This document shows positions 1-64,000 of a stretch of 64,000 nucleotides of DNA, in pieces. Position numbers and translations under genes: made by a program. Positions within the stretch are counted from its first letter, which is position 1, and the number at the start of each line of letters is the position of its first letter. The stretch is taken from contig CM055899.1 in NCBI GenBank assembly GCA_029582155.1, forward strand, positions 77,254,574 to 77,318,573. The letters run 5' to 3'. The stretch comes from Panopea generosa (lineage: Eukaryota > Mollusca > Bivalvia > Adapedonta > Hiatellidae). A model generated the notes under the pieces. The model worked only from the letters and a program-made list of their open reading frames with translations. It did no database searches and was not told where the DNA came from.

Positions 1-731
1 GCCCACGGCATGGAGCGACTGTCTAAAGAGATAATTCTTAATTTAGAATGCGCGAGAAAAATGAAAAATTCGAAAAATCTGGTACTGTTTTTGGAGATTC
101 GTATAACGGTAAATTCGAACAGATGTCCGCGATATTAGACCCCATCTATCATTTCTCTTCCCCCTTTCAGAAAGGGACTCATTTTGCTTGTCCTTCTTTG
201 TTACACGTGTTATTAATATAACGATTTGATTGAAGTACGCTAGTGTTTCAGATTGTCTTTAAGAAAACTAAAGGTCTCAAATACGAGCGCCGACATTGTT
301 TTTCATCTAGAATTACACACGGTGTGATTTAGACACATTAAGTGAAGCTAAAGATCAAGTCATACTTTCTGTAATTTAACAATTCACGATTAAATACAAG
401 AACAGAAACGTAAAAAAAACAGAAGCTCATGGATTAACATTTGATATCGCAAGTTTAGAAACATGGGGTCATTAAGTGTCACGAGCAAATGGAAATAGCT
501 AGTGCTTATAACTGAGCGTCCATGAAATAGTTATTAGTATTTGAAATGAGTTTTCGATTCGAAATTAAACTTAAATGCAAGAAATGCAAAAGCATGCTGA
601 ACGCCAAAAAACGCGGACTCCACATTTTGTAAAACATAAGAAAGACAACATTCGGTGAAAATTGACCATGTATCCTGTATGTACAGGTGATCAACTTTTT
701 TTAAAGAGGGCTTTTGTTTTATTATTTTTAG
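1..731. other. upstream intron sequence of the T-box gene
   Basis: AT-rich and without coding support. I looked for the N-terminal T-box motifs (KLTNN-type strand, W.QV) in all frames and did not see them. The short minus-strand ORFs here are shadows across intron and exon A. Confidence 0.6.
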
Positions 732-878
732 ATTATTCTCAACTCGATGCACAAGTACCAACCCCGGGTCCACATTGTCCAGGCCAATGACATCTTCAGT
801 ATGCGCTGGACTTCCTTCAACACATATGCTTTTGAGGAGACAACCTTCATCGCTGTCACAGCCTACCAAAACGAACAG
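732..878 (+). CDS. T-box gene exon A (T-box core)
   Basis: 49 codons, phase 0 at both ends. The acceptor is a T-rich tract ending TTTTTAG and the donor is CAG|GTGAGT. It encodes [20 protein letters not shown] through AVTAYQNEQ, the central part of the T-box. An intron just before the LNSMHKYQ motif is, as I recall, a common T-box intron position. It is not the first exon, because no start and no N-terminal half of the domain are present. Confidence 0.95.
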
Positions 879-3800
879 GTGAGTTATGAATATAATTAAA
901 TGAACAAAAAATGTAGAATGTAATGTTTGACCAAATATTATTTCGTCCGTCCGTTTGTTGATCTGCGATGGCAATAGAAACTTGACAACAGTAGCATATG
1001 TGAAACGCATCATAGGATTTAAATGGGATTTGGTTATGAAAAAAGTGACACAAATGCAGAAAAAACAAATTATTTAGAAACATCTTAAGTAAATAACCAA
1101 TAGCATCAACAGACAATAATTACTGTATGATATGGATATACACTCGTGCTAAATATGTAAATGTTGCGTTTTAATTTCTTTTCCTGTGTTGCGTTTTCAT
1201 ATCTCTCGAATGTACACATTTTTCGTGGTTTCATCTAATAATTCTACTATTGTTTTGTGTTTTTCTTCTTAAAGATGAATCCGCGGGTTGTTACTGCCCA
1301 TCGCTTTGCGCATTGTTCCTTTTTGTTATATTTATTTTTTTTTGTTTAATTTCTCTATTTCTCCATTGGGTTAATTTAAAGTCGAGTCGCATACCTATAA
1401 AAGAAAAAGAAAGAGGATAAACACTTGTCTAATGCTGTGAAAAAGAACACCAAAATATACACTCACGTCTCGTATCGAGTTTTCGTAGTTTTTCTCTTCC
1501 CCTTAAACAACAATAATCAATACGCCCATCGATAACCATTGTTAAATATATCCCCATACGGACTATACCACATAAAGTAGACAAATAGAAGAATAGGGTT
1601 TCATAATAACTAATTAAGCTGGACTCAAATTATTCTCTAAATATTTTATTACGATAATTATGCGGACCAATTGTCTCATATTGGGTATTGTATAATATTT
1701 ATAAACTGCAGCGACCTTTGACGGCCATCAGTATATGGGAACCAATCAATGAGAATTATTTATCTCACATACGCTTGTCCGTTACTTACTTTCTAGGGTT
1801 AAAACATATGGAACGTCTGGATGATGACTGGGTCTGGTAATTTTACTAACATTTACAAAATATACGAAGAACAAATCCACATTTTTAGAATAAAAATCAA
1901 TAGAAAAAAAAATATGCGTGTTAAATTGAAGTGTGGTTACAAAACATTTATAAGGAAAATGTTGTCATTCTTAATTCTCGCTCACGTCTAATATTTTGTT
2001 TAATTCTCTATTCTGTTTTCAGATCACACAATTGAAGATTGACCACAATCCGTTCGCTAAAGGGTTTCGCGACAACGGGATGGGTCGCAGGTGTGTGTTG
2101 TAAGTAAACATAATAATTACTATCTTATTGCTAAAATGTTGCTGTCTTGATATAAAATTAAAAAGAATAAAATACAGGAAAGACAGAAAAAACGAAACAT
2201 AACACCAAAATATTCCTCTCGTAAATGTAATAACTTGTTATGCTTACTAAATTGTTGCTCTTGAATTTTACAGAAAAAAATAGCATTATCTAATGCTCGT
2301 TTCGTATATTGTGTGACAAAAAAAATGAATTTTAAATTTAATACATGTAGTATGCGCCATACGACAAAATATTAAAAAAAACAATCAATAATTTCCATAT
2401 ATTGCTCACGGTGTATTATTTTTTAAAATGTATCACATTGACATTATTTTATGCTTAACATTTGACATATTTCAATGTAAACTTCTGTTTTTTACAGGGA
2501 CCACAGACTAACGCTAAAACGCCCAGCAGAAGACAGTATTCTTGATTTTGAAAAAGGTAATTTATAAGTTTATAAGTAGTAGAACAACACCCGTTTTGTT
2601 GGCATTTGTGGCAATTTGCGAGATGTATTTCTCTTTATTTCTGTGCCATTTATATAAAAAACGCGATATCAAATCTAATCATAAGACATACTCGAGTTTC
2701 CCGATGTTTCGAGTTTTAAATTTTTTATAAATAATGCACAATATCGTTATTGAAACGTTTAAACAAAATGATCTTTAGAGTTTTGAATATATTGCTTTTA
2801 CGTCATAAATAAATAATTCTGAAAATTAAAACAATATTTCATATTTGTAAATATAAACTGTTTATTGGTCTATATCATAGGCGTAGGAGCCGGGGGTGCA
2901 GGGGGAAGGCGCCCCCACTCAATGTTCAGGTTGGGAGTGAGAGCCTGCATATACTTTCTCATACATCCTCATACGCTCTCTCCTCAGTTTGCCTCCTACG
3001 TCCATGTATATATACTATACAAGGAGCCTTAAATAAAGCTGTGAAAGTGAATTTCGAAAACTATATAAGTCTTTGTATATATGAATCAATGGTCTGCTTG
3101 AAAAATGTCACTTTTAACCTTAAAATCAAAAATAGAAATAACACCTAATATCTTGATACTTGTATAACTCATTTGTTTTGTCTTGGTTTCATAAATTAGG
3201 CGACAAAATCTTACCTATTTATACTTTTTTCCGTTTGGTAAAATTTATTTCGTTTTAAATTAAGTTTTGAGTTGAGCGCTATTCGCTAGAGTTTTAGACA
3301 CATCAGTATACAATTTTTATTTTATGTTTTATGGTGTCGTCAAGTCACGTGGTACTGTGCACACATCAAGTATAAAAATGGAACTATATCTGTACAAAAG
3401 TAGAGACAAATTGACGTTTTTATGTATCTTCGCATTTCAAAACTCCACCAAATGGAGCCAAGATTTTTATGGGCTGTCCATACGGTTTGCCTGAAATGGC
3501 GTAAACATGTTTCAATTATTAAAATGTCTTCGTATCTACTAGCACCAGACATCCGTATATCTACTTAATCCAGTTAGCGTCAGTCCGCCAACTTTAAAAC
3601 CAGATAAAATGCTATTACTACGGAATTTAAAACTTTGTTATTTGTCAAAGTTTGACCTGAATGTCAACATCCCCATAATTAAAACCTTGGTTGTATATTG
3701 CCGGACGGATAATAATTGAAAAATTACGACTTTGCGCGACGTTCTACTTTCCGGGAAAGTCTAGGCAAAAGTCCGCCGCGTTCGACGTTCGCTGTCGCCT

Positions 3801-5084
3801 CTTTTTACGCAGGACCTAAATAGAATTAAATGCATTAATTTAATTTGAAACGGATATTAACAAAGTGAATATTTATGCAACTGTATTACTATTTGCTTTC
3901 ATAGAAAAAGAAAATAAGTAAAAAAACAAACAAACAAACAAAACAAACAAGCAAATTATGAATACTTTCATAACGTGTTTTAATTTCAACTAGAATACAT
4001 TGTCTTTTCCTATCTTATAATATACGGTGATATATGCAGCATGACAAATGCAATCTTCCTTATAATTTCATTTCTTCTCAAGAAGGAATCCTGTGCCTGG
4101 TATCACCCACTCATTTCTCAATCAAATTATTCAAAGGAAAATCAGGATATGTGCACACCTATCATCATTTCCTTCGTTTAGCCTTATGCGAGTTATTTCA
4201 CATATTTTTTGTGGCAAAACAACAAATCTTCCCCGACCTTATAGCAACGTTTACGCGTTGTTACAACATATTATCAAATTTGGCCGTTTTTGCATAGCAC
4301 CAGGTCTTTCTGATTATTGCGCGCCTCTCCACGCGAAACTTGCCATCTTCGGAACAATCCGAACATAATTCTGCGAGTTCCCGCGATTCAATTGCCGCCT
4401 CTACTGCTAAATTCTACGCCAAGCGCACTCAAGGTGAATTTTAACTTCACACCTATCCGCAGAGCAATCGCAAGAAAAGACGGCAAATTCGATCTTCGTA
4501 TTCTTTATTCAATTAACTAGTCATTCTTGAAATATTAATGATGCGACAAAATTAGATCATCGGGCGATCGTTGAGGTATCGTTCCGACAGTTTCGCACCT
4601 CGTCCGGGAGTAATCGTGTTAGTCAGTTCCACGGCTTCCCTGGAAAATGATTACGATCGTTTCAAAAATGTTCCTGGAAAGACGGGTTCAAATTGTATTA
4701 AGATTTATTTGTCAGAAGAGAAGACGCGTTGTTTTAACGTATTTCAATATTTCACACAGCAAGTCATTGATTAGATTTTATAATATTTTTTTAAAGTATT
4801 TTTTTAATGCGAAATTAAAATCAGAGGAGACGGAAGATTTTAAGAACGTTTTGGTAGAGATTTTGGGTAGAGGCTAATGATGAAAAATGTCGAATTCATT
4901 ATTTGCAATTGTATTAATCCGCACCATTCAGATTAAAATGGAAACTGTGGAGGGACCTTTTTTCATAATTTATAGGGACAAATAAACGTTCATTACTAAA
5001 ATAAACAGTATAACTAAATGAGTTTTTCATTTTTATAAATAAATGATAATAAGCGTTTAAAATAATCTCTTTCGCTCCATCTCT

Positions 5085-5130
<46 letters not shown>

Positions 5131-5984
5131 AGATTTTGAGCATCATGAGATGTATTTTTTATTGACTTTATGTTTTTTTTATTTCTATCAAATGATTTCA
5201 TTATGCAATAAACCATTAAACTATCTATTTTTTTTTATTTTCAGATGAAGGTAATTATGCTAAAAAGCAAAAAACTGTTGACGAGGAAAGAACAAACAAC
5301 AAACAACATATTAAATCTGAACACAAAGAAGATCACGACCACAGCGCAGACCACGAACACATTACCGATTCACAAAATGAAATACCCGATCAGGATTTGA
5401 ATCAATGTCAGTCATTGAGTAAAACAGGGTCTTCAAACGGCCTGCAGCTCCCTCTATCGAAGGCTAAAAGTCCACCATTGCCGGCGACACAGAATTCTAA
5501 CCCTAATGCGTGTTCATATAGCAGTTCGCTATCAAGCAGCTCCTTACAAAAGAACTACTCAACTTCCTGCATGGGTGGATTGGGTGGTGGGGTAAGCAAC
5601 GAGCCCCAGGGATACTACCCACACCACTCTCCAGTCAACAGAAATAACGCGTCGTCGTTTCTGCCAGTTTCAACAACACCGTCGTTGTTACAACCACAGT
5701 CGATCGTGTCGTCTAGTCTAAGTCTACATTCCCTGTCATCAATGAATCAAATGCAACAATGTCGCCTATCTGGTACATCAATTTCAAATTCAGATTGTGC
5801 TATGAGACAAGCATCTCATTTATCATCTACCTCGAACTATGGGCTCAGAACATCGCCAATCCCACAGCATCCTTCACTACCGTCATGTACTTACATGCAG
5901 TCCTCACAAGGGGCAGCATACCCTACACACTTAACGCCGAATGTTCATTCGATGAATATGAATTTCCCTGGACCTATGGCGTAA
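732..5984 (+). CDS. T-box transcription factor, 3' four exons (5' partial)
   Basis: Sequence-specific nuclear DNA-binding transcription factor of the T-box family. The coding exons are 732-878, 2023-2090 (alternative end 2099), 2498-2556 and 5245-5984, all with AG/GT borders and matching phases; together they give 337 residues plus stop (340 with the longer exon 2). The first two exons carry the C-terminal half of the T-box, with the hallmark motifs [21 protein letters not shown] and [17 protein letters not shown]. After the domain come a basic stretch (KRPAED, KKQK; possible nuclear signal), an acidic/His-rich segment and a long Ser/Asn/Gln-rich tail ending in GPMA, as in T-box activation/repression tails. 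The N-terminal half of the T-box and the start codon lie upstream of the window. The HIVQAND and RWTSF..Y.FEET segments look like the Tbx6/16 and Tbx2/3 classes and unlike Brachyury (LNSLHKYEPR, then NPFAKAFLD); I cannot settle the class, so no symbol is given. Confidence 0.93.
879..2022 (+). other. T-box intron (1.1 kb)
   Basis: AT-rich intron between exons A and B, GT-AG. I see no repeats or exons in it. Confidence 0.85.
2023..2090 (+). CDS. T-box gene exon B (end of T-box)
   Basis: Encodes [23 protein letters not shown] (the last Arg is split across the junction), the conserved C-terminal end of the T-box. The acceptor is TTTTCAG. Two in-phase donors exist: CAG|GTGTGT after 2090 and GTT|GTAAGT after 2099. 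The longer form adds Cys-Val-Leu. The shorter form gives GRRDHRL, which fits the family better; the longer one has the stronger intronic consensus. Confidence 0.92.
2498..2556 (+). CDS. T-box gene exon C
   Basis: 59 nt between TTTACAG and AAG|GTAATT. It continues the frame with [19 protein letters not shown], a short basic-then-acidic linker just after the T-box. The first base completes a codon begun in exon B and the last base begins the Asp codon finished in exon D. Its small size and low conservation would make it easy to miss, but both phases fit. Confidence 0.85.
2877..3006. mobile_element. short inverted-repeat element (MITE-like)
   Basis: The left end (ATAGGCGTAGGAGCC) and the right end (GCCTCCTACGTCCAT) are imperfect inverted complements around a GC-rich centre with GGGGG and CCCCC runs. 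The block stands out from the AT-rich intron. There is no coding capacity. Confidence 0.55.
4432..4454. promoter_or_regulatory. candidate paired T-box half-sites
   Basis: AGGTGAA at 4432-4438 faces TTCACACCT at 4446-4454 with a 7-nt spacer. TTCACACCT is an exact T-box half-site (complement AGGTGTGAA), and the partner is the same word lacking TG. It sits in the CpG-richer part of the T-box gene's own large intron, so autoregulation is possible. TTCACACCT-like words also occur elsewhere by chance, so this is tentative. Confidence 0.3.
5081..5126. repeat. (CT)n microsatellite
   Basis: An interrupted CT dinucleotide run, about 120 nt upstream of the terminal exon acceptor. It creates a spurious Arg-Glu repeat ORF on the minus strand. 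Confidence 0.95.
5245..5984 (+). CDS. T-box gene terminal coding exon
   Basis: 740 nt from a T-rich acceptor ending TTTTCAG to a TAA at 5982-5984. It begins [14 protein letters not shown], passes a His/Asp/Glu-rich segment ([14 protein letters not shown]), and then runs through about 190 residues rich in Ser, Asn, Pro and Gln with SSLSSSSLQ-type clusters. Low-complexity tails of this kind usually carry transactivation or repression functions in T-box proteins. No stop interrupts the frame over 246 codons, against many stops in the flanking intron. Confidence 0.93.
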
Positions 5985-7272
5985 CGCAGGGTGGGCAACT
6001 TGTGCCAAGACTGTTTCACAAAAAAAAGTGGTTTATACAGATTTCACATGTATGGAAGTGTGCACATATAAAGTTTACATGGATATACCATCTTTACTTA
6101 CTAGACGTTTGATTTATAAATGAAGCTCACAAGATTTTAACTACTTTAATAGCCGTTATGCATAACTGAGGTTTTTAAGGTAAAAATGTGTGCGTGTCAG
6201 TAACTTGAAGTGCTCTGTTGAAACGTTTTAAGTGCAGTATTGTATTCATATCGTGTTCATAATTTTGTAAATATCTGATTTGCATTCGGGACGATGAGAA
6301 ATCAGAATACAATATAGTTAATAAACAACTCCATGGACTCGGAAAACTTACAATATGAGGAGAGAGTGTACAGATACACATGAAATTTCGTGTTTATAAA
6401 TATTTTATGATTCCATCTGTATTGAATACTATAATTATTAGAGTATATTTTATTTTGTTGAATGCTCGATATACTTACACTTTATTTTCGGTTTCTGTTG
6501 AATTCATTCTGTGCGGATAGAAAGCATAGAGTTGACTTATCGTATTATTTCATGTCAGTATTTAAAATAGCTACCCAATCAGTTTGTTAGCTAAATAGAT
6601 AAAAATGTGTTCAAATGTACATTTAATACACAAGAAAATAAAACTGCTCACTTAACCACCAATGCACATTTCATCGCTACATGTTTCGTTTCGTGAACTC
6701 CATTCTTACCAATCGCATTTTTGTTTGAGAGTTTGACATCAACATAGATATTTCTACAGAGTTTATTGATTAAAATAAAATTTAAAATAACTCTTGATTA
6801 GATATAGAATGATTTGCTAATATCAACGCGGTGCCGTGGTAAAGTTAACAGTTTTATTTTCACCGATGTTGCATTTACATTCCGTGTATGCCAGGTCTAC
6901 GTTCAGTTCGGTTAAACGTTTGCTGACGTTATGTAACATATTTTTCTGGACACCGGCTCAACCTCAAAATAAGCACACAGTTCGTGATAATTCTATGGAA
7001 CCAGGCATAATTTTGTTGTGTGTTTTCTGTGTAACGGTACTGAAGGCAGCTCAGGGCTGCGCTCAGTAACAACATACTGCAAGTTAATGCATTGTCCGGT
7101 ACCCATGACTTATCCAGGAAAATAAATTCGTTATAATTAGCAAATGTTTGCTGTCACTGAACACACTTCTGTTTCCTTATAAAACCATTCCATTGTTTGT
7201 CTTATGTTACTCCTTGTTCTGTACAGTTTTTATTTATTGTAACTAGTACTAGTTACAACATGAGGAAATAAA
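5985..7272 (+). other. 3'UTR / 3' flank of the T-box gene
   Basis: AT-rich sequence after the T-box stop. Canonical AATAAA words lie at 6637-6642, 7121-7126 and 7267-7272. Which one is used cannot be told from sequence alone. No further coding exon is seen. Confidence 0.5.
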
Positions 7273-7350
7273 ATTCCTTAAGTAAATATACGGTCTTGTT
7301 GTTGTTGTTCTATCCGATATCTATCTCATTGATAACTAAATGACAATAAT

Positions 7351-7557
7351 CATTATAATGATGATGATGATGATGATGATGGCTCTGATACTGCTGCTGC
7401 TGAAGATTATTGAGATAATTGTGGTAATAATGATGATTATAATAATAATGATGATGATGATGCTGATGATGGTGATGCTGTTGCGGCTATTTTTGCTGCT
7501 GCTGCTCTGCTGCTAATGATGATACTGATGATGATGATGATAATGATTATGATGATC
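7351..7557. repeat. GAT/GCT trinucleotide microsatellite
   Basis: Interrupted runs of ATG/GAT mixed with CTG/GCT triplets, followed by TGATGATCATCATAATG. This is a degenerate triplet array without an open frame of interest. Confidence 0.9.
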
Positions 7558-7849
7558 ATCATAATGAAGACTGTATTATGGTGAATAATATCAACTTATG
7601 ATGAAATAAAAATGCACCATATACTTTTAATGAAACCATAGTTACTAACAAATGGTAAAATAAACTGTGAAAATTGCAAAATAATTATACTTATTCACTT
7701 TAGAAAATAATAATGAACCATAAGACATAAGACATATTATTGACTTAAACTAAATATAGTTTCTCGTCATCGTATACATACATATAAATAATCATTTTAA
7801 GAAATAATATTTGGAATTGATCGCCTTGTTATAAAAGCTGATAAATGAA

Positions 7850-10306
7850 CTTATTGAATTAAAAATAATGAAGCATAAATGTACTTATTCACTTAAAAAT
7901 ATTGAAACATAAGTGTATTATTCACTTAAGAAAAATAATAATGAAACATAAATGTACTTATTCACTTCAGAAATATTGAAACATATTTGTACTTATTCAC
8001 TAAGAAAAATAATAAATGAAACATAAATGTACTTATTCACTAAAGATAAAATGATAAAAAACAAATGTACTTATTCACTCCAGAAAAATAATGAAACATA
8101 AATGTACTTATTCACTTAGAATACAATGATAAAACACAAATGTACTTATTTACTCCAAAAAAATAATAAAATGAAATATAAATGTACTTATTCACGTAAG
8201 AAAAATAATAATGAAACATAAATGTACCTATTCACTTAAGATAAAATGATAAAACACAAATGTACTTTTTCACTCATAAAAAATAATGAAATATAAATGT
8301 ACTTATTCACGTAAGAAAAATAATAATGAAACAAAAATGTACCTATTCACTTTAAAAAAAACCATAAATGTACTTATTCACTTAAAAATTATTGAAACAT
8401 AAATGTACTTATTGACTTAAGAAAAAAATAATGAAACATACATGTACATGTACTTATTCACTTAAAAATATTGAAACATAAATGTACTTATCCACTTAAG
8501 AAAAATAATGAAACATAAATAAATTTATTCACTTAAAAATATTGAAACATAAATGTACTTATGTTTAAGAAAATAATAATGAAACATAAATGTACTTATT
8601 TACTTAAGAAAAATAATAATGAAACGTAAATGCACTTATTCACTTACGAACAATGATAATGAAGCATAAATGAACTTGTTCTCTAAAACAATATTGAAAC
8701 ATAAATATACATATTCACTTAAGAAAAAAAAACATAGTTACTAACAAATGGTAAAATTAACTGTAAAAATTGCAAAATAAATATACTTATTCACTTTAGA
8801 AAATAATAATGAACCATAAGACATAAGACATATTATTGACTTAAACTAAATATAGTTTCTCGTCATCATATACATACATATAAATGAACATAATCATTTT
8901 AAGAAATAATATTTGGAATTGATCGCCTTGTTATAAAAGCTGATAAATGAACTTATTGAATTAAAAATAATATAGCATAAATTTACTTATTCACTTAAAA
9001 ATATTGAAACATTAGTGTATTATTCACTTAAGAAAAATAATAATGAAACATAAATGTACTTATTCACTTAAGATAAAATGATAAAAAACAAATGTACTTA
9101 TTCACTCCAGAAAAATAATGAAATATAAATGTACTTATTCACGTAAGAAAAATAATAATGAAACATAAATGTGCCTATTCACTTTAAAAAAAACCCATCA
9201 AAGTACTTATTCACTTAAAAATTATTGAAACATAAATGTACTTATTCACTTAAGAAAAAAATATTGAAACATACATGTACATGTACTTAATCGCTTAAAA
9301 ATATTGAAACATAAATGTACTTATCCACTTAAGAAAAATAATGAAACGTAAATAAATTTATTCACTTAAAAATATTGAAACATAAATGTACTTATGTTTA
9401 AGAAAATAATAATAAAACATAAATGTACTTATTTACTTAAGAAAAATAATAATGAAACGTAAATGTACTTATTCACTTACGAACAATGATAATGAAGCAT
9501 AAATGAACTTGTTCTCTAAAACAAAATTGAAACATAAATATAAATATTCACTTAAGAAAAAAAACATAAATGTACTTATTAACGTAAGAAAAATAATAAT
9601 AAACATAAACGTACTTATTCACTTAAGAAAAAAATAATGAGACAAAAATATACTCATTCACTTAAAAAAATAGTGAAACATATATGTACTTATTCACTTA
9701 AAAAATAGTGAAACATATATGTACTTATTCACTTAAAAAATAGACAAACATATATGTACTTATTCACTTAAGAAAAATAATAATGAAACATAAATGTACA
9801 TATTCACATAAGAAAAGTATTAATGAAACATACATGTACATGTACTTATTCACTTAAAAAGTATTGAAACATAAATGCACTTATTCACTTAAGAAAAATA
9901 ATGAAATATAAATTATCTTATTCACTTTAAAATATTGAAACATAAATGTACGTATTTACTTTAACATAATAATAATGAAACATAAATGTACTTCTTTACT
10001 TAAGAAAACTAATAATGAAACATAAATGTACTTATTCACTTAAGAAAACTAATAATGAAACATAAATGTACTTATTCACTTAAGAAAACTAATAATGAAA
10101 CATAAATGTACTTATTCACTTAAAAATATTGAAACGTTAATGTACTTATTCACTTAAGAAAAATAATAATGAAACATAAATGTACTTATTCACTCAAGAA
10201 AACTAATAATGAAACATAAATGTACTTATTCACTTAAAAATATTGAAACGTTAATGTACTTATTCACTTAAAAAAAATAATAATGAAACATAAATGTACT
10301 TATTCA
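7850..10306. repeat. satellite A, ~40-bp unit, with 1.1-kb duplication
   Basis: Dozens of degenerate units built on AAACATAAATGTACTTATTC, each followed by ACTTAAGAAAAATAAT and variants. A longer unit containing non-satellite sequence (it starts GTTACTAACAAATGG and includes GATCGCCTTGTTATAAAAGC) begins at 7641 and again at 8737, so the first part of the block was duplicated as a 1,096-bp segment. The second copy lacks about 260 bp, because matching points near the far end are only 833 bp apart. Confidence 0.9.
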
Positions 10307-10535
10307 CGATCTAAATTCTAACAGGAAGACTGTTTTAAAATTTTATTACAATGGTAGAAGGGATTGGGCAATTCAGCATGTCCAAACATACATTTCGAAG
10401 ACCAAGCGTTTTATTCATTGAATTAAACAATCCTTTATTCCATAAGAGTGACCAACAACACCTCAATAGGCATCCTGTGATCAAACCTCTCTTTTCCTGT
10501 TTCTGTCTATATACTTTTTCTACCCTTTCCACTTT

Positions 10536-12985
10536 ATGTTGGTCATTATCAACAAAACATTTACTCTTCCTACACAGATAAATACGGCCATGTTGGTCAT
10601 TATCAACAAAACATTTACTCTCACTACACAGATAAATACGGCCATGTTGGTCATTATCAGCAAAACATTTACTCTTCCTACACAGATAAATACGGCCATG
10701 TGGGTCGTTGTCAACAAAACATTTACTCTCCCTTCACAGATTAATACGGCCATGTTGGTCGTTGTCAACAAAACATTTACTCTTCCTACACAGATAAATA
10801 CGGCCATGTTGGTCATTATCAACAAAACATTTACTCTTCCTACACAGATAAATACGGCCATGTTGGTCATTATCAACAAAACATTTACTCTTCTTACACA
10901 GATAAATACGGCCATGTTGGTCATTATCAACAAAACATTTACTCTCCCTACACAGATAAATATGGCCATGTGGGTCATTATCAACAAAACATTTACTCTT
11001 CCTACACAGATAAATACGGCAACGTTGGTCATTATCAACAAAACATATACTCTCCCTAAACAGATAAATACGACCACGTGGGTCATTGTCAACAAAACAT
11101 TTACTCTTCTTACACAGATACATACAGCAATGTTGATCATTGTCAACAAAACATTTACTCTTCCTACACAGATAAATACGGCCATGTTGGTCGTTATCAA
11201 CAAAACATATACTCTTCCTACCCAGATAAATACGGTTATGTTGGTCGTTATCAACAAAACATTTGCTCTTCCTACACAGATAAATACGGCCATGTTGGTC
11301 GTTATCAACAAAATCTCTTCATACACAGATAAATACGGCCATTTTGGTCATTGTCAATGGTCATCGTCAACAAAACATAAACTCTCCCTACACAGATAGA
11401 TACGGCCATGTTACTTCCTACACAGATAAATACGGCCATGTTGGTCATTGTTAACAATTGTTCTTCCTACACAGATAAATACGGCCATGTTGGTCATTGT
11501 TAACAAAACTTATACTCTCACTACACAGATAAATACGGCAATATTGGTCATTATCAACAAAACATATACTCTTCCTACACCGATAAATACGGCAATATTG
11601 GTCATTATCAACAATACATTTACTCTTCCTACACAGATAAATACGGCCACATTGGTCATTGTCAACAAAACATTTACTCTCACTACAAAGATAAATACGG
11701 CAATATTGGTCATTATCAACAATACATTTACTCTTCCTACACAGATAAATACGGCCACATTGGTCATTGTCAACAAAACATTTACTCTCACTACAAAGAT
11801 AAATACGGCAATGTTGATCATTGTCAACAAAACATTTACTCTCCCTGCACAGATAAATACGGCCATGTTGGTCATTGTCAACAAAACATTTACTCTCCCT
11901 ACACAGATAAATACGGCCATGTTGGTCGTTATCAACAAAACATTTACTCTCCTTACACAGATAAATACGGCCATGTTGGTCATTGTCAACAAAACATTTA
12001 CTCTCCCTGCACAGATAAATACGGCCATGTGGGTCGTTGTCAACACAACATTTACTCTCCCTACACAGATAAATACGGCCATGTTGGTCATTGTCAACAA
12101 AACATTTACTCTCCCTGCACAGATAAATACGGCCATGTTGGTCTTATCAACAAAACAATTGTTCTTCCTACACAGATAAATACGGCCACATTGGTCATTG
12201 TCAACAAAACATTTACTCTCACTACAAAGATAAATACGGCCATGTTGGTCATTATCAACAAAACATTTACTCTCCCTACACAGATAAATACGGCCATGTT
12301 GGTCATTGTCAACAAAACATTTACTCTCCCTGCACAGATAAATACGGCCATGTTGGTCTTATCAACAAAACAATTGTTCTTCCTACACAGATAAATACGG
12401 CCACATTGGTCATTGTCAACAAAACATTTACTCTCCCTACACAGATAAATACGGCCATGTTGGTCATTGTCAACAAAACATTTACTCTCCCTGCACAGAT
12501 AAATACGGCCGTGTTGGTCATTATCAACAAAACATTTACTCTCCCTGCACAGATAAATACGGCCATGTTGGTCTTATCAACAAAACAATTGTTCTTCCTA
12601 CACAGATAAATACGGCCATGTTGGTCATTGTCAACAAAACATTTACTCTCCCTGCACAGATAAATACCGCCATGTTGGTCTTATCAACAAAACATATACT
12701 CTTCCTACACAGATAAATACGGCCATGTTGGTCATTATCAACAAAACATTTACTCTCCCTGCACAGATAAATACGGCCATGTTGGTCTTATCAACAAAAC
12801 ATATACTCTTCCTACACAGATAAATACGGCCATGTTGGTCTTATCAACAAAACATATACTCTTCCTACACAGATAAATACGGCCATGTTGGTCGTTATCA
12901 ACAAAACATATACTTTTCCTACACAGAAAAATACGGCCATGTTGATCATTATCAACAAAACATTTACTCTTCACTTACAGATAAT
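10536..12985. repeat. 54-bp satellite (about 45 copies)
   Basis: The unit contains CAACAAAACATTTACTC, CTACACAGATAAATACGG and CCATGTTGGTCATTAT. The period is 54 bp, for example GATAAATACGG at 10577 and 10631. Because 54 is a multiple of 3 and the unit lacks stops in several frames, long ORFs appear on both strands (18-residue repeats MLVIINKTFTLPTQINTA and MAVFICVGRVNVLLIMTN). These look like by-products of the period. Higher-order structure is visible: a ~108-bp dimer around 11590-11800 and a ~215-bp tetramer around 12140-12570. Confidence 0.93.
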
Positions 12986-13119
12986 TGGTGCACTTGTTCT
13001 TATACATCAAAATGGAAGTTTAACAAAATCATTCTGCAAGATTAGGAATTATTAAAACATGTAAGAAGCCTACGTCATTTTTTAACTCACCTCGTGAACG
13101 ACACATTCAAAATACAAAA

Positions 13120-14460
13120 CATTATAATGAAACATAATTGTATTTATTCACCTACGAAACTAATGGTAAAACATAAATGTTATGATGTTTTTATTGACCT
13201 ATGAAGAGTAACTAAGAAACACAAATGCTTTTATTTCCATATGGAAACAAATAGTTACACATTTAACATCATTATTGATTTACCTATGAACCCTAATAAT
13301 GAAATATAACTATCTTATTTTCAATGAAACATAAATGTATACAATTACCTACGAAAAATAATAATGAATTAATTTCCCTATGGAAACAAGTAATAAATCA
13401 TAAACATACTTATTCGACTAATGAAACATAATTGTGTTTCTTTTCACCTTAGAAAATGTATTTATTCACATTTGGGAACTTAAAATAATAAAACATAAAA
13501 TGACTTATCCACCTGTTTAAACGTAAAATGAATCATATATGTTCTCATTCAAACATGGAAACTAATAATAATGAAACCAAATGTACTTATTCACCTATGG
13601 ACTTTAATAATGAAACACATATTTATTTATCACATCATACCACATTGTTATAATACATAGACGTGCCTATTTACCTATGGGGATGTATAATGGAACATAA
13701 GATGAAAGATAAATGCATTTACTAATATAGTGACAATTAGAGTGAAGCATAGAATGTATTAGTTTAATTATGAAATATTTTTATGAAATATAAATGAAAC
13801 GTTAATGTTTTTTAACCTATGGAGACTTATAACGAAAAATAAATATACATATTCGCCTATGGAATCCTATAATGTGATATAGATGAAACGTAAATCAACC
13901 GTATTACCTATGGAAACTTATAATGAAACATAAATGTACATATTCACCTATCGAATCCTATAAAGTAATATAATGAAACGCATATGAACCTTTTAACCTA
14001 TGGGCATCTATAATGAAACGTAAAACATATTTATTAAACAATATAAACTTACGATGAAACATATCATGTATTGGCATCTTGAAATAAAACACAAATGCAA
14101 CGTAAATGTTCTTATTTACATATATAAACTTTTATTGAAACATAAATGTACTAATTCACTTATGTAAACATTTATTGAAACGTACATGTACTTATTTACC
14201 TATGTAAACTTATACTGAAACATAAATATACTTATTCATCTATGTAAATTTATATTGAAACATTCCTTAAATGTTTTTATTCAACATATGAAATTAATAA
14301 AGAAAATTAATATACTGAATGAAAGTTAGTACTAAAATATACAGGTATTTACTTGTCCTTGGCAACGTGTAGTATTTACAAAAAGTGTATGTATTTATTC
14401 ACCGATAACTTGAATATAAACTTAAATAAAAGTTTTCACCTAAAAAATACAATGAAACAT
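13120..14460. repeat. degenerate satellite A (distal block)
   Basis: Loose ~55-70-bp units sharing AATGAAACATAAATGTACTT, with CTTATTCACCTATG. They are more diverged than the block at 7850-10306. The two blocks flank the 54-bp array, as if that array expanded inside an older A-type domain. Confidence 0.75.
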
Positions 14461-14827
14461 AACTCTAATACAGTATGACTGAAATCAATGTATTTACTAG
14501 ACCCAAGGATGGTACTTAAACAAAATACGGGAATATATGATACATTAATTGAATATTTGGCTTATCAGGCTTATCATTATTTTAACTGTAATATTCAACT
14601 GATCATGAGATATTGAACACACTTTTTTTTACTAAAGTCTAAGTTTGATGAACTAAGTTTGAAATAATAAATTCATTTATTCTTACTCATGCCCAGAAAG
14701 TATTTACTTGTATTATTTTATTGTTTATGTTACAATCCAAATGATATAGAGGTTGAGTTCCACTTCTTATGTATATTTCTCTATCTTAGCACATTACGAA
14801 AAAGGTATTTGACAAAGGATCACCACA

Positions 14828-15078
14828 AAGTACGGTGTCCCATTTGGGGCATCGCGGCATATTTTTTTTAATTAACTCCAGTCGAAACCAATGAAACTAC
14901 GACGATGAAAAGTCAAACAACGAAACTACGATGGTGAAAACTCGAAATTTGATTTCGACATTTCACCATCGTAGTTTTGACTTTTCACTTTCGTAGTTAC
15001 GTTGTTTCGTTGTTTCGTTGTTTTGACTTGACCTAATTTAAAAATATGCTGCGATGACCTCCACAGGACACCGTACAA
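14828..15078. mobile_element. foldback / long-inverted-repeat element
   Basis: The left arm (starting AGTACGGTGTCC, then CATCGCGGCATATTTTTT) and right arm (ending GGACACCGTAC) are inverted copies of roughly 110 nt each. The inner arms are simple-sequence variants on CGAAACTACGATGGTGAAAA and its complement, and the centre is TCGAAATTTGATTTCGA. No ORF is present. This resembles a non-autonomous foldback or MITE. Confidence 0.8.
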
Positions 15079-15079
15079 A

Positions 15080-15655
15080 AGACATTCTGTGATCCAGTTT
15101 TTAGAGTTTTTCTCAATCCACAGAATAAAACCAATGGAATATCATAAATACATAACATTTATGATATATAAAAGGAACAATGAAAATGAGAAAAACAGTG
15201 TCAAATATCTGAGTAAAGTGGTCATCCATATTACATTTACGAGTATGCCTACCTTAGTTATATATTTAATAACATACGCTGAACTTTAAATTATATAACG
15301 TTATAATGCTACTGTGAAAAAAAACAACATTATAGCTGTCAAGTGATTACATGTTTTGTGTTTATTGTATGTCGAATATTACAATATATAAAAACATATG
15401 CTTGGTAAAGGCTCTACCCAGAAAGACGTCGAGCGTGATTTGTCTAAGTTGTTAAGTTGTAAGAACCTTTTTCACAGTCAATGGAAAATAAATAAATTTA
15501 AAACAAAAACAAAATATAATTTACGATGATGTACTTTGTTCAAAACTCAATAATAAATACATGTATATGTGTCCATGAAAAATTTAACACACTTTTATAT
15601 ACAAGAGGCTAAATTTTATACACTTATATCGAAACAATAAACCCATTTTTCACTC
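15080..15655. other. no feature seen
   Basis: AT-rich sequence between the foldback element and a SINE. I found no exon, repeat or regulatory site that I can support. Confidence 0.5.
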
Positions 15656-15656
15656 A

Positions 15657-15800
15657 CTATATCGGTCAAAGACGCTGTCTCAAGATCACTTACCTCTCAC
15701 AGCTAAGGTTGTAGGTTCGAGTCCCGCTCGCTCCAAAAACTTTATGTGAGGAAGTTTCCAGTTACTTTCGAAAGGACGATGGTTCTACTATATGACTTAG
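15657..15800 (+). mobile_element. tRNA-derived SINE, family 2 (plus copy)
   Basis: The pol III B-box-like GGTTCGAGTC lies in a tRNA-like 5' head (CACTTACCTCTCACAGCTAAGG). It is followed by the family body (CGCTCGCTCCAAAAACTTTA, GAAGTTTCCAGTTACTT). The same body occurs in reverse at 37788-37925 and 58378-58528, and heads only at 28438-28552 and 28688-28772. Confidence 0.8.
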
Positions 15801-16513
15801 TTTGAGGTTTTCCTCTAGCAATAAAACTGGATATGCCATATATAACCTGAAATGTGTTCAAAATGGCGTTAACCCCATTCAAAAAAAATTACTCACATTA
15901 TCAACTTACCGTGGAACATTTAATACATTTCTTTATATCAAAGGCTTAATTTTATGAAATAAACAGGAAATGATAGAACACATTTTCAATACTGCAATAC
16001 TTTAAATATATGGTAGAATGATCCATCATTTCTAGCACTGTTGTATTTAAAAAAAATGTTCTGTCAACAAATAAACTTGTTAATTAAATAAATTTATTGT
16101 GGAAGCTTTTGCTACTAGACGAAGCATTCCTAATGTTATAAACATGGCAACAAGAAAATACTTTATTACACATTTAAATTGATAAACTCGTAGGTTCATC
16201 CTCGATATATAAATACATTAAATAACAAACTTAATATAATCATAAATAATGGATTTATATTTTGATAACTGACATGAGAATATTTGTTGTATATTTATGT
16301 TTTGTTACGAGAAATATATTACAATATATATCATGCATATAAGTCAAATACAATTGAAGGCAAAAGGGTCTGGCAACAAGTTTTCTCACCTGACAGTTAA
16401 AAATTAGTCAGTTATTCGGTTTTCTTCGTTTGTCATTTAAGAGTGTAACTCTTCAATTTTAGAGATGACAAATAAAGATGAAACGAATAATAGAATTACC
16501 GTACTACCCCCAA

Positions 16514-16534
16514 CCCCCCCCCCCCCCCCCCCCC
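16514..16534. repeat. poly-C run
   Basis: 21 consecutive C followed by ACC and CACCC repeats, strongly strand-asymmetric in an AT-rich setting. Confidence 0.95.
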
Positions 16535-16559
16535 ACCACCACAATCCACCCCACACCAA

Positions 16560-17985
16560 ACCCTTCCTCTGATATAGAAAACAGAAATTGATACTGTGGA
16601 TCAAATCGGAACTGCAAAGATCCACATAGAAGCCACTAAACAGTTAAAACGGTGGGTTCTAACGTAAGCTTACTGTTGTATTCTGTCTATTTACACTAGC
16701 CTGGTCTGAAATATGGCGAGTATGTAATAACTAGAAACCCGGGAAATAAATAACAAAACTCTTCTTTTATTTCTCTGGAGGATAAAACGTTTTATTGGTT
16801 CATAAACGAAAAACGTGGTCGTATTGTACCATTAAGAAAGCGAATTGTTATTTTCGCCGATTATGGTGAAAATACCGTTATCCGAGGCGGCAAGCAAATT
16901 AGATATATCTTATTTACACCAGGGGCTATAGTTTATGGCCTAACTTTACTGTTTGGTATCGGAATAACTGCTCGTATTACCAAATATGGAAAGCTATGTG
17001 GCAGAATTCCAAACTTTTCAAGTGGTTGCATGCAAAACATTGTCAAATTTTACGACTTTGCCGTTTTATTTACAAATTTAAAAGCCAATTTGAGATCATT
17101 TTATTCATACGGCCGCTTTTCAATGGACGGTAAAACGAGTTGAAATGTTGTCGAACTGTCTCAGGGAAACTTAGCCATAGATAAACTCATATAAAAGTTA
17201 ATAAGGCATTTTCACCGACAACAAACTTTGGTCACCTCATGACGAACGCGTAACACTTCTCTCGCTCGTTTCCACAGTTGTACATTTTACGACAATCGGT
17301 TTGTTTTATGTCAAAAGGACAGCATCTTCACCCGACAATATTTTATCTCCGGTATTTCCTGAATTCACGCGGAGACAACAGCAGCAAAATAATTTCCCAT
17401 CTTTTATCTTCAGCGCTATTTTATAAATATTAGCTGTAATTAATTCGTCTAGTGGTAAAACTGGTGAGATATGTTGACTTCATAGCAACACGGTCATTTC
17501 GACACACCATGGGGTTCACCATGTTGAACATTTAAATGGGACCACCATAATTGTAAGTTTGAGGCAGATATTGATTTAAAGATACGATATAGTAAAAACT
17601 AATTACAAGTAGGCAATTAAAACGAGACGCAATGCCCGCGACAAATTTTAACAAAACACACACGGAACTCTCTGATAATACATAGATTTACGTGTTTTCC
17701 CCCGCGACTTCAGTTGACTTGCGAATATAGATCTTTGCATTTGTTGTGCATGGATTTATAATGACAGTTTATGCAAAACACAGGTCAATGGAAACAAAAA
17801 GTGATTCCGTGGGGGTGGTTGCATAATCAAATGATGATAAGTAAGCCGTGTTTTACTTCTTTATTCGTTTTAATTTATTATTCGTTCACATTGATCATCT
17901 AATTGGAACTCTTAGTAGTTAACTTATTGTAAGGTTTGAATGTTTAATGTACAAAATAAATAAATAAAGAAGTCAGAAAAATAAT
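16560..17985. other. unique-looking block, possible regulatory DNA
   Basis: One of the longest stretches in the window free of recognisable repeats. Base composition is more even at about 16780-17860, with several CpGs and homeodomain-type TTAATTA words. I see no convincing exon. A distal enhancer is possible, but this is inference from composition only. Confidence 0.3.
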
Positions 17986-17986
17986 T

Positions 17987-18261
17987 GTTTGATTGAATAT
18001 TTAACGTCATTTTATGGCATCGAGGGCTAACAGACGATATGTTAACCTAACCACTGTTTCCAGGGATTAACCAGTACTCGAGCACACCCCATCTCCGCAA
18101 GTAACTGATAGCTTTCTCACTTGAATCAGTGATGAGAGACGAATGATAATGAGACACAATGGCGTATATCAATCATCACGAAGACTGATGCCGGGTGGGG
18201 ATTCGAACTCACGACCCCTGGATTAATAGTCAGACGCGTAACCGACTGAGCTAATCGGGCC
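17987..18261 (-). mobile_element. tRNA-derived SINE, family 1 (copy 1)
   Basis: On the minus strand it begins GGCCCGATTAGCTCAGTCGG (A box) and has GAGTTCGAATCCC (B box). A ~180-bp body containing CTCATTATCATTCGTCTCTC and GTTAGCCCTCGATGCCAT follows, with tail TTGATTGAATATT. The tRNA head is good enough to look like a tRNA gene, but the shared body proves it is a SINE. A second near-full copy is at 40853-41127 and a fragment at 20690-20751. Confidence 0.9.
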
Positions 18262-18683
18262 TAGAAAAATAAGGATATGAATATATTATTTTGGAAACTG
18301 TGTCGGCAGTAAACACAATCATCAGAATAACAATTATCCACACCTTTCATTATAGATGAAAGCAAACCATATAATGAATGCAAGATTCTATCTTTTCATA
18401 TATAAATCTGGGTGTTTTCACAAAATAAAGGAGAAGTAGAAAACCATAACGATGATTTCACACCTATACTGAACTTAAAATGGTTGACAGAAATCATGCA
18501 ATGTAAACAATATGAGTATCTTATACATCAACGTAAGAAAACAGCCAGCACATATCTCTGTCCATTTCTTACTAATGAATGTTGTTATCGCATTCATATA
18601 TTTATATCGGTTGTCATTTTAAATTAGAATTTTATGTTAAATTAAATATGAGCAGAGACCAACGTCGTATATTATCCAAATAA

Positions 18684-18956
18684 CGAAGTTGCAATCTCCA
18701 ATTAGCTGTTGAAACTTGGCGATGCACTAGACCTAAAACTCCTGTTAATGACCGTATTTGCAAATACTGTGACACTCATACAACTGAAGATGAAATACAT
18801 TTTTTGATAGGTTGTACGTTTTACTCAGATTTCCGTTACGAATTATTTCTCATAGCTTCATATGAAAATCAAAATTTCAATGTTTTCTCTTCCTGTGATA
18901 AACTTAATATATTAATGAACAGTGATACAATAAATTTTGTCTTGCAAACACCTTAA
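18684..18956 (+). pseudogene. non-LTR element C-terminal zinc-motif fragment
   Basis: A 90-codon open frame ending TAA, without a start. It encodes RPKTPVNDRICKYC, then EDEIHFLIGC and YSDFRYELF. The CKYC...H...C arrangement is the Cys/His motif seen near the C-terminus of many retroelement-derived ORFs (zinc-binding, reverse-transcriptase associated). The following 680 bp, up to the AAAGTCT repeats at about 19637, looks like the element's 3' tail (AATAAACTTTGATAGTC, then TTTAAAGTCTAAAGTCT). It is 5'-truncated, as expected for a non-LTR insertion. Confidence 0.65.
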
Positions 18957-19637
18957 TTAGCATGATCAAAAGAAGGAAACATGCTACATAGAGTCAATAT
19001 ATTTTAATAATCAACATTATTTGTAAAGTGAGCATAATCAATATTGTACTATAATTTTTAAGGTATTTTATTCTTAATGTAACAATATATATACTATATT
19101 ATTGAAAATTATAGAAATAGACATAGTACAGCCAGTGTTAATCAGTTCATTACGAATCTGATTCGTGGTGATACTCGATATTTTAAGACATGTCTTATCA
19201 ACGCCCTACTGCAATGTACAAACATATTATCAGAGAAGTAATAATAATTATCTTAATGAGATTTTTTGATAAAAGTTGCATTGCTATTTTCTAAATGACA
19301 ATGCAACGTTTATTGCAATTAACATTGGCTGAGCTAATTTTAATTCTTGTTTCTAATTTATATAGCTAATGTTTGATTGAAATTAATATTTTCTGTGATA
19401 TTCTTATATTTTAGTTGTTGAATGTATATATGACATAGTGATAATAGTATAATAATATATTGTGTATGTTGATTTTTTATAGTAACATGAAGTGATAATA
19501 ATGTTTTAGTGTCTCGAAGGTCAAAATAAACGGCCGGATATAGAAGTTTTAATATACATATACTTTAACTTACTTTGATGCAACTTTTATATGTGACACT
19601 CTAATAAACTTTGATAGTCTTTAAAGTCTAAAGTCTA
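18957..19637 (+). mobile_element. 3' tail of the non-LTR fragment
   Basis: AT-rich noncoding sequence with CTCGAAGGTCAAAATAAACG, then CTAATAAACTTTGATAGTC, ending in short direct repeats of AAAGTCT. Short tandem 3' ends of this kind are common in CR1/L2-like elements. The element class is inference. Confidence 0.5.
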
Positions 19638-19711
19638 TTTAAAACAAGTGGACGAACGAACGAACAAAAACGTAGGTAAGCAAGCGGATAAACGAGTGTT
19701 TGACTGAATAA

Positions 19712-19790
19712 ATGAGTGAGTGAGTGAGTGAGTGAGTGAGTGAGTGAGTGAGTGAGTGAGTGAGTGAGTGAGTGAGTGAGTGAGTGAGTG
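19712..19790. repeat. (GAGT)n microsatellite
   Basis: About 19 tandem GAGT units, flanked by imperfect AATGA/AACGA repeats. It produces spurious Thr-His-Ser ORFs on the minus strand. Confidence 0.97.
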
Positions 19791-20689
19791 GATGCCGAGT
19801 GAGATGAATGTTGTACGATGAATAAAGTAATGAATCAATCAATGAATCATCAATCAACACTGATGATTAATTATGAATAAAAAGTAAATGACTGAATAAA
19901 AATTAATGAATGAGTTCATTTATAAATTGATTGATTGACAGATTGATTGGGTTTGTTTCACACACCTGTATCGATTATATCAAATCCAGTCTTGATTTAA
20001 CTGCTCTATTATGCTAACATTTAATTTTGGATTCATTTTTAAAGAAACAAACTTGTATATTAGAGAACTCAGGCACGAATACCCTCTCACAGATCTAGGA
20101 ATTAAAGCAGATGAGCAGCGCAGCCACCTGGTATCTCAATTACCCGGATGCACGATTAAAATTATATTCGTGTTTGTTAAATACGTGCTACATTTCTCTG
20201 TTCTTTTGAACCTGTATCAGCTAAATACAAGATAATTTAATGCTAACCAGTCTCATGTTACCTTCAACTTATTAACCAGACCAAATACTGGTATTCAATT
20301 GGATATCTTATTGCTGAGAAGCGAAGCGTGGCTAATTCTCGTCTTTGATGAGATTTTACGAGAATTTAATAATGGCTTCCATTACCCGAAGTGTGTATGT
20401 TTATATTGTGACAGCAATAAAAGTTGTGTGGTCTAACTACTTAAATGGAAATCACAAAGGCGTTCATATATCGAAATCGTTCTTTTTATTCAAACGTTTT
20501 CATTTACACCTATTTGAAAAACATCTCCTGCATCGGGCCCTCGGTTTTGCCTACAAGGGTTCTATCTTATTATTTCTAATACGAGTAAACAATACTTTAT
20601 ACTCTAGGTTTCACCAGGTTAAATACACTGGTGAAACAATTGTTTTCTTCCGTGGCATCGTTTTATTTTTTCAGTTTGTTCGAATTTTA

Positions 20690-20751
20690 ACCGTCATTTT
20701 TGTACCATCGAGGGCTACCAGACGATAAGTTGACCTAACCACTCTTTCCTG
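20690..20751 (-). mobile_element. SINE family 1 fragment
   Basis: Matches the 3' part of the family 1 body (CATCGAGGGCTA, then ACCTAACCACT, in plus orientation) seen at 18010 and 40880. The tRNA head is missing. Confidence 0.7.
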
Positions 20752-21040
20752 AGTTTCTGACGTCAGTTGTCAAGTAAAATGATGTTACTTTCAGTTGACC
20801 GACGGAAACTGATAAAATGTATATGCGATTTGTTCTCGTTCAGGGGTGATCTGAAAATTATGTAATGTGATAACATTGACAAAATGATATGATGCTTGGT
20901 TATACATCGTATGGTATTTTATGCCAACTTGGTTTATAAATTCAATGATAAATGAAACATTTAGCTTAGGTTTACACAGGCATGTTTTAGTCAAACTGCG
21001 AAAATAACCTGGCAATAAAAAAGCAAGAATGAAATTAGCA

Positions 21041-22805
21041 AGAGGTCAAAGAGGACATGAAGACGCTCTACTTGTTTATAGTGGGCATTACACGTTTTGA
21101 AATTTCACAATATTAACCCTCTTTGGGGATCGTCTAATATTTACACAAATAAAAAAGAAATTGATAATTTTTCGTTTACCACAGTATTCCAATATACACT
21201 TAAAATCCCCTTAGAATGTCTTTATACACACCAGAGCCCCTTGATGTGTACATCTCTATACACCCCAGTGTCCCTTGATGTGTACATCTCTATACACCCC
21301 AGTGTCCCTTGATGTGTACATCTCTATACACCCCAGTGTCCCTTGATGTGTACATCTCTATACACCCCAGTGTCCCTTGATGTGTACATCTCTATACACC
21401 CCAGTGTCCCTTGGTGTGTACATCTCTATACACCCCAGTGCCTCTTGATGTATACATCTCTATACACCCCAGTGCCTCTTGATGTGTACATCTCTATACA
21501 CCCCAGAGCCCCTTGATGTGTACATCTCTATACACCCCAGTGTCCCTTGATGTGTACATCTCTATACACCCCAGTGCCCCTTGATGTATAGATCTCTATA
21601 CACCCCAGTGCCCCTTGATGTGTACATCTCTATACACCCCAGTGTCCCTTGATGTGTACATCTCTATACACCCAAGTGCCCCTTGATGTATACATCTCTA
21701 TACACCCCAGTGCCCCTTGATGTGTACATCTCTATACACCCCAGTGCCTCTTGATGTGTACAGTCATAGAACCCTTAATCATAGAGATAATCTATATCAA
21801 ATTATGAAGCTATTTGACTGACCGGTTGTTGAGAATAAGCTTTTTGAGAATGTTCAATTCTAACCCTTTTTTTTTTACCCACATGGCCCTTAATAGAAAT
21901 TCAATCCTGCTTATTGAACTAAATTTTATTCGCTATTCAGATCTCAAACTGAATAACAACTCTGCACTAATGGATTGAAAAAAATATAACTTTCCGCTTT
22001 CCCATAGTATGTAAAACTATGTAAAACTTAAAGTCTCCTTACATGGTCCCTATAAATACAAGCCCCTTTATGTGTACAAACTTCAAACTCCTACACAAAT
22101 ATGATTTAAATAGGTTATGAACAAATTTGACAGACCGGTTGTTAAGAAGAGGTTTTTGAAAATGTTTAGTTTTAACCATTTTGTAATCTTACATGGTCCC
22201 TTATGGAAAAATAAATCCTCCTTAAAACCTCGTTAACAAACATTTATTTTATACAGCTACAAGATGCTTCAGAACTCAAACCGATTAAAAAGAATTCACA
22301 AATGGGCGAGGAAAAATCCGTTTTCTCATAGTATCTCATAGTATTCCTATATAAAACTATCGAAGTCCCCTAAAAGTACTAGCCCCATGATTTGTACAAA
22401 CTTCAAACCCCTATGGATAGGGGTAATTGATGCCAAATATTAAGAGTTTTTGTTTTGTTTATTATAATAACTTCTAGTTTAAACATCGGTGTGGGATCAT
22501 TTTAACCTCATTTATATAAATCTAATATAACAGTAATTGGTTATCATTACTACATTAATATTTTCAAAAACTATTTGGCGGTTCATGAGAAGACGATTTT
22601 GGAAGTTTTTTAATTATTTTTTAGTAACGGCGGCCATCTTGAATTTCAGATAAAACAATCTGTGTAGTCTCCTATATAATAGAAACATCCATGTGAGGAT
22701 TGAGTTTAATTGGCTCTGTGGTTTCAGGGAAAGTGCTGCTAACAGACGACAGACGACAAACAACGCGCCATTGCATAATCCTTTCTTGAATTGCCATGTA
22801 GAGCT
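21041..22805 (+). mobile_element. long dispersed element R1, copy 1
   Basis: It starts AGAGGTCAAAGAGGAC and ends GAGCT. Block by block it matches copy 2 at 29856-31590: the 5' block GACGCTCTACT and TTTTTGAAATTCCACA-type start, ACCCTCTTTGGGG, repeated ~200-bp interior modules with CATAGTATTCCTAT, and the 3' block GCGGCCATCTTGAATTTCAG with ACAGACGACAGACGAC. No long ORF is present. The copy carries a 34-bp array (21222-21762) absent from copy 2. Confidence 0.8.
21222..21762. repeat. 34-bp satellite inside R1
   Basis: About 16 near-identical units of CCCTTGATGTGTACATC with TCTATACACCCCAGTG; period 34 (for example 21241 and 21275). Copy 2 of R1 has a single diverged version at the same place, so the array expanded after this copy inserted. 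Confidence 0.95.
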
Positions 22806-24330
22806 AAAATACGAATAAAATATCTTGGTGACATTTGTTTTAGCAAAGTTATGTTGTTACACGATATGTTTTTAAAAAATATTTTAAAACAGAAAACCCT
22901 TCAGCAGAATTTCAACTATATAAATGTCAGTAGATGCTTGTATATAATTCAAAGCTAAGAACTTTTTTAATATTATTTTGAATACCAATTCAATGATATA
23001 TGACCTCCACCCGGCCACTCCCTTTTTGAAGACAAACCAGGATATTTGCATTTAATATTAACCGATGAGAGAATTTATAATATATGTGACTACTTTAAAA
23101 TTTGTTTTAGGCCTCTACTGCCAGGGGTGAGAAGTCTATGTTCTTGATACTGCATAGTTGTTTGAAATAACATGTTAACTTAGACTATAGAACGGACATA
23201 ACAGTGAGATTTGAGTACATTGATTGGTTAATTGCTACAGCGAAAGTTGAATGACGTCAAAATTTGTTACGTGTTTAAGTGCTATTAATTGTGAGAGAGG
23301 CATAAAATTTCGTCATATTTCACTGTATTAGGATTTAACAGACATTTCCCTTTAAGCATAAATATGCATGATGGCTAAGTTGCTGAGAAAAAAAACCGGA
23401 CGTGACATCCATCCAGACCGATCCGCATTTGCTTAGTTCGAATTAATTTTAGTATATAACTTTTATAACTAAAATACTTGCAAGCATTTTTTAAAATCAT
23501 TTTTGATTTTGGCTCTTGATGTTATATATTGTCATTAGAATCTGAAAGCATTCTAAATCCTAGTTGTCTTAAAACTTTCTACTAAGCAAACCTTATTTTA
23601 TATGGGTTTGTATCGTTATTTAATTTGAGATCCTGTTTCATAGCAATGAAAAATGAAATAGTTTTAAACTATTTAAAGAGCACAAGAAGACCAGAGCTAA
23701 GAAACCATTGGAAACGTTTACCGGAGATAGTAGTTACCGCTCCAAAGCATAAACTGTTCAATAGCAGGTTAAACAAACTGGCAAATGTTATCCAAGTAGC
23801 TAAATATTGTACTACTGAGAATTAGAATCAATTGATGTTCCACAACTTGATTGAGTACTTAACCCTCCCCCTCCTTCATAATGTTGAAGATATACTCCGG
23901 ACAAGTAAAAAACACACGAAAATAACGTACAACGGGGAGATAATTCTGATTCTGTTATTGTTATGGCATACTGCCCTATACCTACGTCTAAAATCTCGTT
24001 CGATTCCTTTCCGCGTCTTTGAATATATACTCGAGACAAGAAAATATAACCGAAAGAGAGGAGTATTTATCTTATTCTGATAATCACGAGGTGAATTGTC
24101 GACAGAATTGTAGACCGTCAATGAATATAAAGTTATGATAGATGGTATGTCTTTGACTGTTACATATTCTAACACGAATAGAAAGGACGGTGCTGCATAT
24201 TTGGTTTGAATTCTTGTTTATATTTCGCCTTATTTAATTTTCAAAAGGGTCACAGATTTAGAAAGGTACTTGTTAGATTCGATATTGATTGAAATTCAAA
24301 ACAGAAATAGGTATATCCTAATGCACATTA
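22806..24330. other. no gene seen
   Basis: Mixed AT-rich sequence. The short ORFs around 23625-24175 overlap on both strands and show no family motif. The segment at 23880-24000 (AAGATATACTCCGGACAAG) resembles the dispersed repeat at 58930. Confidence 0.4.
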
Positions 24331-24343
24331 TATCGAAAGCCGA

Positions 24344-25921
24344 ATGGTCCGGTACAATTTTGGAAAAATGTTAACATTTCTACTGAAAAAAAACTTAGAA
24401 ATGTCTGACGGTGTTGTTATTGTTGGTGATATAAATGAAGATCAAGTAAATGAAAATAATCATCACTTTAGACAGTGTCTTATCCACTATCTGTTATTAA
24501 ATCACTGCTTAAGAGACGTGTATTGATTTATAAAAGGGGCCAATTTTACTAAACTTATATATAATATTATAAACACTGATTCACTTTTTATACAATCAAT
24601 CTGTTAACGTTTATGGTCAGAGATTCACTGAAAAGTTTATGGAACTTGTCGAAATATGTATACCCTAAAATTGTTTACCTATTACAACGACAAACCATAT
24701 CAAGACTCGACCATAAGACGTTCCTCAAGACAACGAGACAGTCAAAAACGTAACGTGATATTATTTATTCAATTCCTGATTATGAAAAAGCAAACTGTTA
24801 AAAAAAAATTTCTTCAATATCTTCAGTAGATGACACTAATTCACACCTACCAAAGTTCAGTCCTAACACAAATGCACCATAGGAAAATATAACATTTACT
24901 GAAGGCGAAATACGAGATATATTAAAAATATTAGATATCAATAAAGCTAGTGGATCCGATCTTGTTAGTTATAAGATGTTAAAAACCCGCCTTTGTTGTG
25001 CCAATCCCACTCCGTTCACCGTTTAATAGACCTTTAAATGAAGGTTATTTCCAGACTGTTGGAAATGTGCAAGTGTGCTCGTTTTGTTTAAAAAGGTTTC
25101 TCCAAATGTTGCAACTAATTATAGGCTTTTTTCTTTATTAAGTTGTGTTGTGAAAATCAATCAGGATTTTTTAAAAAAAAACAACACTCAACTGTTAACC
25201 AACTAATTGATATTTATCATAGAATTCGTCAGGTTTTTGATGCCAAACAACATATTGTATAGTTATCTAAAGCCTTTGATCGTGTTTGACAAAGAGATTT
25301 ACTTTTTAAACTAAAAAAAACGGCATTAATGGGAAAGTATTGTCTTGGATTTCAAGTTATCTAGAAAAAAGAGTTCAAACATTTATTTGAACATTATTTT
25401 CTGAAATCAAAGAAAATATTGTTGGTGTCCCGCAAGGACCTATGTTAGGACCTTTATTATTTAAGTATATATAAATGATATTGCTGATAACATCTTAAGT
25501 ATTGCTTGTCGACCACCGTTCTCTTTCTGTATCAACGTCGAGTATAAATAACATGGAAGGTATTCTTAACCACGATTTGTTCATTCAACTGGGCTAAACT
25601 ATGGTTAGTGAACTTATCGCTAACAAATGAAGAAAGGCGTCCAAAAATCTCGACAACATACAATCACCTTAAATACATAGGCATAACTATTAGTCAATAC
25701 GGCAAATGGCACAAGCATATAGATTCTATCATTTCATCTGCTTATCTGCATCTAAAGCTATTACGTCAATGAGATTCTTAAAATTTAAACTTAATAAACA
25801 CACTCTTAATAAGATATGCGTGTCATATATGTGCCTGATTTTAGAATATGCTGCCATGGTATGGGATAGGTGCACTGATTATGAAAAAAACAAACAGAAA
25901 AAGGTGTCATTGTCTTGATCG
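24344..25921 (+). pseudogene. non-LTR retrotransposon relic (endonuclease + reverse transcriptase)
   Basis: A frameshifted, stop-ridden ORF2-like sequence. Recognisable in order are an APE-endonuclease-like VVIVGDINED (about 24411), ILDINKASGSDLVSYKML (about 24935), CWKCASVL-like and NYR sequences, LSKAFDRV (RT domain, about 25265), VPQGPMLGPLLF (about 25425), and the 3' end with YIGITISQYGKWHKHIDS, then ILEYAAMVWDRCTDYE (to 25893). The catalytic FADD box reads LVDH at about 25506, so the enzyme would be dead even without frameshifts. A CR1/Jockey-like clade is my reading. The frame ends inside the adjoining 30-bp array. Confidence 0.85.
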
Positions 25922-25923
25922 TC

Positions 25924-26221
25924 GAAAGTTACAAAAGCTTATTTATGTTTATAAAATGTTACAAAAGCTTATTTATGTCTATAAAATGTTACAAAACCTT
26001 ATTTATGTCTTTAAAAAGTTACAAAATCTATTTTATGTCTATAAAATGTTACAAAAGCTTATTTATGTCTATAAAAAGTTACAAAAGCTTACTTATGTCT
26101 ATAAAATGTTACAAAAGCTTATTTATGTCTGTTACAAAAGCTTATTTATGTCTATAAAAAGTTACAAAAGCTTATTTATGTCTATAAAATGTTACAAAAG
26201 CTTATTTATGTCTATAAAATG
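25924..26221. repeat. 30-bp satellite grown out of the RT reading frame
   Basis: About ten units of AAAATGTTACAAAAGC with TTATTTATGTCTAT; period 30 bp = 10 codons (LQKLIYVYKM). The first unit continues the retroelement frame DRRKLQKLIYVYKM, which is the expected family sequence just after the RT thumb region, so the unit is an amplified piece of coding DNA. Confidence 0.9.
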
Positions 26222-26825
26222 AAAAAAAAATGTTTCTCATCTTTTTAATATTCTATAAACTGTTTGTTCTGTATATCTAAATTTTCATGCTCAAATGTAT
26301 TTTCTGTTGTTTAAATTATATATATTATTATTAGGTCATGACTAATGAACTTGTGAATACTGTATTTAAGGAAGAGCCGTAACTAATGTTGTTAGAACTT
26401 GTGACCCAACTCATTTGCATATTATGGCAATAAAATAGGTTTAAACTGACAAATTAATGGTAAGGATGAAAGGATGTTATGACCCATGAAAGAATATGGA
26501 GTAAGAATGAAAACAATGCTTAACTGTGCTTTTTAAGATCCAAGTTAGAAAATCCCTTTTCAATTTATCATTTTGACATGCTTTAAAACACCTTATGGCA
26601 AAAACACTGATAAACTACTTTTAACAACTTCAACAAATGATTTGAAAATTTTTTTTTATTAAATAATAGCGTCAGATTGGCCCTCAAGTGAACATAACTT
26701 CAAATAACGCAATTTTCAACATTCAAATGCCTAATAAATAGCATGATTCAAGGGCAAACATTATCCGATTTAGCCAGTCAAAAAAACTAGTCTAGGATAT
26801 TTTTAGTATATAACTACTGGGTAAG
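26222..26825. other. probable 3' remnant of the non-LTR element and AT-rich spacer
   Basis: Poly-A, TTTCTCATC and AT-rich sequence after the array, with GGCAATAAAATAGG near 26425. No coding region. Confidence 0.35.
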
Positions 26826-27960
26826 TTTGAGTAATCAAATGCAAACTGAGAGTGAACTAGAGCGCACAGAAACTAAAATATATACAAATTTTAACGATTC
26901 AATGGCCGTAACTGCAACACTGCCAGTTCACAAATTTGTTCAAGATATGGTTTTATTGTTTGGCCAAGATCAAATGAAAACTGCAGGTGCTAGAGTACAC
27001 ACAGCGCCAAATAATGCAATATTTGATAACTCAAGGGCTATAACCTCCACATTAAATATTCAATTAAGCCAGATTAAGAAATTGTCCAAAGTATTATGGT
27101 TATATAATAACGGTGTAAGTTTGGTTAGGATCAAATTAAAAATGTGGGTGCTTGAATGCACACAAGTTCAAAAAGAGCATTTTTTGACAATTCAAGGGCC
27201 ATAACTCTGGCATTGATTGTCAGATTTGACCAGTTCATAAAACTTGTCCAAGATATTGTAGTTATATTATTGTGTAAGTTTGGTGAAGATCAAATTAAAA
27301 ATGCAGGTTCTAGAGTGCATACAATATTGTTCATGTTTCAAGGGCCATAACTCTGAAGTTAATTATCCAATTTAGCCAGTTCAATACTGTATTCTAGATA
27401 TAATGGCTATATAACAATCAAAAGAAAAATGTGGGCACTAGAGTGTATACAAAGTCAAAAAGTGCATTTTTTTCTGTTTCAAGGGCCGTAACTCTGACAT
27501 TGTCAAATTGAAGAACCGAGATACATGTATTATGTTTATATAATTATTGTATAAGTTTGGTGAGGATCAGGTTAAAAATTCAGGTGCTAAACAGTGCACA
27601 CAAGGTCAACTTGTGCAACTTTTTATATCACAAGGGCCGTAACTCCGAATTTAATTATCTGATTTGACTAGCTCCAAAACCTGTCCGAGATAGTATGGTT
27701 ATATATTTACTAAGTTGGGAGAGGATAAAAGAAAAATCAGGTACCAGAGTGCACATGTCAAATAGTGCAATTTTTGATGTTTCTAGGGCCATTTCATCTG
27801 ACATTAATTATCCAATTTGGCCAGTTCAAGAACTGGACAGAGATATTATGGTTATTTAACTAATACTAGAATGTTAGTTTGGTGAAGAACCAACTAATAA
27901 TGCAGGTGCTAGAGTGCACACAGAAAGTTCACGGATGGACGATGGGCACTGGGGTATTAG
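26826..27960. repeat. tandem ~150-190-bp diverged modules
   Basis: Six or so modules, each with TTCAAGGGCCATAACTC, an AATT.GCCAGTTCA word, a GATATTATGGTTATAT-like stretch, GTTTGGTGAAGATCA and GTGCTAGAGTGCACAC. The copies are strongly diverged. The phrase GGGCCATAACTC recurs in the modules at 37040-37330, so this is a dispersed repeat class with an internally modular build. Confidence 0.75.
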
Positions 27961-28437
27961 ATAAGCTGACCTTGTGCTTTGCTCAGGCGATTTAAAAAGT
28001 GTAAGGGATTCAACTTGGTGGCTAGAAAAGACAACAACATTTTTTATTTATTTTTACATTTTTATTTATCTGTAATCAATGGAACCTAAAACACATGATG
28101 TTGACAATAAACAAATGACAAATATGGCTATTTACAATGCATGTAAGTTATATATGTGCTGACTGTGTAAACATTTATGTAAAACATTTATTTTTTTACA
28201 AATAACTATATAAGTGAAAATGATCCACTTCTGCAAAAACTTAATTGAAAAGTAAAAATAGAAAATGTGCCTAAGAATATTTTTGAAAATGAAATGTATC
28301 TTATCTAAAAATTATAAAATTAAGCTACAGTTCTTTAATGGAGAATAATTTTTGTGTGTGTTTTTAATACCATTTGAGGAAGATACCAGAATAAACCGGA
28401 TTAGAATCGTTGTCTTTTCATAAGTAACTGGTTAACT

Positions 28438-28552
28438 CTTTAATGTGAAGTTTCTTGTCGAAGCTGGGCCTGAACCTCAACCTCACTGGTGAGAGTGGAG
28501 CAGTCATTATACAACAGCCCCTTGAACCAATCAGCCATGGAGGATTGGAGAA
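28438..28552 (-). mobile_element. SINE family 2 (5' part)
   Basis: Minus strand: CCTCCATGGCTGATTGGTTC (A-box side), then GGTTGAGGTTCAGGCCC in B-box position, and AACTTCACATTAAAG as body start. A diverged copy. Confidence 0.65.
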
Positions 28553-28687
28553 TGGGGTTTAACAAGACACTATAATAATATGACACACGTGTACATGGAA
28601 GCCAGCTTTATTGATGTAAAAAAATACCCGCGGCTTTAATATAAATCTGTATAGAAATTATTCGCATATAAATTATTTGTGCAGAAT

Positions 28688-28772
28688 TAGGCTCGAACCC
28701 ACAACCTCAGAGATGAGAGGTAAGCAATCTCAATGAAGAAGGCGTAATAGACCACTAGCCATGGAGGACCTA
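28688..28772 (-). mobile_element. SINE family 2 (tRNA-like head)
   Basis: Minus strand: CCTCCATGGCTAGTGG, then CTTACCTCTCATCTCTGAGG and GGGTTCGAGCC (B box). Only the head is recognisable. Confidence 0.7.
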
Positions 28773-28861
28773 AATTTAAGTAATATCCATGTTTTTAGAA
28801 TTTTCTTCAATGATTTTTTATCTGTTTCTACTAGTGTAGGAAATGTAATAGATTTTGTAAC

Positions 28862-29255
28862 ATTAGATATACATGTGTAATACACAACTAGGTTTTTCTT
28901 TACCCAGAACCGATAGTATTTATATACTACAGAAATGTGTTACATACACCTTGGTATTTATTTACTTGGAACAAACAGTAGTAACATAATAAAGACATGT
29001 GTAACACACACCTTGTTTTTTCTTTACTTGGAACAAAAAGAAATTATATAATTAAGACATGTGTAACAAACACCTTGATTTTTCATTACCTAGAACAGAT
29101 AGTAGCTACATAATAAAGACATGTGTAACACACACCTTGTTTTTTCTTTACTTGGAACAAAAAGAAGTAACATAATAAAGACATGTGTAACACACACCTT
29201 GGTTTCTCCTTACCGAAAACAGATAGTAGCTACATAATAAAGGCTAACACAACAT
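28862..29255. repeat. 62-bp tandem repeat (about 6 copies)
   Basis: The unit contains ACATGTGTAACACACACCTT, TTTTTCTTTACTTGGAAC and AACATAATAAAG. Unit starts at 28999, 29061, 29123 and 29185 give an exact 62-bp period. Confidence 0.92.
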
Positions 29256-29721
29256 GTAATAAAGACATTCACAAGAAAGCAACATAGTAACATCTAGAAA
29301 TTGCTGTAGGTCCTCCCAACTCCTTATACACAATTTAAAAACAAAAAATGGACAACATTCAATAAAACATTATTTATCAGCTGCCTCAACAGAAATTTTT
29401 GGTATAACACAAGCTGTTGAAGGAGCAAATAATATATTAAACGTATGTACCAACACAGTAGAAATGCCAAGCCCTCATAATATATCGTTGTTGTTATCAA
29501 TTCAACTCTGCAACCTGGCTCCTGTTTCACCAACACTTAAAAATTTAAATCTAAGAAAAGCAGCCAAGTGACATTTATATTAGACTGGTTTAGGTAAAAC
29601 TGTTCCATTGATTTTGATTAAATATTAGATAAATAACCAGTCAAAACTTTAAGCTAAGTTTTAAAGTATTTAAGTAAAATGTTGGTGAAACAGAAGCTAG
29701 GACTACATTTTTTTAATATAA

Positions 29722-31810
29722 TCCTCGTTTCTTCTGCTTAAAAAATGCGTTTTCCTTATTTTAATGTTCATTTTTTTATTTGAATGGCATTATTGATGTA
29801 TTTTGAACATTTTGACAGCATTGCCATGTTTGAATTGTGAATTTAGAAAAAAACAAGAGGCCCAAGAGGACCTGAGGACGCTCTACTGACTCATAGTGGC
29901 CATAGCACTTTTTGAAATTCCACAAAATTTACCCTCTTTGGGGGGGTCGTCTTAACAACTTATGGATAAATAACCCCACCACAGCAATACTGAACAAAAA
30001 CTTAATTGCAATGAAAAGGAAATACTGTAAATTCCCATATCATTCATCTGTAAAAAAAAATATAGTCCCCTGTACAGAGCACTTATACAACCCAGCCCCT
30101 CAATTTGTCAGAACTTCAATCACCCACTCTTAGCTATTTGTTATGAGCAGAAATGATTCAAATTTTAAAAAGAAGTTTTTTTGTACACATGGATGCGAAA
30201 ATGAAAAAAATCAGCTTTGCCTATAATATTCCTATGTAAAAGTCACATTACAGGGACCCAATATATCCCAGCCCCTTGATATGCATAATCTTTATTCGAT
30301 GCTGATGTAAAGATAATTTATATCAAATATGAACTAGTTTGACTAAAAGGTTATTGAGAGGAAATTGAACAACATATTTGTCCAAATGGACAAAAAAAAT
30401 GAGAATTTTCCATTTTCCCATAGTATTCATATGTAAAAATTAAAGACCACTAACAGGGTCTATACATCCCAGTGTCCCTTAGTTTGTACAAACTTATATT
30501 TCTTAATCATAGGGATAATTTATAACTGAACAAAATCGTATTTGTTATGACTAGAAGTTGCTTCAAAACTCAAACTGAATAAAAAAAATCATAAATGAAT
30601 GGTAAAAAAGAGAATTTCTGTTTTCCAATAGTATTCCTATATAAAACTCAAAGTCCACTTACAGGGCCCTATAAATACAAGACCCTTGATTTGTACAAAC
30701 TTTAAACCCATACTCATTGAGATAATCTACATCAAATATGAACAAATTTGACTGACCGGTTAGTAAGAGGAAGATTTTTTAAACTTTTCTATTTTAACCC
30801 TTTTTTGACCCACCCTGGCCCCTTATGGAAAGTCAGTTCTCCTTATTGAGCCAAATCTGATTTCCTATGACTAGATGATACTTCAGAACTGAAATTGAAT
30901 AATAATTATGCCTAAATAGGTGGGAAAAAAAAGAGAATTTTCTGTTTTCCCATAGTATTCCTATGTAAAATTCTAAGTCCCCTTACAGGGCCCCTATAAA
31001 TTTTAGCCCTAAATTTTTATCTGCAATCAAACCCTACACATAGGGATATTTAATGCCAAATATGAACAAATCTGACATATCGGTTCTTAAGAAAACAAAT
31101 TTTGTAATTCCCAATTTTTACCCTTTTGGTGCCCCCCCCCCCCCGTGCCCCTTAAGAAAGTGGAACCCAGTCATTTTTACAAATCTGAACCTCCTTCACC
31201 AAACAATGCTTCTGTGAAGGTATAGGCAAAAAAAAAATATATATTTATTATGACATGTGTCCTTTAATTGAAACCTCGGGGCAGGGTCATTTTTAACCCT
31301 AGGGACACCATTTGAACAAATCTTACAAAACTATAGTTGGTTATCATAACTACATAAACATTTTCAAAATCTGTTAGGCCATTCATGAGAAGAAGATTTT
31401 TTAAGTTTGGGACTATTTTAAGTAATGGCGGCCATCTTGAATTTCAGATCGAAAAAAAAAAATCTTGTATAGTCTCATATGCAATAGAAACATCCATGTG
31501 AAGTTTCAGTTTAATTGGCCTAGTGGTTTCAGCGAAAGTGCTACTAACAGACGACAGACGACGGACATCGCGCCTTTGGCCAGAAGAGCTAAACATTGAT
31601 GCTTGGAAATTGGGGTATGAATACATGATTTCAGAAGTCTACTTTCACTTTGCCAACACTGACCCCTACTTTTCTCATCATATTTTGATAGTGTAGAGTT
31701 TGACAAACAGTAAAATGTAAGTTTCACTTCTTTCATTTGTGTCTCTCTATGAATGACAAGCCTTCAAACTTTTATCATTTACTATAGAATAGTCATTGTA
31801 CAATTTACAA
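29722..31810 (+). mobile_element. dispersed repeat R2, copy A, split by R1
   Basis: The left part (29722-29855, TTTTCCTTATTTTAATG to GAATTTAGAAAAAAAC) and right part (31591-31810, ATTGATGCTTGG, GGAGTATGA-like start, to ACTATAGAATAGTC) are contiguous in copy C (60139-61432) and in copy B (31826-32281). R1 copy 2 sits exactly between them. R2 has no ORF. Its 5' part (ACCACCATTG block) is missing here. Confidence 0.8.
29856..31590 (+). mobile_element. long dispersed element R1, copy 2 (full length, nested)
   Basis: It runs from AGAGGCCCAAGAGGACC to CCAGAAGAGCT and is bounded by a 5-bp direct repeat AAACA (29851-29855 and 31591-31595). The interior has four or more ~200-bp modules with TCCCATAGTATTCCTAT, a CCCC run near 31134-31144, and a 3' block with GGCGGCCATCTTGAATTTCAG-type sequence and ACAGACGACAGACGACGGAC. 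No long ORF, so it is non-autonomous. I cannot place it in a named superfamily. Confidence 0.8.
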
Positions 31811-31825
31811 GGATCAGTTGTTACA

Positions 31826-32281
31826 GGCATAGTACCACCATTGGCAAAGGGAAGTGCTTCCGTGGGGTAGTCACATAATGGCAGTTATAAAACACCATTG
31901 TGTTTTCTTTAAAAATGCATTTTCCTTATTTCAATGCTCTTTAATTTTATTTGAATGGCATTATTGATGTTTTTTGAACATTTTGGAAGCACTGTCATGT
32001 TTGAATTGTGAAATTAGAAAAAATGATGGTTGGAAATTGAGGTATGAAGACATGATTTCGGAAGTCTACTTTCACTTTGTCAACAGAGTACACACTGAGC
32101 AGACAAAAAATCTCTTATATAACACATGACCCTAATTTTTATTATTATATTTTGGTAGTGCAGAGGTATACAATAATATGTAAGTTTCACTTCTTTCATT
32201 TGCGTTTTTCTATGAATGACAAGCCTTTTATTATTTACTATAGAATAGAACAAAAATCAATGGTGGGGTTACACCTACAAG
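31826..32281 (+). mobile_element. dispersed repeat R2, copy B
   Basis: Runs from TAGTACCACCATTGGCAAAG through GTGGGGTAGTCACATAATGG, TTTTCCTTATTTCAATGC and GAAGTCTACTTTCACTTTG to GGTGGGGTTACACCTAC. It follows copy A directly, so A and B may be a tandem duplication. Confidence 0.75.
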
Positions 32282-32450
32282 ATTTTCAGCTTTACAGGGT
32301 GCAGTCATTGTACAATTTACAGTTTTACAAAGGTCAGTTGTTATATGATTTTCAGCTTTACAGGGAGCAGTCATTGTATAGATCACAGTTTTCAAGGATC
32401 AGTCATTGTATGTTTTCCAGCTTTACAGGGACCTGCAGTCACTGAATGTT
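32275..32450. repeat. short tandem repeats of a CAGCTTTACAGGG unit
   Basis: Three to four diverged units of GATTTTCAGCTTTACAGGG, then GCAGTCATTGTA. They overlap the end of R2 copy B. Confidence 0.7.
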
Positions 32451-32454
32451 TCCA

Positions 32455-33480
32455 GTTCATATCAACATAGTTACTTTTGGTTCATGTTCATGTACATACA
32501 TTGTTATGACTTGGTAAAATTGTAAAATGTTTCGAAATAAAACAAAATGTACAAAATATGAAGTAAAAGAAACAAAAAGCAAATGTTACCTTTTTTTTTA
32601 ACACATAAATATTGCCAATGAAATATTAGAATATATAGATTGGTAAACATGTATCAAGTATTTTAAATAAAACAATGATATCAAATATAAACAGTTAAAA
32701 GCATATATTTAATTTACATATAAAAAGTTTTCCATACCGTCTGACAAATCCATGGAATACTTTATTTTAAATATAAAACGGTAAACAAAGCTACCCTCGT
32801 TCTTCCAGTAACAATTTCACTGATTTCATCAAGGACGTATTCAGAGAAGGAAAATTTATCCTTATTTCAATTCATCTCAGAAATACCAATCAAAAGTCTT
32901 TTTTTGCACAAAAAAAATTCTCTAAAAAAGGAGAAGATTCATATCAAATTGTGTTTACAATTGTTGAAGTTCTAAATCTGAATGAATAATTTGCCAAATT
33001 ACTTATTCTTCGCATGCTGTTTTATCAATATTTAGTAAAGAAATGCAAGTTTCCTATCCTTCTATTTTAAGTCCTTATTTTTATGCAAGTGCTAATAATG
33101 TGGAAGCATGTGCATGTTTGTAAACACTGGAAGTCAGTATTTTCTGTTCAACCTGAATGCTCCATATACTTAAGAAGAAAAATTAAAAACAATTCATTGA
33201 TTAGCAAACAATACAAACTAACAAACCATGATCAGACTGATTATATGGAAAAATCCAATCATGTGCAGGTTACATTTATACTTCATTATTGGATTATTGA
33301 CACATTACTGAAAGCATTGAAACTTAAAATATCTCTTGTATTCAAAATGAATACTGGCAGTCAGTCTGACTTCTTTTACTTTTTGCACAATTCAACATTC
33401 CTGATTGTACACATATATACCAATAAGCAGAACAGCGAATTTCCGCTAGTACCAAATAACATTATATTACATTTTTTATG
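32455..33480. other. no gene seen
   Basis: AT-rich spacer. A 134-codon ORF at 33083-33487 has no recognisable domain, biased AT-rich composition and no splice or promoter context. I do not call it a gene. Confidence 0.4.
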
Positions 33481-33486
33481 TGATTA

Positions 33487-33699
33487 AGGCCATAATAAGT
33501 TATTTGCTAGATTATCATCCCCACCCACCCCTTAATTTTCATGACGCTCAATCCCTTTTTATTTTCATATTTTTTTATATTTTTTTAAAAATATTTTTTT
33601 AAAAAACAACAACAACAAAATAAAGAATAAAATCCTCCCCTCACTTTCTCTATTTAAGAATAATTTTGATGTGAATCCAGCAGTAAATTTATAATGGCC
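33487..33699. mobile_element. TA-inserting MITE (GCC family), copy 1
   Basis: Terminal inverted repeats AGGCCATAATAAG...TTGCTAGATTATCATCCCC; flanked by TA at 33485-33486 and 33700-33701. The T/A-rich inner part is itself roughly palindromic. Other copies: 45015-45212, 54949-55124 and a half copy at 52441-52540. Confidence 0.85.
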
Positions 33700-34092
33700 T
33701 AAAATTAAGTTTTTTTGTGCATACAATAAAATTAAGTTATGCGATTTATTTGTGAAATTTAGATGCAACAGACTCAACTTTAATTTTCATTGTTAAAATC
33801 TAAAATTATTCTGTGCATACAATTAACTTAACATAGGTATGTACAGTGACAAATTATATAATTATAAACAAAATGGCTGACACATTTATCGATTAATGAG
33901 TGGTTCATGTTTAAAAGCATATCAAATTGGTATTCCTAGAACTGTTGATAAATTTTATGACACGGCTTTATCGATGACGTCATTGGTGACATCACATTAC
34001 AGTTGTGACGTATATCCTGAATTACTGTACATATAATATACAATAAATAAACCAAATAAAATAAAATACAAATATTTGACATCTGTCAAAAA

Positions 34093-34925
34093 ATGGTCAA
34101 ACAGAGGTATGAGAAGGGTAAAAAATATGCAGAAATCTCCAGGAATCTTGGTGTTCTGTATATGCAGTGGGTAAACGTTTTTTACAGCGAGAATATCTAG
34201 TGAATAAAACGAGAACGGTTTGGAAAGGAAACCAGGAGGAAAGTGATGAGCAAAACTTTTGAAGTTGGTGAAAACAGACTATTATCCTAGTCCAAAATAA
34301 CTAAAATATTTGATCAGCCCAGAGACCAGACTGTTCCAAAGATTATGTAAAAAGATGTTTATACAAAAATAAATTCCACAAATGAATTATTAATAAAAGT
34401 GTTTGGATTCGGACAGTGAACATTAAATATCGCCTGGCATGGGCATGGAGAAAGATACTGGAAGGTGGACAGAGAATATCGCCTAGCATGGGCATGGAGA
34501 AAGATACTGGAAGGTGGACAGAGAATATCACCTGGTATGGGCATGGAGAAAGAGATACTGGAAGGTGGACAGAGAATATTGCCTGGCATGGGCATTGGGA
34601 AAGAGATACTAGAAGGTGGACAGAGAATAGAAAACAGTGATATTGTCCGATAAGTGTAAAGTAGTTATTGGAGAAAACAATAGAGTTGATGTCTGGTGCA
34701 AGCCCGGAGAAAGTGTACATACTGGGATGTCTTGTAACTGGTTGTCTGCCTAAGTCTGTCTGATGATTTGGAAGTGCATTAGTTAGCATAACATAGGTAC
34801 TGTGACTTGTAAATCGTAACATTAATGCAGAAAAGTATATAGAAATCGTAGAAAAAAATCTTTGGCCAGTTACTGCCAGACATTTTCCTACAAATAATTA
34901 CATATTCCAGGATGTCAATGCTAAA
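34093..34925 (+). pseudogene. Tc1-like transposase relic with internal satellite
   Basis: The N-terminal helix-turn-helix reads MVKQRYEKGKKYAEISRNLG. After frameshifts comes a region like ...DYVKR. The DDE core resumes at about 34640 with LSDKCKVVIGENNRVDVW (first catalytic Asp), VCLMIWKCIS, NINAEKYIEIVEKNLWP, and ARHFPTNNYIFQDVNA (second Asp). The piece between HTH and DDE is replaced by a ~50-bp tandem array (34418-34632). Multiple stops make it inactive. Inverted ends were not identified. Confidence 0.88.
34418..34632. repeat. 49-51-bp satellite inside the Tc1 relic
   Basis: Four to five units of GGGCATGGAGAAAGATACTG, then GAAGGTGGACAGAGAATAT; starts at 34441, 34490, 34539 and 34590. It lies in the middle of the transposase reading region. 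Confidence 0.95.
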
Positions 34926-35915
34926 TATTAAGGTAAAATTTCATAAATGAATGTTGTTTTATTGTTGTTAAGAATACCTTGAATAATATTATGTTAAACT
35001 ACATAAGAAGTCTATATTCATCTCTACGAAAGGGAATGCTTAAGATTATCAAAGCAAATGGATATTTAACTAAGTTTTAAGGTAAACATAAAATAATAAT
35101 GTTATATTGTTGCTGATCGCCATCATTTACATCTTAAGTCACGCTGCTATTGACTTTGGCAATTTGATTGTAATAACATGATTTGTTACTGTAATTTGTG
35201 TGAAAAATCTGCAACAATATCATTTTATAGGTTTTACATCTGCATGATGTTTTGAATGAATGAATGGGGTTTTATGGCGTACCAAAACATTATAGGTTAT
35301 TCGATGCCAACAAGAATGAAGATTCAAGGTTCATTCTACATGTACAAAAACAAAAAATTAACATACAGATTAAAAAAAAACCACAACAACAAATGAATAT
35401 GCAGAATGAATATAATGTTTTGAAAAAAAACAATAAAACCAATGAGAAAAGAAAACTAATTAATTTTCTCACATTTAGCATGACTTGCATTCTGTCTCAC
35501 CAAGACTATTTCACACCCAGGTAACAAACAATACCGTGGTGGTGAGTATATACTGCACACAAAGAATTGTACAAAAATGTCTTGTATGTAATAAAATACA
35601 AACACCAATCTACACACTTCGTTTGACATTTCTGGTAATCATTCACACCCCTAGGTTGTCGAATTTAATAAAATTTTATTTAAAATCACATCAAGATTTT
35701 TATTTTGCCAACACTTTTAAAACAAAACTAAGGTATTCAGCAGAAGAAAAAACAAGCACAACCTAAACAAGATTTTCAGATATTTTCCATTCATTAAACT
35801 ACCATTTATAGAACATGCACAGAAAATAAAATGTTTACTAGTAAATTGTAAAATAAACAAAATAAGATTTATCTTTCTTTCTAATCCTTTTGTATATTAT
35901 GTAACGAAATGAATA
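34926..35915. other. no gene seen
   Basis: AT-rich sequence. The ORFs at 35264-35766 are low-complexity (Lys/Asn) and lie on both strands; I do not support them as genes. Confidence 0.4.
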
Positions 35916-36096
35916 AGAGTTGTCAGAAGACAACAAAGCTCACCTATGGGATAAAACTCACCACCCATGCAAAGATTAAGATTGGAGGCAAACACCAAAA
36001 CTTAAATGCAACTAAACGCAAACGTTTAAACTTGGTGTCTACAGATGACACCGCGGTCATGGCAATATCTCTCTTGGACATTGGTACAGGTGAGCT
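35916..36096 (+). mobile_element. short AGAG...GAGCT element (181 bp)
   Basis: Starts AGAGTTGTCAGAAGAC and ends GGTACAGGTGAGCT; flanked by a 4-bp direct repeat AATA (35912-35915, 36097-36100). AAAGCTCACCTATGG near the start pairs with CAGGTGAGCT at the end. The termini match those of R1 and of the element at 46289-47554. Confidence 0.65.
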
Positions 36097-36699
36097 AATA
36101 AAATATGTTTAAACCAAACTGTAAAGTTAAATTTGTAAAAGCAAAAAAACTTAAGTGTCTTTTAATCAGACTAAAAGAACTTTTTTCTCCCAAAAAGGAT
36201 TACAATTTTAGTTGGTGTGCAGCACATCTTGTAATAAACGTTAAAGAGAGTAAATAAATGCACAGGTGTAACTGCAATATTCTAGCATTAAATAGCAATA
36301 TAGTTACATGTACAATCAAACCTGTCATAGGCAGCCAGTCAAGGCAATAAGCAAAAGTGGTCTTTTAAAACAGGTTGTCACTTAAAGCCCCATCATCTGA
36401 TCAGACTACCGGGTGTAAATTAGTTACTCTACAGGGCGTGTTTTATCAACTGGGAGTGTATAATATGTTCTAATAATAGAACAGATATAATAGCAGACAG
36501 CAAAATGTTTGTAAAACAATGCAGAAGGTTGACATTGTAACTGATACATGAATGTTGACTCTGGGTCAATATCACACTCACTTTAGCATTAGTGACTACA
36601 GAGTCTTTAATTAATCATTATCAGGTAATTACTGTTTTAGCAACGCTCTTAAGTGATTAGATAATGTTGTTGATCGATATCAAAGTAATAACATGAAAA

Positions 36700-37400
36700 T
36701 ATCGGTGGAACCAATGGATGCTCCCCAAGTGAGTGTTTGCCTCTGTATGGGCTACTTGGTTGAAGAATACCACCAAACTGTATAGCAGGAACAATATGTG
36801 GCTCTGCACTTCACAGAACTAATTCGCAAATCATTTAACCGGAACAAAATGACAATATGCGCAGATCCTAACTAGTTTTACAGAATTAAAACCAGAGGTT
36901 GTAGGGAAATAGCGTCATGACGACAAGATGCACACCTCCACTTGGTAATGATGTATCCTAGCTTCATAAAGTTTCATAAAATTCCAACCACAAGTTGTAT
37001 AGAAATAGAGCGGAAAAGAATTTGGTCACAGACTGAATCAAAGGGCCATAACTCCGTGAAAAATCACCAAACCGAAACACAAACATAGCAAGTTTCATAA
37101 AATTCCAACGTGAGGTTGTAGAGAAAACAAGCGGACAATAATTTGGTCACAGACTCAATGAAAGGGCAATAACTCCATGAAAAATCATCGAACCGAAACA
37201 CAGACAATATGCACATCTGCACTTGGTAATGATGCATCCAAGCAAGTTTCATAAAATTCCAACATGGGGTTGTAGAGAAATAGCGCAGACACTTTTTTGG
37301 TCACAGACTCAATCAAAGGGCCATAACTCCGTGAAAAACACTATACAGAAAACATAGACAATATGCGCATCTGCACTTGGTAATGATGCATCCTAGCATT
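36700..37400. repeat. tandem ~150-bp modules
   Basis: Modules with GCAAGTTTCATAAAATTCCA, GGTTGTAGAGAAATAG, TTTGGTCACAGACTCAAT, AAAGGGCCATAACTCCGTG and TGCACTTGGTAATGATG. At least three repeats, diverged. They share the GGGCCATAACTC phrase with 26826-27960. Confidence 0.75.
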
Positions 37401-37787
37401 TGCTGAATATATAAGAAATTAGACTTTAACTAAGGTTGATGTGATTAAAAATTGCAAAAGGTGTCTTTTTTCAACACAATACCTATAAAACATACCTCGG
37501 ATACAAAGTTGTGTGATAGAGACTGTGCTAATAATAAACTTTAACTAATGTTGTTGTTTTATCATGCATGTGTATCAACTGTAAATTATAAATTGTGGTG
37601 GTTATGAACACTGTCAAGGCCCTGCATATCAAAAACAAAATAAAAAGTAAAAATATCAGCAAAAATTGATTACTGTCATAACAATGTAATACACAGTGGG
37701 AGATAAAACACTTCAACTTCATTAAAACAGCAATCATGATGAATAAATCTGTTGTAATTGAGAATACACGGATAATTGATTAATAAA

Positions 37788-37925
37788 ATGACCAGAGGGA
37801 GACTGAGTCAGATTGAGTAGAACCACCGTCCTTCCGCAAGTAACTGGAAACTTCCTCAGGTTTTTGGAGCGAGTGGGTCTCGAACCTAGGACCTTAGCCA
37901 TGAGAGGTAAATGATCTTGAATATC
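37788..37925 (-). mobile_element. SINE family 2 (minus copy)
   Basis: Minus strand: TTACCTCTCATGGCTAAGG, TAGGTTCGAGACCC (B box), CACTCGCTCCAAAAACC, then GAAGTTTCCAGTTACTTG and GAAGGACGGTGGTTCTAC. It lies immediately upstream of the exon at 37960. Confidence 0.8.
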
Positions 37926-37959
37926 AAGCATACACCTGTGATTTGTTTTTTTATGCTAG

Positions 37960-38037
37960 GAAGCAGCTGCCATTGCAAGACAGTGCGAACATGCAAAAAT
38001 GGCTGAACTGTTAACAAATTATATCACAAGCTCGTGA
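37960..38037 (+). CDS. probable last exon of a + strand gene, ankyrin-like C-terminus
   Basis: A strong acceptor (TTTGTTTTTTTATGCTAG) opens 25 codons and a TGA: EAAAIARQCEHAKMAELLTN, then YITSS. The pattern xAxxIAxxxxHxxMAELL fits the second half of an ankyrin repeat, so the parent could be an ankyrin-repeat protein. No upstream partner exon was found in the window; a long intron or an off-window gene body is possible, as is a decayed duplicate. The nearest downstream poly(A) word on this strand is AATAAA at 38565-38570. The reading frame ends convergent to the minus-strand gene that stops at 39153, which is a natural gene layout. Confidence 0.45.
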   Translation, partial: EAAAIARQCEHAKMAELLTNYITSS

Positions 38038-38329
38038 AAAATGATGGAACGTCATGTCCACTTCATGTCTACATTCACATCGGAATCATTCAAAGAATGT
38101 AAGTAGAGTATACAGAAATTAGGTGTTCTAATCTACCGGCAAACATTATACAACTGGTCACCCATTTTTGCTTGATTTTAACTTACTACTGGGTAGTATT
38201 TATTTAACTGATTATGAAAGTTCTTACAACGTAGACAAATCACGCTTGATGTTTTACTGAGTAGAACCAGTACAAAGCATATGCATACTAAGTGTCTTAC
38301 TCAAGGACACCTGGGACACAAAGCCGTAG

Positions 38330-38389
38330 CCGAGGATCAAACCCACAACCCTCAGATTCTGGATCAGATGCTCTACTGCTGGACCATAC
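38330..38389 (-). mobile_element. tRNA-like SINE head
   Basis: Minus strand: GGTCCAGCAGTAGAGCATC, then TTGTGGGTTTGATCCTCGG, an A-box/B-box arrangement with a 60-nt span. No full tRNA fold can be drawn, so it is most likely a SINE fragment. Confidence 0.45.
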
Positions 38390-38399
38390 ATCTTGTATT

Positions 38400-39150
38400 A
38401 ACAGTAATTTGAAATTAAAAAATGATCCATAGGGAAGACTGGGAGGTAATCACATATCAAGGAAAGAGAACGTCTAACACCAGGCATTGAACACAATATA
38501 TGAAATATCTAATACTAGTATTCCAGCATGTACAAGTACATTCTCCTACAATATCTGAAAACACAATAAATACTCATGTAATGTAATGGTTTAAATGCAA
38601 ATTATGCTCAAATTTGTAAATACTTCAGCGTTGCACACATTCATTTGAAAACAACCTTATAGGTAGCACGTTCCAATCTAAACAATACATAACTCCAAAT
38701 AGTGCAGAATGTAAATGATCATACCATCACTGTAACTGTTCGTCTCTCCAGTATACCAAACTTCAAACACTTCAACTATTACACTTTATAGCCACAATCC
38801 CCCTCTATACTTTATATATCAATACTAGCTGCTAAGTCAACAATGCACCAATCGATTAGAAAACCACAAGTGCTAAGATATCCAAAGGGTAATCTCTTTA
38901 ATTTTATGTAAATTCAAATGGTGCACTGTACATTAAAACTGGTACAACACTTTTAATTGGTAGATAAACCCAGTTTGTGCGACAACTTTAACATTAAAAT
39001 GTAAATCCAATGGCAAACAACTAAAACTGTGGATAAACCATTATAACTGGTATGTTGATCCAAATGGTACATCGCTGCCCTGGTTAGTTGATACACACAA
39101 CTCATGGTATGGAAAATCAAAGTACCCCATTCAAATGGCAGGTCATTTCC
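38400..39150. other. intergenic/3'UTR space between convergent genes
   Basis: AT-rich. It contains AATAAA on the plus strand at 38565-38570 and, for the minus strand, ATTAAA at 38897-38902. Either could end the flanking transcripts. Nothing else seen. Confidence 0.4.
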
Positions 39151-39152
39151 AA

Positions 39153-39260
39153 TTACGGTGGGGTGGATTCTGAAGCAGTTTTAGAACTACTCGCCTGCAG
39201 ACACGCCAGCAGGAATTCATCTACCTGTTCTCCGTCACACTCAGGATCAATATTGAACTC
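39153..39260 (-). CDS. unidentified gene, terminal exon
   Basis: Acceptor ATATTTGCAG|GAGTTC, then EFNIDPECDGEQVDEFLLAC, LQASSSKTASESTPP and TAA. Phase 0 fits exon 4 directly (SSNE|EFNID). Upstream, the same junction (TTTRCAG|GWGTTCAATATTGA) is repeated at 39338 and 39416, in frame. Linking this exon to exons 1-4 rests on strand, phase and order; there is no transcript. Confidence 0.7.
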   Translation of the reverse strand, partial: EFNIDPECDGEQVDEFLLACLQASSSKTASESTPP

Positions 39261-42200
39261 CTGCAAATATAAAATAGAACAGTTAATACTTAATGTCCAT
39301 ACTGAAAATGGTTCACACAAGGGGTCAATATTGAACACCTGTAAATATAAAATAGAACAGTTAATACAGAATGTCCATATTGAAAATGGTTCACATGAGA
39401 GATCAATATTGAACTCCTGCAAATATAAAACAGAACAATTCACACATGGGGTCAATAGTAAACTCTCACATAATATAAAACAGAATAGTTCACATATGGG
39501 ATCAATAGTAATCTCCCACATAATATAAAACAGAACAGTACACACATGGGGTCAATACTGAACTCCTGTAAATATAAAACAGAACAGTTCATGCATAGGG
39601 TCAATATTAAACTCCCACATGATATAAAACAGAACAGTACACACATGGGGTCAAAAGTAAACTCTAACATAATGTAAAACAGAACAGTACATACATGGGG
39701 TCAATACTGAACTCCTGTAAATATAAAACAGAACAGTTCACGCATATGGTCAATAGTAAACTCCCACATAATATAAAACAGAACAGTACACACATGGGGT
39801 CAATATTGAACTCCTGTAAATATAAAACAGAACAGTTCACACATGGGGTCAATAGTAAACTCTCACATAATATAAAACAGAACAGTACACACATGGGGTC
39901 AATATTGAACTCTCACATAATATAAAACAGAACAATACACAGACGGGGTCAATAGTAAACTCCCACATAATATAAAACAGAACAGTACACACATGGGGTC
40001 AATACTGAACTTCTGAAATATAAAACAGAACAGTTCACACATAGGGTCAATAGTAAACTCCCACATAATATAAAACAGAACAATTCACACAAGGGGTCAA
40101 TAGTAAACTCTCACATAATATAAAACAGAATAGTTCACATATGGGGTCAAAAGTAATCTCCCACATAATTTAAAACAGAACAGTACACACATGGGGTCAA
40201 TAGTAAATTCTCACATAATATAAAACAGAACAGTACACACATGGGGTCAATACTGAACTCCTGTAAATATAAAACAGAACAGTTCATGCATAGGGTCAAT
40301 ATAAAACTCCCACATAATATAAAACAGAACAGTACACACATGGGGTCACTGGTGAACTCTCACATAATATAAAACAGAACAGAACATACATGGGGTCAAT
40401 ACTGAACTCCTGTAAATATAAAACAGAACAGTACACACATGGGGTCAATATTGAACTCCTGTAAATATAAAATAGAACAGTACACACATAGGGTCAATAG
40501 TAAACTCCCAGAAAAATATAAACAGAACAGTACACACATGGGGTCAATACTGAACTCCTGTAAATTTTTTTTAGAACAGTTCATACTCTGGGTCAATACT
40601 TAACTCCCATATACTGTGATATCACCAATTTTTATTGATTTTGTTTGGAGCCTTTGAATGTAAAACATGGACCTACTTTACTTAGCTATATGTTATCAAA
40701 TAGCTTTTATACTGGTCTGGTTAGTTTGTAAAAAATAAAAATTAGAATTTAGATTTTTTCATTTAGTGCATTGATTAAGATAAAATTTGGTTAACTGTAT
40801 TAATATTCCATCACAAATTTTCATCACTGTGGAAAGTGCTAAAAATTGATTCATTGATTGAATATTTAGAATAATTTTTATGCCATCGAGGGCTAACAGA
40901 TGATTAGTTAACCTAACCACTGTTTCCTGGGATCCTGAACTAGTACTTGAGCACAGCCCATCTCCGCAAGTAACTTATAACTTTCCAAATTGAATTGGCG
41001 GTGATAGACGAATGATAATGAGATACAATGTGGTATATCAATCATCACTGAGACAATTGCCAGGGATTCAAACTCATGACCCCTGGATTAACAGTCAGAC
41101 GAGTAACAGACTGAGCTAATGGGGCCCGGCATGTAAAAATAAACCTAGAAGAGTATGTTCATTACAATAGTATACAACATATTTTACACCGTAGTGCAAA
41201 TTATTTTTCCAGTATTTGTTCGAGTAGGTAATTTGTAAAAGAAAAAAGTATGCATGAATAGCCTAATTATTTTTCTTTCTATCTACAAGGAATAAATATT
41301 TGTAACGAGTGTATCTGCATTAATCTCAACCTATTTACAGTACACATTTTACATCTCAACATCTCAAATGTTGTTGTCAAAACAGTTTAATTAACTTGTA
41401 AAACCTAAGTGCCAACTAACTGACATCTCCCCAGGATAACCCCAGGTTGCCAAGCGCATTTATGATCGCGTCTGAAGGTGTACTGTCAGTGGACTTAATA
41501 GTATTACAAATCAGTAATTCAAACACATTAAGTAATAGGGATTTAAAGAGCCAAAAGTTCACACTATAACAATTTTTTTATGGACCCCAGCTTTACCCTT
41601 GTGATAACTGCTATATTTTCCAACATTCTATTTTTAAAGAGAATATTAATGACAGTTAAGATAGATACTAACATTTCCTTTCCAAGTGCTTAAAAAAATT
41701 GTAAATGAAGGCAGCAGAAATAAAATAATAATCACATCAAAGTTGATACATATTCAACTTAACCTTGGTTCTCCCCCAAATTATCATCAATCGGGAATCA
41801 AAAACTGTCACATAAGTCGTGGCAAACAGACCCAGAGTCTACAGCTTCATCAACATTAGCGGAGTTGCGAGCCACCTTCACATATAAAACTTTTCAAATT
41901 CATATATCCTATATTAATTGCCGCCATTTCAACGACAAAATGAGGCAGAATGGAGCAAAATGAAGCTGTAACTAAGTGGAAGCTAACTACCGATTTATCT
42001 TATATCTCCCTCGGCGCAGATTTACGAAGCTCCGTAATACGGAGAACATTAGCACTGCATTTAGACGTGTGAAAGTGTTTCCCAAACCCAGCCTGCCATA
42101 TGTCAATTAATTTTACACGTACTTTCTCTGCAACCTTGTGGCTTTTAGATGGTGTCTCCAGGGAATTGGTGATTTTCATAGATAGCTTTCGACTAATGTA

Positions 42201-45200
42201 CGCAGCCCCTTATGATGGTAATAATGAAAAATATGATAGGGCTTCTTGTAACGTACATGGAATTGTTTTTACTGCCAGTAGCCAGATTAAAATCTCTGGC
42301 TGGACCGAAATCAAACAGTAGCATGCATGATCAAAGGAAGATAGTTTAGGACATGTTCTAAGTTTTATATTTTGTTTATCTCTTTCTGACACTTGTGCGA
42401 GATAAAATTAGGGATTGGAGGAGACATTAAAATCTATCTGAAGCCATGGCAACAAAGTCTGGAACTATGACAAGTAAAATATAACTTGTATTTACTCATA
42501 ATACATTCTGAAACCGTGGCTACAATATCAGAAACCATCGTGCTATATACTACAGTCTGAAACCGTGGCTGCAAAATCAGAAATCATCATGCTACATACT
42601 ACAGTCTGAAACCTCAGCTGCAAAATTTGAAATCATCATGCTACATACTACAGTCTGAAACCGTGGCTGCAAAATCAGAAATCATCATGCTACATACTAC
42701 AGTCTGAAACCGTGGCTGCAAAATCGGAAATCATCATGCTACATACTAGTCTGAAACCTCGGCTGCAAAATCAGAAATCATCATGCTACATACTACAGTC
42801 TGAAACCGTGGCTGCAAAATCGGAAATCATCATGCTACATACTACAGTCTGAAACCTCGGCTGCAAAATCGGAAATCATCATGCTACATACTACAGTCTG
42901 AAACCTCGGCTGCAAAACCAGAAATCATCATGCTACATACTACAGTCTGAAACCTCGGCTGCAAAACCAGAAATCATCATGCTACATACTACAGTCTGAA
43001 ACCGTGGCTGCAAAACCAGAAATCATCATGCTACATACTACAGTCTGAAACCTCGGCTGCAAAATCGGGAATCATCATGCTACATACTACAGTCTGAAAC
43101 CGTGGCTGCAAAACCAGAAATCATCATGCTACATACTACAGTCTGAAACCGTGGCTGCAAAACCAGAAATCATCATGCTACATACTAGTCTGAAACCGTG
43201 GCTGCAAAACCAGAAATCATCATGCTACATACTACAGTATGAAACCGTGGCTGCAAAACCAGAAATCATCATGCTACATACTACAGTCTGAAACCCTGGC
43301 TGCAAAATCGGAAATCATCATGCTACATACTATAGTCTGAAACCGTGGCTGCAAAATCAGAAATCATCATGCTACATACACAGTCTGAAACCGTGGCTGC
43401 AAAATCAGAAATCATCATGCTACATACTACAGTCTGAAACCTCGGCTGCAAAACCAGAAATCATCATGCTACATACTACAGTCTGAAACCTCAGCTGCAA
43501 AACCAGAAATCTTCGTGCTACATACTACAGTCTGAAACCTCGGCTGCAAAACCAGAAATCATCATGCTACATACTACAGTCTGAAACTGTGGCTGCAAAA
43601 CCAGAAATCATCATGCTACATACACAGTCTGAAACTGTGGCTGCAAAATCAGAAATCATCATGCTACATACTACAGTCTGAAACTGTGGCTGCAAAACCA
43701 GAAATCATCATGCTACATACACAGTCTGAAACCGTGGCTGCAAAACCAGAAATCATCATGCTACATACTACAGTCTGAAACCGTGGCTGCAAAATCAGAA
43801 ATCATCATGCTACATACTACAGTCTGAAACCGTGGCTGCAAAACCAGAAATCTTCGTGCTACATACTACAGTCTGAAACCTCGGCTGCAAAACCAGAAAT
43901 CATCATGCTACATACTACAGTCTGAAACTGTGGCTGCAAAACCAGAAATCATCATGCTTTATACACAGTCTGAAACTGTGGCTGCAAAACCAGAAATCAT
44001 CATGCTACATACACAGTCTGAAACCGTGGCTGCAAAATCGGAAATCATCATGCTACATACTATAGTCTGAAACCATGGCTGCAAAATCGGAAATCATCAT
44101 GCTACATTACTACAGTCTGAAAACTTGGCTGCAAAATCGGAAATCATCATGCTACATACTACAGTCTGAAACCGTGGCTGCAAAATCGGAAATCATCATG
44201 CTACATACTACAGTCTGAAACCGTGGCTGCAAAATCGGTAATCATCATGCTACATACTACAGTCTGAAACCGTGGCTGCCGAATCGGAAATCATCATGCT
44301 ACATACTACAGTCTGAAACCGTGGCTGCAAAATCGGAAATCATCATGCTACATACTACAGTCTGAAACTAACAAATAAAGAAGTGAAACCACAAAAATAG
44401 AATGATTATTACTGATTTAAAGTCAAAATCTGACAATTACCGGAATAAAGTCTAACATTGGCAATTACCCAAGTAAAGTCTGAAACTGGCAATTAGAGGA
44501 GTGAAGTCTTAAACTGGCAATTACCAGAGTAAAGTCTTAAACTAGCAATTACTGCAGTAAAGTCGGAAACTGGCAATTACCCCAGTAAAGTCGGAAACTG
44601 ACAATTACCAGAGTCAAGTCTGAAACTGGCAATTACCGGAGTCAAGTCAGAAACCGACAATTACCGGAGTCAAATCTGAAACTGACAATTACCAGAGTCA
44701 AGTCTGAAACTGGCAATTACCGGAGTCAAGTCTGAAACTGACAATTACCAGAGTAAAGTCTTAAACTGAAAATAAGAAAAGACTGAAACTGGCAATTATC
44801 AAAGTAAAGTCTGAAACTGGCAATTACGGGAGTAAAGTCTGAAACTGAATATTACTAATGTAAAGTCTAAAACTGGCAATTTCCGGGCTAAAGTCTTATA
44901 CTGGCAATTATCTGAGTAAAATCCGAAGCTGGCAATTTCCAGTAAGAAAATGACAATTATCAGTGCATTCTGAAACTGGCATTATACAGGCTTTATATTA
45001 AAAGAAAATAGCTAAGGCCATAACAAATTAATTGCTAGATTATCATCCCCACCAGCCTCCTAATTTTCATGTGCCCTGATCCTTTTTATTTTCATAATCA
45101 AATTTTTTTTTTTTTATATATGAAAATAAAAAATAAAATCTTCCTTCCCTACCTCCCTCCCAGTTTTTAAGAAAAAATTGGATGAAAATCTAGTAATTAA

Positions 45201-48200
45201 TTTATAATGGCCTAATAAAGCGTGAAACCAGAAAAATAATAACTCAAACCAGCACAGTTGGAAACAGACAGTTATAGAAATATATAATTAATTTAAACTC
45301 TTTTCTAGAAATGACCACAACTGCATGAAAAAGGAACCATTTACCAGTGTTACAGATATGCTCCTTTCCAAATGAAATAACAGGCATGCATATCATAATG
45401 TTTTTTTTATTCCAAAAGAGTTTAATGTATTAATTATTACAACTGCTTTGACCCTTAAAGGAACAAATCAGGATTTTTCTAAATTTTAAAATTGGCTAAA
45501 AACATTCACTGACCCCACAAACATATCTATTTAAACATGCTATAAATAATATATTGAAAAGGGCTTTCCTAACTTGGGCTACATGCTCAGGTTAGACTAA
45601 AATAGATTTCTTGCTTGATTTTAATTTGATTTGTTATACAGATTTACACGCAGTGAAAATTGCTTTACCTTAGAAAGAGTCAGAATGACAATATGAAAGT
45701 CATCAAACAATATTTAAGTGCTGTCTATTTTAACAGTGGAGATTTGGTTTCAAGTTTACCACTCCAATTTACATATATCAATTTTGTCACGTTTTGGTGG
45801 ATTTAACATTCTGAACTATTTGTCCAATTTATGAATGATAATGAGATGTTTTTTTATCCATTTTGATAATTATTTCATTTTTAAAGACAGTCATAACATT
45901 TTATACTGATACACTGCCTTTAACATGGACAGAAAGTACTCTGCAGACTAATAAAAATTGTATGATCATTTAAATATTGTTCAAGTTTGATTACTTTTTT
46001 TCCAATTAATTTTAGCATGATTGTAAAGTAAGCTCAGAACATATCATATATGAATCGCTCTCGTGTCTATTTCCCGGGTAGAGCCAGGACCTGAGAGTTG
46101 TTTTGGAGAAGTCATAAAACTGAATCTGGGACTGAACCGGCAACCTTTGGGATTAACAACCATCTCTCTCTGCTCTGCACTGCACTACCACCATGCAGTG
46201 CTCCAGATAAGCTGCATATTTCACTCAAATAAATTTGTGGAAAATGCAAACAATTTTGTTTTTAAGCTTACCCGTTATGCAAATAAAAAGAGGGCCAATA
46301 TGGCCCTTTATCACTCACCTGACTGACCTCGAGTCACCCAACATAAGTAGATTTTATAATACATGTATGCTCTAAATACCAGAAAGACGAGATGGGCAAG
46401 TAGTTTGTTTTGAAGATGTAACAGATGCCTAGAAGAGTTCAAACTTGGTAGAGGTTCAACCGTGGTAAATGTCAGTGAAATTACATCAAAATCAGGTCAG
46501 TAGATTCTGACAAGGCTTTTGAAGTTTTTACTAAAGATGCTAAGTCTTCGAACTAAGATAAAAATCCAATTCCAGCACAAAACTAACCTGTTATGTTTGA
46601 GAATGGTTTCAAACTAAAGCATTAGACTAAACTATTGTGCATGAAACAATCCGCAGTTCCAGCACAATAAATATTCCTATGAGTTTCAAACACAAGCCTT
46701 CCCAAAGTATATCACTTGAAAGAATCTTTGTCGCAGTGCACTCTCCCACAAAAACAATTAAGCTCCTCCTCCAAGATTTCAAGTACACGTTGACACTGAA
46801 AATCTCAAGCAGACTTCTTGCTGTTATGAAACTAGCTAAAAATATGGTATTGCTTTATTATGAAGCAGTAAACCATCCCTGTCTGAACCACAAAAACTCT
46901 GATTTTATATTCAGAAAAACACCTATTATAAAAATGGTTCATGATATTTGAATAATATGAATAATATTTCAATCATTGATTATAATTGTATCATTCATCT
47001 TTTTATGATGAATTATCTTTTAAAACTTATATCTGATATGATATTGTATAATAAGAGAAAAAGAAAAGATAATTTAAAGAGTTTATTACCTCTTTTAATA
47101 ATAATTGCTATATACAGACATTTATGTTATAAAACAGGGGGAGTAATTTGACATAAAACTAACCCAATCCCATGGCTGTCATGTTTTTTGACGAATCAAG
47201 ATGGCTTGAACAAACTTGGTAGAGAGTCATTTTAGGAACATTTCTGAGAAATTATTTTAAAATCGAGCCTGTAGCTTCTGACAAGAAGATTTTTTAAGTT
47301 TTTACTATAGCTTATAAAGTAAACTAACCCCAGCCCCTGGCGGCCATTTTTTTTTTGACGAATCAAGATGACTTGAACAAACTTGGTAGATGGTCACCCA
47401 AGGAACATTTCTGTGAAATTATATCAAAATTGGCCTTGTGGTTTCAGAGGAGAAATTGTTAAAAGCTAAAAGTAAAAGACGGACTACGGATGACAGACGA
47501 AGGACACCAGGCGATCACAAAAGCTCACCTGTGAGCCTTTGGCTCAGGTGAGCTAAAAATCTCCCTCACTCAAAACATAGCTTATACAAGCATATCAAAC
47601 CAGCTTTTTCATAATCCCTGTATTTCGGTCAACATGAAACTGGCAAATAAACCAGTACCTGGTTAATGCGGTTCGTGTCTCACAAGCTATTGCCAGAGTG
47701 AAAGTAGAGACTGGTACCAGTTTATTAAGCTTTCTCATACTGGAGTTTGCATACTATTTGTAGGTAGTAAGAAAAGCGTCTAGATGATCAAGATCATGCA
47801 CTTTGACAAAAGTGAGAACGAAAATCAGCTTGCAAAGGAAAAAAACATTTTCTAACCAAAATCATAGTACAATTTTTTGTTGCTCTACCAACATTTCTTC
47901 AATAAGTATTTTTAAACCAATATTATTAAATTTTGACATTGTCAAATAACGAATTAAACAAGAAATTGTGAGTTGCAGGCAGCGGCATTTGTGCAAGAAG
48001 CAACGAGTTTGCTTTAGAGTTGCAGGTAGCAACATTTGATACAATACTGACAATGCAAATCAAGAGTTGCAGGCAGCAACAGTTTTACAATACTTTGCAT
48101 TTATATAGACTAGTTTAATCAAAGTAAGGCATTTGAATTACATTCATTTAGACAATACCCATGTTCCACTCTATTGTTGTAAACATACTGAGTGAAAATC

Positions 48201-51200
48201 ACCCAATTAAATCTTTGCTAAAAGGTTTCACTCAATCATTTTGATTCTGAAGAGTTTTAACCATACTCAGTCAATTCTTATCTTGGGCACTGACCATGTT
48301 TATAGTTTGATTAAGATCCATGAAAAAATGTAGATGCAAGAATATTCACAACTTAAAATTAAATAAAAACATTTTTTTTTGCAAAATATTGGCAGATAAA
48401 TAGCTAAATAACTAAAAAATAACTAATGCAAGTTTCTTACATACATATTTCTGACTTTGGCTGTGATATTGAGACGGTGCCTCGGATCGCTAGGCCATGG
48501 AGGTTCTTAGCCAAACATTAGCCAAAAGTTTACAATGGATGAGAAGAGAGGCGATGGACGAAAGGTGACTAGAAAAGCACATCTTGATTCAAGACTTTGT
48601 GATTTTGCTGCAACTTTTGACATCAAATTCACTACTACGCTGTTCACTATCAAGCCACAATGGCTAAATTTGCTGCCCACAAAGACGGCAACTTTTATAG
48701 ACCTACATTTTTATTGGCTAAAACACATATTCCGTCTGGTATAAAGTGAGTCATAAAACAAAAGCCTTTTCTAGCAAGATCGACAGCAGATCAGTTCTGC
48801 CCAGCACACAAATCAGTCAAAAAGGGAAATTTTAAAAGGCACATTAGTGGAGACAGAGTTCTATGGGACAGATTGAGAGGCAGCACTGACATTGCCGAGT
48901 GACAGCTTTATGTACAAACACAGCTACAACGGGCAATGAAACTGCAACATGCACAGCTGATAGCAGAAACGAGAACTACCTAGAAAATAATTCAATTGAA
49001 GAGCATTTTACCACCTTTTGTAACTCAATTTAAAGGGACACTCAGCAATCTGGATGAATATTCGCTGAACTCCTCTTCTGAAGTTTATTATTATATCCTA
49101 CTGGTGTTTTGTTGTTGTTTCGGGAGAGGGGGTTAGGGAAATAGGGGCGGATCCCTTCATTAGGGAGAATATAGCGTTGTGACGAATAAAATGGACGGGG
49201 AAAAACTCAAAACAATGCATATCATAGGTATATATGTTTAAAATAGGGCCACCCTTACAAAATTGCTTGTTTGCCACTTTGCATTTAGTGGTAGGTAGGT
49301 AAATTCTTTTTTTTTTTTATTCTTGTTATCAATCAGAGAATCTTTTTAAGGACATGTAACAACCGAGAATATTTAAAATGAACACCAAAAAAACCTAAAG
49401 GAATTTCCTGACCAGCGGGATTGTCTTGGGTTGGCCGGAAGCGTCAAACAAACAATATTTTAATTTAGGTCTAGTTTATTGATAAACATCCAAGTTTTTC
49501 ATTGTTTTAATCTGTTATAAAATCTTAATCGGATATTTTCATCAACTGTTAAACAGGAGGAATTTTTTGTTATATTACGAAAAAAACATATTTTCAGGTG
49601 GGGAATGGGGGATCCAAAAACAGTAAAAAAAAACAACAAATGCCTACATGAGTCAAATATGATATATACAGTACCCCAGCATGTATGCAGACACTTAAAC
49701 TTTAAAGTTTGTATATCAGGATTATTCAAAATTTTAAAATTGGCAAAAACATTTTTACCAATATATCATGCCTATGCAGTGTTCTTTCGAGGCGACGATT
49801 CCGCAATATTGTCGTGCAAAAATTGAATATGTCTTGTAAAAATATTCCGGTAGATATATCCAATAAGTCGGATCAATCTATGACACAAAGAGAGAGCACA
49901 TTCTCTGATCCAACATGCCCCACCACCTCAAATGCGAGAAAACTGTTTGAAAATTTCAAAGTAGCTGGTTGCATGAGTAATTTAAGATTCATTTTAACTT
50001 TATACAGTGAAGTAACATTGATGTGTGAGATTTGTATGGCATTGGACACAGTATTTAGCAGCTCAGCCACAGGTACCATTGGACACAGTATGTGAAGCAG
50101 CTCAGCCACAGGTACCATTGGACACAGTATGTGAAGCAGCTCAGCCACAGGTAACATTGGACACAGTATGTGTAGCAGCTCAGCCACAGGTACCATTGGA
50201 CACAGTATGTGAAGCAGCTCAGCCACAGGTACCATTGGACACAGTATGTGAAGCAGCTCAGCCACAGGTACCATTGGACACAGTATGTGAAGCAGCTCAG
50301 CCACAGGAACCATTGGACACAGTATGTGAAGCAGCTCAGCCACAGGTACCACTGGACACAGTATGTGTAGCAGCTCAGCCACAGGTACCATTGGACACAG
50401 TATGTGAAGCAGCTCAGCCACAGGAACCATTGGACACAGTATGTGAAGCAGCTCAGCCACAGGTACCACTGGACACAGTATGTGTAGCAGCTCAGTCACA
50501 GGTACCACTGGACACAGTATGTGAAGCAGCTCAGCCACAGGTACCATTGGACACAGTATGTGTAGCAGCTCAGCCACAGGTACCATTGGACACAGTATGT
50601 GAAGCAGCTCAGCCACAGGTACCACTGGACACAGTATGTGAAGTAGCTCAGCCAAAGGTACCATTGGACACAGTATGTGAAGCAGTTCAGGCACAGGTAC
50701 CATTGGACACAGTATGTGAAGCAGCTCAGCCACAGGTACCAGTTTTTATAGTTTTAACATTGATTATTTGAGATAAAAAATATAATTAAAATCATGTTGT
50801 CCCGCTGATTTTGAAAATGTCCCCTATTTTTGAGGACTGATGAGACAATTGTCCCCACTGTTTATTATCCTTGGCAGAGCACTGCCTATGTATGCTCCTT
50901 GATCTCATATTGCCGTAAGGATAGGCCATCCTTAAAAAAATGTTTGTTTGCTGTGCTCCAACCAAGTATTTTTCATGTGGGTAGGTATGCAGCTAATTTT
51001 TTTTAAAGCAATAAAAAGTTTAGGTAGCTGCAATTTTGAGAGAGTAGGTAGGAGCATGGCAAACAAGTTTGTTTTTAAAGGATGGTCATATCTATTGAAA
51101 CATGTCAAATTAATAGTTTCAAAACTTGGTATAGGCGCCGCCCATGTTTGACTAAATAGACTTTCTGTTAAAAACTTATTTTGTGATGTATTAAAATTTT

Positions 51201-54200
51201 ATGAGTCACGTGATTTCATTTTGATTTCAATTTGATCTGTCATATTGTAGAAAATGTTTCTTCTTAGAAAGATTCTGAATGATGATGTGAAAGTAGCTTT
51301 GTATGAAGTATAAAATACAGCGAAACTTTATTGGCTCAAACCCGATGAGACTGGACAAAATATTACAAGTTAAGGGTTGTTCGAGCCTAGTATTGTTCAG
51401 CATCATCCCATACATATATATGTACATGTATATACATTGAAATAAGAAGGTCATTACCAGATTAGTGGTTCTAGCTATATGTGGTGTTCCAGCCATCTGT
51501 GTTAAAGCCAACAAAGTTCTACTGTAATTATTTTTCTTTTAATATAGAAAGGAAGAGAGATGAGGGAGAGTGGGAGAGATTGGGGATTGAGTTAAACATG
51601 AACTCAAGTTTACAAAAATATCATTTTTCATAAAATACAATGTTATTCATAATGAACTGATTGTGAATGCATACAGATTGGTTTTTCGTTTTAACTATTA
51701 CATTAAGTACTAGGCTATTTTTTAAATCTTTATTTTAATAAAGTTCATGCACCTTACAACAAAATCTAATTGTCACGCGGAGAAAGTGTGCTTGTGAACC
51801 TTCTCACCTGACAATGAGAGTAAATCTTCAACCAATGAACTTTTACAGTTTTAGTCTCATTTGTACTGTTATGTTGTTGTACTGTTATGTTGTTGTACTG
51901 TTATTGACGCTCTACCACTAGACCAGGCCGCCGTTTGTACTGTTATCAAACTCATTTGTAAGATTATATCCAAATTGTAATTCTGCAATACTTAAGAGAT
52001 TAATATTCCAACATCATTATTTTTTGTAGGTTGAAAGATTTCCATATGCGTAATGAGTAGTAAAATCAACTTCACATTGCTGAGTGTCCCTTTATATAAG
52101 AAAGATATATAAAAGTGAATTGTTTTTTGAGGACCATTATCCAATTCAATTCTTTATTACTGACTCAGGCCTCCAGCCCACACACATTACATATACAATA
52201 TAATCAAATCATTTACATATGATTTGGAATTTTAGTAACTATACATTACATTTAAATACATTCAAATACAAATCAAAGTATTCCTTTAAAAATAAAGAAC
52301 ATTGTATAGAATTTATACAGAAAATTTGATGCTAGAATGTTTAATTGTTCTGTAAATGCTGTTACACGAAATAAGCATTCAAAAACATTCAATTGCTTGG
52401 TGAATTAATTAAATACAGATAAATGTGTGTATTGGTAATTTTGGGGGTAGGATGATTTTATTTTTTTTTATTTTTTATTTATGAAAATAAAAAGGCTTGG
52501 GGGGTGGGGATGATAATCTAGCAATTAATTTATTATGGCCTACGGTTGGGAAAGGTGACTCACCTCATTACTGGATGTGAGGAGCTTTGCTATCATTTTA
52601 CGAACAGAAGCCAGCTTGGTAGTGGCTGCCTCCGCCTCTTGCTTCCTGAGAGATGCCTCGGTTTGGAAATTGTTCACAAGCTGAAGCAGAAAGTCCATAA
52701 AGCATTAGGAAATAATGTAAAGTCCGTAAAGCATTATGTAATAACATAAAGTCCATAAAGCATTAGGTTATAACATAAAGTCCATAAAGCATTAGGTAAT
52801 AACATAAAGTCTATAAAGCATTAGGTAATAACATAAAGTCCATAAAGCATTTGGTAATAATGTAAAGTCCAGAAAGCATAAGGTTATAACGTTAGGTATA
52901 TAAAGCATTAGGAAATAATGTTGAGTCCATAAAGCATTAGGTAATCATGTAAAGTCCATAAAACATTAGCAAATAATGTAAAGTCCACAAAGCATAAGGT
53001 AATAACATAAAGTCAATAAAACATTACGTAAAATCCATAAGGCATTAGGTAATAACGTAAAGTCCAGAAAGCATAAGGTAATAACATAAAGTCCATAAAG
53101 CATTAGGTAATAACATAAAGTCCATAAAGCATTAGATTATAACTTAAAGTCCAAAAAGCATTAGGTAATAACGTTAAGTCCATAAAGCATTAGTCCAGAA
53201 AGCATTAGTTAATAACGTAAAGTCCATAAAGCATTAGGTTATAACGTAAAGTCCAAAAAGCATTAGGTAATAACATTTAGTCCATAAAGCATTAAGTAAT
53301 AACGTAAAGTCCATAAAGCATTAGATTATAACTTAAAGTCCAAAAAGCATTAGGTAATAACGTTAAGTCCATAAAGCATTAGTCCAGAAAGCATAAGGTA
53401 ATAACGTAAAGTCCATAAAGCATTAGGTTATAACGTAAAGTCCAAAAAGCATTAGGTAATAACATTTAGTCCATAAAGCATTAAGTAATAACGTAAAGTC
53501 CACAAAGCATTAGGTAATTACATAAAGTCCATAAAACATTTTGTAAAGTCCATAAGATATTAGGTAATAACGTAAAGTCCATAAAGCATTAAGTTATAAC
53601 ATAAAGTCTAGAAAGCATTGGGTTATAACATTAAGTCTAGAAAGCATTGGGTAATAACGTAAAGTCCATAAAGCATTAGGTTATAACATAAAGTCTAGAA
53701 AGCATTGGGTAATAACCTTAAGTCCATAAAGCATTAGGTTATAACGTAAAGTCCAAAAAGCATTAGGTAATAATGTTAAGTCAATAAAGCATTAGGTAAT
53801 AACGTAAAGTCCAGAAAGCATTAGGTAATAATGTAAAGTCCATAAAGCATTAGGTAATAACATAAAGTCCATAAAGCATTAGGTAATAACATGAAGTCCA
53901 GAAAGCATTAGGTGATAACGTTAAGACCATAAAGCATTAGGTAATAACGTAAAGTCCATAAAGCATTAGGTAATAACATGAAGTCCAGAAAGCATTAGGT
54001 TATAACTGAGTCCATAAAGCATTAGGTAATAACGTAGAGTCCATAAAGCATTAGGTAATAACGTGAAGTCCATAAAGCATTAGGTAATAACGTTAAGTCC
54101 ATAAAGCATTAGGTAATAACATGAAGTCCATAAAGCATAAGGTAATAACATGAAGTCCATAAAGCATTAGGTAATAACGTTAAGTCCATAAAGCATTAGG

Positions 54201-57200
54201 TAATAACATGAAGTCCATAAAGCATCAGGTAATAACGTGAAGTCCAGAAAGCATTAGGTAATAACGTGAAGTCCATAAAGCATTAGGTAATAACGTTAAG
54301 TCCATAAAGCATTAGTCCAGAAAGCATTAGGTAATAACGTAAAGTCCATAAAGCATTAGGTTATAACGTAAAGTCCACAAAGCATTAGGTAATAACGTAG
54401 AGTCCATAAAGCATTAGAAAATAATGTAAAAACCACAAAGCATTACGTAATAACGTAAAGCATGTGCTGGCATTTGTAATAAGTTGCTTACAAACGAAAC
54501 ACCAGTTATATCAACCTATGTGATATAAGAATTTCAAATTTTGCAAATTTTTTTTATACTTTATCCACTGTAATCAGGTACACCAAAGCATCTTGGTTGC
54601 AATAGGCTCTACATATATTTGAAATGTAAATTCTAAAAAACACTGGAGTATTGCAAACATAACACAAGTCACCTTCTGGTTTGCAACCACAATTTTTATT
54701 AGAATGAAATTGTAATAAAATGACCTGCATTATCTCATCATTGCCCTTTATTCACAAATGCAGCTTGGATACTTTTTTACGTTACAAAAATAAAGAAAAA
54801 AAAGGGTCCAGGTTGTATCTGTAATTATCTTGTCATAGCAACCACAATTTTTGTTTGACTGAACATACAAAATGACCTGCATCACATCTTTATTGCCCTT
54901 AAACAACATGCAATGTTTCACAAACCCAGCTTTAATATTTTTTTAGTAAGGCCATAATGAATTAATTGCTAGATTATCACCGCTGCTCCCTAAATTTCAT
55001 GCTGTGACCCTTTGTATAAAAAAAAAATAAATAAATAAAAAAAAAAATAAAATAAAATTCCATCCCACTTCCACCTTTTTAAAAAAAAATTGGATGATAA
55101 TCTAGCAATTAATTTATTAAGGCCTAATCTTTCTGGACTGACGGACGCCAAACAGATGGAGGGTAAACCTATAGTCCCCATAGGTGACACTGGTAGGGGA
55201 CTATCAAAAGACATCTTGCTTAACTGATTCTCAACTATCAGTTCTTTCCAAAAGGTTTTGCAATTTAAGCTTATGTGACAGTTTGAATCCCTGGGTGGGG
55301 CCAAATAACTGAGCAAACTAGATAGGGAGGGGACTGATGGAAACTTTAATGTTATACATGAACTGTTTTGTGAAATATAAAAGTTAAAACACCTGCAGTT
55401 TCAAGAAAATATTTTTAATTCTTATTATTAATAAGTTTAATGCCCATGGGTCAGACCAAACATGATCCTAGAGTCATGATTTCAGCAAACTTGTCTACCT
55501 GTATACAAAATATGAGATACCGGTAGCTAAATAATAGTATTTGTAGTTTCAAACTTATTTTTTTATAGTTTTCAAAACAAATGACCGTCGCTAAATATTC
55601 AATCAATCAAAACAAGAGCTTATATAGAAGTTTGAATCTCCAAGTTTGGGGCCCAACATGACACAAGGATCATGGGTTGAGCAAACTTGGTAGGGAGGAC
55701 ACAACGATTATTTAACAATCAGAAAGCTTAAAACATTTCATCGCATGTAAACTTATAAATTACCTAAACAGTTTTAATACATTACTGCAGAACAAAATCA
55801 ATTGCAACCATAGAAAATAGAACACACCTTTCTTAGACCCTTCTCATAATGGTCAAAGAAATCGTCCAATGGGAAACTGGAGAGTTCTTGTGTGGTCATG
55901 CCTGAGATCGAATCTTTGTCCATAACCCACTGGGGTGGCAGAAAATAACGTAAACATGTCCTGCAATACAACATCAAGATTAGTAAAAATGTCCCATTAT
56001 TTATAAAAGTAAACACTTGTTACAATACAATATCTCTTAAAGTGAGCACTTGTTACGATACAATACCTATAAAAGTGAGCATTTCTTACGATACAATATC
56101 TATAAAAGTGAGCACTTGTTATGATACAATATCTATAAAAGTGAGCACTTGTTATGATACAATATCTATAAAAGACAGCACTTGTTACGATACAATAGCC
56201 ATAAAAAAGAGCACTTAAGATACAATATCCATAAAAGTGAGCACTTCTTACTCTACAATATCCATAAAAGTGAGCACTTCTTATGCTACAATATCCATAG
56301 AAGTGAGCACTTCTTACGCTACAATATCCATAAAAGTGAGCACTTCTTACAATACAATATATATAAAAGTAAGCACTTCTTACAATACAATATCTATAAA
56401 AGTAAGCACTTCTTATAATACAATATCTATAAAAGTAAGCACTTCTTACATTGCAATATATATATAAAAGAAAGAACTTCTTACGATACAATATCTATAA
56501 AAGTGATCACCTCTTATGATACAATATCTATAAAAGTGATCACTTCTTACAATACAATATCTATAAAAGTAAGCACTTCTTACAATACAATATCTTTAAA
56601 AATGAACACTTCTTACAATACAATATCTATAAAAGTGAACACTTTTTATGATACAGAACAAAATTTGAGGTACACAGAAAGCCCTGTTTGCACATGAACT
56701 GCAAAGGAAGTCCATATGCAAACAAGGCTTTCTGTGTACTTCAACTTATGTTCTGTTGTCAAATTTTTTAATTAAATTAATGTCCCCAAAGTTGCCCAAC
56801 CTGCCTATTTCAATTTCAAGGTGTGAGGAAAAAACATTCTACAAGGAAAAATTGGAACAAACTTGAAACCATTCTATTGTCTTCTGTCCAAAATTTACTG
56901 TTTTCTAGAGAATTTGACTGGCCGGACTGATTTTAGCTGGCCTCTTGCCATTGGACCACTAAATGAGCCCAATTCCTAATACAAAATTCTATATATTTAT
57001 TGAAAAGATGACTTAAAAACATTATATTTCTGTTCTTGTTATTCTAATCTGATCAGGTGTGGTTTAAAAAGTATTTCTGAAATACAGACCTCTGATACAG
57101 CATTATTTTTAACTGTGTTTTCGGAAATATAAAAACGAAAGAAATAAAATCAAATTTATTAGATTTTTCACCTGTTATAGCACCCAACAGTTTCTGTTAT

Positions 57201-60200
57201 GTGAACACTTCTTAAACATTGGAAATAGATGGCAAAACATTGTTCGCCAGTACTTCATTGAAACCAACAGGCCTTCTGAGAAAAGAAAGTAATTCCTGGT
57301 CTCAGACTACGCACCTTAATTTTCCTGAACAACTACAATTTTCGTCACATTTGCGAAACTTGGATTCCATTATTTTGTCTATATTGTCTGCATTGCACAC
57401 GTGTGGGTGAAAGATGCGAAACCTGTTACACGAGACGGAGACATCAAACCTATTTCTGTCGCATTTCAGGAAAAATTGTGTGCATTATACTGTCTATATT
57501 AGAAGAGAAAGGGTGAAAAAACACGCGAATTTGTAACAAACGACGGAGACAGGAACAACACCCAGGACTGATGCAAGTTTTATTAATTTAATAAGATGAA
57601 TGTTTATGAAGTAGACTAATTGGTTTCTACTTCAAAACTTTCTGAATCGTCTACAAATTTGAAGATCACAGCTAGGGAAATGTTCTTCCTTAAAGAGCAC
57701 TACCTCTTCAGAAAATAACATTTAAATTGAAACAGTAATCTTTTTTTTATAAATTTTTGCAGATAAACAAGACACTGAAATATTACATGCAATACCTAAG
57801 TCCCCTTCTAGTATAATTTTGCTGCCATAGTAATCACAATTTTAGTCTGACTGATAATACAAAATGACAAGTTTCACAAAACTAGCTTGGATACTTTTCT
57901 AGTAATCTTTCTGAACGAACGACCAAACAGTAAACCTAAAGTTCCCACCAATGTAAAGGGACTAGTAATTGTGTATGTGAGTTGTATTTTTTTGCCGCAC
58001 CAGAATGTTCACTGATGAAAATACATGTATGTGTATACAAATCTAATGACCACAACTATGGAAAATTTAATGTTCTTTCTTAAGCCGTCCTTAAAAAAAT
58101 ATGTTGTTTGCCGTGCTCCTACTTATTCCCTCAAAATTGCAGCTTACCCAAACTTTTTTTATTGAATTTCTAAGCATTTCATTTTTCATGATTTATGTCC
58201 ATTTTTCTTTAAAATGACTGCAAAGTTAAAACTTTGCAAAAAAATAAAATTAGCTACCTTCCTACCAACATGAAAAATACTAGGTTGGAGTACAGCAAAC
58301 AAATATTTTTTTAAGGATGTCCTTAATAAGTCTACATCTACAGAACAAGAATATTTGTAGAAGCAATAGGTGTTCTAGGGGGTAAAACCACTGTCCTTCT
58401 GCAACTAACTGGCACACTTTCACATAAAGTTTTTAGAGCGAGCGTGACTCGAACCTACGACCTTAGTGGTGAGAGGTAAGTGATCTTGAGATGGCACCTT
58501 AGACAATTCGGCTATGGAGGAACTCTTCCAGCATTAATTATTAACAGTTTGTTATAAACAGTGATTCAATAAATGCTGCCAAATAAGGAAGACATTTGCA
58601 AACTTTGTTTTTAGCAAGTTTTAACGTAGACACCATTTTTTACATCTGCGTTACACGCCAATAGCTGTCAATTTTAGTTTTATTAAAACACTAAATATGT
58701 TTTTCTTTTCTATCAATCTATACATATCTAAGTGTATCAGATCTGTTGTTCACAAAATATGTGCTATATCACATTACAATGCAAATAATACCATTCAGTC
58801 AGAGACGGGCTGCATAATAGGTGTGAACAACCAACTTCAACTTTTTCAAGGTAAATTATCTTTCTAACACGGTTTGTGTTTATCGTGTTTTCATTTTGTG
58901 AACCCCTGCGATCCGTGTTAAAACAAGAACTGAGTGTATATCTTTTAAAGATATGCTCCAGACAAGCACAAATAACCAAAAAACAAAGTACAAAATGGAT
59001 GATAATTATGTCATTTATTCAAGATACAGTTATGGTTCTTTCACTGCAAGCCAACACATTACCCACATCATTCCATCTTCCAACTATTGTTGGCCTCCTA
59101 TCAGTACTTTTAGAGTAATGCTCCAGAAATAATTCTGGATGGACATACTGATGGATGAAGCAGCAACTATATGTGCTCTTTTAAAAGCCGACAAGAACAA
59201 AGGAATCTTCTTGTATTATTCTTAAAGTATGAAGTACAACACAACCAAATAACGATAAAACCTTCCGGTGGGTTAAGAACACATGTACTATGAAAACAAT
59301 GAACAAGCAAATTCAGTCAGTTTATGTCTCCTGCTTATTTCAAATGTTACTGCACAGAAACCCCCAGAAAAGATTATTCACAAATTAAAGGGGCATCACT
59401 GTAGAATAACAAATGCCACAACCCCTAAAATTAAACTGAGCCTGTTTTGTCATTATAAACATTGTATTAAAATTTCAAAAGATTTGATTCAGGCATTCTT
59501 AAGATATTGCATGGAAACCCCCAAAAATGTGATTTTTCACAAATTAAAGTGGCATAACTCTAGAATGACAGATGGCACAACCCCTAAAATCAAACTAAGT
59601 CTGTGTTTTGTCAATATAAATATTGTATTAAAATTTCAATATATTTAATTCAGGCATTCTTAAGTTATTGCATGAAATCCAAAGTGTGAATGATGGACAG
59701 ACAGACAAACAGACCCAAATTAATGTCTCCTGCTTTTTGCAAAGTGGGGGACAAATATTACTCACCTATATCCATTTGATATCTCCTCTATCATTTGCGC
59801 CTCCTGACCCGTACCCGTCGAAGATGACGGGGCCTCATTAGCTGGTTCTTGTGATGATGCAGATGTCGGGGATTGGGGACCAACACTGGGAGACGCCAAT
59901 TTCTTGTCACCCTAAAATTTAAAGAAAATATTTCTTTAAAAAAAAATCTGGTATTTTGTTTTATCATTCATAATTTAACTTGAGTAGATGAGGAAAATTC
60001 AAAGAATGGTACCATGCGTCAATTTAACTACCATTATCGGTGAAAACAGAATAATATAGTCTGCACCATTTCTAATTTTTGGCCCCCATGTGTGTGTGTA
60101 TGTGTGTGTGTGTGTGAAATTTTCAAAAGTAGTGCTACAAAAAGGCTTAGTACCACCATTGCAAACAGGAAATGCTTCCGTGGGGTAGTTGCATAATGGC

Positions 60201-61722
60201 AGTTATAAATACAATAAAACTTGGTTGGCTCGAACACAGATGACCACTTATCTGGTCCCAGCCAAACACAGATGGCTGGAACACCACATATAGCTCAAAC
60301 CACTTATCGGGTCCTGGCCAAACACAGATGACTGGAACACCACATATAGCTCAAACCACTAAACTGGTCCCAGCCAAACACAGATTGCTGGAACACCACA
60401 TATAGCTTGAACCACGTATCTGGTCCCAGCCGAACACAAATGGCTGGAACACCACATATAGCTCAAACCACTTATCTGCTCGTGGCCAAACAAAGATGGC
60501 TGGAACATCACGTATAGCTCAAACCACTTATTAGGTCCAACCAAACACAGATGGCTGGAACACCACATATAGCTTGAACCACTTATCTGGTCCCAGCCGA
60601 ACACAGATGACTGGAACACCACATATAGCTCAAACCACTTATCTGCTCGTGGCTAAACACAGATGGCTGGAACACCACATATAGCCTGAACCACTTATCT
60701 GGTCCTGGCCAAACACAGATGGCTGGAACACCACATATAGCCTCAACCACTTATCTGGTCCTGGCCAAACACAGATGGCTGGAACACCACATATAGCTTG
60801 AACCACTTATCTGGTCCCAGCCAAACACAGATGGCTGGGACACCACATATAGCTTGAACCACTTATCTGGTCCCAGCCAAACACAGATGGCTGGAACACC
60901 ATATATAGCTTGAACCACTTATCTGGTCCCAGCCGAATTCCTACCTCAATATGTATACATGTACATGTATGGTACGATGTTGAGCAATACTTGACCCAAA
61001 CTATTTTGTCCTGACATGGCCGGATGGGCCCATTGAAGTTTTGCTGTAATCATTGTTTCTTCTTCTTTTAAAATATATTTTCCTTATTTTAATGCTCATT
61101 TTTATGATTTGAATGGCATTACTGATGTATTTTGGACATTTTGAAAGCATTGTTATGCTTGAATTGTGAATTTAGAAAAAAACAAATTGATGCTTGTACA
61201 CTGGGGTATGAATGATGCCGGAAGTCTACTTTCATTTTGACAATAGTGTATATACACAAAAAAAATAATCTCTTGAATGACACATGACCCTTACTTTTCT
61301 CATCATATTTTGGTAATGCAGAGGTTGACCAACAATAACCATTTGGGTCTCTCTATGAAAAACAAGCATGCAAGTTGTTTTTTTACTATATAGAATAAAA
61401 AATAAAATTTCAAAGGTGGGCTTTCACCTAAATGAACATTTTTCAATGGAGCCAAGAGTCCCTTTAAAAAGTATAAGAAATAAAATCTGAATTTTCTCGC
61501 TAATTCCATGACCCCTATCTTATCAATTGTAAACTTAATCTTGCAGCTTTCTTAGGCTCTCAATAACAATATATTTATAGTACATTTAAAATGAATTCCA
61601 TTTTACTTCAGGAAAACAAAAACAAAATAAATGCAATAATTATTTTCCAAAGAAACCAAAAAACAGGTTATTACTTGCTTAAAGGAGATCATCTCTTTAA
61701 AAGAAATCCTCGGTGGCTGCAT
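39153..61722 (-). CDS. five-exon gene for a ~183-residue Ser-rich/coiled-coil protein, unidentified
   Basis: Exons on the minus strand, in order: 61722-61675, 59911-59766, 55960-55828, 52680-52564 and 39260-39153. All have AG/GT borders except where noted, and all phases match, giving 552 nt (183 codons plus stop). The protein begins MQPPRISFKEMISFKQ, then a Ser/Pro/Gln-rich disordered stretch (residues ~17-53), a conserved-looking segment with TCLRYFLPPQWVMDKDSISG and FPLDDFFDHYEKGLRK (~66-109), an Ala/Glu/Lys/Gln-rich helix likely to be a coiled coil (LRKQEAEAATTKLASVRKMI, ~119-138), and an acidic tail with ECDGEQVDEFLLACL. I do not recognise the family. The frame stays open upstream of the ATG (SSPSAVK), so the first exon may be internal to a longer protein. 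The 13.3-kb last intron could hide another phase-0 exon. Confidence 0.75.
39261..40610. repeat. satellite made of copies of the terminal-exon splice junction
   Basis: Two proximal 78-bp copies (39261-39416) are followed by about 24 units of 49-50 bp built on GGGGTCAATACTGAACTCC and TGTAAATATAAAACAGAACA. On the minus strand the unit reads TATATTTACAG|GAGTTCA, then GTATTGACCCC: the last intron bases plus the first bases of the terminal exon. About a third of units keep the AG; the others read ATTATGTGGGAG and have lost it. The two unit types tend to alternate, giving a 99-bp dimer (33 codons). Confidence 0.93.
40853..41127 (-). mobile_element. tRNA-derived SINE, family 1 (copy 2)
   Basis: Minus strand: GGGCCCCATTAGCTCAGTCT (A-box side), ATGAGTTTGAATCCC (B-box site, one change from consensus), then CTCATTATCATTCGTCTATC and GTTAGCCCTCGATGGCAT, with tail TTCTAAATATTCAATCAATG. 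Colinear with 17987-18261, about 80% identical by eye. Confidence 0.88.
41130..42475. other. unique spacer with promoter-like block
   Basis: Mostly AT-rich. Around 41860-42090 the sequence is more CpG-containing. On the minus strand GTTGAAATGGCGGCAATTA (about 41920-41940) matches the YY1-type AAATGGCGGC word, which often spans the start codon of animal genes. A possible short ORF there (MAAINIGYMNLKSF) has no further support, so no gene is called. Confidence 0.3.
42480..44371. repeat. 49-bp satellite (about 38 copies)
   Basis: Unit: CTACATACTACAGTCTGAAA, CCGTGGCTGCAAAATCAG, AAATCATCATG; period 49 (for example 42601 and 42650). Variants (CCTCGG/CCGTGG, AAATCGG/AAACCAG) form blocks, showing segmental copying. 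On the minus strand each unit has TTTCTGATTTTGCAG, a good acceptor look-alike. It lies in the last intron of the minus-strand gene. Confidence 0.95.
44395..44990. repeat. 28-bp satellite
   Basis: About 20 units of AAAGTCTGAAACTGGCAATT with ACCGGAGT; diverged. It shares AGTCTGAAAC with the adjacent 49-bp array, suggesting one grew out of the other. Confidence 0.92.
45015..45212. mobile_element. TA-inserting MITE (GCC family), copy 2
   Basis: AGGCCATAACAAATTAATTG...TATAATGGCC inverted ends, TA on both sides (45013-45014, 45213-45214), same T-rich/A-rich palindromic centre as copy 1. Confidence 0.88.
45216..46288. other. intronic spacer
   Basis: AT-rich. A tRNA-like SINE remnant may be present at 46120-46200 (ACTGAACCGGCAACC and flanks), too diverged to call. 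No exon seen. Confidence 0.35.
46289..47554 (+). mobile_element. AGAG...GAGCT element, 1.27 kb (R3)
   Basis: Starts AGAGGGCCAATATGGCCC (with an internal palindrome GGGCCAATATGGCCC), then TTTATCACTCACCTGAC. It ends in a perfect-looking hairpin AGCTCACCTG...CAGGTGAGCT. The interior has ~180-bp duplicated modules with GACGAATCAAGATGGCTTGA and AACAAACTTGGTAGA, and a 3' block TTGGCCTTGTGGTTTCAGAG with ACGGACTACGGATGACAGAC, parallel to the R1 3' block. A-rich flanks on both sides fit a short A-rich target duplication. No ORF. Confidence 0.72.
47560..49235. other. intronic spacer, no gene seen
   Basis: Includes three short copies of GAGTTGCAGGCAGCAAC-like sequence at 47965-48085. A 69-codon ORF at 48535 starts next to a SINE-2-like CTAGGCCATGGAGG word. 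Nothing convincing as an exon. Confidence 0.4.
49240..49300. mobile_element. MITE-B fragment
   Basis: CCACCCTTACAAAATTGCTT and GTTTGCCACTTTGC, then GGTAGGTAGGTAAATTC, matching the left arm of the MITE at 50922-51090. Partial copy. Confidence 0.45.
49800..50033 (+). other. ORF fragment upstream of the 39-bp array, unrecognised
   Basis: An open frame from about 49709 carries MSCKNIPVDISNKSDQSMTQ, RESTFSDPTCPTTSNARKLF and LYSEVTLMCEICMALDTVF before it enters the array. The composition is more protein-like than the neighbouring shadows. It may be a transposon ORF scrap. I assign no function. Confidence 0.25.
50034..50752. repeat. 39-bp satellite (about 18 copies)
   Basis: Unit: CAGCTCAGCCACAGGTACC, ATTGGACACAGTATGTGAAG; 39 bp = 13 codons (AAQPQVPLDTVCE). 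Open on both strands (248 and 286 codons) because the period is a multiple of three. The first unit is 37 bp and shifts frame. Very low divergence between units indicates recent expansion. Confidence 0.95.
50922..51090. mobile_element. palindromic MITE-B, copy 1
   Basis: Left arm GGCCATCCTTAAAAAAATG, TTTGTTTGCTGTGCTCC; right arm GTAGGAGCATGGCAAACAAG and TTTTTAAAGGATGGTC, its complement. Almost the whole element folds back on itself. Second copy at 58083-58322. Confidence 0.85.
51316..51526. mobile_element. pogo-like MITE (solo copy)
   Basis: TACAGCGAAACTTTATTGGC at the left and CCAACAAAGTTCTACTGTA at the right are inverted complements flanked by TA. It contains one copy each of the TGGTGTTCCAGCCATCTGTG and GGTTCTAGCTATATG segments that are tandemly repeated in the copy at 60210-61048. 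Confidence 0.82.
51530..52440. other. intronic spacer, no gene seen
   Basis: AT-rich. A tRNA-like phrase, GACGCTCTACCACTAGACCA, occurs near 51905 (possible SINE scrap), with short tandem TGTTGTACTGTTA repeats just before it. Confidence 0.35.
52441..52540. mobile_element. TA-inserting MITE (GCC family), right half
   Basis: GGGGATGATAATCTAGC...ATTAATTTATTATGGCC followed by TA; the left arm is missing. It ends 23 nt from the exon 4 donor of the minus-strand gene. Confidence 0.82.
52564..52680 (-). CDS. unidentified gene, exon 4 (coiled coil)
   Basis: 39 codons, phase 0 at both ends. Acceptor CTTTCTGCTTCAG, donor GAG|GTGAGT. It encodes LVNNFQTEASLRKQEAEAAT, TKLASVRKMIAKLLTSSNE, an amphipathic Ala/Lys/Glu helix. 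A satellite starts 10-11 nt upstream of the acceptor, and a half-MITE ends 23 nt beyond the donor, so both intron ends are almost pure repeat. Confidence 0.85.
52691..54465. repeat. 29-bp satellite abutting the exon 4 acceptor (about 60 copies)
   Basis: Unit: GTCCATAAAGCATTAGGTAA, TAACGTAAA; 29 bp. On the minus strand each unit contains CTAAT, a branch-point-like word, and CTTTATGGACTTT. The array begins 10-11 nt from the AG of exon 4, so the polypyrimidine tract and branch-point zone are made of satellite. Confidence 0.95.
54530..55215. repeat. dispersed repeat R5 with a nested MITE
   Basis: Modules with AACCACAATTTTTATTAGAA, CAAAATGACCTGCAT and CATTGCCCTT, and an end block CTTTCTGGACTGACGGACGC with GGTAAACCTATAGTCCCC. 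The same order, diverged, is at 57770-57965. The MITE at 54949-55124 splits it. Confidence 0.65.
54949..55124. mobile_element. TA-inserting MITE (GCC family), copy 3, with empty site
   Basis: AGGCCATAATGAATTAATTG...TTAATTTATTAAGGCC; TA at 54947-54948 and 55125-55126. The paralogous unoccupied site at 57901-57912 reads AGTAATCTTTCT, exactly the flanks joined through one TA. Confidence 0.9.
55218..55825. other. intronic spacer with dispersed-repeat fragments
   Basis: Contains R5-like/R3-like phrases (GAGCAAACTTGGTAGGGAGG, CCCAACATGACACAAGGATC). No exon seen until 55828. Confidence 0.4.
55828..55960 (-). CDS. unidentified gene, exon 3 (most conserved-looking)
   Basis: Acceptor TTGTATTGCAG|GACATG, donor AAG|GTGTGT. 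It encodes TCLRYFLPPQWVMDKDSISG, MTTQELSSFPLDDFFDHYEK and GLRK, which read as a folded, non-repetitive protein segment. A 33-bp satellite lies 25-30 nt upstream of the acceptor and is related to this junction. Confidence 0.85.
55985..56652. repeat. 33-bp satellite related to the exon 3 junction (about 20 copies)
   Basis: Unit: ATAAAAGTGAGCACTTGTTA, CGATACAATATCT; 33 bp = 11 codons. The proximal unit TAAACACTTGTTACAATACA, ATATC aligns 19/25 with the exon 3 junction TAAACATGTCCTGCAATACA, ACATC (plus strand), so the unit looks like a copied intron-exon border in which the AG has decayed. Confidence 0.9.
56653..56756. mobile_element. 48-nt-arm hairpin element
   Basis: 56653-56700 and 56709-56756 are inverted copies (42 of 48 matches, 8-nt loop), with GTACACAGAAAGCC in each arm. 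It starts right at the end of the 33-bp array. Probably a small foldback or MITE. Confidence 0.85.
56760..57765. other. intronic spacer, no gene seen
   Basis: Mixed composition. The stretch 57290-57560 has more CpG than its surroundings but no ORF or splice pattern that I can support. Confidence 0.4.
57770..57965. repeat. dispersed repeat R5, uninterrupted copy
   Basis: CATAGTAATCACAATTTTAG, CTGATAATACAAAATGAC, CTAGCTTGGATACTTTTCTA, then GTAATCTTTCTGAACGAACG. It serves as the empty-site reference for the MITE at 54949. Confidence 0.65.
58083..58322. mobile_element. palindromic MITE-B, copy 2
   Basis: Left GCCGTCCTTAAAAAAATATG, GTTTGCCGTGCTCCTAC; right GGTTGGAGTACAGCAAACAA with TTTTTTTAAGGATGTCC. 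Same termini as 50922-51090, longer centre. Confidence 0.83.
58378..58528 (-). mobile_element. SINE family 2 (minus copy, best preserved)
   Basis: Minus strand: TCCTCCATAGCCGAATTGTC, TAAGGTGCCATCTCAAGATC, CGTAGGTTCGAGTCACG (B box), CTCGCTCTAAAAACTTTATG and AGTTAGTTGCAGAAGGACAG. The head resembles a type II (Leu/Ser) tRNA 5' half. Confidence 0.85.
58930..59755. repeat. dispersed modular repeat
   Basis: Begins AAAGATATGCTCCAGACAAG and ends ACAGACAAACAGACCCAAAT, TAATGTCTCCTGC. Two ~170-bp modules (59335-59505 and 59510-59660) share AACCCCC.AAAA, TTCACAAATTAAAG, GGCA.CACTGTAGAATAACA-like and CATTGTATTAAAATTTCAA. Noncoding. Confidence 0.7.
59766..59911 (-). CDS. unidentified gene, exon 2 (Ser/Pro-rich)
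   Basis: Acceptor AATTTTAG, donor ATAG|GTGAGT. It encodes GDKKLASPSVGPQSPTSASS, a Ser/Thr/Ala/Glu-rich run, and EAQMIEEISNGY. Its base composition is visibly richer in G+C than the flanks. The last two bases begin an Arg codon completed in exon 3. The low-complexity, probably disordered segment contrasts with the ordered exon 3. Confidence 0.8.
60091..60114. repeat. (GT)n microsatellite
   Basis: About 11 GT units with one interruption. Confidence 0.9.
60139..61432 (+). mobile_element. dispersed repeat R2, copy C, split by a pogo-like MITE
   Basis: The left part TAGTACCACCATTGCAAACA...GGCAGTTATAAA (to 60209) and right part from ATCATTGTTTCTTC (61049) on are contiguous in copy B. The right part runs TTTTCCTTATTTTAATGCTC, GAAGTCTACTTTCATTTTG, TTCTCATCATATTTTGG to GGTGGGCTTTCACCTA. 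Confidence 0.8.
60210..61048. mobile_element. pogo-like MITE expanded by a 56-bp satellite
   Basis: Ends TACAATAAAACTTGGTTGGC and GAAGTTTTGCTGTA are inverted complements, as in the 211-bp solo copy at 51316-51526. Here the inner segment CACAGATGGCTGGAACACC, ACATATAGCTCAAACCACTT, ATCTGGTCCCAGCCAAA is repeated about 12.5 times (60235-60945, period 56: 60271, 60327, 60383). Confidence 0.85.
61435..61674. other. intron 1 start of the minus-strand gene
   Basis: AT-rich, A-runs; no feature beyond the donor at 61674-61669. Confidence 0.4.
61675..61722 (-). CDS. unidentified gene, exon 1 (start uncertain)
   Basis: 16 codons, MQPPRISFKEMISFKQ, then the donor CAA|GTAATA. The ATG is the first Met in a frame that is open further upstream (ending SSPSAVK), where ACCAG at about 61745 could act as an acceptor. 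The start is therefore a best guess. Phase 0 at the end fits exon 2. Confidence 0.55.
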
Positions 61723-62225
61723 TTTCACAGCACTAGGTGATGACTGGTAATAGATTCTATAGAATGAACCATTACATTTAATTTGCTTACAAATATTTAG
61801 TGGGACATATTTAGATATATTTTCAACAATAAATATTACTTATGGCAAATAATGCATTTGGAAATTAGCTGCAAATAGTTGGTATCAATTGATCTGCAAT
61901 TTAGTTTCAATTTAAAATACATTTACATTTCAAGTAATTATTTTCTGTGCATATGCGTAATTTATTTTTTGCGTATAACTTGGTTAGACTATTTTGGAAT
62001 CACTTTCAATACATCAAAACTCCAGTTTTTAATGAAAATTTATGTTTTTCTACATTTATTACGATGTAATGCTGAGATACAATTAAATTTTTTCACCAGT
62101 AAAAATTAACAATAGAGCAGTGGAACATGGTAATTTGAAAATGAGTTGTTTTTTTTCAAGGTCAGATAAGAGTGAACTGAGATTTGATGAATTATTGAGC
62201 GATTTAATGTCTCAGAAGATATATT
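61723..62225 (-). other. 5' flank of exon 1 (5'UTR, promoter or intron)
   Basis: AT-rich with no CpG-rich promoter sign. The coding frame stays open for at least 11 codons before the ATG. Whether this is 5'UTR or an upstream intron is open. Confidence 0.4.
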
Positions 62226-62229
62226 TGTT

Positions 62230-63008
62230 GTTTAAATATTTGGGATTGTTATTTTGTGGGTAAATATCTGGGAAGGAATATTTTGTGGTTAAATATCCAA
62301 GAAGGTATATTTTGTGATTAAATATCCGGGAAGGTATATTTTGTGATTAAATATCCGAGAAGGTATATTTTGTGATTAAATATGTGGGTAGGTATACTCT
62401 GTGGTTGACTATCCGGGAAGGTATATTTTGTAGTTAAATATCCAGGAAGATATATTTTGTGATTAAATATCGAGGATGGTAAATTCTGGGTTAAATATCT
62501 AGGCAGGTATATTTTGTGGTTAAATATCTGGGAAGGTATATTTTGTGGTTAAATATCAGGGATTGTAAATTCTGAGCTAAATATCTGGGCAGGTATATTT
62601 TGTGGTTAAATATCTGGATGGGTATATTTAGTGGTTAAATATCTGGGAAGGTATATTTTGTGGTTAAATATCAGGAACAGTATATTTTATGGTTAAATAT
62701 TTAGGAAGGTATATTTTATGATTAAATATTGGGGAAGGTATATTTTGTGGTTAAATATCCAAGAAGGTATATTTTGTGGTTAAGAAGGTATATTTTTTGG
62801 TTTAATATCTGGGAAGGTATATTTTGAGGTTAAATATTGGTGAAGTTATAATTTGTGGTTAAGAAGGTATATTTTGTGATTAAATATCCAAGAAGGTATA
62901 TTTTGTGGTTAAGAAGGTATATTTTGTGGTTTAATATTTGGGAATGTATATTTTGTGGTTAAATATTGGGGAAGGTATATTGTGTGGTTAAATATCGGGG
63001 AAGGTATA
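62230..63008. repeat. 29-bp satellite, block 1
   Basis: Unit: GTTAAATATCTGGGAAGGTA, TATTTTGTG; 29 bp (62521, 62550). About 26 units with many single changes and some half units (GTTAAGAAGGTATATTTTGTG). Confidence 0.95.
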
Positions 63009-63360
63009 CAGTGGGTTTTTTTCACCATTTTTGGAAAATGACCAATACCCTTGGCATTGGGAATTTTAGCCAAGTTTTCATTAACAGTGGGAAAGTTTTT
63101 GCATTAAATTCATAAAAATCTTTTCACTTGCTACTCTGGCCATTTAATTAAAAAATCAATGTCATATTCAATTCAGAATGGGGAAATTTTGTTTATTCTA
63201 TCAAGGAATTATGGCAAGTTTCAATTTACCAGTTTTGAAGCTTTCACATGGGAATTTTTACCACTCATTCGGGAAAAAAGATGCTATTTGCTATTGGAAA
63301 CATGACCAAATAACGGCTATAAAAAGGCTATAAAAATGGCTGAAAAAAAACAACATACTC
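63009..63360. other. 352-bp non-satellite island inside the 29-bp array
   Basis: Sequence such as CACCATTTTTGGAAAATGAC, TGGCATTGGGAATTTTAGCC and GGCTATAAAAAGGCTATAAA without satellite units. It is either an insertion into the array or the ancestral spacer; I see no inverted ends or tRNA head. Confidence 0.6.
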
Positions 63361-64000
63361 GTATATTTGGTTAAATATCTGGGAAAGAATATTATGTGGT
63401 TAAATATCTGGGAAGGTATATTTCATGGTAAAATATCTGGGAAGGTATATTTTGTGGTTAAATATCTTGGAAGGTATAGTTGGATAAATATCTGGGAAGG
63501 TATATTTTTATGGTTAAATATCTAGGAAGGTATATTTGGTTAAATATCTGGGAAAGTATATTTTGTGGTTAAATATCTGGTAAGGTATATTTAGTTAAAT
63601 ATCTGGGAAAGTATATTTTGTGGTTAAATATCTGGTAAGGTATATTTAGTTAAATATCTGGGAAAGTATATTTTGTGGTTAAATATCTGGTAAGGTATAT
63701 TTAGTTAAATATCTGGGAAAGTATATTTTGTGGTTAAATATCGGGGAAGGTATATTTTGTGGTTAAATATCGGGGAAGGTATATTTAATTAAATATCTGG
63801 GAAAGTATATTTTGTGGTTAAATATCTGGTAAGGTATATTTTGTGGTTAAATATTGAGGAAGAAATATTTCATGATTAAATATCGGGGAAGGTATATTTA
63901 GCGGTTAAATATCAGGAAAGGTACATTTTGTGGTTAAATATCGGGGAAGGTATGTTTTGTGGTTAAATATCTGGTAAGGTATATTTTGTGGTTAAATATT
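63361..64000. repeat. 29-bp satellite, block 2 (runs off the window)
   Basis: Same unit as block 1. At 63520-63830 a ~52-bp higher-order pattern alternates full units with short units lacking TTTGTGG (AAGGTATATTTAGTTAAATA). The array is still running at position 64000. Confidence 0.95.

Follow-up and report, generated by a model that had tools for sequence, protein, structure and literature searches.

Why should the last exon of a gene be preceded by a row of copies of its own 3' splice site, and does the spliceosome use them? The question is raised by a gene on the minus strand of the window, by which we mean the whole 64,000-nucleotide stretch that we analysed (C6:77254574-77318573, in a genome of 1.47 Gb, 39 contigs and 33% GC). 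A first-pass annotation of this DNA had pointed to three exactly repeated acceptors at the terminal exon and had read them as a tandem alternative 3' splice system born from junction duplication. The explanation that we favour, and consider quite likely on the sequence, is a junction-born minisatellite of the type called mirages in amphioxus, the decoy acceptors of which would mostly be spliced past, with some use of those at 39338 and 39416 being possible.

The gene that carries the array is, as judged from homology and exon structure, MORC2. Its exon chain in the window, read on the minus strand, consists of 59766-59911 (GDKKLASPSV...NGY, the most upstream exon identified inside the window), 55828-55960 (TCLRYFLPPQW...GLRK, placed by the human MORC2 match and by phase), the penultimate exon 52564-52680 (LVNNFQTEAS...SSNE, phase 0 at both ends) and the terminal coding exon 39153-39260 (EFNIDPECDGEQVDEFLLACLQASSSKTASESTPP followed by the stop). 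All joins are phase-consistent, including the last, where the penultimate exon ends in phase 0 at SSNE/GTGAGT (here and below, the slash marks a splice junction) and the terminal exon begins in phase 0. This join replaced an early version of the C-terminal region that contained a spurious segment near 41416. The joined chain matches human MORC2 (E 2.3e-15, query residues 41-120), in a match that spans residues 30-123 of the 167-residue query, the terminal exon lying outside the matched part. Upstream on the same strand, the adjoining DNA encodes a Chromo_MORC2_6th domain (E 6.5e-20) and a Morc6_S5 domain (E 2.5e-9), and the chromo-like domain, the Morc6 S5 domain and the C-terminal region succeed one another in order along a single strand. 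When the 69 residues at the C-terminus were searched by themselves, they did not retrieve MORC2. The last 49 residues are collinear with human MORC2 997-1024 in a weak alignment (shuffle P 0.023), and the terminal exon aligned by itself does not reach significance (P 0.19). Since the human match misses it, the terminal exon rests on its phase, its frame, the weak collinear alignment and its presence in a second genome copy described below. The exon phases support 39260 as what would be its normal acceptor. Elsewhere in the window, the plus strand has a 254-codon open frame (5220-5981) that looks coding and abounds in Ser, Gln and Asn; a 246-residue part of it had no match in Pfam.

What precedes the terminal exon is a minisatellite of 3' splice-junction copies (39245-40579, minus strand), intronic in position, which TRF calls in two parts: 39245-39437 with a period of 78 and 39403-40558 with a period of 50. 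Cut at a common anchor, it comprises 26 units, namely the real junction, two units of 78 bp and 23 of 48-50 bp. The repeat unit consists of a pyrimidine tract, an AG and about 28 exon bases, roughly CTGTTCTRTTTTATATTTRCAG/GAGTTCARTATTGAYCC, and the junction from -40 to +40 aligns to the array with a score of 100, where the maximum among 500 shuffles is 45 (z 14.8). An intact AG followed by an exon-like start is found in 11 of the 26 units (the real acceptor and ten decoys), and the other 15 have no AG. The two 78-bp units, at 39283-39360 and 39361-39438 on the minus strand, are both decoys with an exon-like start, 39338 and 39416 respectively, that is in frame and open. The short units occupy 39439-40579 on the same strand; eight have an intact AG, with exon-like starts at 40557, 40458, 40409, 40260, 40012, 39813, 39714 and 39565, and in 15 it is absent (mostly ATTATGTGRGAGTT). 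At the distal end, a partial minus-strand unit without AG (40580-40608) resembles the exon start in 21 of 28 bases, as counted from the alignment. The three acceptors of the first-pass annotation, giving exon starts at 39260 (TTTGCAG/GAGTTC), 39338 (TTTACAG/GTGTTC) and 39416 (TTTGCAG/GAGTTC) with spacings of 78 and 78 bp, are therefore all real, but they represent only the proximal end of the array, the eight acceptor-bearing short units with starts from 39565 to 40557 having been overlooked. Nor are the copies exact: they are similar, and of the 28 bases that begin the exon, 39338 shares 21 and 39416 shares 24. At 41000-41160 there is a tRNA-like stretch (ATTAGCTCAGT...GGGGTCATGAGTTTGAATCCC), which we take to be a probable SINE; ARAGORN found no tRNA in the window.

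The identity of the repeat unit with the splice junction bears out the earlier proposal that the array was born from junction duplication, the direction from junction to array being moderately supported. Events would have taken the following order. First, the junction at the 3' end of the final MORC2 intron would have been duplicated in tandem. Second, the 48-50 bp form of the unit would have expanded, slippage or unequal exchange being the presumed means. The decoys would now be mostly bypassed, and a possible use of 39338 or 39416 would add 26 or 52 residues. In a tree of the units, those bearing an acceptor group together, and neither form is indicated as the older one. The opposite direction, in which a minisatellite already present in the intron acquired an AG and the acceptor slid into it, making the start of the exon a piece of former array, strikes us as improbable. 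It would fit the predominance of AG-less units among the short ones (15 of 23), the lack of an AG in the outermost partial unit and the inability of the tree to root the two unit forms; but an AG is present in the distal full unit (40557) and in both units adjoining the exon, and the protein end is collinear with the C-terminus of human MORC2 (P 0.023, although the exon alone gives P 0.19). It is because of this value for the exon alone, the unrooted unit forms and the AG-less outermost partial unit that we put the support for the direction no higher than moderate.

Whether the decoys are used is a separate matter, on which reading frames, splice signals and a second genome copy all bear. The frame was said to be open from 39416 to the stop at 39153, and it is in fact open already from 39551. 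The insertion of 26 (39338) or 52 (39416) extra codons by choice of an upstream acceptor likewise follows from the frame. Three of the ten decoys are in frame, and only 39416 and 39338 are open into the exon, the third (40409) running into a stop after 37 codons. From the eight distal decoys a stop is reached after 16-53 codons, and the protein would end early. An open stretch of 52 codons would arise by chance with P 0.04 if codons were independent; counting a single 26-codon unit that was duplicated brings the value to 0.20, and counting just the 17 codons of non-exon origin brings it to 0.35. The open frame is thus weak evidence of use, because its probability is 0.20-0.35 once duplication is allowed for.

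The splice signals differ little among the eleven acceptors. All have CAG. In ten, the tract is near-identical, with pyrimidines at 12 of its 16 positions; 40557 has seven. The real acceptor, with its tract and AG at 39261-39282 on the minus strand, has a branch-like TATTAAC 22 nt upstream; this motif (6/7 to TACTAAC) occurs at -22 only for 39260 and 39338, the other acceptors reaching 5/7. The best branch-like match of 39416 is TATTGAC at -35. The remaining acceptors offer TATTGAC at -35 (-34 for 40012), in a part of the preceding unit that derives from the exon, and 40557 additionally has TATGAAC at -22. Taken together, these signals would favour 39260 and 39338, and they exclude no acceptor. 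With ten near-equal tracts and CAG everywhere, the sequence does not forbid the use of decoys, and since ten of the eleven tracts are equal, it is only by inference that we regard the decoys as bypassed.

The terminal region has a second copy at C6:78016799, 723 kb away. A protein search for the C-terminal exons (9 candidates, 8 matches) pointed to two places with four matches each. The copy of the window region extends over C6:77977700-78087699 (loci L014-L024), and its array lengths are strongly different. Identity between the copies is 97.5-100% in the non-array stretches compared, gaps making up part of the loss, and the second copy may be either a duplication or a second haplotype. Its junction array has 27 units, 12 with AG, versus 26 and 11 here. 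The terminal exon is identical at 108 of 108 positions, which we had considered as a sign of constraint and dropped, as no change in 108 has P 0.32 at background divergence. The 26-residue insert of 39338 (39261-39338) shows no difference in 78 bases (P 0.44 at background divergence), and the extra unit of 39416 (39339-39416) shows three in 78, all amino-acid changing if read. Both decoys keep an open frame in the second copy. The branch-like motif of 39338 is TATTAAC here and TATTCAC there; the idea that it was destroyed in the second copy was given up, for the branch consensus of metazoans is loose enough to accommodate TATTCAC. These numbers are not decisive, neither showing nor excluding constraint on the inserts.

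Frames, signals and copies together allow the tandem alternative 3' splice system to be weighed, in which 39338, 39416 or both are substantially used and add 26 or 52 residues to the C-terminal part of MORC2. Both decoys have what such a system would need (intact tract and AG, matching phase and open frame), both remain open in the second copy, where the 39338 insert is unchanged. However, an open frame is expected by chance in 20-35% of cases for a duplicated unit, an unchanged 78 bp is close to an even chance at background divergence (the same 0.44), every one of the three differences in the outer unit changes an amino acid, and the second copy has a weaker branch-like motif at 39338. The unchanged insert does not argue against use of 39338. 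On balance we think substantial use unlikely, about as unlikely as an array that preceded the junction.

The terminal exon is not the only one in MORC2 with an array at its acceptor. A 29-bp array (52690-54460, minus strand) has its last unit ending 9 nt before acceptor 52680, and this unit supplies the branch-like CCTAATG of the penultimate acceptor. The array measures 1771 bp here and 422 bp as called in the second copy, where it also adjoins the acceptor. The stretch of branch-like units at 52682-54460 contains 8 AG on the minus strand versus about 60 predicted from base composition, a scarcity that is due to the unit sequence and which means that few AGs stand ahead of the real acceptor. 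A 33-bp array (55998-56655, minus strand) ends 37 nt upstream of acceptor 55960; its derivation from that junction was dropped, the resemblance being weak, with 12 of 500 shuffles as good.

Acceptors and donors were marked in the window and in 50 kb beyond it. For six of the eleven exons there is support from homology, or from a phase that fits a homologous exon; the other five, with starts at 88-99 kb in the extended coordinates, are putative, having been placed by splice motifs, an open frame and likeness between the copies; two more MORC2-like frames near 114 and 116 kb stand outside the acceptor counts. An array edge lies within 40 nt of 4 of the 11 acceptors (at 0, 9, 16 and 37 nt, the 16-nt case being putative) versus 1 of 10 donors, the random expectation being 4.9%. 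This proximity has P 0.0014, or 0.011 if the starting acceptor is excluded (3/10); for the supported exons the values are 0.0021 (3/6) and 0.022 (2/5), and a placement simulation in the window's four introns gives P 0.0001 for three of four, the starting one included. Eight acceptors have an array within 2 kb upstream and three have none. Among those with an array, 39260, 52680 and the putative 95164 and 89016 resemble their own arrays beyond all 500 shuffles, and 55960, 59911, 93668 and 101868 do not.

A control in the same genome used 40 of 47 chaperonin exon matches with flanks and a TRF threshold laxer than for MORC2; it is approximate, for core edges serve as a proxy for acceptors, certain stretches overlap one another and a match may in some cases start in mid-exon. 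TRF calls an array somewhere in the flanks of 7 of the 40 exons, and none reaches into the 40 nt that precede an exon core; those that come closest on the upstream side are a 17-bp array of 2.1 copies, ending 98 nt from the core, and a 171-bp array of 4.0 copies, ending 114 nt from it. Arrays at boundaries are therefore not routine in these genes, and the idea that they are a genome-wide feature is unsupported in the 40 matches. Fisher's test of 4/11 versus 0/40 gives P 0.0013 for two samples that differ in array density. Local alignments of chaperonin acceptor edges with their upstream flanks, made without shuffles, score 15-28. On the donor side, high scores were obtained for L048 (53) and L062 (55). 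L048 has 2.2 copies of a 183-bp repeat on that side, reaching from the final bases of the exon into the intron; L062 (C5:34074088) and L059 (C5:34074452) are adjacent similar chaperonin exons, possibly alternative ones.

Two broader readings draw on these arrays. The first is that 3' splice sites in MORC2 have repeatedly been birthplaces of minisatellites, with units supplying the branch site, the tract or the junction and with repeat number perhaps tuning splicing. Its basis is that several introns have an array edge within 40 nt of the acceptor and that array length changes fast, and we hold it to be an improbable generalisation. The second is that the decoys act as a regulatory sink, binding splicing factors so as to slow or retain the last intron, with repeat number tuning MORC2 output. 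The ten spare acceptors in 1.3 kb, nine with a tract equal to the real one, would suit such a role, but arrays are common at this locus, making up 29% of 114 kb, so that an array here needs no function, and we consider the sink very improbable. A junction-born minisatellite with decoys mostly spliced past is the reading that we retain.

Such arrays have a precedent. The parts of the amphioxus reports available to us describe mirages as minisatellite-like duplications of intron-exon boundaries with length instability, in Adh3, the globins BflGb6 and BflGb9, troponin C and PGBD5 (PMC3087553, PMC3902484), with AG/GT signals present in many units though not in all (PMC3087553). Data on Adh3 and RT-PCR of globins led their authors to regard regular splicing as undisturbed (PMC3087553, PMC3902484). 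As far as these sources go, the likeness lies in a tandem repeat of an intron-exon boundary, here tract, AG and about 28 exon bases, and in a splice signal kept in part of the units, here 11/26 and 12/27. Copy number differs between haplotypes in amphioxus and between two genome copies here (26 versus 27). The differences are the gene, MORC2, the number of units (26-27 as against 6 and 3 in the BflGb6 haplotypes), the further acceptors of the same gene that also adjoin arrays, and the genome, which by its size and 33% GC is probably not that of an amphioxus and, with its repeat tails also considered, may be a mollusc's. Two observations may bear on whether boundary units escape homogenisation: the pair beside the exon differs from the rest in length class, and the tree gives this pair and the outermost full unit longer branches. 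By its structural features the array is a mirage-type minisatellite. Intron gain or alternative introns have reportedly been traced to tandem arrays, by Zhuo et al. in 2007 and by Gao and Lynch in 2009. Internal tandem repeats at exon-intron boundaries are also described in human genes, in the part of that report available (PMC2812944). With both, so far as they are described there, our array shares repeats at splice junctions that create spare splice sites, but unlike in intron gain the copies sit within an existing intron. The available part of a report on an abalone TSSK1-like gene describes an intronic minisatellite and does not mention boundary duplication (PMC6905558), and in the portions of papers that our literature search returned, boundary minisatellites were noticed only in those on amphioxus and human.

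Boundary duplication being already known from lancelets, the array is a new example and not a new mechanism. It is a large and clean duplication of a splice junction, with units that keep the AG and units that lack it side by side and with a near-identical second copy, and it probably comes from outside the lancelets, the group from which arrays of this kind were described. As such, it may serve as a model for how the spliceosome chooses among eleven similar acceptors and for whether minisatellites tend to begin at 3' splice sites.
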